Part shown: positions 1-64,000 of the stretch, one piece after another
Layout of the letters: the number at the start of each line of letters is the position of its first letter
Position numbering within the stretch: the stretch's first letter is position 1
NCBI RefSeq assembly: GCF_001281525.1
Contig: NZ_LGCI01000005.1
Coordinates: 628,554-692,553, forward strand
Direction: 5' to 3'
From: Lysinibacillus macroides
GTDB lineage: Bacteria > Bacillota > Bacilli > Bacillales_A > Planococcaceae
Length of the DNA: 64,000 bases
The notes under the pieces: model-generated
What the model was told of the DNA's origin: nothing
The model's database searches: none
The model's input: the letters and a program-made list of their open reading frames with translations, nothing else
Translations under genes and position numbers: made by a program

Positions 1-371
1 CAATTCAAGTGTTCCAATCTGACACGGATATTGTGGTAGCAGATTTTGTTATGCTGAATGTTGGTTTATTATTGTTAATGTTTGCTATTAGTGGTATTTC
101 GTTCTTTTTTTCGAGCTATTGCAACTTAACGAAAAACTCCCTTGCTTTTGGAGCTGGTATTCAGATTGCCTTTTTCTTATGCCAGTTGCTAAGTTCAGTC
201 GACGAAAGCCTTAATGTACTTAATTACCTCACAATAAATGCATTATTTGACACAACTGCTATTTTAGATGGTGAACACTATTGGTGGAAGCTGATCATTC
301 TTTTCGGTATTGGTCTTGTTCTCTATATAGCAAGTTTAGAAGTATTTAAGCGCAAAGACCTACCACTTTAA
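1..371 (+). CDS. ABC-2 type transporter permease, C-terminal part (5' truncated by window edge)
   Basis: The reading frame is open from base 3 to a TAA at 369-371, so the gene enters from the left and only about 123 residues are visible. They hold three hydrophobic segments (about residues 15-35, 45-60 and 95-112) and end in a basic tail (EVFKRKDLPL). That end resembles ABC-2 type permeases of antibiotic or multidrug exporters, whose last helix is followed by a short 'F..KDL' tail. An internal GTG at 9 is probably not the start, because the frame continues upstream. The ATPase partner should lie to the left. Permease identity is inferred from topology and tail; the substrate is unknown. Confidence 0.55.
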   Translation, partial: IQVFQSDTDIVVADFVMLNVGLLLLMFAISGISFFFSSYCNLTKNSLAFGAGIQIAFFLCQLLSSVDESLNVLNYLTINALFDTTAILDGEHYWWKLIILFGIGLVLYIASLEVFKRKDLPL

Positions 372-479
372 TCGAATCTTTACATTCGCTTGTGTCCCCT
401 TTATATTGGGGTTGAGATATAGCATGAGATAAATCGGTGGATGTCTGTTGCGGGGACATTCTCTACGCATATGGCGTTC

Positions 480-515
480 ATCCATTTATTTTGGCTCATG
501 CCAAAATAAATGGAT
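480..515. repeat. Perfect 16-bp inverted repeat, possible bidirectional terminator
   Basis: ATCCATTTATTTTGGC is followed by a 4-base loop and its exact reverse complement. It lies in the 219-bp space between the convergent permease and liaR. Neither side has a clean T-tract, so termination is plausible but not proven. Confidence 0.5.
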
Positions 516-590
516 TGTTAGTTTGTACTATTTTTGCTGAAAGATCGCCACGTCCTATGGCAACGACACCAAAGCGTAATGGATAGATGG

Positions 591-1226
591 TTATTTCGCT
601 AGCCCATTTTGAAAGGCATAGACAACCGCTTGTGTACGATCTTGCACTTCTAGCTTTGCTAAAATATTGCTAACATGGGTTTTCACCGTTTTTAACGCAA
701 TATATAGCTCGTCAGCGATTTCCTGATTAGCTTTGCCCTGTGCCATGAGCAATAATATTTCCATTTCACGGTCCGTCAGTTGCTCGTAAAGGGGCGTATT
801 ATTGCCGTGGCGCATACGGTGCATCATTTTGGAAGTGACCTCTGGCTCTAATACCGTTTCACCACCCATTGTTTTACGGATAGCATCAGCAATTTGTTTC
901 GCATTCGATGTTTTTAAAATATAGCTTACTGCACCAGCCTCTAGGGCAGGGTAGACTTTATCATCGTCTAAAAAACTAGTAACCATCATAATTTTCGCCT
1001 CAGGCCATGCCGCTAAAATTTCGACAGTTGCCTCTGCTCCTGTCATAATGGGCATCACATTATCCATTAAAATAATATCAGGCCTTAGCGCAAGGGCCTG
1101 TTCAACAGCCTCCTTCCCGTTTTCAGCCTCACCGACAACCGTAATATCTGGCTGGGCTGAAAGATAAGCTGCTACACCAATCCGTACCATTTCATGATCA
1201 TCCACTATTAGCACTTGAATCGTCAT
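591..1226 (-). CDS. liaR: Two-component response regulator LiaR (NarL/LuxR type)
   Basis: Response regulator of the cell-envelope stress system. The 211 residues comprise a receiver domain (about 1-120) with acidic residues D9/D10, phospho-acceptor D55 in LMDNVMP and K105, then a LuxR-type helix-turn-helix (about 148-205). The start is the ATG at 1224-1226, preceded by GGAGGAAGAG; an upstream extension of the same frame lacks an RBS and would run into liaS. The gene overlaps the end of liaS by 29 bases, so the two are translationally coupled. In Bacillus and Listeria, LiaR activates liaIH on damage to the lipid II cycle. A candidate LiaR operator is at 5432-5455. Confidence 0.93.
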
Positions 1227-2235
1227 GCTCTTCCTCCTTCTGTAGTGGAATTTTAACCTCCACAATCGTTCCCTCATCAGGCACTGAGACAATTTTATAG
1301 GTGCAGCCAATTTCAACTGCCCGTTCCGCTATATTTTGCAAGCCATAGGAAGTTGATTTATCCGCCTCTACATCAAAGCCTAAGCCATTATCTTGAATTC
1401 GTAAAATGGCTAAATCATCACGAGCCACAAGCAGTAATTCGACTTCACTTGCTTTGGCATGCCGAAGTGTGTTGGAGAGAGCCTCCTGTGCAATGCGAAA
1501 TAAATGATCTTCCTCTGCCTTTGTTAATGCCATTTCCTCTAGCTCATAGTCAATATGAAAATAGACCTTTTGCTGAAGCTCAATAATGAGTTCCTCTAAG
1601 CCTTGTGCTAGTGTTTTATTGTGTAGAGCTACAGGACGTAGATGAAGCAATAAAGCACGCATCTCTAGCTGTGCCTGTTGTACTATTTTTTCCACCTGCT
1701 TTAAGCTAGCAGCATTCTCGTCATTTTCAGTCAAAGCAGAAAGCAACATGGAGGCTGCGAACAATTGCTGTGACACGGAGTCGTGCAGCTCTCTAGCTAG
1801 ACGTTGACGTTCTGCAATAATACGTTCTTGAATAATTTTATCATTTGCTTCCGCCCGTTCATTGGACAGACGCTGTAAACTTTTACGCTGTGTATCAATT
1901 AATTCACTCGTTTGTGCAATGGCTTTTTTTAATGACTTAGGAAGAGCCTGCTTGTTGGGAAGCTCAAAATCAGGCTCAATCAATTGCTTTACAAGACGTG
2001 TTGCCTGCGCCTCTCGTGCACGAGCTGTCATGCTAATCCAGCTTGCAATCAGTAAGCTAAGGACAAAAAGGCTAAGAATGATAATGCCTCCAAAAGGAAT
2101 ATCATCGTAATATTGTTGCCATAAAGGCTCCCATGTTTTTTCATCTGGATTCCCCCATATCGCAACAAGTAGACCAAATGTAGCACTCATTAAAATGAAA
2201 AATAAGGTAAATAATCTTGAGATAAAGGCAATCAT
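1198..2235 (-). CDS. liaS: Sensor histidine kinase LiaS
   Basis: Membrane histidine kinase that phosphorylates LiaR. The 345 residues hold two N-terminal membrane helices (about 5-27 and 49-68) with a short extracytoplasmic loop between them, the intramembrane-sensing layout. A coiled linker follows, then a HisKA_3 dimerisation helix with phospho-acceptor H151 in [10 protein letters not shown], then a HATPase domain with a DNGLGFD G-box. The start is ATG 2233-2235, with GGAGGTG ten bases upstream. The gene overlaps liaF by 4 bases and liaR by 29, giving a liaF-liaS-liaR unit. Confidence 0.93.
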
Positions 2236-2924
2236 TTTCGTAGCACCTCCAAATCTCCAAGCCATGTTGCCACATGAATGACAAGGATACGCTTCGCATC
2301 CTCAGGGTTTCCATCAGAGAAGTGAATACTTTCATTGACGATACGTTGTGGTCCTGCATGTAAGCAAGTCAGCTCCCCAAATAGCGTTGTATAGTGTAAA
2401 CGGAAAGGAATTTCATAAGGAATATACACTTGCACTTTGCCAATTCCCTGACGGATGGTAATCAGGCTCGTGCCAGTCGGTAAAATTGTTTGTGTTGTAT
2501 CAATGGTAATATCCCCTGCTAGACGCTGAATTTGCACATCCTGCCATTTGTATGCTTCAGTGGGTGCTGGCATTGTGCCAATTAAATCGCTTTTTGTTGT
2601 AGGAAGCGGCTCAAAAAGTTCCGCCCCAACTACTTTTGGTTCATTTTCTCGTTGTAAATATTGATAAAGCATATATAAAGGGATCGAAATGATAAATAAA
2701 CGTAAGCTCCACATCGTGAACAGAGCAATAACAATGAAGAAAATTCCTGTCCATTTAAAAAAGCGAATTTTTTTGGAGAAGCTTAAATAAAGCAGTACAG
2801 CCCCAATCAATAAACAGAAGGCACCGCCATTATTAAAAACGGTTAGCTCCACAAAGATGAGTAAAAAGAAGCATAGCACCCAAAATGTAAGCTTATTTGT
2901 TGTGAAATTTTGCAAGAGGGTCAC
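2232..2924 (-). CDS. liaF: LiaF, inhibitor of LiaSR signalling (cell-wall-active antibiotics response protein)
   Basis: Accessory membrane protein that keeps LiaS inactive in the absence of envelope stress in Bacillus. The N-terminal 95 residues form about four short hydrophobic helices. The C-terminal half (about 115-230) is the soluble beta-rich LiaF domain, with the pattern VYIPYEIPF...GELTC. The frame opens with GTG at 2924, whose Shine-Dalgarno (AAGGAAGG) abuts it. A TTG three codons later (2915) has better spacing from AAGGGTGA and may be the true start. The 3' end overlaps liaS by 4 bases. Confidence 0.88.
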   Translation of the reverse strand: MTLLQNFTTNKLTFWVLCFFLLIFVELTVFNNGGAFCLLIGAVLLYLSFSKKIRFFKWTGIFFIVIALFTMWSLRLFIISIPLYMLYQYLQRENEPKVVGAELFEPLPTTKSDLIGTMPAPTEAYKWQDVQIQRLAGDITIDTTQTILPTGTSLITIRQGIGKVQVYIPYEIPFRLHYTTLFGELTCLHAGPQRIVNESIHFSDGNPEDAKRILVIHVATWLGDLEVLRK

Positions 2925-2972
2925 CCTTCCTTCTAAAAATTGATGTGAGAAGCCGAACTTCTCTACAAGTTT

Positions 2973-4088
2973 CTAGTATTTTTCAAGCATCTTTTTGAAT
3001 GTATCGTTTATTAAAGTGACATCAAGTTTGTTTGGATAGTGAGCAGAGTGCTGTAATGTAATAAACTCCTTGCCATTTGGCGCATCTAACATCTCATAAT
3101 ATTGTTTTGATAATTCATAATTTGCCTGCTTATCATATTTTCCATGAATAATATACACAGGAATATCTATCGTTTTTACAGTTTCAAAAAAATTAGTAAG
3201 GATAATTTCTTTTTTTAATTCCTTGCTTTTAATAACACTAAATTGGGGACCAGAAATAAATGCTTTATAAATATCTCGTAAAGAATAATCAGGAGAAGTA
3301 AAAGCCCCTTTGATTAAATTAAAAAGATTAACCTTTTCTATCGTATCATCAAAATAATTCATGCCTTTATATTGATGGATAAGATCGCTAAACTGGTCTT
3401 CATCTTCTTTAAAGTATGGTTCTTTAGCAAAACTCTCCAAAATGCTAAGCGTTTTCTCATCGTCAATAGCTTGAGCTTCTTTCTTTATCCAATTATAACC
3501 AAGCCTCTGTCCTTTTGTCGGATTCGTCAATTGCGAGATGCCTAAATAAGCACGAAACTTTTCAGGATATTGAGCAATTAAGTGTGTGCCAATGACTGTT
3601 CCAAAAGATTGACCAATGATAAAGATCTTTTCCTGTTTGTAATGTACTCTAATAAAATCCACAATACTATTAGCATCTTCGGTGAATTGAGCGAGGTTCA
3701 TTGTGTTTAATGATAAATTTTTATTATAACTTTTACCAGAACCACGTTGATCATAAAATACAGCTACGCAGTGCTCAGTGATCTCAGGAAACAGTGTTCT
3801 AGCACTTACACCATAAGGAAACGGAGAGCCAGGGCCACCATGAAGGAATAAACAAAACGGTTTTTCTCTGTCTTGCCCTTCTACTAATAGAAATTGTTTA
3901 TCTCCATTTACTGTTATTTCTTTTAGTTCACTAATACCACCGTTTTCTATAATAGTAGCGCTTTGTTGTTTGATCTGCTGTTGAACGATGAAACGATAAC
4001 TTAATAAAATAAGTGTAAGTATGATAAGAAAAATTAAAGCATAAAGGCTTATTTTCATCAGATGATGAACCCACTTTTTATTTTTCAT
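2973..4088 (-). CDS. Membrane-anchored alpha/beta hydrolase, prolyl-aminopeptidase (S33) type
   Basis: A 371-residue serine hydrolase with one N-terminal helix (about 12-33), so probably tethered with the catalytic domain outside. The S33 signatures are present: HGGPG at 83-87 (oxyanion hole), DQRGSG at 113-118 and nucleophile elbow GQSFG with S161. The Asp in HGKYD and the His in QHSAHYPN fit the remaining catalytic positions. Known S33 members cleave N-terminal proline or hydrolyse esters and lactones; the substrate here is unknown. It sits on the same strand between liaIH and liaFSR, splitting what is often a compact lia locus, but its own weak RBS and flanking terminator suggest separate expression. 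Confidence 0.8.
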   Translation of the reverse strand: MKNKKWVHHLMKISLYALIFLIILTLILLSYRFIVQQQIKQQSATIIENGGISELKEITVNGDKQFLLVEGQDREKPFCLFLHGGPGSPFPYGVSARTLFPEITEHCVAVFYDQRGSGKSYNKNLSLNTMNLAQFTEDANSIVDFIRVHYKQEKIFIIGQSFGTVIGTHLIAQYPEKFRAYLGISQLTNPTKGQRLGYNWIKKEAQAIDDEKTLSILESFAKEPYFKEDEDQFSDLIHQYKGMNYFDDTIEKVNLFNLIKGAFTSPDYSLRDIYKAFISGPQFSVIKSKELKKEIILTNFFETVKTIDIPVYIIHGKYDKQANYELSKQYYEMLDAPNGKEFITLQHSAHYPNKLDVTLINDTFKKMLEKY

Positions 4089-4285
4089 CTTCGTAAATTC
4101 CCTTTTCCAGTAGTAGCTGGCAGTATAATACCCACATCAAGGTAACCATTAAAAGCCCATAAGCTGCCAGTGAAAAAATATTATACTAAAGTATATAATG
4201 GATGCGATATGTGAAAAATCGGAAGCACTTAAAGTTTTAGAATGATGAATTGAAAAGCCTCTATAAAAGTAGGTTGCTTTTCTTC

Positions 4286-4331
4286 AAAGAAATGGGATGC
4301 TTCTTAAATAGAGGCATCCCTTATTTCTTTA
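4286..4331 (-). terminator. Rho-independent terminator after liaH
   Basis: A hairpin with core GGGATGC/GCATCCC extends into A/T-rich flanks. On the minus strand it is followed by ATTTCTTT. It lies directly past the liaH stop. Confidence 0.7.
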
Positions 4332-4343
4332 TATTATACCATG

Positions 4344-4982
4344 TTATTTATTTTCAATTAGCAGTGGTGAGCTATCTTCTGTTGCTTTTTTCTCTAATTC
4401 TGCCAGTCTTGCCTCAAAAGTTGTTACCTCATGATCTTTGTTGATTTGGTAAGCTAATTTATCGATATATGCTTCTAAATCTTCAAAATTTGTTTTATTG
4501 TTTTTGGCAATCATGCCGTCCATTTGATGATGGGCACGTGTAACGTTTTCTTTGCCCATCAGCTGTAATTGACGTACTTTCATATCTTTAATTTTATGCT
4601 TCATTGTTTCGAATTTACGCTCGAGCTCGAAGTATTCACGTGTACTTGCTTCAATGCTCGTTTGCAATGTGTGGTTACGAGCTGTGTAAGCTGTTACTTC
4701 ATCCGTAGCGAAATCAATTAAGTCCTGCTCGCCGCTAGTTTGTGCTAATGCCAATTGAGATTCACGTTTTGCAAGTAATGCTGCGTTCTCCTTGTATTCT
4801 TGCTCTAGCTTTTCTTTTAATTGCCCTTGTCGCTCTAATAATTTGCCTGTTTGTTCTGTTTGCTTTTCTGCTTCACGAATATATTGATTTAACATCGCAA
4901 TCGGATTTTTTTGTTCCTTCTTATCAAATAATTGGTGTAAGTCTGCCTCTACTGTATATCTAAAACGTTGAAATAAATTCAT
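4344..4982 (-). CDS. liaH: PspA/IM30 family protein, LiaH
   Basis: A 212-residue, almost wholly alpha-helical, charge-rich protein of the phage-shock-protein A family, opening MNLFQRFRYTVEADLHQLFD. Long coiled-coil heptads run from about 25 to 190. LiaH forms large rings that protect the cytoplasmic membrane during antibiotic stress in B. subtilis. The RBS AAAAGGAGCG precedes ATG 4980-4982. It follows liaI by 15 bases on the same strand and should be co-transcribed with it. LiaH rather than another PspA paralogue is inferred from the liaI partner and the liaFSR genes downstream. Confidence 0.88.
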   Translation of the reverse strand: MNLFQRFRYTVEADLHQLFDKKEQKNPIAMLNQYIREAEKQTEQTGKLLERQGQLKEKLEQEYKENAALLAKRESQLALAQTSGEQDLIDFATDEVTAYTARNHTLQTSIEASTREYFELERKFETMKHKIKDMKVRQLQLMGKENVTRAHHQMDGMIAKNNKTNFEDLEAYIDKLAYQINKDHEVTTFEARLAELEKKATEDSSPLLIENK

Positions 4983-4997
4983 TTAAAATCGCTCCTT

Positions 4998-5354
4998 TTA
5001 TTTTGTTAAATTTGACCATTCTTTTTCAAAGTTTGTAAACGGATCTTCTTCTTTTTTGCCTTCAATTGTAGGAATTTTTACATCTTCGCCATTCCATTTT
5101 TTATAGATCACATAAATCATAGCGATAGCTGCAAGACCGATCATTGCTGGAATGTTGGACACTGCTGATAAGACACCGATTAGACCAACTGTAAACCAGA
5201 AAATTTTCCCGAATGTTGACTTGCTTGCGATATAGAAGTGCATCCCAAGTGCTACAAGTAATCCAGAGAATAATAAACCTGCCAGTGGTCCGATTAAGGC
5301 AAGTGCCACACATGCTGCGATGATGCCTCCAGTTAATAAAAGAAATTTTTTCAT
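4998..5354 (-). CDS. liaI: LiaI-like membrane protein (lmo0954 family)
   Basis: A 118-residue protein with about three membrane helices in residues 3-85 and a hydrophilic acidic tail (85-118). Small membrane proteins of this kind precede liaH in Bacillus and in the Listeria lmo0954-lmo0955 pair, and serve as the membrane anchor for LiaH. The start ATG 5352-5354 has GAAAGGAGC upstream. A palindromic candidate LiaR site lies about 80 bases upstream, as expected for the main LiaR target promoter. The tail is longer than that of classical B. subtilis LiaI. Confidence 0.75.
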   Translation of the reverse strand: MKKFLLLTGGIIAACVALALIGPLAGLLFSGLLVALGMHFYIASKSTFGKIFWFTVGLIGVLSAVSNIPAMIGLAAIAMIYVIYKKWNGEDVKIPTIEGKKEEDPFTNFEKEWSNLTK

Positions 5355-5431
5355 ATGTTTTAGCTCCTTTCGTTTGTACCTTTATGTTACCGATTTACAC
5401 AACGATCTAAAACGGACTCGAAATTGATTTT

Positions 5432-5455
5432 GTACTAGGTCTTGAGACTGAGTAC
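5432..5455 (-). promoter_or_regulatory. Candidate LiaR/VraR operator upstream of liaIH
   Basis: A 24-bp dyad, GTACT-nn-GTCT-nn-AGAC-nn-AGTAC, is seen directly. GTCT/AGAC half-sites resemble LiaR/VraR/CesR boxes. It lies 78 bases upstream of the liaI start. The rest of the 343-bp spacer to sirA (5456-5697) shows no gene; a TTGACA at 5631 has no well-spaced -10. Confidence 0.6.
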
Positions 5456-5697
5456 TTTCTAAGCTGCTAGAGAAGAGGCTTTTTTGTACTCTAACGTGGT
5501 GTTCAATGTGCTAATTTTGGATAGAAAAATGACTTTATTTCTAGCAATATTGATCATTTGCCATAAAGTAATTTTTAGAATGGAAACTAGAAGCTTTTCG
5601 ACAAAAATAGAAGATAGCTTCCTCCTTCATTTGACAAATTAACAAGATTGAATGAGCTATACTAATGAAAAAGAAATTGAGCGAAGGAGGATTTCTG

Positions 5698-6123
5698 GTG
5701 AGAACCTATTCTATATATAAGATAAAAGAAGAGCATTTAACGTTTATTTTTGGCAGAGAGCGTAAGTTGTTAGAGATGATGCAGGGCTGTGAAGACGCGA
5801 ATGAGAAATCCTTAAAAGAGCTTGCCTATATATGTGAATCTGTGTATTTCGATGAGATTGCACGAATGCTGGAGCAGCAGCTTGATTCCAAATATGCACA
5901 TTTAGAAAAGGCACGTAATGCTTTGTTTTTAGAACATCCAATAAAAGGGAAAATGGCGATTTATTTGGTTGATCGCAAAATTTGTGTATACTGTGAAGGG
6001 TCACGAATGTTAGATTTAGATTTATTTCAGATGCTTGCCAAAATGAGTGAACGCTTTATTGCTTTTAATAAGCAGGAAAATGAATGTGGGTGGTTAAAGC
6101 CAATGAAGTATACAATGCATTAG
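5698..6123 (+). CDS. sirA: SirA, sporulation inhibitor of replication
   Basis: A 141-residue protein that in B. subtilis binds DnaA domain I and blocks new rounds of replication on entry into sporulation. The N-terminus MRTYSIYKIKEEHLTFIFGR matches the family pattern RTYSIYxIKEE. The start is GTG 5698, placed by AAGGAGG at 5684-5690; an in-frame upstream ATG at 5665 has no RBS. The neighbour yneF follows at 6223, as in B. subtilis (yneE-yneF), which supports the call. Confidence 0.85.
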   Translation: MRTYSIYKIKEEHLTFIFGRERKLLEMMQGCEDANEKSLKELAYICESVYFDEIARMLEQQLDSKYAHLEKARNALFLEHPIKGKMAIYLVDRKICVYCEGSRMLDLDLFQMLAKMSERFIAFNKQENECGWLKPMKYTMH

Positions 6124-6222
6124 GAAAATTCACTACAATATATAGTAACACGCTATTATTTCATGTATAATGGTGCGTGGAGAGTTTTTTCTCGGTATAT
6201 TGGAGTGGAGGAGGTTGGTTGT

Positions 6223-6441
6223 ATGCCTACATGGGGCTGGATTATTATCGTAATTATCGCATTAGCAGCGGGCGCAGCACTTGGTTTCTATTTCGCTCGT
6301 CAGGCTATGATGAAATATTTAAAAGAAAACCCACCTATTAATGAGCAAATGATTCGTATGATGATGGCACAAATGGGTCGTACGCCGTCTGAAAAACAAG
6401 TACGTCAAATGATGGCACAAATGAATAAATTCCAAAAATAG
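6223..6441 (+). CDS. yneF: YneF family small membrane protein
   Basis: A 72-residue protein with one N-terminal helix (about 4-24, GWIIIVIIALAAGAALGFYF) and a Met-rich amphipathic tail with the repeated phrases RMMMAQMGR and RQMMAQMN. This is the conserved UPF0154/YneF layout; the function is unknown. ATG 6223 is preceded by GGAGGAGG. An upstream in-frame ATG at 6163 would add residues atypical for the family and lacks an RBS. Confidence 0.88.
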   Translation: MPTWGWIIIVIIALAAGAALGFYFARQAMMKYLKENPPINEQMIRMMMAQMGRTPSEKQVRQMMAQMNKFQK

Positions 6442-6455
6442 TTGGAACAATGCAA

Positions 6456-6495
6456 GAGCTGTTTAGAAAGATATCACTTTCTGAGCAGTTTTTTA
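6456..6495 (+). terminator. Rho-independent terminator after yneF
   Basis: The stem GAGCTGTTTAGAAAG pairs with CTTTCTGAGCAG, followed by TTTTTT. Confidence 0.8.
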
Positions 6496-6507
6496 TATTG
6501 AAGCGGT

Positions 6508-6578
6508 GGATAGCATGCTCGAATTGAAAGTTAGAATTATAAAATCAACGGATAGACCGTTCAAAAAGAGGAGATAGA
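6508..6578 (+). repeat. Four-unit array of a degenerate GGATAGA motif, 21-bp period (array 1)
   Basis: GGATAGC at 6508, a degenerate AGTTAGA at 6529, GGATAGA at 6550 and GAGATAGA at 6571 are 21 bases apart. The array begins 13 bases after the yneF terminator. Matching arrays are at 16841 and 37475. No coding sense was found. Confidence 0.5.
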
Positions 6579-6668
6579 GTAACTTTTTGCAATAATGTGA
6601 CATCCTTTCGCTTTTTTAATTAAAACTCGTTATAATAATTGAGAGTATGTGAAAAGGGGTTGTCCACT

Positions 6669-7139
6669 ATGACGAAAGAAAAAACAAATGTAGAAAGCTT
6701 TGATCTGGATCATACAAAGGTAAAGGCTCCATATGTGCGCTTAGCAGGTGTAAAAACTGGAAAAAATGGCGATGAAGTATATAAATACGATATTCGCCTT
6801 AAACAGCCAAATAAGGAGCATATGGAAATGCCTGCCTTGCATTCCTTAGAGCATTTATCAGCGGATATTATTCGTAATTATTCCGAGAATATTGTGGATT
6901 TTAGTCCAATGGGCTGTCAAACAGGCTTCTATGTATCGTTAATTAATCACAATGATTATGAGGATTTATTAACCATCTTAGAAAAAACATTTACAGATGT
7001 TATGAAGGCAACAGCAGTACCTGCCTGCAATGAAGTACAATGTGGCTGGGCAGCTAGTCATAGTTTGGAAGGGGCGCAAGCATTGGCACAAGCGTTTTTA
7101 GCAAAACGTGATGAATGGCATATTGTTTTTGCAGAATAA
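6669..7139 (+). CDS. luxS: S-ribosylhomocysteine lyase LuxS
   Basis: A 156-residue metalloenzyme of the activated methyl cycle. It splits S-ribosylhomocysteine into homocysteine and 4,5-dihydroxy-2,3-pentanedione, the AI-2 precursor. The metal-binding HxxEH is HSLEH at 58-62, the third ligand is C125 in EVQCGWA, and catalytic C83 is in MGCQTGF. Length and order are normal. ATG 6669 follows GAAAAGGGG; a 30-base upstream extension has no RBS. A TATAAT at 6631-6636 is a likely -10. The gene is monocistronic, with a strong terminator after it. Confidence 0.96.
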
Positions 7140-7162
7140 TAAATGTAAAAAACTTGCTAGAG

Positions 7163-7216
7163 TAAACTGCATCCCAATTGTTAGAGACCATCTAACAATT
7201 GGAGGTGCAGTTTTTT
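7163..7216. terminator. Bidirectional terminator between luxS and the YqkD-like gene
   Basis: A long stem (AAACTGCATCCCAATTGTTAGA paired around a GACCA loop, with small bulges) ends in TTTTTT on the plus strand. The gene on the opposite strand ends at 7224. Confidence 0.85.
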
Positions 7217-7223
7217 ATGTGTG

Positions 7224-8198
7224 TTAAAAATGGAATGGTATGACATTAGAGGAGGATGGCTCCTGATTAATTTTTTTATAAATAAAACATTCTAAGAAAT
7301 CATGAATTAAATCTTCATATTCATCCATATTTTCATTAAAGGACTGGGCATGTTCACCTGTATCAAATAACTTCAATTTCTTAGGTCCTGCTTTTTTATG
7401 GTATAAATCAAGTGACATTGCTGCTGGAATAAATGTGTCGGGAATACTATGGATAAAAAGTACAGGTTTTTGAATATGTGCTGCTGCTTCAGCAGGTGTC
7501 ACACTTTTGAAGGAGTAGCCATCCCGTAGACGCACAAAAAAGTCAGCAAAGTGAACAGGGATGATAGAGCCATACTTAAATTCGGTTTTGGCGATCTGCC
7601 TGAGTAACATTGAAAAATCGGAGAAGGCACAATCAGAAATATAAAAATCAGCGCCATCCTCTACTGTTCCGGCATAAAGCAGCATTGTTGCAGCACCCAT
7701 TGATTCTCCGTGAATACCTAAAATAGCATCCTCACCAATCATTGCTTTCACCGTTTTCACAACAGCATCGAGATCATATTTCTCATAGTGCCCGTAGCTT
7801 GTTGTTTTGCCACCAGAATCACCATGGCGACGATGGTCAAAAATAACGGAATTATAGCCGAGTCGTTCAAATAAACGCGCATATTTCACGGAATTAATCT
7901 TATTTTCCGTGACACCATGGCAAATAATAATGGTGTTATTAGTTTGTAAAGGCTGAAACATAATACCTCGAATTGCATAGCCATTGGGCGAATCAATATT
8001 GAGCTCGCATTTCAAATTGTTATTGTACCAAGCTTCATCAAAGCGTTTGGCGGTTGTTTCACGTTCACGAATAAATTCAGGGTCTTTTTGCTGGATATAC
8101 ATTAATTTATTGGAAAGCGCAAAGCCGAACAGCCCCGTTGCTACCGCAGCTAGCGTTGTTGTAATACCAGAGAATAAAAGCATCTTCTTTTTTTTCAA
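7224..8198 (-). CDS. YqkD-like alpha/beta hydrolase with N-terminal membrane anchor
   Basis: A serine hydrolase of about 324 residues. An N-terminal hydrophobic helix (about 6-28) follows a KKKK start, so the domain is anchored or secreted. The catalytic set is nucleophile S166 in GESMG, the Asp in SIPDTFIP and the His in TGEHAQS; a HGVTENK oxyanion loop precedes. GGAGGTG ends seven bases before a TTG at 8196-8198, which I take as the start. An ATG at 8211-8213 overlaps that RBS and is less likely. In B. subtilis yqkD lies beside yqkE and yqkF; here a thiolase sits between. The substrate is unknown. Confidence 0.78.
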   Translation of the reverse strand: MKKKKMLLFSGITTTLAAVATGLFGFALSNKLMYIQQKDPEFIRERETTAKRFDEAWYNNNLKCELNIDSPNGYAIRGIMFQPLQTNNTIIICHGVTENKINSVKYARLFERLGYNSVIFDHRRHGDSGGKTTSYGHYEKYDLDAVVKTVKAMIGEDAILGIHGESMGAATMLLYAGTVEDGADFYISDCAFSDFSMLLRQIAKTEFKYGSIIPVHFADFFVRLRDGYSFKSVTPAEAAAHIQKPVLFIHSIPDTFIPAAMSLDLYHKKAGPKKLKLFDTGEHAQSFNENMDEYEDLIHDFLECFIYKKINQEPSSSNVIPFHF

Positions 8199-8327
8199 AC
8201 TAAACACCTCCACATGCTATTCCTTATTTGTAATGTTCCCAACTGAGATTGTTTAAAACACGACAACATTTTACAATAATTTTGGTAAAACTACGATTAT
8301 TCCTCTTATCGAAAATCATCAAAACAT

Positions 8328-8355
8328 TTGTTAAGATATACATATCTGCTAATAG
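8328..8355 (+). promoter_or_regulatory. Candidate promoter of the thiolase gene with an operator-like palindrome in its spacer
   Basis: TTGTTA at 8328-8333 and TAATAG at 8350-8355 are 16 bases apart. The spacer holds the palindrome AGATAT-AC-ATATCT (8334-8347). A repressor sitting there would block polymerase; which one is unknown. Confidence 0.35.
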
Positions 8356-8403
8356 CATATGCATGCAGTGTTGATTTTGAACGGGGAAAAGAGGAGGATG
8401 AAC

Positions 8404-9588
8404 ATGACAAATGAGGTAGTAATCGTAAGTGCTGTACGGACAGCAATTGGCTCATTTCAGGGCACATTAAAAGGCGTGCCAGCAACAGATTTGGGGAGTA
8501 TTGTCATTAAAGAGGCATTAGCACGTGCAGGCGTAGCAGGCGAACAGGTCGATGAGGTGATTATGGGGAATGTTTTATCGGCTGGACTTGGTCAAAATCC
8601 AGCGCGTCAAGCAGCCATTAAAGCTGGGCTACCGCATGAGGTATCTGCTTTAACGATTAATAAAGTATGCGGCTCTGGCTTAAAGGCCGTTCATTTAGCA
8701 GCACAAGCCATTATAGCAGGAGATGCAGATATTATTGTAGCAGGTGGCTTTGAAAATATGAGTCAAGCACCGTATGTTCTAAAAAATGCGCGAGAAGGCT
8801 TCCGCATGGGCGATCAAAAGGTTGTGGATACAATGATTCATGATGGTTTATGGTGCGCTTTTAACGATTATCATATGGGCATTACAGCAGAAAATTTATG
8901 TGATGCCTATCAAATTTCACGCGAGGAGCAGGATGCTTTTGCAGCACGCTCACAGCAACGTGCAGAGGCGGCAATTGCTGCTGGGAAATTTGAGGATGAG
9001 ATTGTTGCTGTAGAAATTCCACAGCGTAAGGGAGAGCCCATTTTATTTGATAAGGATGAATTTCCTCGTGCAGGTGTGACTGTGGAGTCATTAGCAAAGC
9101 TACGTCCAGCCTTTAAAAAGGATGGCTCTGTCACAGCAGCGAATGCATCAGGTATTAATGATGGGGCTGCAGCGGTTGTCGTGATGTCAAAGGGCAAGGC
9201 ACAGGAGTTAGGTATTCAACCAATGGCACTAATTGCAGCAAATGCAAGTGCGGGTGTTGACCCTGCGATTATGGGAACAGGGCCTGTCACAGCAGTGAGA
9301 AAAGCACTAACAAAAGCAGCTATCACATTAGACGAGATAGATGTAATTGAAGCGAATGAAGCATTTGCAGCACAATCGATTGCTGTAGATCGTGAATTGA
9401 GCTTTAATCATGATAAACTAAATGTTAATGGGGGTGCAATCGCTCTTGGTCATCCAATCGGTGCAAGTGGTGCTCGTATTTTAGTGACGCTGCTTCATGA
9501 GATGGCAAAGCGTGATGCTAAAACAGGCTTAGCCACATTATGTATCGGTGGTGGACAAGGCGTCGCAACGGTGGTCAAGCGCCCTTAA
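8404..9588 (+). CDS. Acetyl-CoA C-acetyltransferase (thiolase)
   Basis: A 394-residue thiolase that condenses or cleaves acetoacetyl-CoA (or longer 3-ketoacyl-CoA). Catalytic C89 lies in [11 protein letters not shown], the His in [12 protein letters not shown] (near 350) and the second Cys in LCIGGGQG (C380), all intact. Full family length. ATG 8404 is placed by GGAGG at 8393-8397; ATG 8398 is too close. It is most like AtoB/ThlA/MmgA-type biosynthetic thiolases; the exact chain length cannot be told. It is inserted between yqkD-like and yqkE-like relative to B. subtilis. Confidence 0.92.
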
Positions 9589-9610
9589 TGTCAAGAAGAA
9601 GGTGAAAGCA

Positions 9611-9877
9611 TTGGGAAAGAAACGCAAGCAACAGCAACGATCAGATCATAACACAACCACTAGCCTGTCAAAACAAGACACGGTAACATTAGCCGATCAG
9701 CTAGGAGGCGATGTGCTTGCTAAGCTAAAGGCAGCCAAGCAGGATTTAACAGCAAAAGAACGTGCAGCAGAGGAAGAACGTCAAGCCAAACTAGCGTTTG
9801 AGCGCAAGCAACGTGAAAAAAATAAATCCTTTGAAGAGCTACTCCATGAATATGGCGATAAAGGGTCGAAGTATTAA
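9611..9877 (+). CDS. YqkE-like small basic protein (DUF3886)
   Basis: An 88-residue, highly charged protein: a basic N-terminus (GKKRKQQQR), a polar linker, then a long charged helix rich in K, E, R and A ending NKSFEELLHEYGDKGSKY. That tail is characteristic of the YqkE/DUF3886 family of unknown function. The TTG start at 9611 has GAAGGTGA upstream. It begins 22 bases after the thiolase stop and is likely co-transcribed. Nearby AKR and NudF genes match the yqkE-yqkF-nudF order of B. subtilis. Confidence 0.72.
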   Translation: MGKKRKQQQRSDHNTTTSLSKQDTVTLADQLGGDVLAKLKAAKQDLTAKERAAEEERQAKLAFERKQREKNKSFEELLHEYGDKGSKY

Positions 9878-9953
9878 AAACAAAGGATATAGATAGACAA
9901 CTTAACAACCAATTGATCCATCTCTCAATAGAATAGTAGTTGACTAGAAAATT

Positions 9954-10003
9954 AAAAAGTACGAGAAATCAAGATTTTGCTAAGTGATCTCTCGTACTTT
10001 TTA
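9954..10003. terminator. Bidirectional terminator between yqkE-like and the vanZ-like gene
   Basis: AAAAAGTACGAGA pairs with TCTCGTACTTTTT around an A/T-rich loop. Both strands end in a T-run, serving two convergent genes. Confidence 0.85.
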
Positions 10004-10029
10004 GCTTGGCGGCATGCCCTGCTATCTCG

Positions 10030-10488
10030 TTATACTTTTCGTATTTTTTTAAATGCGACAACAACCCCAACAAATAGAATGGCTCCAGCTAGATCGACAA
10101 GCACATCCTGCCCACTCATCATACGCCCTGGTGTAAAGCTTTGTCGAACTTCATCCAAAATAGCAATGAGAGCCGTTCCGAAAATTGCCACCGCTGCCGC
10201 AAAACGACGCTTGCCCCATGCAAAGTAGAGACCTAGTGCGATACAGCCAAAACCAATCAAATGCGTTAATTTACGAATCAAAAATTCGACAAATGGAAAA
10301 TACCCACGTTCTTCAATTGAAACAACCGTATCCCAATAAGGAATTTTTAAGAGAGCGAGCTGTTTTTCAAAAGGTTTATTGGCTAATAGTTCTTCTAGCT
10401 CTGGTAGGATGCTTTGCTGCTCATAGGTCATGCTCGATGAGATCAAGAGCACAACTAGACAAGCAATCAAGACCAGCCATTTCTTCAT
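10030..10488 (-). CDS. VanZ family membrane protein
   Basis: A 152-residue protein with an N-terminal helix (about 4-20), a soluble stretch, then three helices (about 75-90, 96-112 and 132-147). The VanZ-family signature region runs IRKLTHLIGFGCIALGLYF to LDEVRQSFTPGRMMSGQDV. In enterococci VanZ gives low-level teicoplanin resistance, but most relatives are of unknown role. The start overlaps the AKR stop by 4 bases, so it is translationally coupled to the AKR gene upstream on the minus strand. Confidence 0.85.
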   Translation of the reverse strand: MKKWLVLIACLVVLLISSSMTYEQQSILPELEELLANKPFEKQLALLKIPYWDTVVSIEERGYFPFVEFLIRKLTHLIGFGCIALGLYFAWGKRRFAAAVAIFGTALIAILDEVRQSFTPGRMMSGQDVLVDLAGAILFVGVVVAFKKIRKV

Positions 10489-11384
10489 CGATGTTCTCGA
10501 TATTGTTCTTGTTTTGTTAGTTTATTGACCGCTGTAAAATCTACGATGGCATCTATTTTTTCATAGGCAGCAAGCGTTTGTGCTAGCTGTTCCTGTGAGC
10601 TTGCCCCAATCACTGTTGAAGCGATGACAGGTTCCTTTAAGTTAAAGGCAAGGGCTAACGCATGTAAATCATCATAGTGTGAAGCGAGCTCTGTTAGTGT
10701 TGCTGTTAGCTCCTCTGCTGTATAGCTGTTAAAACCATTGCTACGCTGAAGACGTTGCTGCCAGCTATTTGTTAATAAGCCCTTTGCAACCGTCCCACGT
10801 GTAACAACAGATGCACCCTCACTTACAATAAATTCAAACCATTCTTCAGGGTGACGATCTAGGGCACTATACTGCATCATCACACTTTTGGCATGACTTG
10901 CTGGTAAAAAACGTTTTAATACATTTGGTCGAATAGAGGAAATGCCATATTCCCGAATAAGTCCATCCTTTTTCAAGCCTTCAAATGTGTCAATAATACC
11001 ATCCCAGTCATCCTCTATTGTACCACCATGTAATTGATAGACATCTATATAATCCGTACCCAAACGTTGTAAGCTAGCATGTACAGCTTCTTTAATATAG
11101 GAAGGAGAGGCATCCCAATGCCAGCCCTCAACACCCTCTGTCCAGCGATTCCCTACCTTTGTGGCAAGAATCACCTGTTGGCGACGATTGCCTAAAATTT
11201 CTCCAATAATTTTCTCATTAACACCAAAATCATATAAATCAGCAGTATCAATATAGTTGATGCCCGCATCGAGTGCCATATCAACAATACTAGCAGCTTG
11301 CTTTTTATCTGTTGATAAAGACATCCCTCCTAAACTAATCTCTGAAATAAGCAAGTCACTTGCACCAAGCTGTCTTTTTTTCAT
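10485..11384 (-). CDS. Aldo/keto reductase, YqkF-like
   Basis: A 299-residue NADPH-dependent oxidoreductase with a TIM-barrel fold. The catalytic tetrad is complete: D46, Y51, K76 and H119 (YQLHGG). The C-terminal cofactor region STVIGASSQEQL is typical of the family. The position next to nudF and near yqkE-like matches yqkF in B. subtilis. The start at 11384 has GGAGGG upstream on the minus strand. The physiological carbonyl substrate is unknown. Confidence 0.88.
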   Translation of the reverse strand: MKKRQLGASDLLISEISLGGMSLSTDKKQAASIVDMALDAGINYIDTADLYDFGVNEKIIGEILGNRRQQVILATKVGNRWTEGVEGWHWDASPSYIKEAVHASLQRLGTDYIDVYQLHGGTIEDDWDGIIDTFEGLKKDGLIREYGISSIRPNVLKRFLPASHAKSVMMQYSALDRHPEEWFEFIVSEGASVVTRGTVAKGLLTNSWQQRLQRSNGFNSYTAEELTATLTELASHYDDLHALALAFNLKEPVIASTVIGASSQEQLAQTLAAYEKIDAIVDFTAVNKLTKQEQYREHR

Positions 11385-11460
11385 TCAAACGCCCTCCTTC
11401 GATTTCTCTATTTGTAATGGTACAATGAACATATCTGAAGAACAAGCGAGGTTATCGTTG

Positions 11461-12012
11461 ATGAAAAAGTTTGAGGAAAAAACGATTAAAACAACACCCA
11501 TCTATGATGGTAGAATGATAAAATTACAAATTGATGATGTTACATTACCGAATGGACAAATGGCTAAACGGGAAATTATTAAGCATCCAGGTGCTGTAGC
11601 CATTATTGCTGTTACGGATGAAGGAAAGCTAGTGCTAGTAGAGCAGTACCGTAAAGCACTTGAACGTTCTATTATTGAAATTCCAGCTGGGAAACTTGAA
11701 CCTGGTGAGGAGCCAGTAGTAACAGCCTATCGGGAGCTAGAGGAAGAGACAGGGTACGGGGCACGAAGCTTGATGTTTTTACAAGCCTTTGCCACGTCCC
11801 CAGGCTTTGCAGATGAGGTGATTTATCTATTTGTCGCAAAGGGATTATATAAAATTGATCAAAAGGCAGATTTAGATGAGGATGAGTTTGTCGAATTATT
11901 GGAAGTTTCGTTGGAAGATGCACAACAAATGATAGTAGAGCAGCGTATCTATGATGCGAAAACAGCCTTTGCAGTACTCTGGTTAGCTGCAAATTTACAA
12001 CATAATCTTTAA
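11461..12012 (+). CDS. nudF: ADP-ribose pyrophosphatase (Nudix hydrolase) NudF
   Basis: A 183-residue Nudix enzyme that hydrolyses ADP-ribose to AMP and ribose 5-phosphate. The Nudix box is complete at 77-99: GKLEPGEEP then REL-EEETG, matching GX5EX7REUXEEXGU. Start ATG 11461 follows GCGAGGT. The frame is open upstream to 11257, but that part is antisense to the divergent AKR gene and lacks the family pattern. Synteny with yqkF agrees. Confidence 0.93.
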   Translation: MKKFEEKTIKTTPIYDGRMIKLQIDDVTLPNGQMAKREIIKHPGAVAIIAVTDEGKLVLVEQYRKALERSIIEIPAGKLEPGEEPVVTAYRELEEETGYGARSLMFLQAFATSPGFADEVIYLFVAKGLYKIDQKADLDEDEFVELLEVSLEDAQQMIVEQRIYDAKTAFAVLWLAANLQHNL

Positions 12013-12071
12013 GCATAATAGAGACGGACGAGCATAAGCTGTACAAACCTTGATAGAAAAGGAGCATGTTT

Positions 12072-12584
12072 ATGTCTCGTACGGTGTCTATTTTTTATCA
12101 CGCTTCCATCATTGCGGTAAGTTTTGTTTGTGGCGTTATCTTCTTTCATATTATTGGTGGGCCGAAAGCTGAACCGTTTATTTTATTGATAGAGCCTCGT
12201 TTAGCAGATGGGGACAGGCAGTCTATTTTTCGTATCGTGCTACCTGTTGTCATTTCTATAGGTCTTATACTACTATTGGCAACACATAGCTACTTAAAGA
12301 TTTTAATTCGTGTCACAGTTGCTATGCGTGCAACCTTTTTTGGCTTTAGCTCGGTTTTTTTATTACAAAAACTTGAAGCTTTTTGGCTTTATACGATTTG
12401 GTGGTTTCCATTTCAGCTCATCTATTGTATATTGTTGCTAGTCCTATGCAATTTGCTTGTACCTGCTTGGTCAAAGCGAAAAATCGGGAAACAGGTATCT
12501 GGTCGGACAATTTTGTTGAATTTTATCGCATTTTTCATCATAATAGTTGCAGAGTTTATTGTTGTGTTTTTTGTGTTAAAATGA
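12072..12584 (+). CDS. Multi-pass membrane protein in the spoIIM position
   Basis: A 170-residue protein with about five hydrophobic segments (about 7-25, 52-72, 76-100, 108-135 and 148-170). It lies between nudF and fur, where B. subtilis has spoIIM, the forespore-engulfment protein. Length and helix spacing are compatible with a highly diverged SpoIIM, but I see no clear sequence signature, so I give no symbol. ATG 12072 is chosen because GGAG at 12061-12064 is 7 bases upstream; ATG 12066 is too close. Confidence 0.5.
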   Translation: MSRTVSIFYHASIIAVSFVCGVIFFHIIGGPKAEPFILLIEPRLADGDRQSIFRIVLPVVISIGLILLLATHSYLKILIRVTVAMRATFFGFSSVFLLQKLEAFWLYTIWWFPFQLIYCILLLVLCNLLVPAWSKRKIGKQVSGRTILLNFIAFFIIIVAEFIVVFFVLK

Positions 12585-12706
12585 GAGATTGAATGAACAA
12601 AAATAAAAGATCAGATAAAAAGTAGAAGCACTTTAGAAATCTATTCATTATCTTGTAATAAGATTTACTCCTTTGGTATAATGGAATGAGTTTAGGGGGG
12701 CGTCAC

Positions 12707-13171
12707 ATGGAGAGCCGAATTGATCGTATAAAAAAACAGCTGCATAGTGCTAGTTACAAGCTGACGCCGCAGCGAGAAGCAACAGTTGCTGTCTTGCTTG
12801 AGCACGAAGAAGACCACCTTAGTGCTGAGGATGTTTATCTCTTAGTCAAAGAAAAAGCACCAGAGATTGGTCTAGCTACTGTTTATAGAACGTTAGAATT
12901 ATTAACGGAGCTCAAAATTGTCGACAAAATCAATTTTGGCGATGGTGTATCACGCTATGACCTACGCCAAGAGGGAGCTGCCCATTTCCACCATCATCTT
13001 GTTTGCATCGAATGTGGTGCTGTGGATGAAATTCAAGAGGATTTGCTTGAAGATGTGGAAGCCGTTGTTGAGAAGCGTTGGAACTTTATCATAAAGGATC
13101 ATCGACTAACTTTCCACGGCATATGCTGGCGCTGTCATGATAAAAACGACGAATCAGATGAAGAAAAATAA
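12707..13171 (+). CDS. fur: Ferric uptake regulator Fur
   Basis: A 154-residue metal-responsive repressor. The winged helix (about 12-85) carries TPQREAT and GLATVYRTLELL. The metal-binding/dimer domain has HFHHH at 93-97 and two Cys pairs, C100/C103 and C140/C143, for the structural zinc. ATG 12707 has TTTAGGGGGG upstream; an earlier in-frame start at 12686 has no RBS. The location just before xerD matches B. subtilis fur. Fur rather than PerR or Zur is inferred from synteny and the H-rich motif. Confidence 0.9.
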   Translation: MESRIDRIKKQLHSASYKLTPQREATVAVLLEHEEDHLSAEDVYLLVKEKAPEIGLATVYRTLELLTELKIVDKINFGDGVSRYDLRQEGAAHFHHHLVCIECGAVDEIQEDLLEDVEAVVEKRWNFIIKDHRLTFHGICWRCHDKNDESDEEK

Positions 13172-13173
13172 CA

Positions 13174-13225
13174 AAAAGCTGTCTGTTTTAATCTTATTTA
13201 TTAGATTGAATCGGGCAGTTTTTTG
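13174..13225 (+). terminator. Rho-independent terminator after fur
   Basis: CTGTCTGTTTTAATCT pairs (with GU) with AGATTGAATCGGGCAG, followed by TTTTTT. Confidence 0.75.
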
Positions 13226-13345
13226 TTGTTTAGATGGTACGTCGATTTAGCACGATTATAGCTGAATACTGTCTGATAGGGGAGGCTTTCGCACATTTTT
13301 TAGAGCCGTGCTAAAATAGAGCATAATTGATTGGGGGGCGTTGTG

Positions 13346-14248
13346 ATGAATGAATTTCAATATGCAGTAGAGGATTATATCCATTTTATTCAAGTAGAAC
13401 GGCAATTATCTGTTAATACATTAGCATCCTATCGCCGAGATTTAGAAAGCTATGTGCGTTTTTTACAGGAAGCGGAGGGAATGGTTGATTTTAATCGTGT
13501 GGAACGGACAACTATTTTACGGCATTTAGAGCAGTTGCGCATGCAAGGAAAAACAAGCCGTACGATTGCGCGTCATATTTCATCCATTCGTAGCTTTCAT
13601 CAATTTTTACTGCGAGAAAAACGTGCAGAAACAGATCCAACTGTCCATTTAGAAATGCCAACAATTGAGCAAAAGTTGCCCAATGTTCTATCAATTGAGG
13701 AAATCGAAGCATTATTAGCAGCGCCGAATCGCCACAAGCCACAAGGTATTCGTGACTTAGCCATGCTGGAGCTATTATATGGATCAGGTATGCGCATTAG
13801 TGAGTTAATTGCATTAGATTTGCTGGATGTCCATGTCACGATGGGCTTTGTGCGTGTATTTGGGAAGGGCGGCAAGGAACGAATTATTCCTCTTGGCAAA
13901 AGCGCACTTTCAGCCATCAATGTCTATTTAAATGGTGCACGTGGTCAATTACAAGGAAAATACCCAAAAACAGATGCGTTTTTTATTAATCAACGGGGAA
14001 AACGTTTAACAAGGCAAGGTTGTTGGAAATTAATGAAGGAGCATGCTTTAAAGGCAGGCATCCAACATGAGCTAACACCTCATACATTGCGGCATTCTTT
14101 TGCCACGCATCTAGTGGAAAATGGTGCAGATTTACGGGCTGTACAGGAGATGCTTGGTCATGCAGATATTTCCACAACACAGATTTATACACATATTAGT
14201 AAAAAAAGATTATCAGAGGTATACAAGCAATTTCATCCACGTGCGTAA
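13346..14248 (+). CDS. xerD: Site-specific tyrosine recombinase XerD
   Basis: A 300-residue recombinase that, with XerC, resolves chromosome dimers at dif. An N-terminal SAM-like core-binding domain (about 1-90) precedes the catalytic domain with all residues: R150 (GSGMRISE), K174, H246 and R249 (HTLRHSF), H272 (LGHADIS) and nucleophile Y281. ATG 13346 follows GGGGGGCG. The position after fur and before deoB matches xerD (ripX) in B. subtilis. The yqzK gene found between fur and xerD there is not seen here. Confidence 0.93.
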   Translation: MNEFQYAVEDYIHFIQVERQLSVNTLASYRRDLESYVRFLQEAEGMVDFNRVERTTILRHLEQLRMQGKTSRTIARHISSIRSFHQFLLREKRAETDPTVHLEMPTIEQKLPNVLSIEEIEALLAAPNRHKPQGIRDLAMLELLYGSGMRISELIALDLLDVHVTMGFVRVFGKGGKERIIPLGKSALSAINVYLNGARGQLQGKYPKTDAFFINQRGKRLTRQGCWKLMKEHALKAGIQHELTPHTLRHSFATHLVENGADLRAVQEMLGHADISTTQIYTHISKKRLSEVYKQFHPRA

Positions 14249-14261
14249 AAAATCTGTTTCA

Positions 14262-14275
14262 GTCAGATGTCTGAC
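14262..14275. promoter_or_regulatory. Perfect palindrome upstream of deoB-pdp, possible operator
   Basis: GTCAGA-TG-TCTGAC lies 57 bases upstream of deoB. A TAAAAT at 14298-14303 downstream could be its -10. GTCAGAC-type dyads occur at GntR/FadR-family operators, so a nucleoside-responsive repressor site is possible. Confidence 0.35.
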
Positions 14276-14332
14276 CTTTATTTTTCGCTTTTTTTTGGTA
14301 AAATAGAGTCAAGAGAGTAGGAGGCAATCATT

Positions 14333-15514
14333 ATGAATAAACCATTTAATAAAATCCATGTTGTTGTCATGGACTCAGTCGGCATTGGGGAAGCGCCAGA
14401 TGCTGCTAACTTTGGAGATGTGGGTGCCCATACACTAGGTCACATCGCTGAAAAAATGAATGGGCTTACAATGCCAGTAATGGCGTCCTTTGGTTTAGCA
14501 AATATTGAACCACTGCAAGGACTGCAGGCAACTTCTGAACCAAAAGCCTATTACGGTAAAATGCAGGAAGCATCTGTTGGGAAAGATACGATGACAGGTC
14601 ATTGGGAAATCATGGGGTTAAATATTGATAAACCATTTAAAGTGTATCCAGATGGGTTTCCAGCGGAGTTAATTGATGAGCTAGAGAAGCGTACAGGTCG
14701 TAAAGTGCTGTGCAATCAACCAGCAAGTGGTACCCAAGTAATTGAAGAATTTGGTAAGGAGCATATGGAAACAGGAGCACTTATTGTTTATACATCTGCT
14801 GATCCTGTTTTACAAATTGCAGCACATGAGGAAATCGTGCCATTAGAAGAGTTATATCAAATTTGTGAAATTGCACGTGAATTAACATTGCAGCCTGAGT
14901 ATTTAGTGGGTCGTGTCATCGCACGTCCATTTATTGGCACACCGGGAAACTTTGCTCGTACTGCTAATCGACATGATTATGCATTAAAACCTTTTGGTCG
15001 TACAACAATGAATGTTATGAAGGATGCTGGCTTTGATGTGATTGCGATTGGGAAAATCTCTGATATTTTCAATGGCGAGGGTGTGACAGACGCAGTACGA
15101 ACAAAAAATAATATGGATGGTATGGATAAATTTGCTGAAGTTGTACGTCGTGATTTCCGGGGTATGAGCTTCTTAAATTTAGTGGACTTTGATGCTAATT
15201 TTGGTCATCGTCGTGATCCACTAGGCTATGGACAGGCATTACAGGAGTTTGATGCACGTTTGCCAGAAATTATCGAGTCGATGTCAGCGGATGATTTATT
15301 GATCATTACAGCAGACCATGGCAATGATCCAACCTTCCATGGCACAGATCATACACGTGAATATGTACCGCTAATTGTTTACTCTCCACGTTTTAATGGT
15401 GGAGCCGAGCTTGCACTTCGCGAAACGTTTGCGGATATTGCAGCTACGATTGCTGAAAACTTCCAAGTGGAGGCACCACCATTCGGCAAAAGCTTTTTAG
15501 GCGATTTAAAATAA
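14333..15514 (+). CDS. deoB: Phosphopentomutase
   Basis: A 393-residue manganese enzyme that interconverts (deoxy)ribose 1-phosphate and 5-phosphate in nucleoside salvage. Alkaline-phosphatase-superfamily metal sites are visible: the N-terminal Asp in [12 protein letters not shown], the nucleophile Thr in [10 protein letters not shown], and [17 protein letters not shown] near the C-terminus. Full length. ATG 14333 follows AGTAGGAGGC. It pairs with the pyrimidine nucleoside phosphorylase 13 bases downstream, whose product it consumes. B. subtilis has drm (deoB) at the same place. Confidence 0.96.
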
Positions 15515-15527
15515 GGAGGATTTCCCA

Positions 15528-16778
15528 ATGAATATGCTACAACTGTTTGAAAAGAAAAAACAAGGATTAGCACTATCACAGGCTGAAATTGACTATTTTG
15601 TTGAAGGCTATACAGCAGGTTCGATTCCAGATTATCAAGCAAGCTCCCTGCTCATGGCCATTCGCCTGCTTGGCATGACAGATGATGAAACATTTTATTT
15701 AACAAAGGCAATGATTGAATCAGGTGATGTCATTGATTTATCGTCGATTGAAGGCTTTAAAATTGATAAGCATTCAACAGGTGGTGTTGGTGATAAAGTA
15801 ACACTAATTGTTACGCCAATTATTGCCTCTTTAGGAATTCCAGTAGCTAAATTTAGTGGCAAAGGGTTAGGCATTACTGGTGGAACAATTGATAAGCTAG
15901 AGTCGATTGAAGGCTTGAAAACAGAGCTTTCATCACAGGAATTTATCGATAATGTCAATCAACATAAAATTGCGGTTGCTGGACAAACAGGCAATCTTGT
16001 ACCAGCTGACAAAAAATTATATGCATTGCGTGATGTCACAGGCACAGTTGATTCCATTCCATTAATTGCTGCATCCATTATGAGTAAAAAAATCGCTAGT
16101 GGTGCAGATGGCATTGTTCTGGATGTTAAATGTGGCTCAGGGGCATTTATGAAAACCGAGCAAGATGCACAGCGTTTAGCAGATACAATGACAGCGATTG
16201 GCGAAAAGCTTGGACGTAAAGTTGTTGCACATATTAGTGATATGGATAATCCATTAGGGAAAATGATTGGCAATAAGCTTGAAGTAGTGGAGGCTTATGC
16301 TTTATTAAATGGACGTATGGAAGAAACACATGAAGATCTGCTGGATGAATGTGTGGTAATTGCCTCCTTCATGTATCAAGTAGCTGCTGGAGTAGATGAG
16401 GCAGAAGCTACTCCAGCGGTTAAGCGTGTTTTAGCAGATGGTTCTGCAGTCGCAAAATTTGAAGAATTTATTGTGGCACAAGGTGGTGTAATCGCTGACA
16501 TTGTACAAAAGGATACAGCTTATAAAGCAGCGGTAACAGCCTCAACAGCAGGCACGGTGGAAACCATTAATGCGTTATTAATTGGAGAAGCCAGTGTTAG
16601 CCTAGGTGCGGGACGTGTAACAAAGGAATCAGCACTTGATTATGATGCTGGCATTCAGCTGATCGCTAAAAAAGGCGATCCTATTGCTAGCGGTGATACA
16701 ATCGCTTATTTATATTCAAACCATCCAATTGATGAAGAGACTGTAAATAAAGTGCAAAAAGCTTATACAATTGCATAA
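15528..16778 (+). CDS. pdp: Pyrimidine-nucleoside phosphorylase (thymidine phosphorylase family)
   Basis: A 416-residue enzyme that splits uridine, thymidine or deoxyuridine with phosphate. The phosphate/nucleoside site motif KHSTGGVGDK is present, as is the glycine-rich stretch near SGKGLGITGGT. The usual Bacillus length is about 433, so this copy is slightly short at the C-terminus, but no domain appears lost. RBS AAGGAGGA lies 7 bases before ATG 15528. It is in an operon with deoB. In B. subtilis a purine nucleoside phosphorylase (pupG) follows drm instead. Confidence 0.93.
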   Translation: MNMLQLFEKKKQGLALSQAEIDYFVEGYTAGSIPDYQASSLLMAIRLLGMTDDETFYLTKAMIESGDVIDLSSIEGFKIDKHSTGGVGDKVTLIVTPIIASLGIPVAKFSGKGLGITGGTIDKLESIEGLKTELSSQEFIDNVNQHKIAVAGQTGNLVPADKKLYALRDVTGTVDSIPLIAASIMSKKIASGADGIVLDVKCGSGAFMKTEQDAQRLADTMTAIGEKLGRKVVAHISDMDNPLGKMIGNKLEVVEAYALLNGRMEETHEDLLDECVVIASFMYQVAAGVDEAEATPAVKRVLADGSAVAKFEEFIVAQGGVIADIVQKDTAYKAAVTASTAGTVETINALLIGEASVSLGAGRVTKESALDYDAGIQLIAKKGDPIASGDTIAYLYSNHPIDEETVNKVQKAYTIA

Positions 16779-16786
16779 CAACATTT

Positions 16787-16825
16787 AGCGAGGATGCTCA
16801 TTTTAAAAGCGCCCTCGCTTTTTTA
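16787..16825 (+). terminator. Rho-independent terminator after pdp
   Basis: AGCGAGG pairs with CCTCGCT across a 20-base loop, followed by TTTTTT. Confidence 0.75.
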
Positions 16826-16840
16826 TTGGAACGGTGCGAT

Positions 16841-16909
16841 GGATATTGGAGTGAGATTGACGGATAGACCCTGAAATAGACGGATAGAATGGCAAAAGTG
16901 ATGGATAAA
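16841..16909 (+). repeat. Four-unit array of GGATAGA motif, about 21-bp period (array 2)
   Basis: GGATATT at 16841, GGATAGA at 16862, GGATAGA at 16882 and GGATAAA at 16903 have spacings of 21, 20 and 21. The array begins 16 bases after the pdp terminator. A lone GGATAGC follows at 16953. The rest of the 379-bp gap (16779-17157) shows no gene. Confidence 0.6.
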
Positions 16910-17112
16910 GTCCACGCAAGGATGCTTAGATTAGAGGCTTTGCTCAAGCAGTGGATAGCGTTGCACCACACATTCTATAAGAATTTCTATTTCAAGGATC
17001 AAGGGCGTTTAGAAAATATTACTTTATCCCATACTGCACATAAACCTAAAAAGCTATAAGTATGTCGATTTGACACTATTTCAGAAGACTTTGCACTAGT
17101 TCTGTCAGCCGC

Positions 17113-17139
17113 AAGGATTCACCACATCGCATGTGGAAT
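17113..17139 (+). promoter_or_regulatory. Possible sigma-H promoter of the spoIIA operon
   Basis: AAGGATTC at 17113-17120 and GGAAT at 17135-17139 are 14 bases apart, close to the sigma-H pattern RWAGGAxxT-N14-HGAAT. In B. subtilis spoIIA is sigma-H dependent. Doubt remains because the transcript would start almost at the RBS (17146-17152). Confidence 0.3.
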
Positions 17140-17157
17140 TGCACGAAGGAGGAGGCG

Positions 17158-17517
17158 ATGTTCATGCATTTTCAATTAGAAATGGTTACAAAAGAGGCAG
17201 TTGTTATACGTTTATTTGGGGAGCTCGATCATCATGCGGTAGAGCAAATTCGAGCGAAAATTTCTGCAGCAATTTTTCAAGGCACTGTGACGACCATCAT
17301 TTGGAACCTAGAAGGGCTGTCCTTTATGGATAGTTCGGGAGTTGGTTTAGTGCTTGGTCGAATGCGTGAGTTAGAGGCAGTTGCTGGGCGAACTATATTA
17401 TTGAATCCATCGCCAACAATGCGAAAAGTATTCCAATTTTCAGGACTTGGTCCGTGGATGATGGATGGAACAGAGGAACAAGCGATTGATCGCGTAAGGG
17501 GGATTGTAAATGGATAA
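17158..17517 (+). CDS. spoIIAA: Anti-sigma F factor antagonist SpoIIAA
   Basis: A 119-residue STAS protein. When dephosphorylated by SpoIIE in the forespore it binds SpoIIAB and frees sigma F. The phospho-acceptor loop SFMDSSGVG (S59/S60) is intact. The start ATG 17158 has AAGGAGG five bases upstream; ATG 17164 is an alternative two codons in. It overlaps spoIIAB by 8 bases. It is preceded here by a nucleoside operon rather than by dacF. Confidence 0.93.
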   Translation: MFMHFQLEMVTKEAVVIRLFGELDHHAVEQIRAKISAAIFQGTVTTIIWNLEGLSFMDSSGVGLVLGRMRELEAVAGRTILLNPSPTMRKVFQFSGLGPWMMDGTEEQAIDRVRGIVNG

Positions 17518-17950
17518 CGAAATGACATTAACTTTTTTAGCACTTAGTGAAAATGAAGCCTTAGCACGTGTAGCAGTGACAGGTTTTATTGCACAATTAG
17601 ACCCAACTATTGATGAGCTATCTGAATTTAAAACAGTTGTCTCAGAGGCCGTTTCCAATGCCATTATTCATGGTTATGAAGAGAATGGCAAAGGTGTTGT
17701 GACCGTTCATGCAAAACGTGAGAATGATATTGTTACAGTGTCCGTGATGGATAACGGCGTTGGTATTGAGGATGTTAGTCAAGCCATGGAGCCGTTATTT
17801 ACAACGAAAAGTGCGATGGAGCGTTCAGGTATGGGCTTTACCATTATGGATAGCTTCTCGGATCAGTTGACCGTCATATCAAAATGGCAAGAAGGCACAA
17901 CTGTCACGTTTACGAAGAAATTTCACACAGTACGCACAGTGGTAATGTGA
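17510..17950 (+). CDS. spoIIAB: Anti-sigma F factor / serine kinase SpoIIAB
   Basis: A 146-residue GHKL kinase that holds sigma F inactive and phosphorylates SpoIIAA. The ATP-binding boxes are clear: N-box VSEAVSNAIIHGYE, G1 DNGVGIED and G2 ERSGMGFTIM. Normal length. The start overlaps the spoIIAA end by 8 bases, so translation is coupled. Confidence 0.95.
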   Translation: MDNEMTLTFLALSENEALARVAVTGFIAQLDPTIDELSEFKTVVSEAVSNAIIHGYEENGKGVVTVHAKRENDIVTVSVMDNGVGIEDVSQAMEPLFTTKSAMERSGMGFTIMDSFSDQLTVISKWQEGTTVTFTKKFHTVRTVVM

Positions 17951-17960
17951 GGGTAGCATC

Positions 17961-18752
17961 GTGAAGCCATTAGAACAGTCGTCCGATAAGCTATTGTCGC
18001 AGGAGGAAATGCGTGATTTAATTGCACGCGCACAGCAGGGCGATCATGAGGCTCGTAAGCGAATGGTAGAAGGGAATACGAGGCTTGTGTGGTCCATTGT
18101 TCAACGTTTTACTACAAGAGGTGTTGAGCTTGAGGATTTATTCCAGATTGGCTGCATAGGGCTCATGAAATCTGTCGATAAATTCGATTTAACCTACGAT
18201 GTAAAATTTTCTACCTATGCAGTACCCATGATTATCGGTGAAATTCAACGCTTTTTAAGGGATGATGGCATGGTGAAGGTCAGTCGCTCCATACGTGAGC
18301 TGAATTTTAAAATCCGACATGCTACAGATGAATTTATTAAAAAGAATGAGCATCCACCAACGATCCAGGAGCTAGCGCAGGTGCTTGGTGTGACAACAGA
18401 AGAAATTGTGACAGCTTCTGATGCATTGCGAGATCCAGCCTCTTTACATGAGCAATTGTATGAAAGTGAAGGGGATTCCATTACATTAATGGATCAAATG
18501 AAGGATGAAAAATCGGAGCAGCCCTTTGATTATATTCCGTTAAAAGAAGTGCTGACAAGGCTTGAACCAAGGGAGCAGTCTATTATTTATTTACGCTATT
18601 TTTCAGATTGTACACAAACGGAAATTGCTAATAGGCTTGGGATATCACAGGTACAAGTTTCACGATTAGAGAAAAAAATTCTTGCGCAGCTAAAAAGCTG
18701 GATGGCTACCAGTGCTACAGTGGAGGAAGACTCTTTCAAAAAAGACATCTAA
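17961..18752 (+). CDS. sigF: RNA polymerase sigma factor SigF (forespore)
   Basis: A 263-residue sigma-70 family factor, the first forespore-specific sigma. Region 2 (DLFQIGCIGLMKSVDKFD), region 3 and region 4 (TEIANRLGISQVQVSRLEKK) are intact. It starts with GTG 17961, ten bases after spoIIAB, with GAGGGTAGC as RBS. It is the third gene of the operon. spoVAF follows after only 15 bases, so read-through into spoVAF is likely. Confidence 0.95.
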   Translation: MKPLEQSSDKLLSQEEMRDLIARAQQGDHEARKRMVEGNTRLVWSIVQRFTTRGVELEDLFQIGCIGLMKSVDKFDLTYDVKFSTYAVPMIIGEIQRFLRDDGMVKVSRSIRELNFKIRHATDEFIKKNEHPPTIQELAQVLGVTTEEIVTASDALRDPASLHEQLYESEGDSITLMDQMKDEKSEQPFDYIPLKEVLTRLEPREQSIIYLRYFSDCTQTEIANRLGISQVQVSRLEKKILAQLKSWMATSATVEEDSFKKDI

Positions 18753-18767
18753 GAAAATGGTGACAGC

Positions 18768-20216
18768 ATGACAAACAAATTATTTAACAGCTTAGAAGAG
18801 GCAGAAGATTTTTTAAAAGAGCAGTTTGGAGACGGCGAATCATTTGACGTTGGAATTAAGCATTTATTTGTCAAAGATTTGCCAGTTCTTTGTGCATATA
18901 TTAGTGGGCTCGTAGATGGAGAAACGTTAACACAATTACTCTCTAGTATACTGCCAGATGAGGATTTTGAAATTGATGTGGAGGATGAGAAGGCGTATTT
19001 TGAGTCCTATTTTAATTTCCATGGTCGCTCAGAGGAAACGGAACGCAAAGCTTATTTATTAGCTATTCTAAGTGGACAAGTAACGTTTATTACTAAAAGT
19101 GGCTATTGCTACGTTGCTGAGCTAAGGAACTATCCAGGTCGTTCCCCAGAGGAGCCTGATAATGAAAAGGTTATACGCGGTTCGAGGGATGGTTTTACAG
19201 AAGGCATTTCTCAAAATACGGCTTTAATACGTAGACGAATTCGCAATAGTAATTTACGATTCGAGCTACATAAAATATCCAAAATCGGTCAAACCGACGT
19301 GGCGATCGCGTTTATGAAGGATGTTGCCAATGAAGATATGCTCGAAAGTTTACGACAGCGTCTTGGACAAATAAATCATGATGGCTTGACGATGGCCGAT
19401 AAATCATTAGAAGAATGGCTCTTTAAACAAAAGTTCCACCCAGTTCCATTTGTACGTTATACGGAGAGACCTGATATTGCTGCAGCTCATCTACTTGAAG
19501 GGCATATAGCTATATTAGTCGATACTTCTCCATCCGTTATTTTAGTACCTGTTACAGTGTTTCATTTATTGCAGCATGCAGAGGAATATCGTCAGGCACC
19601 CACAGTAGGGACGTTTGTACGTTTTATGCGATATTTTGGCTCTGTAATGGGTTTACTTTTATTGCCATTGTGGTATGTATTTGCAACGAATGAATCCCTA
19701 CTTCCAGATGCCCTCTCCTTTTTAGGTACGGAGGAGAAATCGCATGTACCTTTATTACTACAAATTTTGATTGCGGATATTGGAATAGAATTTTTGAGGA
19801 TGGCCGCCATTCATACTCCGTCACCATTGTCCACTGCGATGGGATTGGTTGCGGGGGTAATCATTGGTCAAATTGCGATTGATGTTGGATTATTCTCTTC
19901 AGAGGTGGTTCTCTATACAGCGGTGGCAGCCATTCTTATTTTCATTATTCCATCCTATGAGCTTAGTATCTCCATTAAAATTTTTAGGTTACTGCTACTT
20001 CTGATGACGGGTCTCTGGGGTGTCAATGGGTTATTTATTGGTTTATTTTTATTGTTTACGTATTTATGTTCATTGCGACCAATGCAGGCACCTTATTTAT
20101 GGCCGCTTGTTCCATTCTTTCCAACAGCAATGCTTCGCGTCATTATTCGCTTCCCAATGACAGCAGATGCACTCAGACCTTATGTAGTCGCTTCCAAACA
20201 GCGAAAAAGATCATAG
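18768..20216 (+). CDS. spoVAF: SpoVAF, GerA-family spore membrane protein
   Basis: A 482-residue member of the GerA A-subunit family. A large N-terminal cytoplasmic part (about 1-285), with NTALIRRRIRNSNLRFE and EGHIAILVDTSPSVILVP, is followed by about five to six membrane helices (about 285-460). SpoVAF works with the SpoVA dipicolinic-acid channel in germination. In B. subtilis spoVAA to spoVAEA precede it between sigF and lysA; here they are absent and spoVAF directly follows sigF. The SpoVAF call rests on length, family and the sigF/lysA neighbours; another GerA-type receptor subunit is less likely. Confidence 0.85.
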   Translation: MTNKLFNSLEEAEDFLKEQFGDGESFDVGIKHLFVKDLPVLCAYISGLVDGETLTQLLSSILPDEDFEIDVEDEKAYFESYFNFHGRSEETERKAYLLAILSGQVTFITKSGYCYVAELRNYPGRSPEEPDNEKVIRGSRDGFTEGISQNTALIRRRIRNSNLRFELHKISKIGQTDVAIAFMKDVANEDMLESLRQRLGQINHDGLTMADKSLEEWLFKQKFHPVPFVRYTERPDIAAAHLLEGHIAILVDTSPSVILVPVTVFHLLQHAEEYRQAPTVGTFVRFMRYFGSVMGLLLLPLWYVFATNESLLPDALSFLGTEEKSHVPLLLQILIADIGIEFLRMAAIHTPSPLSTAMGLVAGVIIGQIAIDVGLFSSEVVLYTAVAAILIFIIPSYELSISIKIFRLLLLLMTGLWGVNGLFIGLFLLFTYLCSLRPMQAPYLWPLVPFFPTAMLRVIIRFPMTADALRPYVVASKQRKRS

Positions 20217-20354
20217 GAGCCGTTGCACTCGTTTTTTTCATGTGATAAAGTTCACATATAGTATTTTGTGATTTTTGCAAAAATTATTTTCATTCAAGAA
20301 AAAGCAAGTACTATACATTTGTTTTTTTATATGTGAAGGAAATAGTTTTTTGAT

Positions 20355-20386
20355 GGAATGGTTCTAATATAGTAAAGAACCCTTCC
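20355..20386 (+). repeat. Imperfect hairpin in the lysA leader region
   Basis: GGAATGGTTCT pairs with AGAACCCTTCC (one bulge). No T-tract follows. No lysine riboswitch core was recognised in the 225-bp spacer 20217-20441. The role is unknown. Confidence 0.3.
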
Positions 20387-20441
20387 ACTTTCAAACCGTA
20401 AAAATAACAAGATGGAACGATGTGAAAAGGGAGAGATGCAC

Positions 20442-21761
20442 ATGCATTTATATGGAACACAAGCGATTTCTGAAGAAGGTCATTTAACAATTGGACAGGT
20501 AGATACACTTGAACTTGCAAAAGAGTATGGTACACCATTATTCGTATACGATACAGCATTGATTCGCCAGCGTGCACGTAGCTTTATCGATACGTTTAAA
20601 AAGCTAGGCGTAAAAGCAGAAGTAGCTTATGCTTCAAAGGCATTTGCATGTGTAGCGGTATATCAATTAGCAGCAGAGGAAAATTTATCACTAGATGTTG
20701 TATCAGGTGGAGAATTATTTACGGCCCTAAAGGCTGGCTTCCCTGCTGAGCGCATTCATTTCCATGGCAATAATAAAAGCATTGCTGAATTAGAGCAAGC
20801 CTTTGATGCCAATATTGGCTGTATTGTTGTTGATAACTTCTATGAAATACAGCTTTTAAAAGAAATTTCAGAGCGTCGTCAACAAAAAATGCGTATTTTA
20901 TTACGTGTGACACCAGGTGTTGAAGCACATACGCATGATTTTATTACGACAGGTCAAGCTGATTCTAAATTTGGCTTTGATCTAAACAATGGCCAAGCGG
21001 ATGAGGCTTTCCAGCAAACGTTTAACCATGAATTCCTAGAGCTTCTAGGCTTACATTGTCATATTGGCTCACAAATTTTTGATACTGCTGGTTTTGCCTT
21101 AGCAGGCGAAAAATTAATTGATAAAATTTCTGATTGGCACAAGACTCACGATTTTACGTGTACTGTGTTAAACTTAGGTGGGGGCTTTGGTATTCGTTAT
21201 ACTGAAGAAGATGCACCGCTTGAACCACAAGTATATGTAGAGGATATGATTACCGTTGTAAAAAATAAAGCAACGGTGCTTGGACTAACAATGCCAGAAA
21301 TTTGGATTGAACCAGGTCGCTCACTTGTAGGTGATGCAGGAACATCTCTTTACACAATTGGTTCACAAAAAACAGTGCCAGATGTACGAAAATATATTGC
21401 TGTCGATGGTGGGATGAGTGACAATATTCGTCCAGCATTATATGATGCTAAGTATGAGGCTGTCATTGCCAATAAAGCACATGCGCCGAAAGATGAAATC
21501 TATACAATTGCTGGTAAGTTATGTGAATCTGGCGATAAATTAATTATTGATGCGAAGCTACAAGAGACAGCTTCAGGTGATACTTTAGCTATTTTCTGTA
21601 CAGGTGCATATGGATATTCAATGGCTAGCAACTATAATCGTGTCCCACGACCTGCTATTGTCTTTGTAGAGAATGGGCAACATCAACTAGCTGTTCGCCG
21701 TGAAAGTTATGAAGATATTGTGCAAAACGATCTCCCGCTAACGTTAAAAAAGGGTGAGTGA
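20442..21761 (+). CDS. lysA: Diaminopimelate decarboxylase
   Basis: A 439-residue PLP enzyme that converts meso-diaminopimelate to lysine, the last step of lysine synthesis. The PLP lysine is K66 in YASKAFAC. The glycine loop LNLGGGFGIRY, EPGRSLVGDAG and the dimer-contributed Cys in GKLCESGD are present. Length equals the B. subtilis enzyme. ATG 20442 is chosen because AAGGGAGAG ends 7 bases before it; ATG 20436 is too close. Location after spoVAF matches B. subtilis. Confidence 0.96.
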   Translation: MHLYGTQAISEEGHLTIGQVDTLELAKEYGTPLFVYDTALIRQRARSFIDTFKKLGVKAEVAYASKAFACVAVYQLAAEENLSLDVVSGGELFTALKAGFPAERIHFHGNNKSIAELEQAFDANIGCIVVDNFYEIQLLKEISERRQQKMRILLRVTPGVEAHTHDFITTGQADSKFGFDLNNGQADEAFQQTFNHEFLELLGLHCHIGSQIFDTAGFALAGEKLIDKISDWHKTHDFTCTVLNLGGGFGIRYTEEDAPLEPQVYVEDMITVVKNKATVLGLTMPEIWIEPGRSLVGDAGTSLYTIGSQKTVPDVRKYIAVDGGMSDNIRPALYDAKYEAVIANKAHAPKDEIYTIAGKLCESGDKLIIDAKLQETASGDTLAIFCTGAYGYSMASNYNRVPRPAIVFVENGQHQLAVRRESYEDIVQNDLPLTLKKGE

Positions 21762-21763
21762 AT

Positions 21764-21874
21764 TTGAGAAAGAATAAATGGGTACTATTAGCGTCCATTT
21801 CAGTTTTTATTGTATTATGGGGCGTTGTCTATTGGGTGTTGGCGTCTAAAGGTATTCTCGGACCTGGTTCGTAA
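21764..21874 (+). CDS. 36-residue single-span membrane protein
   Basis: A short frame starting TTG 21764, two bases after the lysA stop, with AAGGGTGAG upstream. It reads MRKNKWVLLA, then a hydrophobic run of about 22 residues (SISVFIVLWGVVYWVL), then ASKGILGPGS. The positive-inside start, single helix and tight coupling to lysA support a real small membrane protein. No family is recognised. It could be a chance frame, but the RBS and composition argue against that. Confidence 0.5.
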   Translation: MRKNKWVLLASISVFIVLWGVVYWVLASKGILGPGS

Positions 21875-21960
21875 GACAGAAATTGACTTGCGGTAAAAGT
21901 ACAAATCGTGTAGGATAGTCAAAGATTATGTACAGCTAGAAAAAGAGGGAATAGACAAAT

Positions 21961-22332
21961 ATGTTAATTCGATATAAAAAAGCGTTGGAGAAAATAGCGA
22001 TGGGGTTACTCTCCTTTATGCCGAACGAAAAAGACGTAAAAAAGCTTACAGAGACAATCGACTCTTATGAAAATGATGATCATTGGGTTCTATATTTATG
22101 GAAAAAGAATGAGGAATACATTGGCATCGTTGGACTTGTAACGGATGAGCATAATACTGCTACTATTCAACATGTATCTGTTGTCCCTTCCTATAGGGGC
22201 GAGGGCGTTGCAAAGGAAATGCTTCAGGAAGTAGCCGAACTTGGTCAGTATCAAAGTGTACGTGCCACTGATGAAACACGTGCCTTTGTGCAAAAGTGTA
22301 TCAATTGTATAGATGAAAAAGCAGACGATTAA
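21961..22332 (+). CDS. ribT: RibT, GNAT-fold acetyltransferase-like protein
   Basis: A 123-residue GNAT-family protein. The N-terminus MLIRYKKALEKIAMGLLSFM and PNEKD closely follow B. subtilis RibT, the last gene of the riboflavin operon there. The acetyl-CoA loop is VVPSYRGEGVAKEM. The ribDEAH genes are not next to it here, so it is an orphan; its partner in order is the ypuF/scpA block, as in B. subtilis. The acetylation substrate is unknown. Its stop lies inside a terminator hairpin shared with the convergent ypuF gene. Confidence 0.85.
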   Translation: MLIRYKKALEKIAMGLLSFMPNEKDVKKLTETIDSYENDDHWVLYLWKKNEEYIGIVGLVTDEHNTATIQHVSVVPSYRGEGVAKEMLQEVAELGQYQSVRATDETRAFVQKCINCIDEKADD

Positions 22333-22348
22333 GGACGTCTGCTTTTTC
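22315..22348. terminator. Bidirectional terminator overlapping the stops of ribT and ypuF
   Basis: AAAAAGCAGACG pairs with CGTCTGCTTTTT around a short loop. The ribT stop (22330-22332) and the opposite-strand ypuF stop (22329-22331) both lie within it. Confidence 0.9.
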
Positions 22349-22835
22349 TTTGTTTGCTTTCTTGTCGCTCTGCAAGAATATGTGAGCGATCTCGTAGCAT
22401 ATGTTTATGAAGAAGATAGTTTGAAGTTGTTGAAGGCAAGAGCTCTATACGTGCTATAACCAATTCTCGCAAAGTTGGTGAAAGTGGAAGCTGGAATGCT
22501 TGAAAAGGCTTCCCAACAGTAATGGCGGAAATCGTAGTGGATACCTGTGCCAGAAGCTGCTGATAATCAATTTCACGGAAAAAAATATGCCCTTGATTGT
22601 GCTGAAAATTAGTAAGAGCTTTTGATAAAATTCTTTTTGCGCCAATATCGTTGCCACGTCGCCAATGATAGAAGCCTGTCGCTAGTTGCACATAGCCGAC
22701 AAGGGGGTGCATTTTATCACCTGGAGCAATTTCCTTCCAGTATTCCTCAAGCACCTCATGGCACTCAAAAAAATCATGATTGCCATTGAAATAGGCACAG
22801 TAGTCAATAAATAAAGTATGATGCTGTGGATGCAT
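22329..22835 (-). CDS. ypuF: YpuF-like DUF309 protein
   Basis: A 168-residue helical protein with the DUF309 signature FFECHEVLEEYWK (HExxExxW type) near residue 20 and a second motif LVGYVQLATGFYHWRRGN. DUF309 proteins are soluble and of unknown function, with a metal-site look. In B. subtilis ypuF lies between ribT and scpA in the same direction; here it is at the same place but inverted, with 4 bases of 3' overlap with ribT. Start 22835 has AAAGGAGT on the minus strand. Confidence 0.85.
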   Translation of the reverse strand: MHPQHHTLFIDYCAYFNGNHDFFECHEVLEEYWKEIAPGDKMHPLVGYVQLATGFYHWRRGNDIGAKRILSKALTNFQHNQGHIFFREIDYQQLLAQVSTTISAITVGKPFQAFQLPLSPTLRELVIARIELLPSTTSNYLLHKHMLRDRSHILAERQESKQRKSRRP

Positions 22836-22890
22836 TTTAAACTCCTTTCCACTATACTAAAAGAACAAAAAATCTCAGGGTGGTAAAATC

Positions 22891-23670
22891 ATGTCTTATG
22901 AAGTAAAATTAGAAGCCTTTTCAGGGCCTCTTGATTTATTATTACATTTAATTCACAGATTGGAAATTGATATCTATGATATTCCAATGGCTGAAATTAC
23001 ACAACAATATATCGACCATATACATGCTATGCAGGTATTGGAATTGAATGAAGCAAGCGAATATTTGGTGATGGCCGCAACCTTATTGGCGATTAAAAGC
23101 CGTATGCTCTTGCCAATTCATGAAGGAGAAATGGAGGATGCCGAATTAGAGGTTGACGAGCCAGACCCGCGTGAAGAACTTGTCCAACGGTTAATTGAAT
23201 ATAAAAAATACAAGGAAGCAGCCCATCATTTACAGGAGCTAGAAACAGATAGAGCACAAGTATTTACAAGACCACCAGCTGATTTAACAGGCTTAGCCTC
23301 CGATGAACAAATGGCTTTGTTTGATTTGAACGTTAATATTTATGACATGCTTGGTGCCTTTCAAAAATTAATGCGCCGAAAAAAATTAAAGAAGCCACTT
23401 AAAACGACTGTAGCGAGGCAGGAACGTTCTGTAAAAGATCAAATGCGCTCCGTTGTTGATTCTTTACGATTAACAGGTGGACGTGCATCATTTTTCGAGC
23501 TTTTTCCCTATGAAGATAAACCAACACTTATTCTGACGTTTGTATCACTTCTTGAACTAATGAAACGTCAGGTCGTCATCGTAGAGCAAGTTGGTAACTT
23601 TGAGGATTTAACAGTTACCTTACAGAAGGAGGAATGGGAAGATGACGAAAGCATTGATGTTACAGAGTAA
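22891..23670 (+). CDS. scpA: Segregation and condensation protein A
   Basis: A 259-residue kleisin that bridges the SMC heads with ScpB in chromosome condensation. The N-terminal SMC-neck-binding helix-turn (YEVKLEAFSGPLDLLLHLI) is strongly conserved, and the C-terminal winged helix (about 190-250) ends before an acidic tail. ATG 22891 follows CAGGGTGG. It overlaps scpB by 29 bases. Confidence 0.95.
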   Translation: MSYEVKLEAFSGPLDLLLHLIHRLEIDIYDIPMAEITQQYIDHIHAMQVLELNEASEYLVMAATLLAIKSRMLLPIHEGEMEDAELEVDEPDPREELVQRLIEYKKYKEAAHHLQELETDRAQVFTRPPADLTGLASDEQMALFDLNVNIYDMLGAFQKLMRRKKLKKPLKTTVARQERSVKDQMRSVVDSLRLTGGRASFFELFPYEDKPTLILTFVSLLELMKRQVVIVEQVGNFEDLTVTLQKEEWEDDESIDVTE

Positions 23671-24235
23671 AATAGAAGCTTTATTATTTGTTGTTGGCGA
23701 TGATGGCTTAACAATTAAACAATTATCACAGCTTTTAGGTGAACAAGAAGATGTTATTACGCAGACATTGATGACCTTAAGAAAGGCATATGAGGAAGAT
23801 TTGACAAGAGGCATTACGGTCAAAGAAATAGCAGGTGTGTATCAGCTTATTACAAAAACGGAGTTTGCTGATACGATTCAACGCTTAGTAGAAAATCCAA
23901 CTACGCAATCATTATCTCAAGCCTCTCTCGAAGTATTGGCAATTGTTGCCTATAAACAGCCTATTACCCGTGTAGCGGTTGAGGATTTGCGTGGTGTCAA
24001 ATGTGAACGCCCCATTCAAACATTAGTGTCACGAGGTCTTATTAAAGAAGTTGGGCGTTCAGAGGGGACTGGACGTGCTATTCTGTATGGTACAACAAAA
24101 GAGTTTTTACATTATTTTGGTTTAAATAGCTTAGAGGAAATGCCGCCTTTACCTGAGGAGGAATTTGCTGATACAGAGCAAGAAACAGATTTATTTATGA
24201 CGAAATTCCAAGAAACATTTAGCGATGCAAAATAA
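23642..24235 (+). CDS. scpB: Segregation and condensation protein B
   Basis: A 197-residue partner of ScpA with two winged-helix domains. Family phrases seen are QSKIEALLFVVGDDGLT, YKQPITRVAVEDLRGV and TGRAILYGTTKEFLHYFGL. RBS GAAGGAGG lies within the end of scpA, 9 bases before ATG 23642. Length is normal. Confidence 0.95.
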   Translation: MTKALMLQSKIEALLFVVGDDGLTIKQLSQLLGEQEDVITQTLMTLRKAYEEDLTRGITVKEIAGVYQLITKTEFADTIQRLVENPTTQSLSQASLEVLAIVAYKQPITRVAVEDLRGVKCERPIQTLVSRGLIKEVGRSEGTGRAILYGTTKEFLHYFGLNSLEEMPPLPEEEFADTEQETDLFMTKFQETFSDAK

Positions 24236-24277
24236 TTGGCATCATCTATCTAATCTTAGTGAATAAGGAGTGGCTCG

Positions 24278-25348
24278 TTGCTTCGGTTCGTTCGTTTAAT
24301 GATCATTATGACCCTTATGTTAATGGTAATATTGCCGCAAACAAGCTTGGCAAGAGGAGGAAGCGGCTATGCTGTGTTAGATGGAGATACAGGGCGTGTC
24401 TTGCTAGCATCCAATAGTGAGGCACGACTACCCATTGCAAGCTTAACAAAAATTTGGACAGCACTTGTCGCCATTGAAAATAGTAATCTACAAGATGAGG
24501 TTGTGATCTCGCCCAAGGCTGCCATGGCTGAAGGAAGCTCTATCTATTTACAGGCTGGTGAAACAGTCACAGTGGAAACACTGTTATATGGTTTAATGTT
24601 GCGATCAGGTAATGATGCTGCAACAGCTTTAGCAGAGCATGTAGGAGGCTCTGTGGAGGGTTTTGTAAAGTTAATGAATGAAAGAGCGGTTATTGCTGGG
24701 CTAACGAATACTGTTTTTATGAATCCTTCTGGTTTGCATCATGATGAGCATTTATCCTCAGCAAGAGATACCGCGGAGATGCTAAGAATTGCTCTGCAAA
24801 ATAAAACCTTTGAAAAAATCGCTTCAACCGTCCTTTATCGAGCAGATACGGTCAACGGTATGCTTTGGGAAAATAAACATCGACTATTAAGAGAAGGCTC
24901 AGGCTCGGTTGCAGAAATGGATGATGAAACGGAGCAGCCTGTTAGTTCTTTAAAATCCGCTACGGGCATGGCCTTTGCGGGCAAAACAGGCTTTACAAAG
25001 GTTGCGGGACGCACGCTTGCAACAGCCTTTCAAAAGGACGGACAAATATGTATTGTCGTCACCTTAAACGAATCAGATGATTGGAATGTTCATCGAGGTC
25101 TAGCCAATAAGGTATGGCAAGATTATAGTCTTGAAACAGTTGTGAAAAAAGGCAAATATAATGTTAATAAAAAAGTAGCAATTCGTTTAGAGCAACCAAT
25201 TCGTTTACAATTAAATAAAGAGGAGCAAGAGCAGGTACGGCAAGTATTACATGTGTCAAGAAAGCGCAAAGAAGCCGTGTTGTCTATTTTCTTGGGAGAA
25301 GAGCGCATTTATGCAGTGCCAGTAAAAGTTGAATCAGCGGATCGTTAA
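24278..25348 (+). CDS. D-alanyl-D-alanine carboxypeptidase, S11 family (DacB/DacF-like)
   Basis: A 356-residue low-molecular-weight penicillin-binding protein. A signal peptide (about 1-25, ending SLA-R) is followed by the serine transpeptidase fold with S55LTK58, SGN at 110-112 and KTG in FAGKTGFTK. The C-terminal beta-domain is present. It removes terminal D-Ala from peptidoglycan, outside the membrane. TTG 24278 has AAGGAG 7 bases upstream. The position after scpB matches dacB of B. subtilis (spore cortex), but DacF of the spoIIA region is missing here, so which role it plays is open. Confidence 0.88.
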   Translation: MLRFVRLMIIMTLMLMVILPQTSLARGGSGYAVLDGDTGRVLLASNSEARLPIASLTKIWTALVAIENSNLQDEVVISPKAAMAEGSSIYLQAGETVTVETLLYGLMLRSGNDAATALAEHVGGSVEGFVKLMNERAVIAGLTNTVFMNPSGLHHDEHLSSARDTAEMLRIALQNKTFEKIASTVLYRADTVNGMLWENKHRLLREGSGSVAEMDDETEQPVSSLKSATGMAFAGKTGFTKVAGRTLATAFQKDGQICIVVTLNESDDWNVHRGLANKVWQDYSLETVVKKGKYNVNKKVAIRLEQPIRLQLNKEEQEQVRQVLHVSRKRKEAVLSIFLGEERIYAVPVKVESADR

Positions 25349-25369
25349 AAAACGGTTCGCTGATTTTTT
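25331..25369 (+). terminator. Rho-independent terminator overlapping the dacB-like stop
   Basis: AATCAGCGGATCGTT pairs with AACGGTTCGCTGATT (GU allowed), followed by a T-run. The stop codon is in the loop. Confidence 0.85.
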
Positions 25370-25415
25370 ATATGCTTTAAAATTGCTTGAGTACTGGATT
25401 TCCTTGTTTATTTAA

Positions 25416-25443
25416 TTAACGACTAAACGTGAAGTGGTATAAT
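25416..25443 (+). promoter_or_regulatory. Candidate sigma-A promoter of the vWA-flagellin gene
   Basis: TATAAT at 25438-25443 with TTAACG 16 bases upstream (25416-25421). No sigma-D (TAAA...GCCGATAT) pattern, the usual one for flagellin, is seen. Confidence 0.4.
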
Positions 25444-25471
25444 TTAACTAAACACAATTAGGAGATAAGAA

Positions 25472-26899
25472 ACGATAATACGACACAATCAAGGTCTATT
25501 TACTCGAAATCGCTACAATTATACCCAATCACAATTGAATAACACATTAAATAAATTGTCTTCAGGCTATAAAATAAAACAAGCTGCGGATGATGCGGCA
25601 GGTTTAGGCATTAGCGAAAAAATGCGTGGGCAAATAAGAGGGTTACATAGGGCCGGAGAAAATATTCAAAATGGCTTGTCATTATTACAAACAGTTGATG
25701 GTGGATTAGGGACGATTACAGACCCTAATTTATTAAGGATGCGTGAATTAGCCATTCAGGCAGCAAATGACACATTGACAAATGATGATCGCTTCAAAAT
25801 ACAAATGGAAATCGATGCAATTAAAGAAGGCATTGATAATATTGTAGATGGTACGGAATTTAATACAATAAAAGTATTACGGCCTCCTGCTGAGCTACCT
25901 ACTGCAACACCTAATGGGGTAGTAGATATTGTATTAGTTTTCGATAATACAGGGAGTATGTCTTCCAAACAACAAAATTTTGCAGCTAATATCCAAAATT
26001 TAATTTCTTCTATTCAAGGGAAAGGCGTATCAGATATTCGAATAGGCATTTTAAGTTACTATGATTCGAATTATGAAAAAAGTGATTTTGCAGGTGATAA
26101 ATGGACGAGTGATATCAATGAGGTCATAGCTGAAATCAATAGAATTTCTGCAACCAATGATGGTGGTACTGAAAATAATATGACGGCTATTGAAGAGGTT
26201 GTGAACTTTTATGATTTTAGAGAGTATCCCAATAGCAATACAAATTATAAACATCTGATTATCATTACAGATGAATTTGGAGATGATGATTATAAAACGC
26301 AAGATGTTGTCCAGCTATTAAAGGATCAACATATTATGTTGCATGGTGTAATGGATAGTGCGCCTGGGCTGGATCACGTTATTCAGGAAACAGGTGGTCA
26401 AAAAGTTCAATTAAATGGCAATCCAAACTGGGGTGCAGATTTATCAAAAGATATCGGTGAGGCGATTGGTTCATCTGCTAATATACCTCATGAAGAAGTC
26501 GACATGCATCCGCTTATTTTACAAGTAGGTGCGAATGTGGGACAACATATAAAACTCAATTTATATGATTGCCGTACCACAACAATAGGTATTGATGAAG
26601 TATCTGTTATGACACGTGAAGATGCTGAACAAGCATTAGCAATCATTGATAAAGCAATACAGCAAATTTCCAGCTATCGTAGTGAATATGGTGCGTTTTA
26701 TAATCGACTTAAATATGCCTACAATAATGTTCAAAATGCTGAGGAAAATTTAATACATGCAGAATCTTTATTACGAGATACTGATATGGCGCAGGAAATG
26801 TCTAAACTAAAAAAAGCTCAACTAATACTCCAATCCTCCCAAGCAATGATGGCACAAATTAATCAAATGAGCCAAGGAATATTGACATTATTAAAATAA
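25472..26899 (+). CDS. Flagellin with an inserted von Willebrand factor A domain; start codon ACG in place of ATG
   Basis: The 475-residue reading frame has flagellin at both ends. The N-terminal D0/D1 part (about 1-135) contains LNKLSSGYKIKQAADDAAGL, SEKMRGQIRGL and GTEFN. The C-terminal D1/D0 part (about 343-475) contains DAEQALAIIDKAI and SQAMMAQINQMSQGILTLLK. Between them, in place of the variable D2/D3 region, lies a vWA domain (about 149-331) with a full MIDAS: DNTGS (D158), T233 in GGTEN and D267 in ITDEFG. A Cys in LYDCRTT is unusual for flagellin. AGGAG (25460-25464) is followed after seven bases by ACG, where family members have ATG (then IIRHNQ). Starts at ATA 25475 or TTG 25535 are alternatives. 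It is far from any flagellar cluster in view. It may be a surface filament with ligand or metal binding, or a silent gene. Confidence 0.85.
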   Translation, partial: TIIRHNQGLFTRNRYNYTQSQLNNTLNKLSSGYKIKQAADDAAGLGISEKMRGQIRGLHRAGENIQNGLSLLQTVDGGLGTITDPNLLRMRELAIQAANDTLTNDDRFKIQMEIDAIKEGIDNIVDGTEFNTIKVLRPPAELPTATPNGVVDIVLVFDNTGSMSSKQQNFAANIQNLISSIQGKGVSDIRIGILSYYDSNYEKSDFAGDKWTSDINEVIAEINRISATNDGGTENNMTAIEEVVNFYDFREYPNSNTNYKHLIIITDEFGDDDYKTQDVVQLLKDQHIMLHGVMDSAPGLDHVIQETGGQKVQLNGNPNWGADLSKDIGEAIGSSANIPHEEVDMHPLILQVGANVGQHIKLNLYDCRTTTIGIDEVSVMTREDAEQALAIIDKAIQQISSYRSEYGAFYNRLKYAYNNVQNAEENLIHAESLLRDTDMAQEMSKLKKAQLILQSSQAMMAQINQMSQGILTLLK

Positions 26900-27280
26900 T
26901 AGTGTGTAAGTAAAAAAATCTTTTGTTCTGCAGGTATGGTCGGTTCCTTGTTAACAAATTAGCAGAAGCCAATTGACAATAACTATAAGAAAAGCTGCCA
27001 AATGGTGGCTTTTTTCATGTCTACAATAGCAAATATGAAAAACGATTCACTTGTTAGAAAAAGGTGCATACTAACGATAATGAGCAACGGATGTCATTAA
27101 TTCATGAATAAAAAATTATTGCGAATACTCTAAAAACAAATGTGAAATTTGTTTTTCTTTAATAATACCTAAAAGTATGACATAATTTTCACAGATTAGC
27201 GGGAACCATAACCCTATTCATTTGAACGAGATCAAATATTGATATAATGATTAATGTGAAAGAAAACTAGAGGTGAAAAA
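26900..27280. other. 381-bp intergenic region with a terminator
   Basis: It holds one terminator hairpin (26993-27015) serving the vWA-flagellin gene. The remaining A/T-rich sequence shows no coding frame, and I see no known element before the rluB RBS (AGAGGTG). Confidence 0.5.
26993..27015 (+). terminator. Rho-independent terminator after the vWA-flagellin gene
   Basis: AGCTGCC pairs with GGTGGCT (two GU pairs) around AAAT, followed by TTTTT. Confidence 0.65.
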
Positions 27281-28012
27281 ATGGAAAGATTACAAAAGGT
27301 GATTGCTTATGCAGGAGTTGCCTCAAGGCGAAAGGCAGAGCAATTGATTGTAGAGGGCAAGGTAAAGGTAAACGGTGTAGTAGTGCGTGAGCTAGGCACA
27401 AAGGTATCGAACGCTGATACAATTGAAGTGGAAGGAGTAAAGCTTGAGAAGGAAGATAAGGTTTACTACTTACTGTATAAACCACGTGGGACTATTTCGG
27501 CTGTGACAGATGATAAAGGACGCAAAACTGTCACAGATTTATTTCATCATATTCCGCAACGTATTTTCCCAGTTGGTCGTCTTGATTATGATACATCTGG
27601 CTTATTGTTATTGACAAATGATGGTGAATTTTCCTATATGTTAACACATCCGAAGTTTAAAATTGATAAAACCTATATTGCGCGTGTCAAAGGAGTTCCA
27701 ACGATTGAAGGGCTTAAAAAGCTTCAGCGAGGCATTAAATTAGAGGATGGTAAAACAGCACCAGCCAAAGTGAGTATGACATCCTTTGACGAAAAGGCTG
27801 GCAAGGCCATCTGTGAAATTACGATTCATGAGGGACGAAATCGCCAGGTTCGTCGCATGTTTGAGGCAATTGGTACACCTGTTGTGAAGCTAAAACGTGA
27901 GCGCTTTGCTTTTTTAGATTTATACGGCCTTGCGCCAGGTGAATACCGTGAGTTGACAAAGCATGAGGTGAAGCAACTGCGTGTGTTAGCTGAAACAGGA
28001 AAACTCGATTGA
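27281..28012 (+). CDS. rluB: 23S rRNA pseudouridine 2605 synthase RluB
   Basis: A 243-residue RsuA-family pseudouridine synthase. An N-terminal S4 RNA-binding domain (about 1-60, RLQKVIAYAGVASRRKAEQL) is followed by the catalytic domain with D102 in GRLDYDTSG. B. subtilis has this gene (ypuL/rluB) just before resA, as here. Full length. The target position is inferred from orthology. Confidence 0.93.
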   Translation: MERLQKVIAYAGVASRRKAEQLIVEGKVKVNGVVVRELGTKVSNADTIEVEGVKLEKEDKVYYLLYKPRGTISAVTDDKGRKTVTDLFHHIPQRIFPVGRLDYDTSGLLLLTNDGEFSYMLTHPKFKIDKTYIARVKGVPTIEGLKKLQRGIKLEDGKTAPAKVSMTSFDEKAGKAICEITIHEGRNRQVRRMFEAIGTPVVKLKRERFAFLDLYGLAPGEYRELTKHEVKQLRVLAETGKLD

Positions 28013-28256
28013 TCGAACGCTGCCCATAAAATGTGAGATTACTGTGAAGTTTTCACTTTCATTGTGTTGAAAACGTTCATAAATCATTCATAAATAAACG
28101 CTAAGTGTTTTTAGAGCATTTTGCTATAATAGGTGATAATAGGACACATATGTCATATTTCATCTAAAAATGCTATAGCATGTATAAAGACGTAGATATA
28201 ATAAAAAAGTTCGATGACGTCTTTTATTGAAAAATAGGCAATGGGGGGTTATTAGC

Positions 28257-28790
28257 TTGGAAAAAAAGAAAAAACGTCTTGTACTCCGCACTGTTATTTT
28301 GGCAGTTTTAGCATTAGCAATTGGGTACACGGTTTATGGAACAGCAACAAAAGAAAAAGTAGAGTTAGTGGCAGTTGGCTCTGAAGCACCTGATTTCACG
28401 TTAATCGATTTAAACGGCGAAAAGCATAAATTGTCGGATTATAAAGGACAAGGAGTATTTTTAAACTTCTGGGGAACTTGGTGTAAGCCTTGTGAGAAGG
28501 AAATGCCTGCAATGGACAACCAATATCAAGAATTTAAAGACCAAGGTGTACAAACCTTAGCGGTGAATATTGCCCAAACAGATTTTGAAGTACAAAACTT
28601 TGTTGATCGACATAATTTGTCATTCCCAGTAGTCATTGATAAAACAAAAAGTGTGATGACAGCTTATAATGTTGGTCAATTACCTGCTACTGTATTAATT
28701 GATCCAGATGGTAAAGTGACAAAAATTATTACAGGTGAAATGACAGAGGAACATATTGCTTCGTTCATGGAATCAGTGAAACCAAAATAA
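28257..28790 (+). CDS. resA: Thiol-disulfide oxidoreductase ResA
   Basis: A 177-residue membrane-anchored, extracytoplasmic thioredoxin-like protein that reduces apocytochrome c cysteines for haem attachment. It has one N-terminal helix (about 9-28) and the active site WCKPC (C76/C79). TTG 28257 follows GGGGGG at 28243-28248; an upstream in-frame start at 28227 lacks an RBS. It is the first gene of resABC; resB starts 13 bases after its stop. Confidence 0.93.
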   Translation: MEKKKKRLVLRTVILAVLALAIGYTVYGTATKEKVELVAVGSEAPDFTLIDLNGEKHKLSDYKGQGVFLNFWGTWCKPCEKEMPAMDNQYQEFKDQGVQTLAVNIAQTDFEVQNFVDRHNLSFPVVIDKTKSVMTAYNVGQLPATVLIDPDGKVTKIITGEMTEEHIASFMESVKPK

Positions 28791-28803
28791 GGAGTAAATG
28801 ACG

Positions 28804-30477
28804 ATGGAAAAAATCATTTGTGCTTGTGGTCATAGTAACCCATATGGCACGAAGCTCTGTGAAAAATGTGGTCGTCCTTTAACTGAAGAAGAGAAGCAAA
28901 ATAAAGTTGTGGATATGCGCTATGATGGCATGGCGATTCGATCTAAAACTTATAACAAATCAATTATTGATAAGATTTGGAATTTCTTTTCGAGTGTTAA
29001 AGTTGGTATAGCCTTAATTATTATCACATTAATTGCTGCTTCAATCGGCACATTGCTACCACAAGAATTTTATGTAAAAGCTTCTGATATGGAGAAGGGT
29101 GCTTATTACGAAGATGTATATGGTGTATTTGGTAAAATTTATTACGCATTAGGTCTTTCAGATTTATATAGCTCCTGGTGGTTCCAAATTTTAGTTGGTA
29201 TGCTAGCTGTCTCCATTATTGTAGCGAGTCTTGACCGAGGAATACCGCTGCATAAATCATTAAAGAACCAACGTGTGAAAAGACATGAAAGCTTTATGAA
29301 GCGTCAACGTATTGTGGCAGAAGGGCAAGTAACGGCTGGTACTGAAGAAACGCTTGATAAAGTTGCACAAAAAATGACGGAGATGAAATATGCTGTTCGT
29401 CGAGATGGTAGCGCTCTCTTAGCGGAAAAAGGACGCTTTTCTCGTTACGGTCCGTACATAAACCATGTGGGGCTTATTATCTTTTTAGGTGGAGTCATGC
29501 TACGTTTGCTCCCAGGCTTCTATGTGGATGAATCCATCTGGGTGCGTGAAGGTGAAACACGTGCTATTCCTAGCATGGATGGTTATTTTATTGAAAATCG
29601 TGATTTTATTTTAGAGACCCATGATAATGAGCCACAGGGAGAGCAAGTAAAACAAGGTGTGAATGTGGTAGCAAAAAACTTCCAAACAGATGTTACACTG
29701 TATAAGCAGCCGGAAGATGCACTACCTGGAGATACGGAAAATTTAGAAAAAGTGAAAGACTATTCGATTCGTGTTAATCATCCTTTGAAGGAAGATGGCT
29801 TTGCCCTTTATCAAATGGACTATCGCTTAAATGAATTAAAGCAAATGAACTTTGAATTAGTGCATAAAACAACAGAAGAATCACTTGGTAAGGTGGAAAT
29901 TGATTTAACAAATCCTAAAAAAGAGTATGATTTAGGCAATGGCTCTTCTGTGCAGATTCTTGTCTATACACCGGATTTTGATGGCTTTGAAAATGGTGAG
30001 CCACGAACAAAAACGTCTGTGCCAAATAATCCAGCATTTTTATTTAAAATGACAACACCAGAAACGCCAGAGGGTGAAGTAAGCTTTGTAGAAATTATGC
30101 AACCGCCTTTAGAGCCGCTTGGTGAAAATCAGTATAGAATGAAGTTTGCTGAGGCAGAGATGCGTGATATGTCAGGTATTACGGTACGTAAAGATAAAAC
30201 CATTCCGATCATATTTATTGGCGGTGCTATTTTTATGCTTGGTGTGGTTATTGGGTCTTACTGGAATCATCGTCGTTTATGGCTTCAAGTGGAACCAGAC
30301 GGTCGTGTGTTAATGGCTGCCCATGTCAATAAAAATATGTTTAGCATGAAAAAAGATTTAGATGCTGTTACGGCATTTGCTGCATTACCGTCCTATAAAG
30401 ATCAATTAGAAAAAGATGAGGATAGCGAAGAGTCCGCAAATGGTAGCATTAAAGAAAAGGAAGGTGACAACACCTGA
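28804..30477 (+). CDS. resB: Cytochrome c biogenesis protein ResB
   Basis: A 557-residue CcsB-type membrane protein that, with ResC, carries and attaches haem to c-type cytochromes. It starts with a zinc ribbon ([18 protein letters not shown], about 5-24), then three helices (about 55-75, 110-130 and 205-225), a large extracytoplasmic domain and a final helix (near 460-480). ATG 28804 has AGGAG 9 bases upstream; ATG 28798 is too close. It overlaps resC by one base (TGATG). Confidence 0.93.
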
Positions 30478-31658
30478 TGAGTTTGATTGATATAAGTGGT
30501 AACCTGCTATATGTAGCGTTCGTTGCTTATTTAATGGCGACATTGCTATTTGGTGGATCTATTAAACAAGCGAACGCTACTGGTAAGAATATTGATAAAT
30601 GGGGTAAGCTTGCTATTGGCGTAACCATTATTGGGTTCTTATCGCAGCTTGGTTATTTTATTACACGTTGGATCTATACAGGACATGCGCCTGTCAGTAA
30701 TATGTTTGAATTTACAACTGCCTTTGGTATGTTTATTGTTGGTGCGTTTATTTTAATTTACTTTATTTATCGTTTAACGGCTCTTGGACTAGTCGCGTTA
30801 CCGATAGCACTTTTAATCATTGCGTATGCAGCAATGTTCCCAAATGAAGTAAGCCCATTAGTACCTTCATTACAAAGTCATTGGCTAACGATCCATGTTA
30901 TTACAGCAGCATTAGGGCAGTCCATTTTAGCGATTAGTGCTGTAGCAGGGCTTATCTATTTATTAAAAGTAGTGGATTTAACAAAGCCCTCTAAACAACG
31001 TTTTTGGTTAGAGGCAGTAATGTATAGTCTTGTTGTAGTGATTGGGTTTGTGGCAGTAACCTCTACATTTAATGCAATGGATTATGAGTCTAGCTACACA
31101 TATATTGATAAAGAAGGAGCGCCTCATAAAATCATTTATAATTTGCCCCCAATTTTTGGGATGCATGAATATGAAGCAATTGAAGAACATGGCATGTCAC
31201 CAATCGTTGAAATGCCAGCACTTATTAATGCAAAAAAATTAACGACTGTTGTTTGGTCATTCATCGTAGGTTCTATTTTATATGTATTGATTCGCCTAAT
31301 TGCGCGAAGACGTATTAGTGCTATTTTCCAACCACTTGTGAAACGTGTGAATTTACAATTACTTGATGAGATAGGGTATCGTTCAGTGCTTATTGGATTT
31401 CCATTATTCTCTTTAGGTGCTTTAATCTTTGCAATGATTTGGGCACAGATTGCCTGGAGTCGTTTCTGGGGATGGGACCCAAAAGAGGTATGGGCTCTTA
31501 TTACATGGCTATTCTATGCGGCATTCCTGCATTTACGTCTATCAAAAGGCTGGGAAGGTCGAAAATCTGCTTGGTTAGCATTAATTGGTTTTGGGATTAT
31601 TTTATTCAACCTAATTGCTGTTAACTTAATTCTTGCAGGTTTACACTCTTACGCGTAA
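30477..31658 (+). CDS. resC: Cytochrome c biogenesis protein ResC (CcsA family)
   Basis: A 393-residue, roughly eight-span haem-handling membrane protein. The tryptophan-rich haem motif [16 protein letters not shown] is intact near residue 325, flanked by conserved His residues. It forms the synthase complex with ResB. It overlaps resB by one base and is followed by a strong terminator, which separates resABC from resDE. Confidence 0.94.
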
Positions 31659-31671
31659 CTTGTGACACAAT

Positions 31672-31710
31672 AAGCCTTTTCGCCACAGCGAAAAGGCTTT
31701 CTTTTCTTTT
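31672..31710 (+). terminator. Rho-independent terminator after resC
   Basis: AAGCCTTTTCGC pairs perfectly with GCGAAAAGGCTT, followed by TCTTTTCTTTT. Confidence 0.9.
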
Positions 31711-31767
31711 CAATATGTGTCACACCATGTACAATAGAAGGTAGAGAAAGATTAGAAGAGAGGGATC

Positions 31768-32490
31768 GTGAAAGTGTCAGAAAATATTTCAGTATTAGTA
31801 GTAGACGATGAGGATCGTATTCGCCGCTTATTAAAAATGTACCTAGAGCGAGAAGGATACCTTGTTGACGAGGCAGAAAATGGTGAACAAGCGATCGAAA
31901 AATCTTTAGAAAAAGAGTATCACTGTATTTTACTCGATATTATGATGCCCGAAAAAGATGGGCTGGAAGTGTGTGCAGAAATTCGAGAACGAGCAACAAC
32001 ACCGATTATTTTATTAACTGCAAAAGGTGAGGAAGCGAATCGTGTACAAGGCTTTGAGCTTGGCGCAGATGATTATATTGTAAAACCATTTAGTCCTCGT
32101 GAGGTTGTGTTACGTGTGAAGGCTATTTTACGCCGTTCACAAGCCTTCTCACCAGCAACAAATGCATCTTCTTCAAAGGATTTAGTGGTATTCCAGCATC
32201 TGATGATCGATCATGATGCACATCGCGTGACAGCGGAGGGCATTGAGGTGAATTTAACACCAAAGGAATATGAATTACTCTACTTCCTAGCAAAATCGCC
32301 AGACAAAGTATTTGACCGTGAACAATTACTAAAAGAGGTTTGGCACTATGATTTCTTTGGGGATTTACGTACAGTCGACACACATGTGAAGCGCCTACGT
32401 GAAAAGCTTAATCGTGTGTCAGAAAACGCTGCCAAAATGATTGTGACAGTTTGGGGCGTTGGTTACAAGTTTGAGGTTGTCAATGAATAG
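31768..32490 (+). CDS. resD: Response regulator ResD (OmpR family)
   Basis: A 240-residue regulator of aerobic and anaerobic respiration. The receiver has D13/D14 acidic residues, phospho-acceptor D57 (LLDIMMP) and a Lys in IVKPFSP. The C-terminal OmpR winged helix carries LTPKEYELLYFLA and RTVDTHVKRLREKL. It starts with GTG 31768 after AGAGAGGG. It overlaps resE by 8 bases. In B. subtilis ResD activates resABC, ctaA and nitrate/nitrite respiration genes. Confidence 0.94.
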   Translation: MKVSENISVLVVDDEDRIRRLLKMYLEREGYLVDEAENGEQAIEKSLEKEYHCILLDIMMPEKDGLEVCAEIRERATTPIILLTAKGEEANRVQGFELGADDYIVKPFSPREVVLRVKAILRRSQAFSPATNASSSKDLVVFQHLMIDHDAHRVTAEGIEVNLTPKEYELLYFLAKSPDKVFDREQLLKEVWHYDFFGDLRTVDTHVKRLREKLNRVSENAAKMIVTVWGVGYKFEVVNE

Positions 32491-34258
32491 AATATGGAAC
32501 AGCGTTGTCGGGAAGCTATGGGTAACCATATTGCTTCTCGTTTCATTTGTATTATTTGTTTTCACGGTATTAATGCTTGAGTTTCTTCAAAACTATCATA
32601 TGCAGCAAGCAGAAATGTCTTTACGTCAAACGGCTGCAACAGTTGCAAGTATCGTAGATGATAATGAAACAACTGAATCTACTTCCGCGTTGTTAAAGGA
32701 TATTTTGCCTACAGGTACTAACGCACTTATCGCTATTCGTGATAATGAAGTATCCTTTGCGATGCAGGAGGGTGTCAATAAAAAAGAAATACAAGAGACA
32801 ATCTTAGCAAATCGCTCATTTCATGAAATTTTTAAATCAGATCAACCCATCATCAAGGAAATGATGATGCCATCCTCTGCGGAGCAAGAAAAAATGGAAT
32901 CCTATGTTGTGCTTGGCTTTCCATTGAATGTGGAGAATGCTGTACACGGTGCTGTTTTTATTTATCAAAGTCCAGATGCATTACATAAAACTTCTAAGGA
33001 AACAACGAAAATTGTCTTTTTAGCCGCTTTTATCGCATTTGTGTTAACGACATTTTTTGCGTTTTTCCTATCTTCACGTATTACATCGCCACTTAGAAAA
33101 ATGCGAGAGCTAGCATTTGAAATTGCGAAGGGGAATTTTGAAGCGAAAATGCCAACAGCTCAAAACGATGAAATTGGTCAGCTTGCGGTTGCCTTCAATC
33201 AAATGGGGCGTCAATTAAAGCATAATTTAGAGGTGATTAATCAAGAAAATGAACAGCTATCGAATATTTTAACATCGATGACAGATGCAGTAATTACCTT
33301 TAATCGTGACCGTACAATTCTGTTAAGCAATCCACCAGCAGAACGCTTAATGCAAAAGTGGTTTGTCAATAAAGGCTCACAAAGTGCAAAGCCAATTCCA
33401 CCTGAGCTCTATCATATGCTTGATCATGTGTTAATGTTTGAGGATAAGCTGGAAGAGGAAATTGAAATGGACGGTAGCTATTACACATTTACGATTAGCC
33501 CTCTTTATAGCGGTGAAATGATACGAGGAGCTGTTGCTGTTATTCGTGATATGACAGAGCAGCATCGCTTAGAAAAGCTGCGATCCGATTTTATTGCCAA
33601 TGTTTCTCATGAGCTTCGTACACCTATTGCCATGCTTCAAGGTTATTCAGAAGCACTAATGGATGATGATTTTATTCAAGACCAGGAAGAGCGCAATGAA
33701 ATTACAAAAATTATTTATGATGAATCGAAACGAATGGGACGTCTTGTGACCGATCTATTAGATTTGGCACGTATGGAATCAGGACATATGACACTGTATA
33801 AAGATGAATTGCCTATTAATTCTACATTCGAACGAATTACACAAAAATTTGCACAGGTGGCTAAGGAAAAGCATGTTCGCTTGGTTTTTGACAGTGAATT
33901 TAATGATGATGCTATGATTAATATAGATGAGGATCGTATTGAACAAGTGCTGACAAATTTAGTGGATAATGCACTTCGACATACAGATAAGGGAGCGGTC
34001 ACTGTAAAAGTAGAGCAGGAGCCAACCTTTGCAAAAATTTCTGTACAGGATACAGGACATGGCATCCCTCAGGAAGATTTACCTTATGTTTTTGAGCGTT
34101 TTTATAAGGCAGATAAGGCACGTACGCGCTCTAAAGGTGGGACAGGGCTTGGCTTAGCCATTGCTAGAAATATTGTGAAGGCACACTCAGGCAATATTAT
34201 GGTAGATAGTGTGCTGAAGGAAGGCACAACCTTTACGTTTTATTTACCGTTCGATTAA
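32483..34258 (+). CDS. resE: Sensor histidine kinase ResE
   Basis: A 591-residue membrane kinase for ResD. Order: helix (about 10-32), extracytoplasmic sensor (about 33-170), helix (about 173-195), HAMP, PAS (about 255-360), HisKA with H376 in NVSHELRTP, and HATPase with NLVDNALRHT, DTGHGIP and TGLGLAI. Start ATG 32483 lies inside resD. Length matches B. subtilis ResE. Confidence 0.94.
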   Translation: MNRIWNSVVGKLWVTILLLVSFVLFVFTVLMLEFLQNYHMQQAEMSLRQTAATVASIVDDNETTESTSALLKDILPTGTNALIAIRDNEVSFAMQEGVNKKEIQETILANRSFHEIFKSDQPIIKEMMMPSSAEQEKMESYVVLGFPLNVENAVHGAVFIYQSPDALHKTSKETTKIVFLAAFIAFVLTTFFAFFLSSRITSPLRKMRELAFEIAKGNFEAKMPTAQNDEIGQLAVAFNQMGRQLKHNLEVINQENEQLSNILTSMTDAVITFNRDRTILLSNPPAERLMQKWFVNKGSQSAKPIPPELYHMLDHVLMFEDKLEEEIEMDGSYYTFTISPLYSGEMIRGAVAVIRDMTEQHRLEKLRSDFIANVSHELRTPIAMLQGYSEALMDDDFIQDQEERNEITKIIYDESKRMGRLVTDLLDLARMESGHMTLYKDELPINSTFERITQKFAQVAKEKHVRLVFDSEFNDDAMINIDEDRIEQVLTNLVDNALRHTDKGAVTVKVEQEPTFAKISVQDTGHGIPQEDLPYVFERFYKADKARTRSKGGTGLGLAIARNIVKAHSGNIMVDSVLKEGTTFTFYLPFD

Positions 34259-34281
34259 TAACGTGATTACTATTAATTGGC

Positions 34282-34307
34282 TGTAACTTCTGTGAACGTA
34301 AAACGAC
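34282..34307 (+). promoter_or_regulatory. Likely autoregulatory sigma-X promoter of sigX-rsiX
   Basis: TGTAAC (34282-34287), 16 bases, then CGAC (34304-34307) closely match the B. subtilis sigma-X pattern TGTAAC-N16/17-CGAC. It lies 28 bases upstream of the sigX start. Confidence 0.65.
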
Positions 34308-34335
34308 AAATATTATAGAACGGGGGTGGAGTGCT

Positions 34336-34869
34336 TTGAATGACTCCGTGTTCCATCGACTATACGATGCATATCATCAAGACGTGTTCCAGTTTCTAAT
34401 ATACTTAGTAAAAAATCGTACACTTGCTGAAGATTTGGCGCATGAAGTGTATGTCCGCGTGTTGCGATCATATGACCAATTTGCAGGCAATAGCAGTGAA
34501 AAAACATGGCTATTTGCCATTGCGAAAAATGTTGCCATTGATCATTTTCGAAAACAAGCAGTGCGTCAAAAGCATTCACTTGATTTCTTTGACTGGGAAA
34601 CGGAACAGCTCCATTCAACCACACCATCACCGGAAGATATGCTACAGGCCAGTGATGAATTTATACAAGTAGAATCAGCTCTTGAAAAATGTACGGGTGA
34701 TCAAAAAATGGTCATTATTATGCGCTATTTTCAGGATTTATCGATTGCAGAAACTGCACAAATATTAGATTGGACAGAAGCAAAGGTAAAAACAACGCAG
34801 CATCGTGCCATTAAGTTTTTAAGGCAACAGCTACAGCCGATTAAAGAACAGGAGGCGAAACGGCAATGA
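34336..34869 (+). CDS. sigX: ECF sigma factor SigX
   Basis: A 177-residue extracytoplasmic-function sigma factor. Region 2 (DVFQFLIYLVKNRTLAEDLA, TWLFAIAKNVAIDHFRK) and region 4 (MRYFQDLSIAETAQILDWTE) are complete. SigX controls envelope charge and lipid genes in B. subtilis. It starts with TTG 34336 after GGGGGTGGAG. Position after resE is the same as in B. subtilis. It overlaps rsiX by 4 bases; rsiX is interrupted. Confidence 0.93.
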   Translation: MNDSVFHRLYDAYHQDVFQFLIYLVKNRTLAEDLAHEVYVRVLRSYDQFAGNSSEKTWLFAIAKNVAIDHFRKQAVRQKHSLDFFDWETEQLHSTTPSPEDMLQASDEFIQVESALEKCTGDQKMVIIMRYFQDLSIAETAQILDWTEAKVKTTQHRAIKFLRQQLQPIKEQEAKRQ

Positions 34870-35102
34870 CGCATAAGCAATTTGATGACGAACACCTTGA
34901 ACATGTATTACACAATGCCCCTAAGCTTTCTGACCACCGTTCTAAAGAAGAGCTATTAAATCGGTTATTGGCGGATGCTCGCTTGCAAGATAATGTTCAC
35001 CTACAAGAGGCTATACAACAACCAATAGAAGATGAACAAGATCAGCAGGATCATTCTGCAGGACAAGAACCAACAACACGATCGAAGCTTCGTCAAATGT
35101 AG
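34866..35102 (+). CDS. rsiX: Anti-sigma X factor RsiX, N-terminal cytoplasmic part, ended by an in-frame TAG
   Basis: 78 residues, acidic and helical, start as RsiX should, with ATG overlapping the sigX stop. They hold the region expected to bind SigX. The frame meets TAG at 35100-35102, just before the membrane helix. The next codons (ATT TTT ATG) continue in the same frame into the transmembrane and outer part. A single base change (for example TGG to TAG) would explain it. If this half is made alone it is a soluble anti-sigma without an outside sensor. Confidence 0.7.
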   Translation: MTHKQFDDEHLEHVLHNAPKLSDHRSKEELLNRLLADARLQDNVHLQEAIQQPIEDEQDQQDHSAGQEPTTRSKLRQM

Positions 35103-35108
35103 ATTTTT

Positions 35109-36179
35109 ATGAGCGTTGCAGCGGTTTTTGCGTTAACGATACTTGTAGGCTCCGTATTGATGAATAACAAGGCTGAGCAAAAAGATGAGGCTAGCACTGC
35201 TGAAACAGCTCAGTATGCAGCTACACCAGAGAGCGATGCTGTAGAGGAAAGCGCTGTTGCAAAGGATGCTTCTACATCAAACGAGGCGTTTCAGTCCAAT
35301 ATTGTAAAAGAGCATGAACGCTTTTTATCCTTACGTTCATCTGTCTATGAGGATGATTTAACGGATGCTGTTGCTTTCCGGATTGGCTTGGCAGGACGTG
35401 ACGCAGAAAGTGTCCCAATGACCTATGTAATCCCCAATGAGCGTGTAGCAGCTGATTTTGAAGGAGAAAAGCCTTCTACCTTACAGATGTATGAAAAATA
35501 CGCTCCTCAAATTGATGAGGAAGCAAAGGGCTTTACAGATTATCATCCTTATAAAGGCGAGCTAAAGGAAGAAGAGGATAAGCTTGTCCATGTATTGCCG
35601 AAGGAAAATGACTATGATGTAGCGACAGCTACCGAAAATGAGTATAAAGGGACGTTGGAAGATACATTCTCCGACTCTGAATATACAGAACTTGAGATTC
35701 AAAATGAAGACGGGACACCCTATGAGTTTTCACAAGAAGGTACACCAAGTTTAGCAATGTCCTTAACAGGCCCTAAACACTTTAATTATTATTTATACAA
35801 AGATGAAAATGGAGGCGAATATCTATCACCGGATTTCCGCCAGACATTCTCAACGGTGACAGAGGCATTATCACAAATGAAAAATAAAAATGATGATGTC
35901 TATATACCTGCTGTTCCTGAAAATATCACATACACCGTAAAAGAGGAAACGGCAGGGGTTGTTGTTACATTCGATCTACCGCTTGATTTAACAGCCATGG
36001 AAGCAGTTCGTGCTACACAGTTAATTGAGGCAATGATGCTGACGGCTGCTAGCTTTGATCAACAACTGCGTTTGGACAATGTTATTCAAGAAAGCTGGGA
36101 AGGATTTGATTTAACAAATTATTTGCCAAAGCCCGTAGGACCAAATAAGCAGTACATGGAAGAAGAGTCAAAGAAGTAA
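35109..36179 (+). CDS. rsiX: RsiX, membrane helix and extracytoplasmic part (downstream of the amber codon)
   Basis: 356 residues in the same frame as the preceding half. It opens with a membrane helix (about 2-19, SVAAVFALTILVGSVLM), followed by a large polar extracytoplasmic region like that of RsiX. ATG 35109 is six bases past the TAG and has no good RBS, so expression would need re-initiation or stop read-through. Together the halves would be about 437 residues, longer than the roughly 370 of B. subtilis. No further stop or frameshift is seen, so the lesion may be recent or an assembly error. Confidence 0.65.
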   Translation: MSVAAVFALTILVGSVLMNNKAEQKDEASTAETAQYAATPESDAVEESAVAKDASTSNEAFQSNIVKEHERFLSLRSSVYEDDLTDAVAFRIGLAGRDAESVPMTYVIPNERVAADFEGEKPSTLQMYEKYAPQIDEEAKGFTDYHPYKGELKEEEDKLVHVLPKENDYDVATATENEYKGTLEDTFSDSEYTELEIQNEDGTPYEFSQEGTPSLAMSLTGPKHFNYYLYKDENGGEYLSPDFRQTFSTVTEALSQMKNKNDDVYIPAVPENITYTVKEETAGVVVTFDLPLDLTAMEAVRATQLIEAMMLTAASFDQQLRLDNVIQESWEGFDLTNYLPKPVGPNKQYMEEESKK

Positions 36180-36187
36180 AGTAAAAA

Positions 36188-36224
36188 TGGGGCATTCTCA
36201 CAATAGGAGAATGCTCTATTTTCA
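36188..36224 (+). terminator. Rho-independent terminator after rsiX
   Basis: GGCATTCTC pairs with GAGAATGCTC, followed by TATTTTCATTTT. Confidence 0.75.
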
Positions 36225-36418
36225 TTTTGGGTGCTGACTATGCATCGGATACACAAAATATTACTAAATTTTGGTAAATATTCCGAGCGATAGCAAGAAG
36301 GCTTAGATGCAATTGATTCACAATACATACAAATCTAATAGGATTTTTTTAAGCAGAACTATTTACTTTTTCCTCATAATTATTTATAGTAAAGTTGTAG
36401 TATAAAATAATATGATTC

Positions 36419-36604
36419 ATCTTCGGGGCAGGGTGAAAATCCCGACCGGCGGTAATAGAGTTATAAATCGTTAATGATTTTTCATTAACTTGAGAGGTTT
36501 ATGCTAAACTCTTCAGCCCGCGACCTGTGTAAATTTATTTGCATGGCTGACTTGGTGTAATTCCAAGGCCGACAGTTACAGTCTGGATGGGAGAAGATGG
36601 AGGT
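36419..36604 (+). promoter_or_regulatory. FMN riboswitch (RFN element)
   Basis: The conserved cores are present: GGGGCAGGGTGAAAATCCCG, ACCGGCGGTAATAGAG, GGTGTAATTCCAAGGCCGAC and AGTCTGGATGGGAGAAGATG. A terminator hairpin lies 116 bases downstream, before ribU, so FMN binding should stop transcription of the riboflavin importer. Confidence 0.95.
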
Positions 36605-36719
36605 ACGATCGTCATTCATTGTTATGAAAATTTAACTATAGACGAACGCTTTTTTAGTATGTCTTTATCGAAAGTGTTCAAAAATAGTTAAAGCTGACGT
36701 TTATTAGTCATGCCTTTCT

Positions 36720-36749
36720 CCCTTATGCTTCGTGCATAGGGGTTTTTTT
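36720..36749 (+). terminator. Riboswitch-controlled terminator before ribU
   Basis: CCCTTATGC pairs with GCATAGGGG around TTCGT, followed by TTTTTTT. It lies between the FMN aptamer and the ribU start. Confidence 0.85.
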
Positions 36750-36823
36750 ATATGAACAATGAGTGGGCAGATCGTCACCTTTCTTCTTGCGAGATTGAAT
36801 CAGCAAAGAGGAGAGAGTTTTCT

Positions 36824-37411
36824 ATGAAGAAAAATGTTAAACTTCAATCGTTTATTACGATTGGCATGCTGAGCAGTATTTCATTTTTATTAATGTTGTT
36901 TAATTTCCCAATTCCACCATTCCCGGCATTTTTGGAAGTAGATTTTAGTGATATGCCTGCATTATTAGCAGCTATCACAATAGGCCCGGTGGCTGGCATT
37001 CTAGTAGAGCTATTTAAAAATGTGTTGGACTGGATTTTCTCAGGTACGCCAACTGGTGTTCCAGTAGGGCATATCGCAAACTTTACCACAGGTATTTTAT
37101 TCATTTTACCAGTAAGCTTTATTTTTAATCGCTTTAAATCCATGATAGGTCTAATGGGCGGTTTAGCGACTGGAACGGTTGTAATGGCAGTAGGAATGAG
37201 CTTTTTAAACTATGCTGTATTTTTACCAATGTACACATATTTCTTAGGAATGGAACCAGTTGTTGGTGAGTCACTTTACAAAATGATTATCGCTGGAATT
37301 TTACCATTTAATATTGTAAAAGGTATTTTATTAACGGCTATTATGGCGTTACTATTTACAACAATGCGTAAATGGATCGACCGCCAGCGCGCGATGTATA
37401 TAACAAAATAA
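36824..37411 (+). CDS. ribU: Riboflavin ECF transporter S component RibU
   Basis: A 195-residue integral membrane substrate-binding subunit of an energy-coupling-factor importer, with about six helices. Family phrases seen are NFPIPPFPAFLEVDFSDMPA, GPVAGILVELFKN and GTPTGVPVGHIANF. It works with the shared EcfA/EcfA'/EcfT module, not in view. ATG 36824 follows AGAGGAGAGAG; an in-frame ATG at 36752 lies just past the terminator and is not used. The upstream FMN riboswitch fixes the substrate as riboflavin with good confidence. Confidence 0.95.
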   Translation: MKKNVKLQSFITIGMLSSISFLLMLFNFPIPPFPAFLEVDFSDMPALLAAITIGPVAGILVELFKNVLDWIFSGTPTGVPVGHIANFTTGILFILPVSFIFNRFKSMIGLMGGLATGTVVMAVGMSFLNYAVFLPMYTYFLGMEPVVGESLYKMIIAGILPFNIVKGILLTAIMALLFTTMRKWIDRQRAMYITK

Positions 37412-37420
37412 AGAAAATGG

Positions 37421-37453
37421 ACCTCAGGCATATGGTATGCTTGAGGTTTTTTT
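37421..37453 (+). terminator. Rho-independent terminator after ribU
   Basis: ACCTCAGGCATA pairs with TATGCTTGAGGT, followed by TTTTTT. Confidence 0.88.
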
Positions 37454-37474
37454 ATGTGGATGAGGTGAAGGGGT

Positions 37475-37544
37475 GGATAGAGTGCGTAGACTGACGGATA
37501 GAATTGTGAAAGTGTAGGATAGAACTTCAAAATTGATGGATAGA
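37475..37544 (+). repeat. Four-unit GGATAGA array with exact 21-bp period (array 3)
   Basis: Exact GGATAGA occurs at 37475, 37496, 37517 and 37538, each 21 bases after the last. Units 2-4 are preceded by TGAC, TGTA and TGAT. The ten bases between units differ. The array begins 22 bases after the ribU terminator. Confidence 0.85.
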
Positions 37545-37633
37545 CGGGCTCAAAAGCGAAGCCCTCCCTAGGCGAGTGTGCTATTTTCATGTAAAATAGG
37601 AATGAGTTTAGCATGTTTGAGGAGATTGAAGAG

Positions 37634-38980
37634 ATGAGTGAAAAAAAGGGACAATGGTCTAGCAAATTAGGGTTTATTTTAGCGTCAGCAGGTGCTGCCA
37701 TCGGTCTAGGAGCGATTTGGAAGCTACCGTATGTAACAGGACAAAGTGGGGGAGGTGCATTTTTCCTAATCTTTGTGCTATTTACATTATTAATCGGCTT
37801 ACCAATGTTATTATCTGAATACATTTTAGGGCGGGGTACACAGTCAGAGGCAGTAACCGCCTATAAAAAAATTGCGCCAACCAAACTAGGCTGGGCTTGG
37901 ATTGGCCGTCTGGGTGTGCTTGGCTGTTTTTTACTATTAACGTTCTATAGTGTTGTAGGGGGCTGGATTTTTATTTATAGCGGACTTGGTATAAGTGGTG
38001 CTGTGATTGACCCTGCAACGGATCCAACTGAACTATTTGGCAAGGTTATTGGAACACCTTGGATTACATTAGTAGGACTAGTTTTATTTACGCTAACGAA
38101 TGTACTTGTTATATCATTAGGCGTACAAAATGGTATTGAAAAGGCAAATAAATGGATGATGCCATTGCTTTTCATCATGTTCTTTGTGCTTGTTGTACGC
38201 GCAGTGACATTAGATGGTGCGTTGGAGGGCATTAAATTCTTTTTATGGCCTGATTTCTCGAATATTACAGGAAGAGCATTGCTAGAGGCATTAGGACAAT
38301 CCTTCTTTGGTTTAGCTGTTGGATTTTCTTGCCTTGTAACATATAGCTCCTATTTAAAAAAGGATGTAAGTCTGCCGAATTCAGCAGGGTCTGTGGTGGT
38401 ACTGACAGTGCTTGTCTCATTTTTAGCAGGATTAGCAATTTTCCCTGTCGTCTTTGCCTTTAATTTAGAGCCTACAGCTGGGCCTGGTTTGTTATTTATG
38501 GTGCTACCAACTGCATTTGGTCAAATGCCATTTGGCGAAGTATTTTTAGCGATGTTTTTATTGTTATTTTTATTTGCCACATTAACGTCTTCATTTAGCT
38601 TATATGAAATTATTGTAGCGGCATTTATGGAAATTAGTCAGAAATCTCGTCTGCTGTTGACAGTTTTACTAGGTATCATTGTATTTCTGGCAGCGATTCC
38701 AGCGGCGCTTTCCTCTAGTGTGTTAGCAAATGTAACAATTTTTGAGAAAAGTATTTTTGATGCCACTGATTTTTTAGTATCAAACTTAATGCTCCCATTA
38801 GGAAATCTATTAATAGCCATTTTCCTTGTCCATGTGGTGGATAAAGAATTTGTGAAAAAAGAATTATTGATGGGGAGTCAGTTGGGGCAAGGCTATTATT
38901 CAACATACCGTATATTAATGTTAGTGGTAGTACCCATTGTGATTGTCTTTGTACTAATCAATATGCTTTTGCAATATTAA
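37634..38980 (+). CDS. Sodium-dependent transporter of the NSS (SNF) family
   Basis: A 448-residue protein with 11-12 membrane helices. The first helix has the sodium-site pattern FILASAGAAIGLGAIWKLPY, typical of bacterial LeuT/YocR-like neurotransmitter:sodium symporters. The substrate is probably an amino acid; which one is not readable. ATG 37634 has TGAGGAGA upstream; the frame is open from 37613 without an RBS. It is monocistronic. Confidence 0.92.
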   Translation: MSEKKGQWSSKLGFILASAGAAIGLGAIWKLPYVTGQSGGGAFFLIFVLFTLLIGLPMLLSEYILGRGTQSEAVTAYKKIAPTKLGWAWIGRLGVLGCFLLLTFYSVVGGWIFIYSGLGISGAVIDPATDPTELFGKVIGTPWITLVGLVLFTLTNVLVISLGVQNGIEKANKWMMPLLFIMFFVLVVRAVTLDGALEGIKFFLWPDFSNITGRALLEALGQSFFGLAVGFSCLVTYSSYLKKDVSLPNSAGSVVVLTVLVSFLAGLAIFPVVFAFNLEPTAGPGLLFMVLPTAFGQMPFGEVFLAMFLLLFLFATLTSSFSLYEIIVAAFMEISQKSRLLLTVLLGIIVFLAAIPAALSSSVLANVTIFEKSIFDATDFLVSNLMLPLGNLLIAIFLVHVVDKEFVKKELLMGSQLGQGYYSTYRILMLVVVPIVIVFVLINMLLQY

Positions 38981-38985
38981 AGAAA

Positions 38986-39021
38986 ATAGGGTGTATTCCT
39001 TCTCCTAGGAATACACCCTAT
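38986..39021 (-). terminator. Terminator between the NSS transporter and the STAS gene
   Basis: ATAGGGTGTATTCC pairs exactly with GGAATACACCCTAT. On the minus strand TTTTCTTT follows, so it mainly ends the partner-switching operon. Confidence 0.85.
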
Positions 39022-39038
39022 ATGGGGCAACAATAGCG

Positions 39039-39425
39039 TTAATAATCGTTAAGTGATAGCTCACCTAGCCAATCTTCTTTAATCATCTTTCTTGCCTGCT
39101 CCTCGCTTTTTGCAATCGGGAATACTTTATCGACCTGCGAAATAGCAAACAAGTTGCGAATGAAATCATCGACGACGATAATGGCGATTTTCTTTTCTTT
39201 TACAGATACCTTTTTGGCAAAATTCACAATCATACCAAAGCCGGTACTATCAATATTCGTTACCTTTTGCATATCAATAATGTACCCATGCTTTGTGTTT
39301 AAATTAAGTGCTTGGAGTTCCTTTTTTATATCTTCAATTAGCCCGTATTCTAAATCACCAGTAAACGCAATCAAAATATAATCAGTCTTTGTGCCAATGT
39401 CCATCGCAATTTTCTTCTGATTCAT
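39039..39425 (-). CDS. STAS-domain anti-sigma factor antagonist (RsbV/SpoIIAA-like)
   Basis: A 128-residue STAS protein with the phospho-acceptor loop NIDSTGFG (S60). In partner switching the dephosphorylated form binds a HATPase kinase and releases its target. GGAGGCG precedes ATG 39423-39425. It is last in the minus-strand set after a PP2C phosphatase, a HATPase kinase and a chemoreceptor, all the parts needed except the final target. It is not SpoIIAA (present at 17158). Whether it is RsbV of the sigma-B system is uncertain: no sigB is adjacent. Confidence 0.85.
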   Translation of the reverse strand: MNQKKIAMDIGTKTDYILIAFTGDLEYGLIEDIKKELQALNLNTKHGYIIDMQKVTNIDSTGFGMIVNFAKKVSVKEKKIAIIVVDDFIRNLFAISQVDKVFPIAKSEEQARKMIKEDWLGELSLNDY

Positions 39426-39514
39426 ACTATAGCGCCTCCATTTTCTTTTTCTTGTAAAACTTCGAGCTGTCAGCGAAAGGGGTCTTATGCCAACGCTACA
39501 AGTCTTCTAAAAAT

Positions 39515-41209
39515 TTAAAACTTAAATTTATTCACTTCATGTTGCAATTTACCAGCAATTGATGATAACTCATCTGAATTTTGCGTAATTTCTGCAACTG
39601 TTGCATATTGCTCTTCAGATGTTGCGGCAATTTCCTCTGTTGCTGCTGCGGAATCCTCAATAATACGAGAAATATCCTGAATAGCCTGCTGCACACCTAA
39701 GGAATTATTGTTGACATTCGTAAATGCAGTTTTCATTTGCTCAACACCTTCTTCTGTTTCAACAACCTTCTCCACAATTTCTTTTAAGGCACTTCCTCCT
39801 TTATTAATAATGGTTACTTGCTCTTCTACAGCCAATAGATTACTTTCCATCGTTCTTACGGTTACAGATGTTTCAGCCTGAATATCATTAATAAGATTTG
39901 TAATTTGTCCAGCTGCTAAACTCGATTGTTCTGCGAGCTGTCGTACCTCTGATGCAACAACGGCAAAGCCTTTTCCTTGGTCACCTGCTCGGGCTGCCTC
40001 AATCGCTGCATTTAGTGCTAGGAGGTTTGTTTGCTCTGCTATGCCAGTGATAACAGTAATAATGCCACCAATTTCTTCAGAACGTTTACCCAACTTTTGG
40101 ATAGAATCAGTTGCATATGACACAGTTTTTGTAACATCGCTTAAATGCTTAATTGCTTCATTGATGGCTTCTTCCCCTTTACGGGCGATCTGCGTTGATT
40201 CAATTGCACTATTTAAAGTAACTTCGGCCTGTTGTAAGCTGTTGGACACTTCTTCAATCGTTTTTTGCATCATGGAGACGATTTGTTCAGCCTGATCAGA
40301 TTGAGTCGTTGTACCAACTGCGATTTCATTCATCGTTAGTGCGATTTGGTTAGAAGCCTCACTTGTTTGATGTGAGGATTCGGCCAAAGAATGTGAGGAG
40401 TTGGCAACTTGATTGGCACTACTAGCAACGATTGATATCGTCTCAGTTAACTGATTTTTCATATGACTAAAGGCACGTGCTAAATCAGCAATCTCATCTT
40501 GACCTTTAGGGTTTAATAATTTTACATCTAAATTCAAATCTGCTAGTTCCTTGGCATTTGTACTTAGAATATTAATAGGATTAATAATTTGCTTTTGTAA
40601 AAACCAACTAATTCCGCTGATCATGATAATGGCAATTACTAAGGACACTGCTACATTTTCAAGCGCAGATTTTGTGGCAATGCTGACATAGGGAGCAGTA
40701 GGAACAGCAGTCGCCCATACACCAATCACTTCCCCTTGACGATTTAAAATCGGATCATAGGCGGCTTGATGCATGTTTCCTAAAACAGTTGCCGAACCGA
40801 TAAAACGTTTTTTTTCACCTAATACAACAGTCGCAACTTCATCAGATACTTTTGTATTTAATGCACGCTGACCATTTTCAACTACATTTGTACTAATGCG
40901 CGTATCGTTTTGAAAGATAGATACAGCATTCCCATTTGTAAGCTCGCCAACTTTATCAGCTACCTCAAAGTTTTCTACCATATTAACATCGCCTTTATAG
41001 AGCTGATCATTTTGGATAGACCAATCTCCAGGATACTTCGCATCTAAATATTCATAACTTACCTGAATATCTGATAACAGCTTTGTATCGGCACTTTCTA
41101 AAAGGTTACTTTTAGCAATAAAGAAGTTTATGCCTGCTAATAGGGTTGTAAGTAATAGAATACAGCCAAATATAAGCAGATTTATTTTTTTTCGGATAGA
41201 AAGTTTCAT
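39515..41209 (-). CDS. Methyl-accepting chemotaxis protein with single-Cache type sensor
   Basis: A 564-residue receptor: helix (about 10-30), extracellular Cache-like sensor (about 31-190), helix (about 190-210), HAMP (about 211-265), then the cytoplasmic coiled-coil with the invariant tip [20 protein letters not shown] and [15 protein letters not shown]. The RBS TTTGGAGG is good. It begins 21 bases after the kinase stop, in the partner-switching operon, with no cheA/cheW in sight. It may report to the flagellar array, or feed or be controlled by the switch; the latter is inference from context. Confidence 0.9.
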
Positions 41210-41230
41210 GAAAATACCTCCAAATTTGCG

Positions 41231-41653
41231 TTATAGATGAATTTTTTTTGAAATACCAACTAAAAATTTTGTCTCAGAAATATTTTCAAACCAAAGATGG
41301 TCGACCATCTTTTTAACAAAAAATAAACCACGGCCCCGATCGGAATAATCGAGTTTGTTTAAATCAAATTGTAGAATACTATCCCACTCACTTTCAGCAA
41401 TCCCCTTAGCTTCATCTGTGACGGTTATTGTTATTTCCTCAAGGGATTGCATTACATGTATTTGAATCTCTTTTTTCGTGCATGTTTCTATTTTTCCCAT
41501 AGCCTCAATAGCATTTATGACTAATTCATGAACAACAAAGCGTAATTCTCGTTTATAAGGTAGATTGTATATATTTGTGTAATTCTCCATAACTTGATCA
41601 ATAAAGGCTATAGCATGTATATCAGGATTTACATTGAGCGTGAATTCCATCAT
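41231..41653 (-). CDS. Anti-sigma factor-type serine kinase (HATPase_c_2, RsbW-like)
   Basis: A 140-residue GHKL protein. The N-box is FVVHELVINAIEAMGK, and G1/G2 regions follow (VTDEAKGIAE, DRGRGLFFVKKMVD). Such kinases bind a partner and phosphorylate a STAS protein. G1 reads DEAKG rather than the usual DxGxG, so nucleotide binding may be altered. The start is one of two tandem ATGs (41653 or 41650), right after the phosphatase stop at 41657. Confidence 0.8.
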   Translation of the reverse strand: MMEFTLNVNPDIHAIAFIDQVMENYTNIYNLPYKRELRFVVHELVINAIEAMGKIETCTKKEIQIHVMQSLEEITITVTDEAKGIAESEWDSILQFDLNKLDYSDRGRGLFFVKKMVDHLWFENISETKFLVGISKKIHL

Positions 41654-41656
41654 CAA

Positions 41657-42790
41657 TCACCTACCCTGTAATGTAATGGTTATTGAAACGACTGTTATAT
41701 CATCAGTGTAATCATTATCAAATAAATTATATTCTTGAGAGAATTTTTGCAATGCATAGCTATTATCTTGTGAAGCATACGTATAGAAAAAGTCCATATC
41801 AATTGAATTTTGCTCATTTACTGTCAATAGGCCATCCGTATAAAGAATAATACGATGCCAACCTGATAAAGGTATCATTTTTTTATTTATTTGAATAGTA
41901 GGGAATAGTCCGAGGATAGGCGTATTCGATGGAAGGAATACCGTTTCTCCGTATTTTCCAAATAAAAAACCAGAAGGATGAGCCGCGTTCACATAGTGTA
42001 AAGTTCTGTTTTTTGTGTCTATCAGGATGTAGATCGCAGTCATTAAAAATCGATCCATATCTTCATCCGAAAATAGTTCATAAATTTGGCGGTTAAGCTC
42101 CTGAATGGCTGCTACTGGATCAATCAATTTTGTAATAATGCCCTTTAAGAGAGAGCGAATAGACATAGTAACGAGTGACGCAGCGATGCCATGCCCCATT
42201 GCATCATACAGAAGAACGCCCGTTAAATGGTCATTAATTTTAAACCAGCAATACATATCACCACCCAATGTATTGGATGTTACATAAAGTCCATCAATCT
42301 GAACATATTCGAGATTTAATGGGGGAGATAATGCATTCTTTTGGAACTTTTTTGCGACAAATAAATCCTTTTGAATCATACTTTCTTGCTGTTTTCGTAA
42401 CTTAGCCTCCTGGTGATATTTTAAGGCGACTTGAATGCGCGTCTTAAATTGGGTGAAATCAAATGGCTTTAAAATAAAATCGAAAATACCAGCTTCAAAA
42501 GCTCTATCAATTGTAACGGTTTTTTCGTAAGTTGTAGATAGCAGAATAGGGACATCAATCCAGTTTTTCAATGCGTGAATGTGCTGGCAAATTTCCTCGC
42601 AATTTTTAAGCGTCATTTTAACATCAAGTATAATTAATTCTAGCTCTTCTTTTAAAGAAGAATTGAATAAATAATTCATTGCAGCCTCAGGTGTTGAAAA
42701 GCAATGAATATTTTGAATGTCGATACGATGAAAATATTTTTGCAGACGCAATACATCATTACTCACGTTGCCAATAATTAATACTGACAT
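41657..42790 (-). CDS. Response-regulator-linked PP2C serine phosphatase (RsbU/SpoIIE type)
   Basis: A 377-residue signalling phosphatase. The N-terminal receiver (about 1-120) has a phospho-acceptor D56 (LIILDVKMT) and a Lys in FILKPFDF. A short coiled linker follows, then the SpoIIE/PP2C domain (about 165-377) with metal residues in GGDMYCW, YDAMGHGIAAS, YTDGL and NDYTDDITVV. It should remove phosphate from the STAS partner when the receiver is activated. No histidine kinase is adjacent. ATG 42790 is taken as start; a GTG at 42805 abuts its RBS. Confidence 0.88.
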   Translation of the reverse strand: MSVLIIGNVSNDVLRLQKYFHRIDIQNIHCFSTPEAAMNYLFNSSLKEELELIILDVKMTLKNCEEICQHIHALKNWIDVPILLSTTYEKTVTIDRAFEAGIFDFILKPFDFTQFKTRIQVALKYHQEAKLRKQQESMIQKDLFVAKKFQKNALSPPLNLEYVQIDGLYVTSNTLGGDMYCWFKINDHLTGVLLYDAMGHGIAASLVTMSIRSLLKGIITKLIDPVAAIQELNRQIYELFSDEDMDRFLMTAIYILIDTKNRTLHYVNAAHPSGFLFGKYGETVFLPSNTPILGLFPTIQINKKMIPLSGWHRIILYTDGLLTVNEQNSIDMDFFYTYASQDNSYALQKFSQEYNLFDNDYTDDITVVSITITLQGR

Positions 42791-43223
42791 GCTTACTAAT
42801 TTCACCGCCTTATGTATCTTTCATAGAAGAATTCTAGGAATCTGATGTAACAATTTCTGACTATAAGTATATACGCCATATTTACTTCGCTCATGAATAA
42901 AATAAAAATTCTAATTTGCTATAAATTTACCAATAAATATGGCATTATACAAGACTTTTGTGATATAAAGTGAAACTAAATCGATGAAGATTCTCTTTAT
43001 TTTCACTGATTATTCCTTTTCGTCTATTAGGAGTCTTTATTTCTTTGCTATTACTGGCTTTTGGGCATCGTATGAGATGGAAAATATAAGTTGAAAATCA
43101 TTACCTATAGAAATAAATTTAAAATGGTAAAAAAACACATATGATAAGACTGTCTGAGAATATTTGTAATCGAACCAACGCTCATTCATCTTAAAAAGAC
43201 ATTAATATCTTCGAAAAAAACAA

Positions 43224-43240
43224 TGTAATAAAATATAACA
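43224..43240 (+). promoter_or_regulatory. GlnR/TnrA box 1
   Basis: TGTAA-N7-TAACA fits the consensus TGTNA-N7-TNACA fully. It is 90 bases upstream of the glnA start and 74 bases upstream of box 2. Confidence 0.75.
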
Positions 43241-43297
43241 TAAATATTGCGTAAATATTATTTTTAATGTAATTTAAAAGCAGTTATTTATAAATGA

Positions 43298-43314
43298 TGT
43301 TAATTTAAATTACA
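43298..43314 (+). promoter_or_regulatory. GlnR/TnrA box 2
   Basis: TGTTA-N7-TTACA is a full consensus match and an almost perfect palindrome. It ends just before the RBS, so binding should block transcription of glnA. Confidence 0.8.
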
Positions 43315-43329
43315 TTGGAGTGGTGAAGA

Positions 43330-44664
43330 ATGAAACATTATACGAGAGAAGATATTATACGCCGAGTAAAGGAAAAAAATGTGAAGTTTATTCGCCTACA
43401 ATTTACGGATATATTAGGGACAATTAAAAACGTAGAGGTTCCTGTTAGTCAATTAGAAAAAGCATTAGACAATAAAGTGATGTTTGATGGCTCCTCTATT
43501 GAAGGCTTTGTGCGTATTGAGGAATCGGATATGTATTTAAAGCCTGACTATGATACATTTGTTATTTTTCCTTGGACAGCAGAGAAGGGCAAGGTAGCAC
43601 GTTTTATTTGTGATATTGCTCGACCAGATGGTACACCTTTTGAGGGTGATCCCCGTTCCAATCTAAAGCGTGTCTTAAAGGAAATGGAGGAATTAGGCTT
43701 TACATCATTTAACCTAGGGCCAGAGCCAGAATTTTTCCTTTTTAAGTTGGATGATAAAGGGCATCCAACGCTTGAATTAAATGATAGCGGTGGTTATTTT
43801 GATTTAGCACCAACTGATCTTGGTGAGAATTGTCGCCGTGATATCGTTCTGGAACTAGAGGAAATGGGCTTTGAAATTGAAGCTTCTCATCATGAGGTAG
43901 CGCCTGGTCAGCATGAGATTGACTTTAAGTATGCAAGTGCCATTGAAGCATGTGACAATATTCAAACATTCAAGCTTGTTGTCAAAACAATAGCTGCCCG
44001 ACATGGATTACATGCGACATTTATGCCAAAGCCATTGTTTGGCGTTAATGGCTCAGGCATGCATTTTAACCTTTCTTTATTTGAAGGTGATAAAAATGCC
44101 TTCTATGATGAGCATGCAGTGCTACAATTAAGCCAAACAGCACGTAGCTTTATAGCAGGGCTTATGAAGCATGTGCATGGCTTTACAGCGGTCACGAATC
44201 CGCTTGTGAATTCCTATAAACGCTTAGTGCCTGGCTACGAAGCACCTTGCTATGTAGCATGGTCTGCACAAAACCGCTCCCCCCTTATTCGTATTCCTGC
44301 AGCACGTGGATTATCAACGCGTGTTGAATTACGTTCAGTGGACCCAGCCGCAAACCCCTATTTGGCAATGGCAGTTATTCTAGCATCAGGTCTCGATGGT
44401 GTACGGAAGGATTTAACACCGCCTGATGCGGTTAACCGCAATATTTATAAAATGTCTCGAGATGAACGGGAGCTAAATGGCATTGAGAGCCTGCCGTCTT
44501 CACTAGAGCATGCACTTCTTGAATTAGAGATGGATGCTGTAGTATGTGAAGCATTAGGCAATCATATTTTAGATAAATTTACAGCGGCTAAAGAAATAGA
44601 ATGGGATAAATATCGCACACGCGTTCATACTTGGGAGCGCGAGGAATATTTAACGATGTATTAA
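43330..44664 (+). CDS. glnA: Type I glutamine synthetase (GSI-alpha)
   Basis: A 444-residue enzyme making glutamine from glutamate, ammonia and ATP. The motifs [16 protein letters not shown] (with the feedback Arg typical of GSI-alpha), [25 protein letters not shown] and [12 protein letters not shown] are intact. RBS TTGGAGTGG precedes ATG 43330. No glnR gene lies beside it, unlike the usual glnRA operon, but two consensus GlnR/TnrA boxes control it. It may be a second glnA copy of the genome. Confidence 0.95.
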
Positions 44665-44688
44665 AGCAGTTTGTTTGTAACTAATAAC

Positions 44689-44725
44689 ATCCACTTCATT
44701 ATATTGAAAAGTGAAGTGGATTTTT
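44689..44725 (+). terminator. Rho-independent terminator after glnA
   Basis: ATCCACTTCA pairs with TGAAGTGGAT, followed by TTTT. Confidence 0.85.
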
Positions 44726-44780
44726 AGTATGTGACAATGGCTTCCTTCTGTTCTATGATTAGAGAAAAGGAGCGTGGACA

Positions 44781-44966
44781 ATGACACAAACAACCCAAGT
44801 TGTGACGATACAAAATAATGATATTGTGCAATTTGAATATGATATTAATCGTGCGTTAGTCGATTTAAGTGACTTTTTTATTATTGATATTAAATATAAT
44901 ACTCTTTATATAGGGGAGCAAACCATCATTCATTCGGCTCTAATTATTTATAGCTATCATGAGTGA
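44781..44966 (+). CDS. Cse60-like sporulation protein
   Basis: A 61-residue protein whose C-terminal two thirds follow the Cse60 pattern: a 'DLsDFFIIDIKYNT' strand, then GEQTIIHSALIIYSYHE (compare VDIKY...SALILY). Cse60 is a small mother-cell (sigma E) protein of unknown function in B. subtilis. RBS AAAAGGAGCG precedes ATG 44781. The family call rests on this short pattern only. Confidence 0.6.
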   Translation: MTQTTQVVTIQNNDIVQFEYDINRALVDLSDFFIIDIKYNTLYIGEQTIIHSALIIYSYHE

Positions 44967-45177
44967 GCTTTCTCCTACATGATCTTAGCGTGAAATCTGT
45001 ATATCCCCCTAAATGTAACATTCTTTCCAACTTACTGCTTTCTTTTTACCCTAATGATACACCCTATAACATCATCATTTTCAAAAAATGCTTTTCAATT
45101 TTACTGTCCAAAGATAGCATAAAAAGACAGGATAAGCAGCATGAACTAACTTAAGATAGTATCAAGGAGTGAGAGCA

Positions 45178-46041
45178 ATGAGTTGGATTGAGTCGATTCA
45201 AAAAGCTATTAATTTTATAGAGGAGCATTTATTAGAGAACATCACCATTGCACAGATTGCACAGGAGGTGAATGCCTCTGTCTTTCATTTTCAACGAACA
45301 TTTACGATTTTAACAGATATGTCAATTGCGGATTATATACGCCGAAGAAGATTAACATTAGCTGCACAGGAATTAATGAATACAGAGCATAAAATAATCG
45401 ACCTCGCCTACAAATATGGCTATGAAACTCCTGAGGCTTTTACAAAAGCATTTCGTAAGCAGCATTATGTAACGCCTCGTGAAGCAAGAAAAAGACAAGG
45501 AGCATTACAATCATACAATCGCCTGATTATTCAGGTAAGCTTGAAGGGAGCAGAGCCAATGAAGTATAAAATCGTAGAAAAAGAAAAGTTTCAAATTGTT
45601 GGTATAAAAAGAACGTATAATTGTCAGGATGGAGAAAACACACGAGAAATTCCGCTATTTTGGCAAGAGGTGAATCAAAATGGCTTCGACTATCAGCTTT
45701 TCCAATTAAATAATGGTAATATCCATGGCGTGCTAGGGGTCTGTGTACCAAATACAAGCCAAGGACAAAAAGGCTTTATTGATTACTGGATTGCTACAGA
45801 TCATGTAGGTGATGCGGAGGAGGGGCTTCTTACAATGGAAGTACCTGCCTCAAAATGGGTGATCTTTGAGGTACATGGCCCTATGCCAGATGCGATGCAA
45901 AATACGTGGAAGCAAATTTATTCAGAGTGGCTCCCATCCAATTCATACGAGCCAGCAGGGACGGCTGAGCTTGAGGTCTATCCAAATGAAGATGCCTATG
46001 GTCCTGATGCCTACTCTGAAATTTGGATTCCAATAAAATAA
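45178..46041 (+). CDS. AraC-family transcriptional regulator with GyrI-like effector domain
   Basis: A 287-residue regulator. The N-terminal double helix-turn-helix of AraC type (about 5-105) has ITIAQIAQEVNASVFHFQRT and IIDLAYKYGYETPEAFTKAF. The C-terminal GyrI/Rob-like domain (about 125-287) has the opening KIVEKEKFQIVGIKR and the end EIWIPIK. Such proteins sense hydrophobic or cationic compounds and switch efflux genes. ATG 45178 has AAGGAG 8 bases upstream. It stands alone beside decayed genes, so its target may have been lost. Confidence 0.9.
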   Translation: MSWIESIQKAINFIEEHLLENITIAQIAQEVNASVFHFQRTFTILTDMSIADYIRRRRLTLAAQELMNTEHKIIDLAYKYGYETPEAFTKAFRKQHYVTPREARKRQGALQSYNRLIIQVSLKGAEPMKYKIVEKEKFQIVGIKRTYNCQDGENTREIPLFWQEVNQNGFDYQLFQLNNGNIHGVLGVCVPNTSQGQKGFIDYWIATDHVGDAEEGLLTMEVPASKWVIFEVHGPMPDAMQNTWKQIYSEWLPSNSYEPAGTAELEVYPNEDAYGPDAYSEIWIPIK

Positions 46042-46042
46042 G

Positions 46043-46090
46043 AATAAAATGGATTTGGTCAACAATTCGTTTACAAAATCCATTTTTATT
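46043..46090 (+). terminator. Rho-independent terminator after the AraC-type gene
   Basis: AATAAAATGGATTT pairs with AAATCCATTTTTATT (one mismatch), with T-rich sequence on both sides. Confidence 0.7.
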
Positions 46091-46195
46091 GTTTTATCTA
46101 GTAGAAGAGATGGGCCTTTATTGGAAGAGCCGAATAATTGAATTTTTCAATAGCATCCATATTTGGCTTTAAAATATCTGGCGGACTATACAAAC

Positions 46196-46315
46196 TTAGA
46201 TTTTTTGAATTGCTTGATTCCATTCTGTGTTGGCGTTTATTTTAGCATGTCCACATTCAATTTGATATTCAGAAATGCTAGAGCCGTCATGTAAGGAGAG
46301 GGGGACATCCTTTAG
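46196..46315 (-). pseudogene. C-terminal remnant of an unknown protein
   Basis: About 39 residues with protein-like composition (ISEYQIECGHAKINANTEWN) end at a proper stop. Upstream of them the frame runs into sequence that makes better sense on the plus strand. I read this as the tail of a lost gene. Confidence 0.3.
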
Positions 46316-46319
46316 ACTT

Positions 46320-46788
46320 GTTGAGGCATTAAGATGGAGTATGACATATTGGATTGGTACAATATTAGGAAGTATTGAGCTCGTGCTGTCTTTTTTTATT
46401 TTAGAAGGGTATAAAAGAGCAGCAAACAAGCCCATTAAGTTGCGTGAATTCGGCACGGTTGTAAAAGAGTCGATGCTATTAAAAGTATCATTGCTTTTTA
46501 TTCTTGCTTATCACATCATTTTTACACTTTACAATAGCCTATGCATATCGAAGGGATTATGACCAGCGGAAATTAGCCTTGTTGCTTTTGTCTTTATGAT
46601 ACCTCCTGAAATTGTTACATTTATGAATGGGAAGTCGTTTATCTTGAAATTGGTAAATGGTGCAGACTGCAGTTAGCCTTTTCAACAGCAACTATTTTTT
46701 GTGATGATGGCTAGTATCGAAACGAAGATACTACTCTTCCTTTTACAAATGATAAATGGCTTTGCTTTAGGCTTGTTATTTAAGTGAT
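46320..46788 (+). pseudogene. Decayed membrane protein gene
   Basis: Hydrophobic segments are scattered over three frames: EALRWSMTYWIGTILGSIEL...ILAYHIIFTL, then IAYAYRRDYDQRKLALLLL, then IPPEIVTFMNGKSFILKLV, and last VMMASIETKILLFLLQMING. The breaks need at least two frameshifts, one at a T-run near 46698. The pieces together look like one multi-span protein of about 155 residues. The family was not recognised. Confidence 0.45.
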
Positions 46789-46965
46789 AGCTGTAGAGAA
46801 AATCTCACATGCCAAGTGAGTCACGGTGCTGAGGGCTTATCAGGCTAATTATGCAATCGAAATGTTTGTAGTAGGGCTACTCAATACTTCTTGAGGCTTT
46901 AGAAGCCAGCTTTTATTTTTCAAGCTATATATGTAGCTTTTTATTGTCTGGAAAGATAACATCAA

Positions 46966-47821
46966 TTGGAATGTTGTACAACTTGGTCACACAGGGCTTT
47001 ATGTGAATCCAATTGGTTTTGGCCCAAATGTAGTAGGGGGGGCATAATCTATATCCAAATTTAGATGTGGGAGTGGGTCGTGATTTAGTACGCACAGCGC
47101 TTCAATAAGGGGTCAATTTTAATGATACCGCTTTTATCTATGGTCCAAAGCGTTCCGAGCAGCTAATTGGTGAAGTAGTAAAGGAGCAGGGGCATCGAGC
47201 GGAAACGATTATTGCGACAAAGGCTGCCCATGTATTAAATCAGGAAAATAAAAAATTTAATAATCATCCTACTTTTTAAAAACGGCTGTGGATGAGGCGG
47301 TTGGCGCATTAAAAGAGATAAAGGCTGCCGGGAAAATTCGCGCAATTGGTGTATCTAACTTTTCATTACAGCAATTGCAAGAGGCAAATAAAGATGGCTA
47401 TGTAGATGTTGTGCGGGGTGAATATAATTTACTGTTGCGTGATGCAGAATATGAGCTATTCCCATATTTAAAGGAACGACACATTTCATTTGTGCCCTAT
47501 TTCCCTCTAGCATCAGGCTTGCTAACAGGTAAATTTAATGAACAAGCAACATTTGAGGACTTGCGCCAAGGGCTACCGTACTTCCAAAAAGAAATCTTTG
47601 CCTCAAATTTGGCAAAGGTAGAGCAGCTTCGTCCAATTGCGGCTGCCAAGAACGTGGAAATCGCCCATCTTGTATTAGCATGGTATTTAACGCAGGAAGT
47701 CATCGATCTTATTATTCCAGGAGCAAAACAAGCAGAGCAGCTTTTAAATAATTTAAAAACATTGGATGTATCATTAACGGCTGAAGAAATCCAAATGATT
47801 GATACAATTTTTAGTGAATAA
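46966..47821 (+). pseudogene. Aldo/keto reductase pseudogene
   Basis: A reductase of normal layout can be followed with breaks: VVQLGHTGLYVNPIGFGPN, a frameshift at a G-run near 47040, LDVGVGRDLVRTALQ then a [38 protein letters not shown], a stop at 47277-47279, and an intact C-terminal part (47288-47821) from [19 protein letters not shown] to the end. About 25-30 residues with the catalytic His segment (YIDLxxIH) are missing just before EAVGAL. The remaining frame could be translated but would lack the cofactor-side strand set and the tetrad. Confidence 0.8.
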
Positions 47822-47834
47822 ATAAGATCATATA

Positions 47835-47879
47835 AAATCAGGCTACGTTTTAGGATGTAGTCTGATTTCTTTTTTTTTT
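47835..47879 (+). terminator. Terminator of the reductase pseudogene
   Basis: AAATCAGGCTAC pairs with GTAGTCTGATTT, followed by a long T-run. It is still intact. Confidence 0.8.
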
Positions 47880-47888
47880 CCAAAAGGG

Positions 47889-48143
47889 TTATTTAAGATA
47901 GTATCTTGCTGTATCCATGGCTGTGAAATGAAAGATGTTGATAAATAATGTTTTTAAGCTATCTGTATCCAATTTTGTGATACGCTCTTTCATATCTGGA
48001 GGAACTGTTCCAAATTTTTATGTTAATAAAAGAATGGATGTTTCGGCTAGTCCTTCTGCTTTGCCTTCTTCTCTGCCTTGAGCCAGCCCTTTTAAAAGTT
48101 CTTTTTTCAAGCCTTCTTGACGCCATGTATCTGCTAATGACAT
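47889..48143 (-). pseudogene. C-terminal remnant of an Rpn/PD-(D/E)XK transposase-like nuclease
   Basis: Residues MSLADTWRQEGLKKELLKGL, a QGREEGKAEGLAE stretch, then a stop, then KFGTVPPDMKERITKLD and SLKTLFINIFHF to a final stop. The QGREEGKxEG repeat and that tail are typical of the C-terminus of Rpn-family recombination-promoting nucleases. The catalytic N-terminal part is gone and one in-frame TAA breaks the rest. Confidence 0.6.
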
Positions 48144-48312
48144 AGCAATTTCCTACTTGCTTCGATTTATTAAAGCAGTTCTTTTTCTTAAAAGGAAGGA
48201 ATGCAATGCCAATATCAACCGTGCAGGATGGTATTTCTAATAGGAGATGTATGATGTGAGCGCTAACTGTATAACTTTTTTACGGGTATATATAATGTAA
48301 AATAATTTAAAC

Positions 48313-48351
48313 AGGGCTCTTCATTCAATATATCTTTTAATGAAGAGCCCC
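48313..48351 (-). terminator. Terminator after the ketose epimerase gene
   Basis: GGGCTCTTCATT pairs exactly with AATGAAGAGCCC. It lies past the epimerase stop on the minus strand. Confidence 0.8.
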
Positions 48352-48384
48352 TTGCTATTTTATAAGGAAATAAAGAAATGAATG

Positions 48385-49254
48385 CTAACGCGTGAACATA
48401 GATTTGACAAACGTTAAGGATTGTTTAATTTCTTGGTCTAATTGTGCTTCGGAGGCATTTTTACTTAAGTCTCGCCAAACTTTAATATCTTTTCCAACCT
48501 GTCCACCCATCTTGACAAATGGTTCCATGACGATAAAGCCATCGTAGTGAATATCTTTTAAAGCATCACCTATCTCTTGCCAATTTAAGTTTCCTTGACC
48601 TGGAACCTTTCGATTTCCCTCTCCTATATGTAGATGCCCCAAATGCTCACCTGCTTTTCGAATGGCATCTGGAATGGAGTCTTCTTCAATATTCATATGG
48701 AATGTATCTAACATAATTTGCACATTTTCTTTGTTCACTTCACGAACAAAGGCGAGTGCTTCTTCCACATCGTTAATTAGAAATTGCTCAAAACGATTCA
48801 ATGTTTCTATTAATAAAGTAATGCCCTTTTGTTTAGCATAATCAGCAAGTTCTTTCACACTAGCAATGGAATATTTACGTACTTCTTCTTTATCAAAAGG
48901 CTGGGAGTAGTCTACAGGCCAGTAAGAATAAATCGTACCACCTATACGATCTATTCCGGCTATTTCTAATTTATTCAATATATTTTTCATAAATTGAAGC
49001 CCTTTTTCGCGTGTTTCCTTGTGAGGTGAACTTATGTCATATTCTTGGGGAATACCAATCCCAGCTGTTAATGAAATTTGCTGTTCCTTTGCTAAATAGT
49101 TAAGATGTTCTAGTTGTTCGTTAGAGAGGTTCACTAATCCAAGTGCTGCTACTTCCAAAACATCAAATCCCAGTTTTTTTACCTTTTGAATATACTTTTC
49201 AAAAGATGTAGCCCATTCATTTTCCCAATAAGCATAATAAACACCGTATTTCAT
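48385..49254 (-). CDS. Ketose 3-epimerase (D-tagatose/D-psicose 3-epimerase family)
   Basis: A 289-residue TIM-barrel enzyme of the AP-endonuclease-2/xylose-isomerase-like fold. The N-terminus MKYGVYYAYWENEW and the segments TIYSYWPVDYSQP, LLIETLNRFEQFLIN, MLDTFHMNIEEDSI, LGHLHIGEGNRKVPG and IVMEPFVKMGG follow the D-psicose 3-epimerase pattern. The metal ligands (Glu, Asp, His, Glu) are present in them. It swaps the C3 configuration of a free ketose. ATG 49254 is placed by GGAGGATG. It diverges from the GntR regulator, with a cre-covered promoter, and belongs to the sugar cluster to the right. Confidence 0.88.
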   Translation of the reverse strand: MKYGVYYAYWENEWATSFEKYIQKVKKLGFDVLEVAALGLVNLSNEQLEHLNYLAKEQQISLTAGIGIPQEYDISSPHKETREKGLQFMKNILNKLEIAGIDRIGGTIYSYWPVDYSQPFDKEEVRKYSIASVKELADYAKQKGITLLIETLNRFEQFLINDVEEALAFVREVNKENVQIMLDTFHMNIEEDSIPDAIRKAGEHLGHLHIGEGNRKVPGQGNLNWQEIGDALKDIHYDGFIVMEPFVKMGGQVGKDIKVWRDLSKNASEAQLDQEIKQSLTFVKSMFTR

Positions 49255-49280
49255 CACTTACATCCTCCTCTAAAATCATT

Positions 49281-49300
49281 ATGTTACTACATAATAACAT
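49281..49300 (-). promoter_or_regulatory. Inverted repeat in the epimerase leader, candidate operator
   Basis: ATGTTA-N8-TAACAT lies between the promoter and the epimerase start. A local GntR/UTRA repressor is the likely user, by position only. Confidence 0.4.
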
Positions 49301-49329
49301 TGATATATTTCAACTTAGTGATATAATAA

Positions 49330-49359
49330 ACTATAAGTAAGCGTTTACTAGTTAGTCAA
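49330..49359 (-). promoter_or_regulatory. Promoter of the epimerase gene with a cre site in its spacer
   Basis: On the minus strand, TTGACT (49359-49354), 18 bases, TATAGT (49335-49330). The spacer contains the cre-like dyad AGTAAGCGTTTACT (plus strand, 49336-49349), so CcpA would sit on the core promoter. The rest of the spacer to the regulator (49360-49819) is A/T-rich with nothing else I can name. Confidence 0.65.
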
Positions 49360-49819
49360 GTCTGAATATTCCAAAATATAAACTAATAGTGAGTAGTAAT
49401 AGTTTCCCTATTTTATTGAGCCCATGCTCATTATTGGTTGGATGTAGAGGTGAGCGATCCATACCTATCTTTCTTATAAAAAACTAGTTTGTTGGAAGCG
49501 AATAAAAAGTTTGCAAAATGTTAATGGAATTAGTAAATCATGAGCCATTTTTTATAGATAATAAAAATTTAGCATTTATATTTGAATTTTATGAATAAAA
49601 TCTAATTTATACAATAATAAATAAGCATTGTAGAATATGTACTGCTAATATTATCAAATTTATGAAAAAGTACATACATAAATATTCCAGAATACTTTGC
49701 TTTTAACTAGAACCTTTATATAAAATAATCTTATGGAAAGCTCCTTTTATAGATGGAATTTTACTAACTAAAAAACGGACTTATTCATTATTAAACAACT
49801 GTATTTTGGAGGTATAAAT

Positions 49820-50560
49820 ATGGCTCATCAATTAGATAAATCAGTACCCATTCCCTTATATTATCAATTAAAGGAATTGATTCTAAACGACATTAAAGAT
49901 GGAACATTGCAAGTAGGTGATGCGATACCAGTCGAAAAAGAATTAAGCGCTATTTATGGCATTAGTCGCACAACTGTACGTCAAGCAGTAGCTGAGCTTG
50001 TTCAAGAAGGTTGGCTATATAGAGTAAAAAGTAAAGGAACATTTGTAAAAGCGCCAAAAATTGAACAAAGCTTTATTCAAGCACTTGGTTCATTTAATGA
50101 CCAAATAAGAGATCTTGGGATGACACCACGTACAGAAGTATTGGAATTAGAAGTAATAGATGTTCCTGGATTTGTCTCGGATAAATTAAATATTCCATTA
50201 GGCTCAAAAGTTATTTATTTACATCGACGAAGGTTTGCAGATAATGAGCCAATTGTGATGGTTAAAACGTATCTTCCCTATAATAAATGTAAATTTGTTA
50301 TTGAAAGAGATTTTGTTAAGGAATCTTTATATCCTGTTTTAGGTGAATCTTTAGAAACACAAATACGTAAAATTAGACGCTATATTGAAGCAGTTGAATC
50401 GGAAAAATACGATTTTGACTATTTGAATATGGAAAAAGGTAAGGCAGTTCAAAGATTTATTTCAATTGGGTTTAATTATCGAGATGAACCAATCGAATAT
50501 TCTATTGCACGTTATAGGGGAGATAAGAATAGTTTTGAAATTATTATTACAGCTACTTAA
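49820..50560 (+). CDS. GntR-family regulator with UTRA ligand domain
   Basis: A 246-residue regulator: GntR winged helix (about 8-75, with LSAIYGISRTTVRQAVAELV) and a UTRA ligand-binding domain (about 95-240). UTRA regulators sense sugar phosphates or similar small molecules. RBS TTTTGGAGG precedes ATG 49820. It is followed after 18 bases by a FGGY kinase and diverges from the epimerase gene, so it is the likely local repressor of the cluster. Confidence 0.92.
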   Translation: MAHQLDKSVPIPLYYQLKELILNDIKDGTLQVGDAIPVEKELSAIYGISRTTVRQAVAELVQEGWLYRVKSKGTFVKAPKIEQSFIQALGSFNDQIRDLGMTPRTEVLELEVIDVPGFVSDKLNIPLGSKVIYLHRRRFADNEPIVMVKTYLPYNKCKFVIERDFVKESLYPVLGESLETQIRKIRRYIEAVESEKYDFDYLNMEKGKAVQRFISIGFNYRDEPIEYSIARYRGDKNSFEIIITAT

Positions 50561-50578
50561 ATAGGAGGGAGCAGAAAA

Positions 50579-52105
50579 GTGGAAAGATATATTTTAGCGC
50601 ATGATCTTGGTACTTCTGGAAATAAGGCAACATTATTTCATGAATCAGGAAGATTAATAGATAGTTATATTTCTTCGTATCCTACGCACTATTTTAATGA
50701 AAATTGGGTAGAACAAAACCCAAATGATTGGTGGAACGCGGTTTGTTTCTCTACTTTGAATATCCTTAAAAACTCAAATATTGACCCACAGCAAATTGAG
50801 GTAGTGAGCTTTAGTGGTCAAATGATGGGGTGCTTAGTAGTAGATCAAGATGGCGAGCCATTGCGGCCATCAATTATTTGGGCTGACCAACGTGCAGTTA
50901 AGCAGTCAAGTGAATTAGAGAAAGCTATTTCTCAAACAGAGTTTTATCACATTGTTGGACATCGTAACACACCATCTTATGGGATACAAAAATTAATGTG
51001 GATACGTGATAATGAGCCTGAAATTTATAACAAAGCCTATAAGACACTAAATGCTAAAGATTATATTGTCTTCAAATTAACAGGTGCCTTTGTTACTGAT
51101 TATTCAGATGGAAATAGTATGGGCTGTTTTGATTTACATACATTTACATGGTCTAATCGTATTATTGAGGCGAGTGGGATTGATAGCTCGAAACTACCCG
51201 ACTTACAGCCATCTACTTATCAAGCAGGGGTCATTTTACCAGATGCCGCAAAAGCGACTGGTCTTGCGGAAGGAACAAAAGTTGTGATTGGTGCTGGAGA
51301 TGGTGTGACAGCAAATATCGGTGCAGGGTCGGTGAGAGAAGGAAAGACATATTGCTCTCTTGGTACCTCTGCATGGGTGACCACGACTTCTAAAAAGCCT
51401 ATTTTTGATCCAGAAATGCGTATTGTAACATGGGCACATGCTATTCCGGGATACTATGCGCCTAACGGTACCATGCAATATGCAGGTGGCTCGTTCAACT
51501 GGATGAAGGAAACACTATGTCAGGCTGAACTACAAGCTGCTGAGCAAACAGGCAGTTCTCCATACGATCTAATCAATCACAAGATTGAAAAGGCGGCTGC
51601 TGGTTCAGGGGGTGTTCTATTTTTACCTTACTTTTTAGGAGAGCGAGCTCCGCGCTGGGACGCTGTTTCGAAGGGCAGCTATTTAGGAATTAAATCAGAT
51701 ACTACCCATGAAGAGATGCTAAGAAGTGTTGTAGAAGGTGTTACCTATAATCTAGGGATCATTTATGACATTTTAAAGGAACATATCGATATAGATGAAT
51801 TGATTTTAATTGGTGGTGGCGCAAAAAGTAAGGTTTGGCGTCAAATTATTGCAGATGTTTTTCAGTTACCTGTCCGTATCCCTGATTATTTGGATGAAGC
51901 TGGATCTATGGGAGCGGCAATTATAGGAGGTGTTGGTGCAGGTATGTATGATAGCTTTGATGTTATTGAAAATTTCTTGCATATTCAAGATTCTCAGCAG
52001 CCTAATCCACAGTTGATTGAAACGTATCAATTGGCTAAAAGACAATTTGATGACTTCTATTTTGCGCTACAGAAGGTATATGAAAAACATAAATCTGTCT
52101 ACTAG
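50579..52105 (+). CDS. FGGY-family carbohydrate kinase (xylulokinase-like), copy 1
   Basis: A 508-residue sugar kinase. The N-terminal phosphate-1 motif is AHDLGTSGNKATLFH, followed by the substrate stretch VVSFSGQMMGCLVVD and IIWADQRA. The C-terminal domain carries ELILIGGGAKSKVWRQIIAD and the Gly-rich end GSMGAAIIGGVGAG. It phosphorylates a ketose or polyol with ATP. The start is GTG 50579 with AGGAGGGAGC upstream. It is nearest in look to xylulokinases; the actual sugar is unknown. Confidence 0.88.
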   Translation: MERYILAHDLGTSGNKATLFHESGRLIDSYISSYPTHYFNENWVEQNPNDWWNAVCFSTLNILKNSNIDPQQIEVVSFSGQMMGCLVVDQDGEPLRPSIIWADQRAVKQSSELEKAISQTEFYHIVGHRNTPSYGIQKLMWIRDNEPEIYNKAYKTLNAKDYIVFKLTGAFVTDYSDGNSMGCFDLHTFTWSNRIIEASGIDSSKLPDLQPSTYQAGVILPDAAKATGLAEGTKVVIGAGDGVTANIGAGSVREGKTYCSLGTSAWVTTTSKKPIFDPEMRIVTWAHAIPGYYAPNGTMQYAGGSFNWMKETLCQAELQAAEQTGSSPYDLINHKIEKAAAGSGGVLFLPYFLGERAPRWDAVSKGSYLGIKSDTTHEEMLRSVVEGVTYNLGIIYDILKEHIDIDELILIGGGAKSKVWRQIIADVFQLPVRIPDYLDEAGSMGAAIIGGVGAGMYDSFDVIENFLHIQDSQQPNPQLIETYQLAKRQFDDFYFALQKVYEKHKSVY

Positions 52106-52282
52106 TTCACACTTATGAATCATTCACTCATCATAAGCAGAAATTGTAAGAGAAGATAGTGTAGGTAGTGCTGTGAATAAATAGCTAAAGCCTATCTTTT
52201 GAAAGATGAAATAGATAGGAATTATTTGTCTGTAATTGCCTAAGAACAATAAATATTTAGTATAGCTGAAGGCGTGATAACA

Positions 52283-53782
52283 ATGAAAAAATATTTACTA
52301 GGGATTGATATTGGAACCTCTTCCTGTAAAATCACTTTATTTCACTTTAATGGGCAGGTTGTCGCACAAGAGAGTGAAACATATCCCCTTTACTATCCTC
52401 ACGATGGTTGGGTAGAACAAGATCCAGATGAATGGTGGAATAAAATTGCATTTTGTATTCGCAAAATTTTAACTACTGAAACGATTATAGCGGATGAAAT
52501 TGCTGGTATAGGGATTGCAGGACAAGGATGGGCAGCTATACCAGTGGATAAAGAGGGAAATTGTTTACGTAAAACCCCCATTTGGCTTGATACAAGAGCA
52601 AGAAATGTGTGGAAAGATGTTGAAGGAAACGTCTCAAAGGAAGAAATTTTTAGTATTTCCAAAAACACATGGTCTCCATCTTATACAACACCAAAGTTAA
52701 TATGGTTCAAGAAGCATGAGCCTAAGCTTTTTGAAGAAACCTATCAATTTCTGCAAAGCAATAGCTATATTGCATTGAAATTGACGGGTGTATTTTCATC
52801 CGATAGATGCCAAAATTATGGCTTGCATATTTATGATCCTGTGAACTATGAATATAATGCGCAATTAGCCGTTAAATTAGGCATTCCTTTAGAGAAATTA
52901 CCACCCATCTATGCTTCCCATGAAGTTATTGGTTATGTACATGATAAGGCCTACGAACAAACAGGCTTAGCTATTGGCACGCCTGTTGTGGCAGGTGGAT
53001 TAGATGCAGCGTGTGGCACTTTAGGGGCAGGCGTTCTGCAAGCATTTGAAACACAGCTTCAAGGAGGACAGGCAGGTGGGGTAAGCATTTGCTTAGATGA
53101 GGTAAAGGCACATCCTGATTTAATTTTCTCTCCTCATGTTATTCCCGATAGGTGGCTTTTACAGGGAGGAACAGTTGGTGGAGGCGGTGCTTTACGATGG
53201 TTTAAACAGGAGTTTGGTACACAACAATCATTCCAAGAGTTTACCATGAATGCAGCGCTGATTAAACCAGGGGCTGAAGGTGTGTTATTTTTACCTTATT
53301 TATCTGGAGAAAGAAGCCCATTATGGAATCCACAGGCGAAGGGTGTATTTTATGGTTTAAGCTTTGATAAATCGAGAGACCATATGATTCGAGCTGTTTT
53401 AGAGGGAGTAGCATTATCAGTGAATCATAATTTACTTGTGGCCCAAGAAGCAGGCGTAGAGATAGAAAAACTGTCTCTTTATGCAATGGGAGGTGCAGCA
53501 AATAGTGAATTGTGGATACAAATTTATGCAGATGTGACCAATTGTAAAATAAACGTCCCAGGTTCAGATACAGCAACAACTTTGGGGGCAGCTCTGTTGG
53601 CAGGTGTTGGCGTGGGAATTTATTCATCATTTGAAGAGGCTGTTAGTCAAACAATTCAACTGCAAAGGAAGCATATTCCAAATAGCGAGAATGTGACCGT
53701 TTATCAGCAAGCGATGACTGAATATTTAAGATTATCAAAGCTACTGTCTGAAGAGATGTATAATGACTATATAAATTCCTAA
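52283..53782 (+). CDS. FGGY-family carbohydrate kinase, copy 2
   Basis: A 499-residue kinase with the same fold as the preceding gene but clearly diverged: GIDIGTSSCKITLFH, IGIAGQGWAAIPVD, IWLDTRARN, LQGGTVGGGGALRWF and YAMGGAANSELWIQI. The substrate loop has GQGW where copy 1 has GQMM, so the two likely act on different sugars or stereoisomers. ATG 52283 has GAAGGCGTGA upstream. A 177-base spacer with a small hairpin (52192-52219) separates it from copy 1. Confidence 0.88.
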   Translation: MKKYLLGIDIGTSSCKITLFHFNGQVVAQESETYPLYYPHDGWVEQDPDEWWNKIAFCIRKILTTETIIADEIAGIGIAGQGWAAIPVDKEGNCLRKTPIWLDTRARNVWKDVEGNVSKEEIFSISKNTWSPSYTTPKLIWFKKHEPKLFEETYQFLQSNSYIALKLTGVFSSDRCQNYGLHIYDPVNYEYNAQLAVKLGIPLEKLPPIYASHEVIGYVHDKAYEQTGLAIGTPVVAGGLDAACGTLGAGVLQAFETQLQGGQAGGVSICLDEVKAHPDLIFSPHVIPDRWLLQGGTVGGGGALRWFKQEFGTQQSFQEFTMNAALIKPGAEGVLFLPYLSGERSPLWNPQAKGVFYGLSFDKSRDHMIRAVLEGVALSVNHNLLVAQEAGVEIEKLSLYAMGGAANSELWIQIYADVTNCKINVPGSDTATTLGAALLAGVGVGIYSSFEEAVSQTIQLQRKHIPNSENVTVYQQAMTEYLRLSKLLSEEMYNDYINS

Positions 53783-53851
53783 AATTAGTAAATAGAACGC
53801 AAAATTGTATTTTAGAAAAAGGCTTACGAAGAGTTTTATGGAGGTGTCAAA

Positions 53852-54781
53852 ATGATTCTTGCTGTTACGCTAAATATTGCACTTGATCATTATTATTATG
53901 TCCCTCATTTCAGAATTGGGAATGTACATCGTGTAGCGAAGCAAGTAGTAACTGCTGGTGGAAAAGGACTAAATGTAGCGAGAGTCATTCACCAATTGCA
54001 GGCAGATGTAAAAGCAACGGGTATTATTGGTGGCTTTAATGGTCAAAGGATATTGCAATTAGTGAAAGAAGATGGAATAGCCCATCATTTTATGGAAGCG
54101 CCAATTGAAACACGAAAATGTATGAACATTGTTGATGAATCAGGTATATCGACAGAGTTATTAGAGTCGGGTGAGCAATTAGAAGAAGTGCATTTAGAAT
54201 CTTTTATCAAGGAATTTTCAGCTATGCTAGCTGAAGCTAAAGTTGTTACTTTTTCTGGTAGCGCAATGGTGGGGATGCCAAAAACGGTATATAACCAACT
54301 TATTGCCTTGTGTAAAACAAAGTGTATTCCAGTGTTGTTAGATACAAGTGGAGAATTATTAAAGTGTGGTATCGAGGGAGAGCCAACGTTAATTAAACCA
54401 AATCAGCAAGAGCTAAGGCAGCTAGTAGGAGGAGAAATCGCTTCTATAGAAGATATTATTAGAGCTAGTGATAAGTTAGTAAACAATTATGTGAAATATG
54501 TAGTAGTTTCTTTGGGCGAAAATGGAGCTTTATTGGTTATGAAGGATCGGGTTATTCGTGCTGTTCCACCAAAAATGGAGGTGGTGAATGTTGTTGGCTC
54601 GGGAGATTCTATGGTAGCTGCATTAGCGGTTTCTATTGCACAAGGCAAGACACCTGAGGAAATGTTGCGTTATAGTGTAGCGGTTTCAGCTGTAAACACT
54701 TTATCTGAAAAAACAGGCGATATTGATTTGAATAAGGTAGAAGAGATTTTCCCAAAAGTGGAAGTATATGTGGAAAAGTAG
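53852..54781 (+). CDS. PfkB-family kinase, 1-phosphofructokinase/tagatose-6-phosphate kinase type
   Basis: A 309-residue ribokinase-fold enzyme. It opens MILAVTLNIALDHYYYV, as FruK/LacC do, with the substrate motif GGKGLNVARVI and the C-terminal catalytic NVVGSGDSMVAA (GAGD type, Gly-Ser here). It should phosphorylate a hexose or ketose phosphate to a bisphosphate for aldol cleavage. No aldolase is in view. RBS TGGAGGTG precedes ATG 53852. The SDR gene starts 11 bases after it. Confidence 0.88.
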   Translation: MILAVTLNIALDHYYYVPHFRIGNVHRVAKQVVTAGGKGLNVARVIHQLQADVKATGIIGGFNGQRILQLVKEDGIAHHFMEAPIETRKCMNIVDESGISTELLESGEQLEEVHLESFIKEFSAMLAEAKVVTFSGSAMVGMPKTVYNQLIALCKTKCIPVLLDTSGELLKCGIEGEPTLIKPNQQELRQLVGGEIASIEDIIRASDKLVNNYVKYVVVSLGENGALLVMKDRVIRAVPPKMEVVNVVGSGDSMVAALAVSIAQGKTPEEMLRYSVAVSAVNTLSEKTGDIDLNKVEEIFPKVEVYVEK

Positions 54782-54792
54782 GAGGTAGAGCG

Positions 54793-55569
54793 ATGCAAAT
54801 ATTGACAGAGTTATTTTCATTAGAGGGCAAAACCGTTTTAATTACAGGGGGGGCTCGGGGCATTGGTAAAACAGTTGGAGAAGGCTTAGCAAAAGCAGGA
54901 GCCAATGTGGTGATTTTTGATATTAATGGGGAGCAGGCGGATGCGACAGCAAAAGAAATTGCCAAGAATACAGGAAGAAAGACATTTTCTCAGAAAGTAG
55001 ATGTAACAAATTATCAGGAGATTCAACAGGCATTAGAGCGTTCAATTCATGAAATGGGGAGTATTGAGCTGCTTTTTAATAATGCAGGAATTGTTATTCA
55101 AAAGCCAGTTATCGAAGCAGCACCAGAAGAATGGAAGCGTGTGATTGATGTCAATCTAAATGGGGTTTATTATGTCGCTCAGCTATTTGGAAAGTATTTA
55201 GTAGAAAATAAAATCAAGGGTGCGATTGTTAATACAGCATCTATGTCAGGTATTATTGTGAATTATCCACAATTACAGGCATCATATAATACATCAAAGG
55301 CCGGTGTTACACATTTAACAAAATCCTTAGCCTATGAATGGGCTCAGTATGGTATTCGAGTAAACTGTATTAGTCCAGGCTATATGTTTACAGAGCTTAC
55401 TTCTTTTGTTCGAGAGGATTGGCGAGAACAATGGGCTACATTGACGCCGATGCAACGTCTAGGTGATCCAGCTGAATTAATGGGGGCAGTTATCTACTTA
55501 TTATCAGATGCAGCATCTTTTACGACAGGAAGCGAGCTTGTGATAGATGGAGGCTTTACCATTATTTAA
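54793..55569 (+). CDS. Short-chain dehydrogenase/reductase (polyol dehydrogenase-like)
   Basis: A 258-residue classical SDR. The cofactor motif TGGARGIGKTVG (about 18-29), an Asp after the second strand (FDING) favouring NAD, NNAG, the Ser in TASMSG and the catalytic YNTSK are all present, and it ends at IDGGFTII. Classical SDRs of this look oxidise arabitol, mannitol, sorbitol or gluconate. GTAGGAGGTAG precedes ATG 54793. It is coupled with the PfkB gene. Confidence 0.9.
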   Translation: MQILTELFSLEGKTVLITGGARGIGKTVGEGLAKAGANVVIFDINGEQADATAKEIAKNTGRKTFSQKVDVTNYQEIQQALERSIHEMGSIELLFNNAGIVIQKPVIEAAPEEWKRVIDVNLNGVYYVAQLFGKYLVENKIKGAIVNTASMSGIIVNYPQLQASYNTSKAGVTHLTKSLAYEWAQYGIRVNCISPGYMFTELTSFVREDWREQWATLTPMQRLGDPAELMGAVIYLLSDAASFTTGSELVIDGGFTII

Positions 55570-55612
55570 GGGGTAGAAATAAAATATTTACTGAATACTC
55601 GAAAAAATATGG

Positions 55613-55641
55613 TTGTAAACGCTTCCTTTAGATAGTATAGT
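55613..55641 (+). promoter_or_regulatory. Promoter of the ABC importer operon with overlapping cre
   Basis: TTGTAA (55613-55618), 17 bases, TATAGT (55636-55641). TGTAAACGCTTCCT (55614-55627) is cre-like and overlaps the -35. The same arrangement is found at the epimerase promoter. Confidence 0.65.
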
Positions 55642-55656
55642 ATATTTATTAAGTTG

Positions 55657-55672
55657 TAATGTCATGACATTA
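55657..55672 (+). promoter_or_regulatory. Perfect 16-bp palindrome downstream of the -10, candidate operator
   Basis: TAATGTCATGACATTA begins 16 bases after the -10 and lies 46 bases before the binding-protein start. It is a good site for a local repressor. Confidence 0.5.
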
Positions 55673-55717
55673 GGATATAGTGATATTATGATGATTAAAT
55701 AATAAGGGGGAAAAACA

Positions 55718-56788
55718 ATGAAGGTAAAAAAGTTGATGTTATTTGTAGCTCTATTTGCAGTGATGCTTATCACAGCCGCATGTAGTGGAGGGGATTCAAA
55801 TTCTTCAGGGGATGGTAAAGGGGATGACACATTTAAAGTAGGTTTTGCTATTAAAACGCAAGACTCACCCTATTTTGTATCGCTAGTGGAAGCTGTGAAA
55901 GAGTATGCAGAAGCTGAGGGCTGGAAAGTAACTGTTCTTGATGCAAATGGTGATTCAACAAAAGAAGCTGAAAACATGGAAACATTTATTTCACAAGGTA
56001 TGGATTTAATTTTCCTTGATGCAACAGAGCCAGACGCAGTAGTACCAAGCATTAATAAAGCAGCTGAAGCGGGTATTCCCGTTATTAACTTAGATAGTGG
56101 TGTCGCGGAAGAAGCAAATGATGTGACAACGGTTTATTCTGACAATAAACAAAATGGTCGATTAGTAGGTTTAGCGTATGCTGAAAAAATGGGTGATGAA
56201 GAAATCATCTCTATTGTTTTAAGTGGTGCAAAAGGGAATGTAGCAGGTACTGAACGTCGAACAGGTTTATTTGCTGGTATTTTAGAAGGTAAGCTAGGTG
56301 TGACAGAGGAAGAGGCATGGAAGCTAGCAGACGAAATGGATGCACAACTTGCTTCAAGTGGTAAAGCGACAAATACAGAAGCAAAGTTTTCTGTAGTTGG
56401 ACAAGGTTGGGGCGCTTGGACACGTGAGGAAGGTTTAACTGCTGCGGAGGACCTTATTACAGCAAATCCAAATATCACAACGGTATTAGGTGAAAATGAT
56501 CAGATGTTATTTGGTGCAATGACAGCTCTTGAAAATGCTAATAGCTCAAATGTAGACATTGTAGCAGCAGCAGACGGAGCGATTGAGGCCTACGATTTAA
56601 TTAAAGAAGGTAAATATTTCGCAACAGGTGAAAACAGCCCATTCAAGGTAGCAAAATTAGGTGTAGAAATCGCGAAAGAAATTTTAGTGGATGGCAAAGA
56701 TCCAGAAAGCTATGAAGAAATTACATTAACGCAACCAGCAGCTGTTAAACAAGACAACGTAGATGAATATTACGAGTTTGGATTCTAA
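55718..56788 (+). CDS. Ribose-type ABC transporter substrate-binding lipoprotein
   Basis: A 356-residue periplasmic-binding-protein (type I) lipoprotein. The signal peptide ends in the lipobox LITAAC with C22, followed by a Ser/Gly/Asp linker. The mature part has two alpha/beta lobes, as in RbsB-like proteins (VGFAIKTQDSPYFVSLVEAV, FISQGMDLIFLDATEP). It binds a monosaccharide or polyol outside the cell for RbsA/RbsC-type partners downstream. AAGGGGG precedes ATG 55718. A stem after the gene may stabilise its message. Confidence 0.92.
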   Translation: MKVKKLMLFVALFAVMLITAACSGGDSNSSGDGKGDDTFKVGFAIKTQDSPYFVSLVEAVKEYAEAEGWKVTVLDANGDSTKEAENMETFISQGMDLIFLDATEPDAVVPSINKAAEAGIPVINLDSGVAEEANDVTTVYSDNKQNGRLVGLAYAEKMGDEEIISIVLSGAKGNVAGTERRTGLFAGILEGKLGVTEEEAWKLADEMDAQLASSGKATNTEAKFSVVGQGWGAWTREEGLTAAEDLITANPNITTVLGENDQMLFGAMTALENANSSNVDIVAAADGAIEAYDLIKEGKYFATGENSPFKVAKLGVEIAKEILVDGKDPESYEEITLTQPAAVKQDNVDEYYEFGF

Positions 56789-56804
56789 AAGTTCTAAATA
56801 GTAA

Positions 56805-56841
56805 AGAATCCCCCCTTTCGAAAGGTGAGAGTGGGGATTCT
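56805..56841 (+). repeat. Stem-loop between the binding-protein and ATPase genes
   Basis: AGAATCCCC pairs exactly with GGGGATTCT, with an inner CCTTTCGAAAGG. No T-tract follows, so it probably damps downstream expression or protects the upstream mRNA. Confidence 0.6.
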
Positions 56842-56903
56842 CTATACATATAATTCATTTAGCTTATTAGTAAGATGAAGAACAAGGAAGGAGTGTAGGC
56901 AAA

Positions 56904-58385
56904 TTGGATTCTAAATACATCGTCGAAATGAATCATATATCAAAACACTTTGGTGGTGTTCAGGCACTGAATGATGTGCAATTAAAAGTGCAAAAAGGAG
57001 AAATACATGCTCTGATTGGTGAAAATGGAGCAGGAAAATCCACGCTAATGAAAATATTGGCTGGTGCTTATGCAAAAGATACAGGTACGATCGTTATTGA
57101 TGGTCAGGAAGCAAAAACAGCAACACCGAAAGCGATGATTGATATGGGCGTTTCGGTTATTTACCAAGAGTTTATGCTTGCTCCTGATTTGACAGTTGCA
57201 GAGAATATCTATATCGATAAATTAAGCAATAGTGGTATTTTTATAAATTGGAAGAAAATGAGGAAAGATGCACAACGAGAGCTAGAGAAAATTGGATTTG
57301 GCCATATTGATCCAAATAAAAAGGTAGGAGAATTAAGTGTAGCCTATCAACAAATTATCGAAATTTGTAAATGTCTCGCGAAAAATTCTAAGGTTCTTGT
57401 ATTTGATGAACCAACAGCAGTACTTACGCATTCTGAAACTCAAAAATTATTAGAATTAATCAAAAAATTACAAGCACAAGGTGTGACGATTGTCTATATT
57501 TCACATCGCCTCGAAGAATTATTTGCGATTAGCGATAAAATTACTGTGTTAAAAGATGGAAAGTATGTGGATACAGTAGCAACAAAATCGATTACAAAAG
57601 AGCAGCTTGTGACAATGATGGTTGGACGAGAAATTCAAACATTATTCCCTGAAAGACATGCTGCTATTGGTCAAGAGGTTTTACGTGTTGAAAATCTATC
57701 TACAGAGGAACTTATTCGCGATGTAAGTTTTTCCGTTCAAGCTGGTGAAGTAGTTGGATTTAGTGGCTTAGTTGGCTCAGGTAGAACAGAGACAATGAGA
57801 GTTATTTTTGGTGCTTCTCCAAAAAAGAATGGAAAAATTATTTATTTTGGAAATGAAATTAATGTAAAAAGCCCTAAACAAGCTATTAAATTAGGAATTG
57901 GCCTATTACCTGAAGATCGAAAAAAACAAGGATTGTTGTTAAAACAATCTATTCGTATAAATACAACAATGGTATCCAACCAATCGAATGGATGGATTGC
58001 ACACGTAAAAGAAAAGGAGGAAGTTGCAACATTATTAGCCCGTATTAATACAAAGTATGGTTCAACAGAAGATCTCGCTGATAGTTTAAGTGGTGGGAAT
58101 CAGCAAAAGATAGCACTTGCTAAATGGTTAGCGATTGATACGAAATTAATCATTTTGGATGAGCCAACTCGTGGTGTAGATGTAGGTGCTAAAACAGAAA
58201 TTTATAAGCTCATCAATGATTTGGCGGAAAAAGGTGTTGCTATTATTGTTATTTCCTCGGAAATGCCTGAAATTATAGGGCTTTGCGACCGCGCAATCGT
58301 GATGCGTGAGGGACAAATTACAGGGAATTTAGAGAAAGAATTTTTAACAGAAAACAATTTAATCAAATTAGCGATGGGGGTTTAA
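56904..58385 (+). CDS. Ribose-type ABC transporter ATP-binding protein (two ABC domains)
   Basis: A 493-residue fused dimer ATPase. Domain 1 (about 1-240) has Walker A GENGAGKST, signature LSVAYQQ and Walker B VLVFDEPTA. Domain 2 (about 250-493) has the degenerate Walker A SGLVGSGRTE, a normal signature LSGGNQQK and LIILDEPTRG, the usual RbsA/XylG/AraG layout. TTG 56904 is the start; GGAAGGAGTG lies upstream. The permease follows with no gap. Confidence 0.93.
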   Translation: MDSKYIVEMNHISKHFGGVQALNDVQLKVQKGEIHALIGENGAGKSTLMKILAGAYAKDTGTIVIDGQEAKTATPKAMIDMGVSVIYQEFMLAPDLTVAENIYIDKLSNSGIFINWKKMRKDAQRELEKIGFGHIDPNKKVGELSVAYQQIIEICKCLAKNSKVLVFDEPTAVLTHSETQKLLELIKKLQAQGVTIVYISHRLEELFAISDKITVLKDGKYVDTVATKSITKEQLVTMMVGREIQTLFPERHAAIGQEVLRVENLSTEELIRDVSFSVQAGEVVGFSGLVGSGRTETMRVIFGASPKKNGKIIYFGNEINVKSPKQAIKLGIGLLPEDRKKQGLLLKQSIRINTTMVSNQSNGWIAHVKEKEEVATLLARINTKYGSTEDLADSLSGGNQQKIALAKWLAIDTKLIILDEPTRGVDVGAKTEIYKLINDLAEKGVAIIVISSEMPEIIGLCDRAIVMREGQITGNLEKEFLTENNLIKLAMGV

Positions 58386-59348
58386 ATGATGACATCTACA
58401 GCTAAGAAATTTAACTGGAAAGAGTTTTTAATTAATAATAATACGTTTATTATTTTATTGCTGCTCATCATTATTAGTGCAATGCTTTCTGATACATTTT
58501 TAACAACCATGAATATTCGTAATATTTTATTACAGCAAGCAGGTCCAATACTTGTAGCAATTGGTTTGCTGTATGTAATTTTAGCCGGTGGTATTGATTT
58601 ATCAGTAGGTTCTATTATGGCATTAGGGGCGACAATATCAGCACTTTTGATTACTGATATAGGTTTACATTTTTCTGTATCCATTGCAGTAGCAGTTATT
58701 GTGGGTCTATTATTTGGTGTTTTTTCTGGTGCGCTTGTAGCTTATACCGGTATTCAAGGGTTTGTCGCGACATTAGCAACGATGACAATTGCTAGAGGGG
58801 TAGCCTTTGTTTTAACAGAAGGTAGACCTATAAAGGTTGAAACTGGAACAATTGATGTCTTGACAAGTAAAGATTTCCTATATCCACTTATTTGGATAGC
58901 AATGTTATTAATTGTGATGTTTACATTTATTCAACGTTATACAGGTTTTGGACGTAAGGTTGTCGCGATTGGAAGTAATGAAACAGCTGTTCAATTAGCA
59001 GGTGTTCGCACAAAGGTTTATGTGATGTCTACCTATGCAATTTCTGGTGCACTTGCTGCATTAGCAGGTGTGTTTGTGGCTTCACGTACATCTACTGGTA
59101 GTGCCACGATTGGCATGGGGCAAGAGCTAGATGCCATTGCAGCAGTTGTTATTGGTGGAGCAAGCTTAATGGGCGGAAAGGGCTTTGTGTTAAATACCGT
59201 AGCAGGCGCTTTGATTCTTGGTCTTATTGGCAACATTATGAATTTAATGGCTGTACCGTCGTATCCTCAAGATATTATTAAAGGGATTATTATTATTGCT
59301 GCTGTACTTCTTCAAATTATGACGAGTAAAAAGGAAAGAACGATCTAA
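58386..59348 (+). CDS. Ribose-type ABC transporter permease
   Basis: A 320-residue RbsC-family permease with eight or more helices. The family core ILAGGIDLSVGSIMALGATI and AYTGIQGFVATLATMTIARG, and VIGGASLMGGKGFVLNTVAG near the end, are conserved. ATG 58386 is next to the ATPase stop. One permease gene is seen, so a homodimer is expected. Confidence 0.93.
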   Translation: MMTSTAKKFNWKEFLINNNTFIILLLLIIISAMLSDTFLTTMNIRNILLQQAGPILVAIGLLYVILAGGIDLSVGSIMALGATISALLITDIGLHFSVSIAVAVIVGLLFGVFSGALVAYTGIQGFVATLATMTIARGVAFVLTEGRPIKVETGTIDVLTSKDFLYPLIWIAMLLIVMFTFIQRYTGFGRKVVAIGSNETAVQLAGVRTKVYVMSTYAISGALAALAGVFVASRTSTGSATIGMGQELDAIAAVVIGGASLMGGKGFVLNTVAGALILGLIGNIMNLMAVPSYPQDIIKGIIIIAAVLLQIMTSKKERTI

Positions 59349-59369
59349 TGTAAGAGAAGGAGTGTAGAT

Positions 59370-60407
59370 ATGATGAAAACTTTAGCTGTGAATGCTGACA
59401 ATGAACTGTTTTTGAAAGAAGTTCCTATTCCTACCATTAATGCAAAACAAGCCCTTGTCAAAGTGTTGGCCTGTGGTATTTGTGGTACAGATGCCACGAT
59501 TATTAAAGGCGGATTTAAAGGCTTTGAAACTTCTGCCTATCCCATTATGCTTGGACATGAGGCGATAGGGCGCGTGGAAAAAATAGGAGAAGAGGTAGTG
59601 TCCTATAAAGAAGGTGATATTGTGTTATTGCCTTTTACACCCACTGTTCAAACAGATGGTACAACATTTACCTCAGGGTGGGGAGCTTTTAGTGAATTTG
59701 GCATTATTGACGACCAACAAGCTTATAAAGAAAATGAATCACCAGAGGTTTCCTATGCACAGCAAGTACTGCCTTCCAGTTACTCAATAGAAGAGGCTCC
59801 AATAGTAGTGACATTACGAGAGGTTTATAGTACGATTCAATATTTTCAAATTAATAAGGGAGCCACTGTATTAATTTATGGCAGTGGTCCTGTTGCATTG
59901 GCATTTATCAAACTTTTACAGTTAAGTGGTGTGGAATCGCTTGCAGTGGTTGTTCGAAATAAAGCGAAAGAAGATCTCATGCATACATTTGGTGTACCAG
60001 TCATTATTAACACTGAGAATGGGACAGTCAAGGAACAAGTCAAGGCATTGTATCCGAATGGTGTTGATTATGTATTGGATGCTGTTGGCGATCAACGAAT
60101 TTTGAATGAGGGGATTACCTTATTAAAAGATCGTGGTGAATTACTGTGTTATGGCGTACCAAAGGGAAACCAGTTGCACTTAGATTATCATGAAGCACCT
60201 TATAATTGGAAAATTAATTTTCAACAAATGCCTTATAAGCAAGAAGAGGGTGATTGTCATGAAGAAATTCTTCAGTGGGTTGAAGAAGGAAAGTTAGTAC
60301 TACGTGATTTTTTATCGGATGTGTATTCGTTTGAACATATTTTGCAAGCATTTGAAGATTATTTGGCTGGTAAAACAGAACGTAAAGTTGTGGTTATCTA
60401 TGAGTAA
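59370..60407 (+). CDS. Medium-chain dehydrogenase/reductase without structural zinc
   Basis: A 345-residue MDR-family protein. Catalytic zinc residues are visible (C38 in GICGTD, H63 and E64 in LGHEAIG) and the Rossmann motif is YGSGPVALAFI. The four-Cys structural zinc loop is absent, as in some sorbitol/glucose dehydrogenase relatives. It should oxidise an alcohol group of a sugar or polyol. AAGGAGTG precedes ATG 59370. It is in an operon with the importer (21 bases). Confidence 0.88.
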   Translation: MMKTLAVNADNELFLKEVPIPTINAKQALVKVLACGICGTDATIIKGGFKGFETSAYPIMLGHEAIGRVEKIGEEVVSYKEGDIVLLPFTPTVQTDGTTFTSGWGAFSEFGIIDDQQAYKENESPEVSYAQQVLPSSYSIEEAPIVVTLREVYSTIQYFQINKGATVLIYGSGPVALAFIKLLQLSGVESLAVVVRNKAKEDLMHTFGVPVIINTENGTVKEQVKALYPNGVDYVLDAVGDQRILNEGITLLKDRGELLCYGVPKGNQLHLDYHEAPYNWKINFQQMPYKQEEGDCHEEILQWVEEGKLVLRDFLSDVYSFEHILQAFEDYLAGKTERKVVVIYE

Positions 60408-60421
60408 AGGGGGTTATTGAT

Positions 60422-61447
60422 ATGAAAATGAAACAAGCTCTGATGACAAAGCCTGCTACAATCGTATTTCAAGAGGTAGAGATTCCAGCAGTAGGAGCAA
60501 ATCAAGTTAAATTAGCCATCAAGAAAATTGGCGTTTGTGGCTCAGATATTCATGTTTATCATGGTGAGCATCCATATACACAATTCCCGGTCGTACAAGG
60601 ACATGAAATAGCCGCTGAAGTGATAGAGATTGGTGCGAATGTTTCGTCCGTACAGGTGGGTACAAATGTGACCGTACAACCTCAAGTTGTTTGTGGGAGC
60701 TGCTTCCCCTGTCAAAATGGCATGTACCATGTTTGTGAGGATTTAAAGGTGATGGGCTTCCAAACGACAGGACTTGCTTCTGAGTATTTTGTCATTGATG
60801 AAGATAAACTTACGGTACTTCCTGATGGCCTATCATTTGACGAAGGTGCGATGATTGAGCCATTAGCTGTAGCTGTCCATGCTGTAAAAAGAGTTTCAGT
60901 TATTCACAATAAAAATGTCTTAGTGATTGGTGGTGGACCAATTGGCAATCTTGTTGCCCAAACAGCTAAAGCCTATGGAGCTAGTAAGGTTGTTGTATCT
61001 GAGCTAAGTGAAACAAGATTAGCGATGGCTAAAGAAGTAGGGTTAGAGGTTATTGATGGTAAAAATGAAGATTTACAAGAAGGTATTAGCAAACATTTTG
61101 GTATGCAAAAGGCTGATATTATTTTTGAATGCGTAGGCTCCTCCTTCACTGTAGCCAATGCTATTAATATTGCGCGTAAAGGCAGTACAGTAGTGATTGT
61201 AGGCGTTGTTTCCAATTTAACTGAAATCAATATGGGCTTTGTGCAAGACCATGAATTACAAATTTTAGGAACAGCAATGTATCAATCACAAGATTTTGAC
61301 GCTGCTGTTGATTTATTGACAGAGCAGAAGGTTGAAGTGAACACATTAATCACCAATCATGTTAAATTTGAAAATTATTTAGAGGCATATCATATTATTG
61401 AGGAAAATAAGGATAAGGTCATGAAGGTCATTATTGATGTGAATTAA
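60422..61447 (+). CDS. Zinc-dependent alcohol dehydrogenase (L-iditol/threonine dehydrogenase-like)
   Basis: A 341-residue MDR enzyme. Catalytic zinc: C39 (GVCGSD), H61, E62 (QGHEIA). Structural zinc: C91, C94, C97 and C105. The cofactor motif is VIGGGPIGNLVAQ. It is related to sorbitol/xylitol, galactitol-1-phosphate and threonine dehydrogenases. It differs from the preceding dehydrogenase by keeping the structural zinc, so the two probably act at different steps. It begins 14 bases after that gene. Confidence 0.9.
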   Translation: MKMKQALMTKPATIVFQEVEIPAVGANQVKLAIKKIGVCGSDIHVYHGEHPYTQFPVVQGHEIAAEVIEIGANVSSVQVGTNVTVQPQVVCGSCFPCQNGMYHVCEDLKVMGFQTTGLASEYFVIDEDKLTVLPDGLSFDEGAMIEPLAVAVHAVKRVSVIHNKNVLVIGGGPIGNLVAQTAKAYGASKVVVSELSETRLAMAKEVGLEVIDGKNEDLQEGISKHFGMQKADIIFECVGSSFTVANAINIARKGSTVVIVGVVSNLTEINMGFVQDHELQILGTAMYQSQDFDAAVDLLTEQKVEVNTLITNHVKFENYLEAYHIIEENKDKVMKVIIDVN

Positions 61448-61483
61448 TATGGGTTGTCGCTTCGTATAAAAGGAGAGAAACAG

Positions 61484-62428
61484 ATGTCAAAGATATTAAT
61501 TACGCCAAAGTCATTTCAAAAATATAAAGAAAAGCCAATTGAGATGCTAACAGCTATGGGCTACGAAGTAATTGAAAATACTACAGGGAAAACATTGACA
61601 GAAGAACAACTGTTAAGCTTTGCAGAGCAGGAGATTGTAGGCATAATTGTGGGTGTAGATCCTTTAACGAAAGAAGTGCTACAGCAATTCCCTCATTTAA
61701 AAGCGATCTCTAAATATGGTGTTGGTATGGATAATATTGATTTACATGTAGCCACCTCTCTCGGTATTAAAGTTGACAATGCGAGAGATACAAATAATAT
61801 TTCCGTATGTGAATTAGCGATTGCTTTAATGTTTGAATGTGCAAGAAAATTATCCCCTACAATTCAAGGCGTTAAACAGTTCGGATGGGACCGCTTTATA
61901 GGAATAGAGCTAACAGGAAAACATTTACTAATTGTTGGTGGCGGCAAGATAGGGAAAGAAGTAGCCAAACGAGCAAAAGGCCTAGCAATGGAAGTGACGA
62001 TTTATGACCCCTATATGCAGGATGAAGCATTTCTTCAGACCTATCAAATAAATTATACAACTAATTTTGAAGAAGCAATTCAGCAGGCAGATATTGTCTC
62101 ATTGCATTTACCAGCTACAGCAGAGACAAGACATCTTATGAATGCAGACATTTTTGAAAAAATGAAGCCATCTGCTATGTTAATCAATACAGCTCGAGGA
62201 GAATTGGTGAATGAGCAGGCCCTACTTACTGCACTTGAACAGGGTCAAATTGCTGTTGCAGCTCAAGATGTATATTCAGCGGAGCCACCAGAAGTAGGCG
62301 ATGCGTTGGTACAACTTAATAATTTTATTTTAACACCACATATTGGTGCTTATACAGAAGAAGCAGTGGAGCGTATGGCTATCGTTTCAACTCAAAATAT
62401 AATAAACCTGTTAAATGAACAGGAGTGA
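61484..62428 (+). CDS. D-2-hydroxyacid dehydrogenase (phosphoglycerate dehydrogenase-like)
   Basis: A 314-residue NAD-dependent enzyme. The nucleotide motif VGGGKIGKEV is at about 151-160. The catalytic Arg in INTARGELVNE, the Glu after it and the His in LTPHIGAYTEE are present. There is no C-terminal ACT or regulatory domain, unlike SerA. In a sugar cluster it may reduce or oxidise an acid made from the carbohydrate. ATG 61484 has AAGGAGAG upstream; the frame is open from 61454 without an RBS. Confidence 0.88.
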   Translation: MSKILITPKSFQKYKEKPIEMLTAMGYEVIENTTGKTLTEEQLLSFAEQEIVGIIVGVDPLTKEVLQQFPHLKAISKYGVGMDNIDLHVATSLGIKVDNARDTNNISVCELAIALMFECARKLSPTIQGVKQFGWDRFIGIELTGKHLLIVGGGKIGKEVAKRAKGLAMEVTIYDPYMQDEAFLQTYQINYTTNFEEAIQQADIVSLHLPATAETRHLMNADIFEKMKPSAMLINTARGELVNEQALLTALEQGQIAVAAQDVYSAEPPEVGDALVQLNNFILTPHIGAYTEEAVERMAIVSTQNIINLLNEQE

Positions 62429-62430
62429 TG

Positions 62431-63393
62431 ATGAATTTGGAAGCTACTGTGACAACTATACTTGGTGAAGTACAACAACATAAGCTAGGTATTATTCATC
62501 CACATGAGCATCTTTTTTTAAAAAACGGAGTTCCAGCGCAAGTAGATGCTTCTCTTGTTCTTGACGATTATGAGAAAACAAGAAAAGAAGTAGCATTAGC
62601 AATGACACATGGTGTGCAAACAATTGTTGATGCACAGCCAATTGGGGCAGGAAGAGATGCTTTATTGCTAAGGAGATTATCTGAGGAGAGTGGTATTCAT
62701 ATCGTTGCCTGTACAGGTTTCCATAAGCTTGTTTTTTACGCGCAAAATCATTGGATTCACACAGCATCTTCAGAAGCATTAACAGAGCTATTTGTGACAG
62801 AAATAACAAAGCATCTTTATCGAGATGGTGAGGATGATTGGCCATCTACAGCTATTACTGGAAAAGCAGGGTTAATTAAAACAGCAGCAGATATGCAAGG
62901 TGTAGGGGGGCGGTATTTTTCATTATTTACAGCCGCAGCCGCAGCCGCAAAATTAACCAATACGGCGATTATGTCCCATACCGAAATGGGCTATCATGCC
63001 TTGGAGCAGATTGCATTTTATGAAAAACATGAAGTACCACCTGAACAACTAATTATCTGTCACTTAGATCGTAAAGTGGAGAATCTGGACTATATGCTCC
63101 ATGTGGCAGAAAGTGGTGTCTATCTGGAACTAGATACAATTGGTCGTTTTCGTTATCACTCAGATGAAGATGAGGTAAAGATGATTCTGAAATTGTTGGA
63201 TAAGGGGCATGAAGATCGTATTTTACTTAGTCTCGATACAACGAATAAACGAATGCGTCATTACAATGGTGGCGATTTAGGTTTAGATTATTTGCAAGTA
63301 ACATTTTTACCAATGCTTAGAAAAGCAGGTGTTGGTGAGAACATTATTCGAAAAATTACGATAGCAAATGCTGCCCGTGCATTAGCGAAATAA
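62431..63393 (+). CDS. Phosphotriesterase-family metal-dependent hydrolase (probable lactonase)
   Basis: A 320-residue TIM-barrel amidohydrolase. Metal residues: H25 and H27 (HPHEH), K150 (GLIKTA, bridging carboxylated Lys), H183 (MSHTEMG), H211 (ICHLDR) and D269 (SLDTT), a complete binuclear PTE site. Many PTE relatives in sugar operons hydrolyse sugar (phospho)lactones, which fits a step after dehydrogenase oxidation. The start is ATG 62431 (or 62428), with AGGAG at 62421. A (GCCGCA)3 tract at about 62936-62953 encodes part of an Ala run. Confidence 0.88.
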   Translation: MNLEATVTTILGEVQQHKLGIIHPHEHLFLKNGVPAQVDASLVLDDYEKTRKEVALAMTHGVQTIVDAQPIGAGRDALLLRRLSEESGIHIVACTGFHKLVFYAQNHWIHTASSEALTELFVTEITKHLYRDGEDDWPSTAITGKAGLIKTAADMQGVGGRYFSLFTAAAAAAKLTNTAIMSHTEMGYHALEQIAFYEKHEVPPEQLIICHLDRKVENLDYMLHVAESGVYLELDTIGRFRYHSDEDEVKMILKLLDKGHEDRILLSLDTTNKRMRHYNGGDLGLDYLQVTFLPMLRKAGVGENIIRKITIANAARALAK

Positions 63394-63412
63394 CAAGAAA
63401 GGATGACTATAC

Positions 63413-64000
63413 ATGTGTAGCATACCACAAGCAGCAACTGTACCAACAATGTATTTTATAGGAGTAACGACGACTAAGTCTTCCATTATGAAAATTTTCC
63501 CTGAGTGGATCAAGATTTTAGGATTTCCAGAAGCTAAATTAGTCGGAATTGATTTACCTATTCATGCAGCACCTGAAGACTATAGAGCAGTTGTTGAATT
63601 TATCAAAAATGACTCACTATCTTTAGGCGCACTTGTTACAACACATAAAATTGATATTTATGAGTCAGCTAAAGACTTATTTGATGAATTGGATACGTAT
63701 GCTCAAATGTTCGGTGAATTATCCTGTATATCCAAGCGTAATGGCAAATTAATCGGCCATGCTAAAGATCCTATTTCAAGTGGACTAGCTTTACAACGCT
63801 TTATTCCTAAAAAATATTGGCAAGAGCAACATGGAGAAGTGATGCTTTTAGGCGCGGGAGGAAGTGCTATTGCTATTTCAGCTTATTTGTTGAACAAGGA
63901 TAACGGAGCAGAAATGCCACAACGCATGATCGTTACAGATTTGGACCACAAGCGCTTAGAAGAAATTAAACATATTTTACAGGATGTAAATCATACAGCA
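63413..64000 (+). CDS. Shikimate dehydrogenase-like protein, N-terminal part (cut by window edge)
   Basis: The first 196 residues are seen. The N-terminal substrate domain has SIMKIFPEWIKILG and the Lys in VTTHK (K79), in the place of the AroE catalytic Lys; D119 in HAKDP fits the catalytic Asp. The NAD(P) motif LLGAGGSAIAIS follows at about 146-157. The usual AroE 'SxS' loop at the start is replaced by TKSS. It is probably a dehydrogenase of a sugar-derived acid or cyclitol rather than AroE itself. AAGAAAGGATG precedes ATG 63413. Confidence 0.75.
   Translation, partial: MCSIPQAATVPTMYFIGVTTTKSSIMKIFPEWIKILGFPEAKLVGIDLPIHAAPEDYRAVVEFIKNDSLSLGALVTTHKIDIYESAKDLFDELDTYAQMFGELSCISKRNGKLIGHAKDPISSGLALQRFIPKKYWQEQHGEVMLLGAGGSAIAISAYLLNKDNGAEMPQRMIVTDLDHKRLEEIKHILQDVNHTA

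Follow-up and report, generated by a model that had tools for sequence, protein, structure and literature searches.

A flagellin gene with a von Willebrand A-like insert in Lysinibacillus macroides, and related genes in other bacteria

In this work, we ask what is encoded by a single open frame of Lysinibacillus macroides, the ends of which read as a flagellin and the middle as a von Willebrand A (vWA) domain, whether the same combination recurs in other genomes, and whether this copy is likely to be translated and displayed. The frame lies in a stretch of 64,000 nucleotides (contig NZ_LGCI01000005.1, positions 628,554 to 692,553), hereafter the window; loci and genomes compared with it carry L and G numbers, and coordinates are collected in Table 1. 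The reading that we favour, with a probability of roughly 0.6 for the explanation as a whole, is that the gene belongs to a set of accessory flagellins displaying an adhesion-type vWA domain similar to that of integrin beta chains, the window copy itself being nearly silent.

Architecture and predicted fold of the protein

An earlier note, made from the sequence by eye, had called both ends of the protein flagellin and its middle a vWA domain, and Pfam bears this out. With the frame read from 25478, Flagellin_N is found at residues 8-134, VWA at 150-291 and Flagellin_C at 387-472, all above the curated cut-offs; both flagellin models exceed their gathering scores, at the positions that had been assigned to them, and PF00092 (VWA) scores 47.5 bits against a cut-off of 23.8 (3e-12). 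The frame runs to a stop codon at 26897-26899, with no stop inside, and the insert sits between the two D1 halves, the place taken by the variable region in other flagellins.

Structure prediction gives a similar picture. AlphaFold2, supplied with the window protein and five relatives (6 sequences), produced a model of moderate confidence (mean pLDDT 67.6, pTM 0.44), in which pLDDT falls under 50 at both helix ends. Its long helices span residues 2-123 and 382-474, and an alternating beta/alpha domain occupies 149-335. Foldseek matched this model to solved flagellins and to solved vWA domains, the latter including collagen VI alpha3 (TMt 0.72 for its N2 domain), integrin alpha and beta, and TFIIH subunits; by sequence, the solved structures closest to the whole protein are flagellins, among the best 60 of 85 matches. 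According to the model, a vWA-like fold is thus present between the flagellin helices of the window protein, so that the domain search and the monomer prediction, both proposed in the earlier note, left its description of the architecture standing. The possibility that the middle region is an ordinary D2/D3 was also considered, and is ruled out by the VWA models being its sole Pfam matches over cut-off.

The same note had regarded a cysteine in the C-terminal D1 region as unusual. The residue, Cys367, is indeed there, and a Cys occupies the same position in 2 of 13 relatives (L037 and L040; L125 and L140 were scored by eye).

Might the product be exported by the flagellar apparatus and yet be no filament subunit, but serve at a junction, as FlgL does, or be secreted? 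The FlgL model TIGR02550 matches at 106 bits, below its cut-off of 127.2, while several flagellin models of NCBIfam score higher, up to 206.6 bits, each listed flagellin model remaining below its own full-length cut-off. The D0/D1 part moreover groups with flagellins, in a tree that has no FlgL row, and we consider a non-filament role highly improbable.

Table 1. Features of the vWA-flagellin locus, in window coordinates
Feature	Positions	Strand	Basis
Terminator-like hairpin following the dacB-like gene; borders the extra segment on the left	25331..25366	+	1 found vs 0.9 expected in shuffles
Segment that the sister genome lacks, lying between the dacB-like terminator and rluB; includes promoter region, gene and DNA downstream of it	25375..27009	+	
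Sigma-A-like promoter candidate, TTAACG-16-TATAAT, TG before the second hexamer	25416..25443	+	10/12 matches, best in region
Shine-Dalgarno-like AGGAG, 7 bases 5' of 25472	25460..25464	+	Sequence
ACG codon where relatives have ATG/GTG/TTG; lost or very weak start	25472..25474	+	
Whole open frame, stop included	25472..26899	+	Sequence
Flagellin D0/D1, N-terminal part	25472..25879	+	Pfam Flagellin_N 3e-30
Insert with vWA domain, 210 residues	25880..26509	+	Pfam VWA at 25925-26350; AlphaFold2 beta/alpha elements
MIDAS loop 1: Asp158, Thr160, Ser162 (DNTGS)	25943..25957	+	D-x-[ST]-x-[ST] in 14/14 inserts
Glu234, proposed integrin-beta-like MIDAS ligand	26171..26173	+	Conservation and integrin beta-3 alignment
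MIDAS loop 3: Asp267	26270..26272	+	Asp in 13/14 inserts, Asn in L125
Cys367, before the C-terminal D1 helix	26570..26572	+	
Flagellin D1/D0, C-terminal part	26636..26893	+	Pfam Flagellin_C 2.4e-22

Relatives, and the histories of scaffold and insert

The 261 genomes of the same family were surveyed at E 1e-36, with up to 6 candidates per genome, and then at E 1e-20, with up to 10. The further flagellins with a vWA insert for which the earlier note had wished to look do exist: 12 were found in 10 other genomes of the family, and a thirteenth (L125, in G668) in another family. Together with the window's own, 11 of the 261 genomes contain at least 13 vWA flagellins (the window gene, L037, L038, L061, L039, L040, L140, L008, L041, L042, L043, L044 and L045), a figure which, given the thresholds and the limits on candidates, is a lower bound. 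The hosts include Sporosarcina sp. E16_8 and Ureibacillus xyleni, with two copies each, Planomicrobium okeanokoites, Planococcus koreensis, and Psychrobacillus psychrotolerans, whose copy carries a stop. All three Pfam domains were recognized in each of the nine relatives scanned. A degenerate copy, L120, is kept outside the counts of 14, and three accessory flagellins without a recognized vWA domain (L053, L057, L058) were also left out of the analysis. At E 1e-20 a twelfth genome, G075, contributed L136, which has a vWA domain but is no flagellin, and the G797 row (L126) is, on reading, a flagellin without vWA.

The family is a scattered one. Among 32 genomes of the window's genus, none but its own passed the E 1e-20 survey threshold. 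In 398 genomes sampled evenly from the class (E 1e-40), vWA rows came from the window, G278, G035 and the degenerate copy of G388; in 398 genomes of the phylum, vWA flagellin rows came from the window and G668, which was alone among the 82 genomes of its own class at E 1e-50. A one-off chimera, as an explanation of the window gene, is ruled out by the 12 related genes of the family. A close copy on a plasmid or phage was also sought and rejected, none of 72,556 plasmid and 50,697 phage records having one place that covers 80% of the protein. When viral contigs were scanned with the single protein, one weak match turned up, limited to the vWA part, and phage MTATph1 of Moorella (L141:3083-7174) encodes a 1363-residue hypothetical protein with a type C-like vWA domain (for the types, see below), next to a virion structural gene.

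Scaffold and insert do not tell the same history. In a tree of 41 flagellin D0/D1 parts (L050 left out), the 14 vWA rows do not form one clade: four changes are needed, and a tree forcing them into a joint clade is 68.9 log units worse (p-AU 0.007). Descent of the vWA flagellins as one whole-gene lineage is rejected at this value, to be read with caution given the long branches of L044, L045 and L059. The insert tree resolves three well separated types: type A (L040, L008, L039, L061, L042, L043), type B (L038, L041, L044, L045, L140) and type C (the window, L037, L125). The non-flagellin L136 groups with types A and C, a join made unsure by its long branch. Types A and B are mixed twice within sister groups of the D0/D1 tree, L038/L041 standing beside L039/L061, and L140 beside L040/L008. 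Because of this conflict between the two trees, cassettes seem to have moved between scaffolds; the simplest reading of the sequences is that vWA cassettes, or the ends around them, would have been exchanged among flagellins in the course of evolution.

The window gene and L037 differ by 0.30/0.18/0.50 at codon positions 1/2/3 overall, and by 0.24/0.15/0.53 in the N-terminal, 0.34/0.21/0.56 in the vWA and 0.30/0.16/0.40 in the C-terminal part, a pattern that fits purifying selection.

The search also brought up flagellins with other inserts. In six of them, accessory flagellins (L009, L046-L050), the insert is about 190 residues long and includes a cluster of cysteines, CCTC; their N-terminal D0/D1 is 67-69% like that of the window gene in L009 and L046-L049, and 65% in L050; the one that was scanned has no Pfam match beyond the flagellin ends. 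By eye, the insert of L051 resembles TolB-type beta-propeller repeats with WSPDG motifs, and L012, a flagellin of 635 residues in the insert of which DGGY-type segments recur, may also contain a beta-propeller. The window's own genome encodes a 412-residue flagellin (L082:8601-9839) with alanine/serine-rich repeats in the middle, for which Pfam finds the flagellin ends only.

Locus, promoter and start codon

The gene is flanked by a dacB-like gene and rluB (names assigned by eye). Of the other 31 genomes of the genus, 29 entered the comparison of this site. The best DNA match among the 29, L084 in G008, reaches 92% over 24123-25374; it aligns with 24123-25374 and 27010-27280 of the window, the two stretches being adjacent, and the window has about 1.6 kb extra. 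Since no other genome of the genus yielded the vWA form, gain of the segment in L. macroides is the simpler reading, its loss from G008 being the alternative. The gap between dacB and rluB varies across the genus (window 25375-27009 and L085-L112), being short in L084 and occupied by different open frames elsewhere: by eye, a membrane-protein-like frame in several genomes and an IS200-like transposase in L086.

The gene had been described as lying away from flagellar genes, and so it does. No other flagellar-looking frame was seen by eye among the 63 frames of at least 90 residues in the window, where five flagellar BLAST queries matched the vWA flagellin only, and the other Flagellin_N matches of the genome lie either about 575 kb off on this contig or on a different one.

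The neighbourhoods of all 14 genes (the window, L063-L073, L081 and L142) were inspected by eye and by BLAST against the window frames, with 8 proteins submitted to Pfam; L069, L071 and L081 stop at contig ends. Flagellar or flagellin-related genes occur in 5 of the 14, and none were recognized in the other 9: FliD and FliS in both L065 and L070, FliD in L071, a flagellin in L072, and FlaG together with NeuB in L066. NeuB is a sugar gene, often tied to flagellin glycosylation.

The proposal of a sigma-A-like rather than sigma-D-like promoter holds in its negative half. The best sigma-D-like match upstream of the window gene scores 8/12, a value reached by 95% of shuffles, and upstream of 12 relatives (L140 left out) sigma-D-like boxes score 7-9, none above chance. 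As a control, 6 of 9 flagellin upstream regions of the genus score 10-11/12 (L016 and L017 look like near copies); among the flagellins of the window's genome the short L001 and L005 reach 8 and L002 10, and L030 reaches 9, the low scores of L001, L005 and L030 perhaps deriving from misread starts. The sigma-A-like site, on the other hand, is a candidate only: 13% of shuffles of the upstream region score equally, and the region contains 10 promoter-like sites against 10.5 in shuffles.

It is the start codon that sets the window copy apart. At their assigned start, 13 of 13 relatives have ATG, GTG or TTG, and in five of them it shares an alignment column with the window ACG (GTG in L037 and L041, ATG in L038 and L039, TTG in L061). 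The window gene lacks a usual translation start before D0: an in-frame TAA at 25466-25468 closes the frame just upstream of the ACG, and the earliest ATG, GTG or TTG is a TTG at 25535, 21 codons inside D0. This TTG was considered as the true start and rejected, since it would remove 21 residues of D0 and no Shine-Dalgarno-like sequence was seen before it. The alignment of the ACG with the starts of the relatives suggests that the window copy may be silent or barely translated, and the clean remainder of the frame that the lesion, if it is one, is recent. The ACG weakens the claim of a working gene, and leaves its descent from flagellins untouched.

A sequencing or assembly error, in an otherwise normal gene, could account for the ACG, as just one codon is concerned and one genome of the species was compared. 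The codon lies, however, within a 1.5-Mb contig of a 15-contig assembly, the remaining frame is clean, and comparable single lesions are found in three relatives, which makes an error quite improbable. These lesions are single internal stops, TAG at codon 17 in L039, TAA at codon 32 in L008 and TAA at codon 252 in L041; the degenerate L120 has two stops within the match and a broken D0. Among the at least about 150 flagellin matches listed, a hand count in which some rows are a gene in two pieces, a stop occurs only in the L008 row. Lesions are not confined to vWA forms, since L053, L057 and L058 also carry a stop codon in the flagellin N-terminal match; in this informal comparison, accessory flagellins, those with vWA among them, seem to carry lesions more often than flagellins in general.

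Low-level expression from the ACG, or from neighbouring ATA codons, would instead yield a minor flagellin scattered in the filament. The Shine-Dalgarno-like sequence stands at a distance of 7 bases, the sigma-A-like candidate lies upstream, the remaining codons are open and show a purifying pattern, and ATA is a listed start in translation table 11. Bacterial ACG starts are, however, rare and weak, all 13 relatives have one of the three usual codons, and the internal stops in three of them speak for repeated loss, so that we hold such expression to be unlikely. From the sequence, the copy of L. macroides is probably silent, or translated at trace level.

Metal site, display and known systems

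The earlier note had described an intact metal site (MIDAS) made of DxTGS, Thr and Asp residues. The first loop and the Asp are present; the conserved residue of the middle loop, in contrast, is a Glu, as in integrin beta chains. At this position 11 of the 14 inserts have Glu, and three of type B (L044, L045, L140) Tyr. Thr233, which adjoins Glu234 in the window insert, corresponds to Ile in the other type C inserts, L037 and L125. Most of the integrin beta-3 I-like domain can be aligned with a profile built from the six type A inserts (4e-7), placing GD-x-PE on RDAPE, TDA-x-VH on TDAKTH, and the loop-2 Glu column on Glu220. In integrin beta-3, the residues given at the MIDAS ion are D119, S121, S123 and E220, and those at the SyMBS ion D158, D217, P219 and E220 (PMC3792891); E220 touches the MIDAS ion. 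Only 4 of the 6 type A inserts show the integrin-beta pattern D-x-P-E, and the window insert is of type C. Taken alone, the window insert has integrin alpha-1 as its best match among solved structures, a weak one (5e-4), in which Thr233 misses the column of what we take to be the alpha-type MIDAS Thr; it matches PF00092 and gives no PF00362 match at E 0.001, while L040 and L061 show weak PF00362 matches, below cut-off. On the strength of the conservation of the loop-2 Glu, its alignment with integrin beta-3 and the offset of Thr233 from the alpha-type Thr, the middle-loop ligand is probably Glu234 rather than Thr. Metal binding may not be common to all members, in view of the Ile for Thr in L037 and L125, the Asn in L125 and the Tyr for Glu in three type B inserts.

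In a different view, the insert serves above all as an antigenic surface or shield that varies, directed against phages or predators, and selection does not maintain metal-dependent binding. A proposed ligand is replaced in 4 of the 14 inserts, three vWA types seem to have been exchanged, several unrelated inserts sit on similar flagellin ends (L009, L046-L049, L051, L012), and a type C-like vWA domain is found in a phage protein beside a virion structural gene. Retention of loop 1 in 14 of 14 inserts and of the loop-3 Asp in 13 of 14 nevertheless exceeds the needs of a mere shield, and we regard this view as a serious but minority one.

According to the reading that we prefer, an accessory flagellin displaying an integrin-beta-like vWA domain, the window gene would have been acquired, probably horizontally, with an outer vWA domain bearing the metal site. 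Across the family, the flagellar apparatus would export the flagellin ends, which would then become part of filaments; the vWA domain would thereby face outward and, by way of a divalent cation, bind an acidic group of a surface or of a partner. Display along filaments, as the earlier note had envisaged it, is plausible for the family, given the flagellar or flagellin-related genes in 5 of the 14 neighbourhoods; for the window gene it is weakened by the ACG start, a lesion that would leave an otherwise open and well kept gene silent or translated at trace level.

A broader proposal, which we advance as possible but tentative, is that a family of flagella in Bacillota acts as cation-dependent adhesive fibres, each such subunit presenting an integrin-beta-like I domain. 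Recombination would swap the ligand-binding cassette between flagellin scaffolds, single lesions would silence the genes time and again, and transfer would restore them. Adhesion by flagella is known, and the subunit frequently has no adhesive domain of its own. If the preferred reading is true, a defined, testable adhesive module would be repeated along a rotating fibre, as a natural domain display on flagella, and one metal-dependent adhesion fold would be common to animal receptors and bacterial filaments; if the flagella are adhesive fibres, lineages would switch the stickiness of their flagella on and off. With its single lesions and its cassette swaps, the family also lends itself to the study of how a surface function is gained and lost.

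Domain inserts in flagellins are already known. In the parts consulted, unrelated variable-region forms of flagellin have been reported (Hu and Reeves 2020), and 61 domains have been counted in flagellin variable regions, the peptidase type having been characterized (Eckhard et al. 2017, PMC5595980). For the vWA kind, of which the earlier note knew no described counterpart, the literature searched agrees: no description was found in titles and abstract openings of work on flagellin with vWA or von Willebrand, or on flagellin inserts; the best-matching papers on both have vWA passages about separate proteins; the review PMC8306008 is without Willebrand or vWA terms; and the main text of Eckhard et al. 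has no occurrence of Willebrand or VWA. The supplementary domain table of the latter stands outside this comparison, and a prior listing of vWA flagellins there is possible.

A close parallel is flagellinolysin, a flagellin with a metallopeptidase insert (NF033876), in which flagellin ends likewise enclose a foreign functional domain in the hypervariable region; its scattered occurrence is put down to the transfer both of entire genes and of the insert itself (Eckhard et al. 2017, PMC5595980). The window insert differs in being a vWA domain: NF033876 scores 59 bits against a cut-off of 205, the best stretch being the flagellin C-terminal part, and Pfam finds no peptidase family in the window protein up to E 1. 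With an ordinary flagellin of Bacillota (Kurthia, PDB 6t17) the protein shares D0/D1 sequence and predicted fold; ordinary short flagellins (L001, L016, L031), in contrast, have 5-7 residues between the halves, against 210 in the window gene. The I-like (vWA) domain of integrin beta (PF00362) similarly features a DxSxS-type loop, an Asp in the third MIDAS loop and, if Glu234 is rightly assigned, a Glu in the second, whereas the window protein is a bacterial flagellin without any other integrin domain and matches PF00092, not PF00362. Finally, SpaC and Mfa5, bacterial pilus adhesins that are both among the PDB matches of one profile (A1), also carry a vWA domain on a surface fibre. They are pilus or fimbria subunits, present at the tip or as minor components, whereas the vWA domain of the window gene lies in a flagellin.
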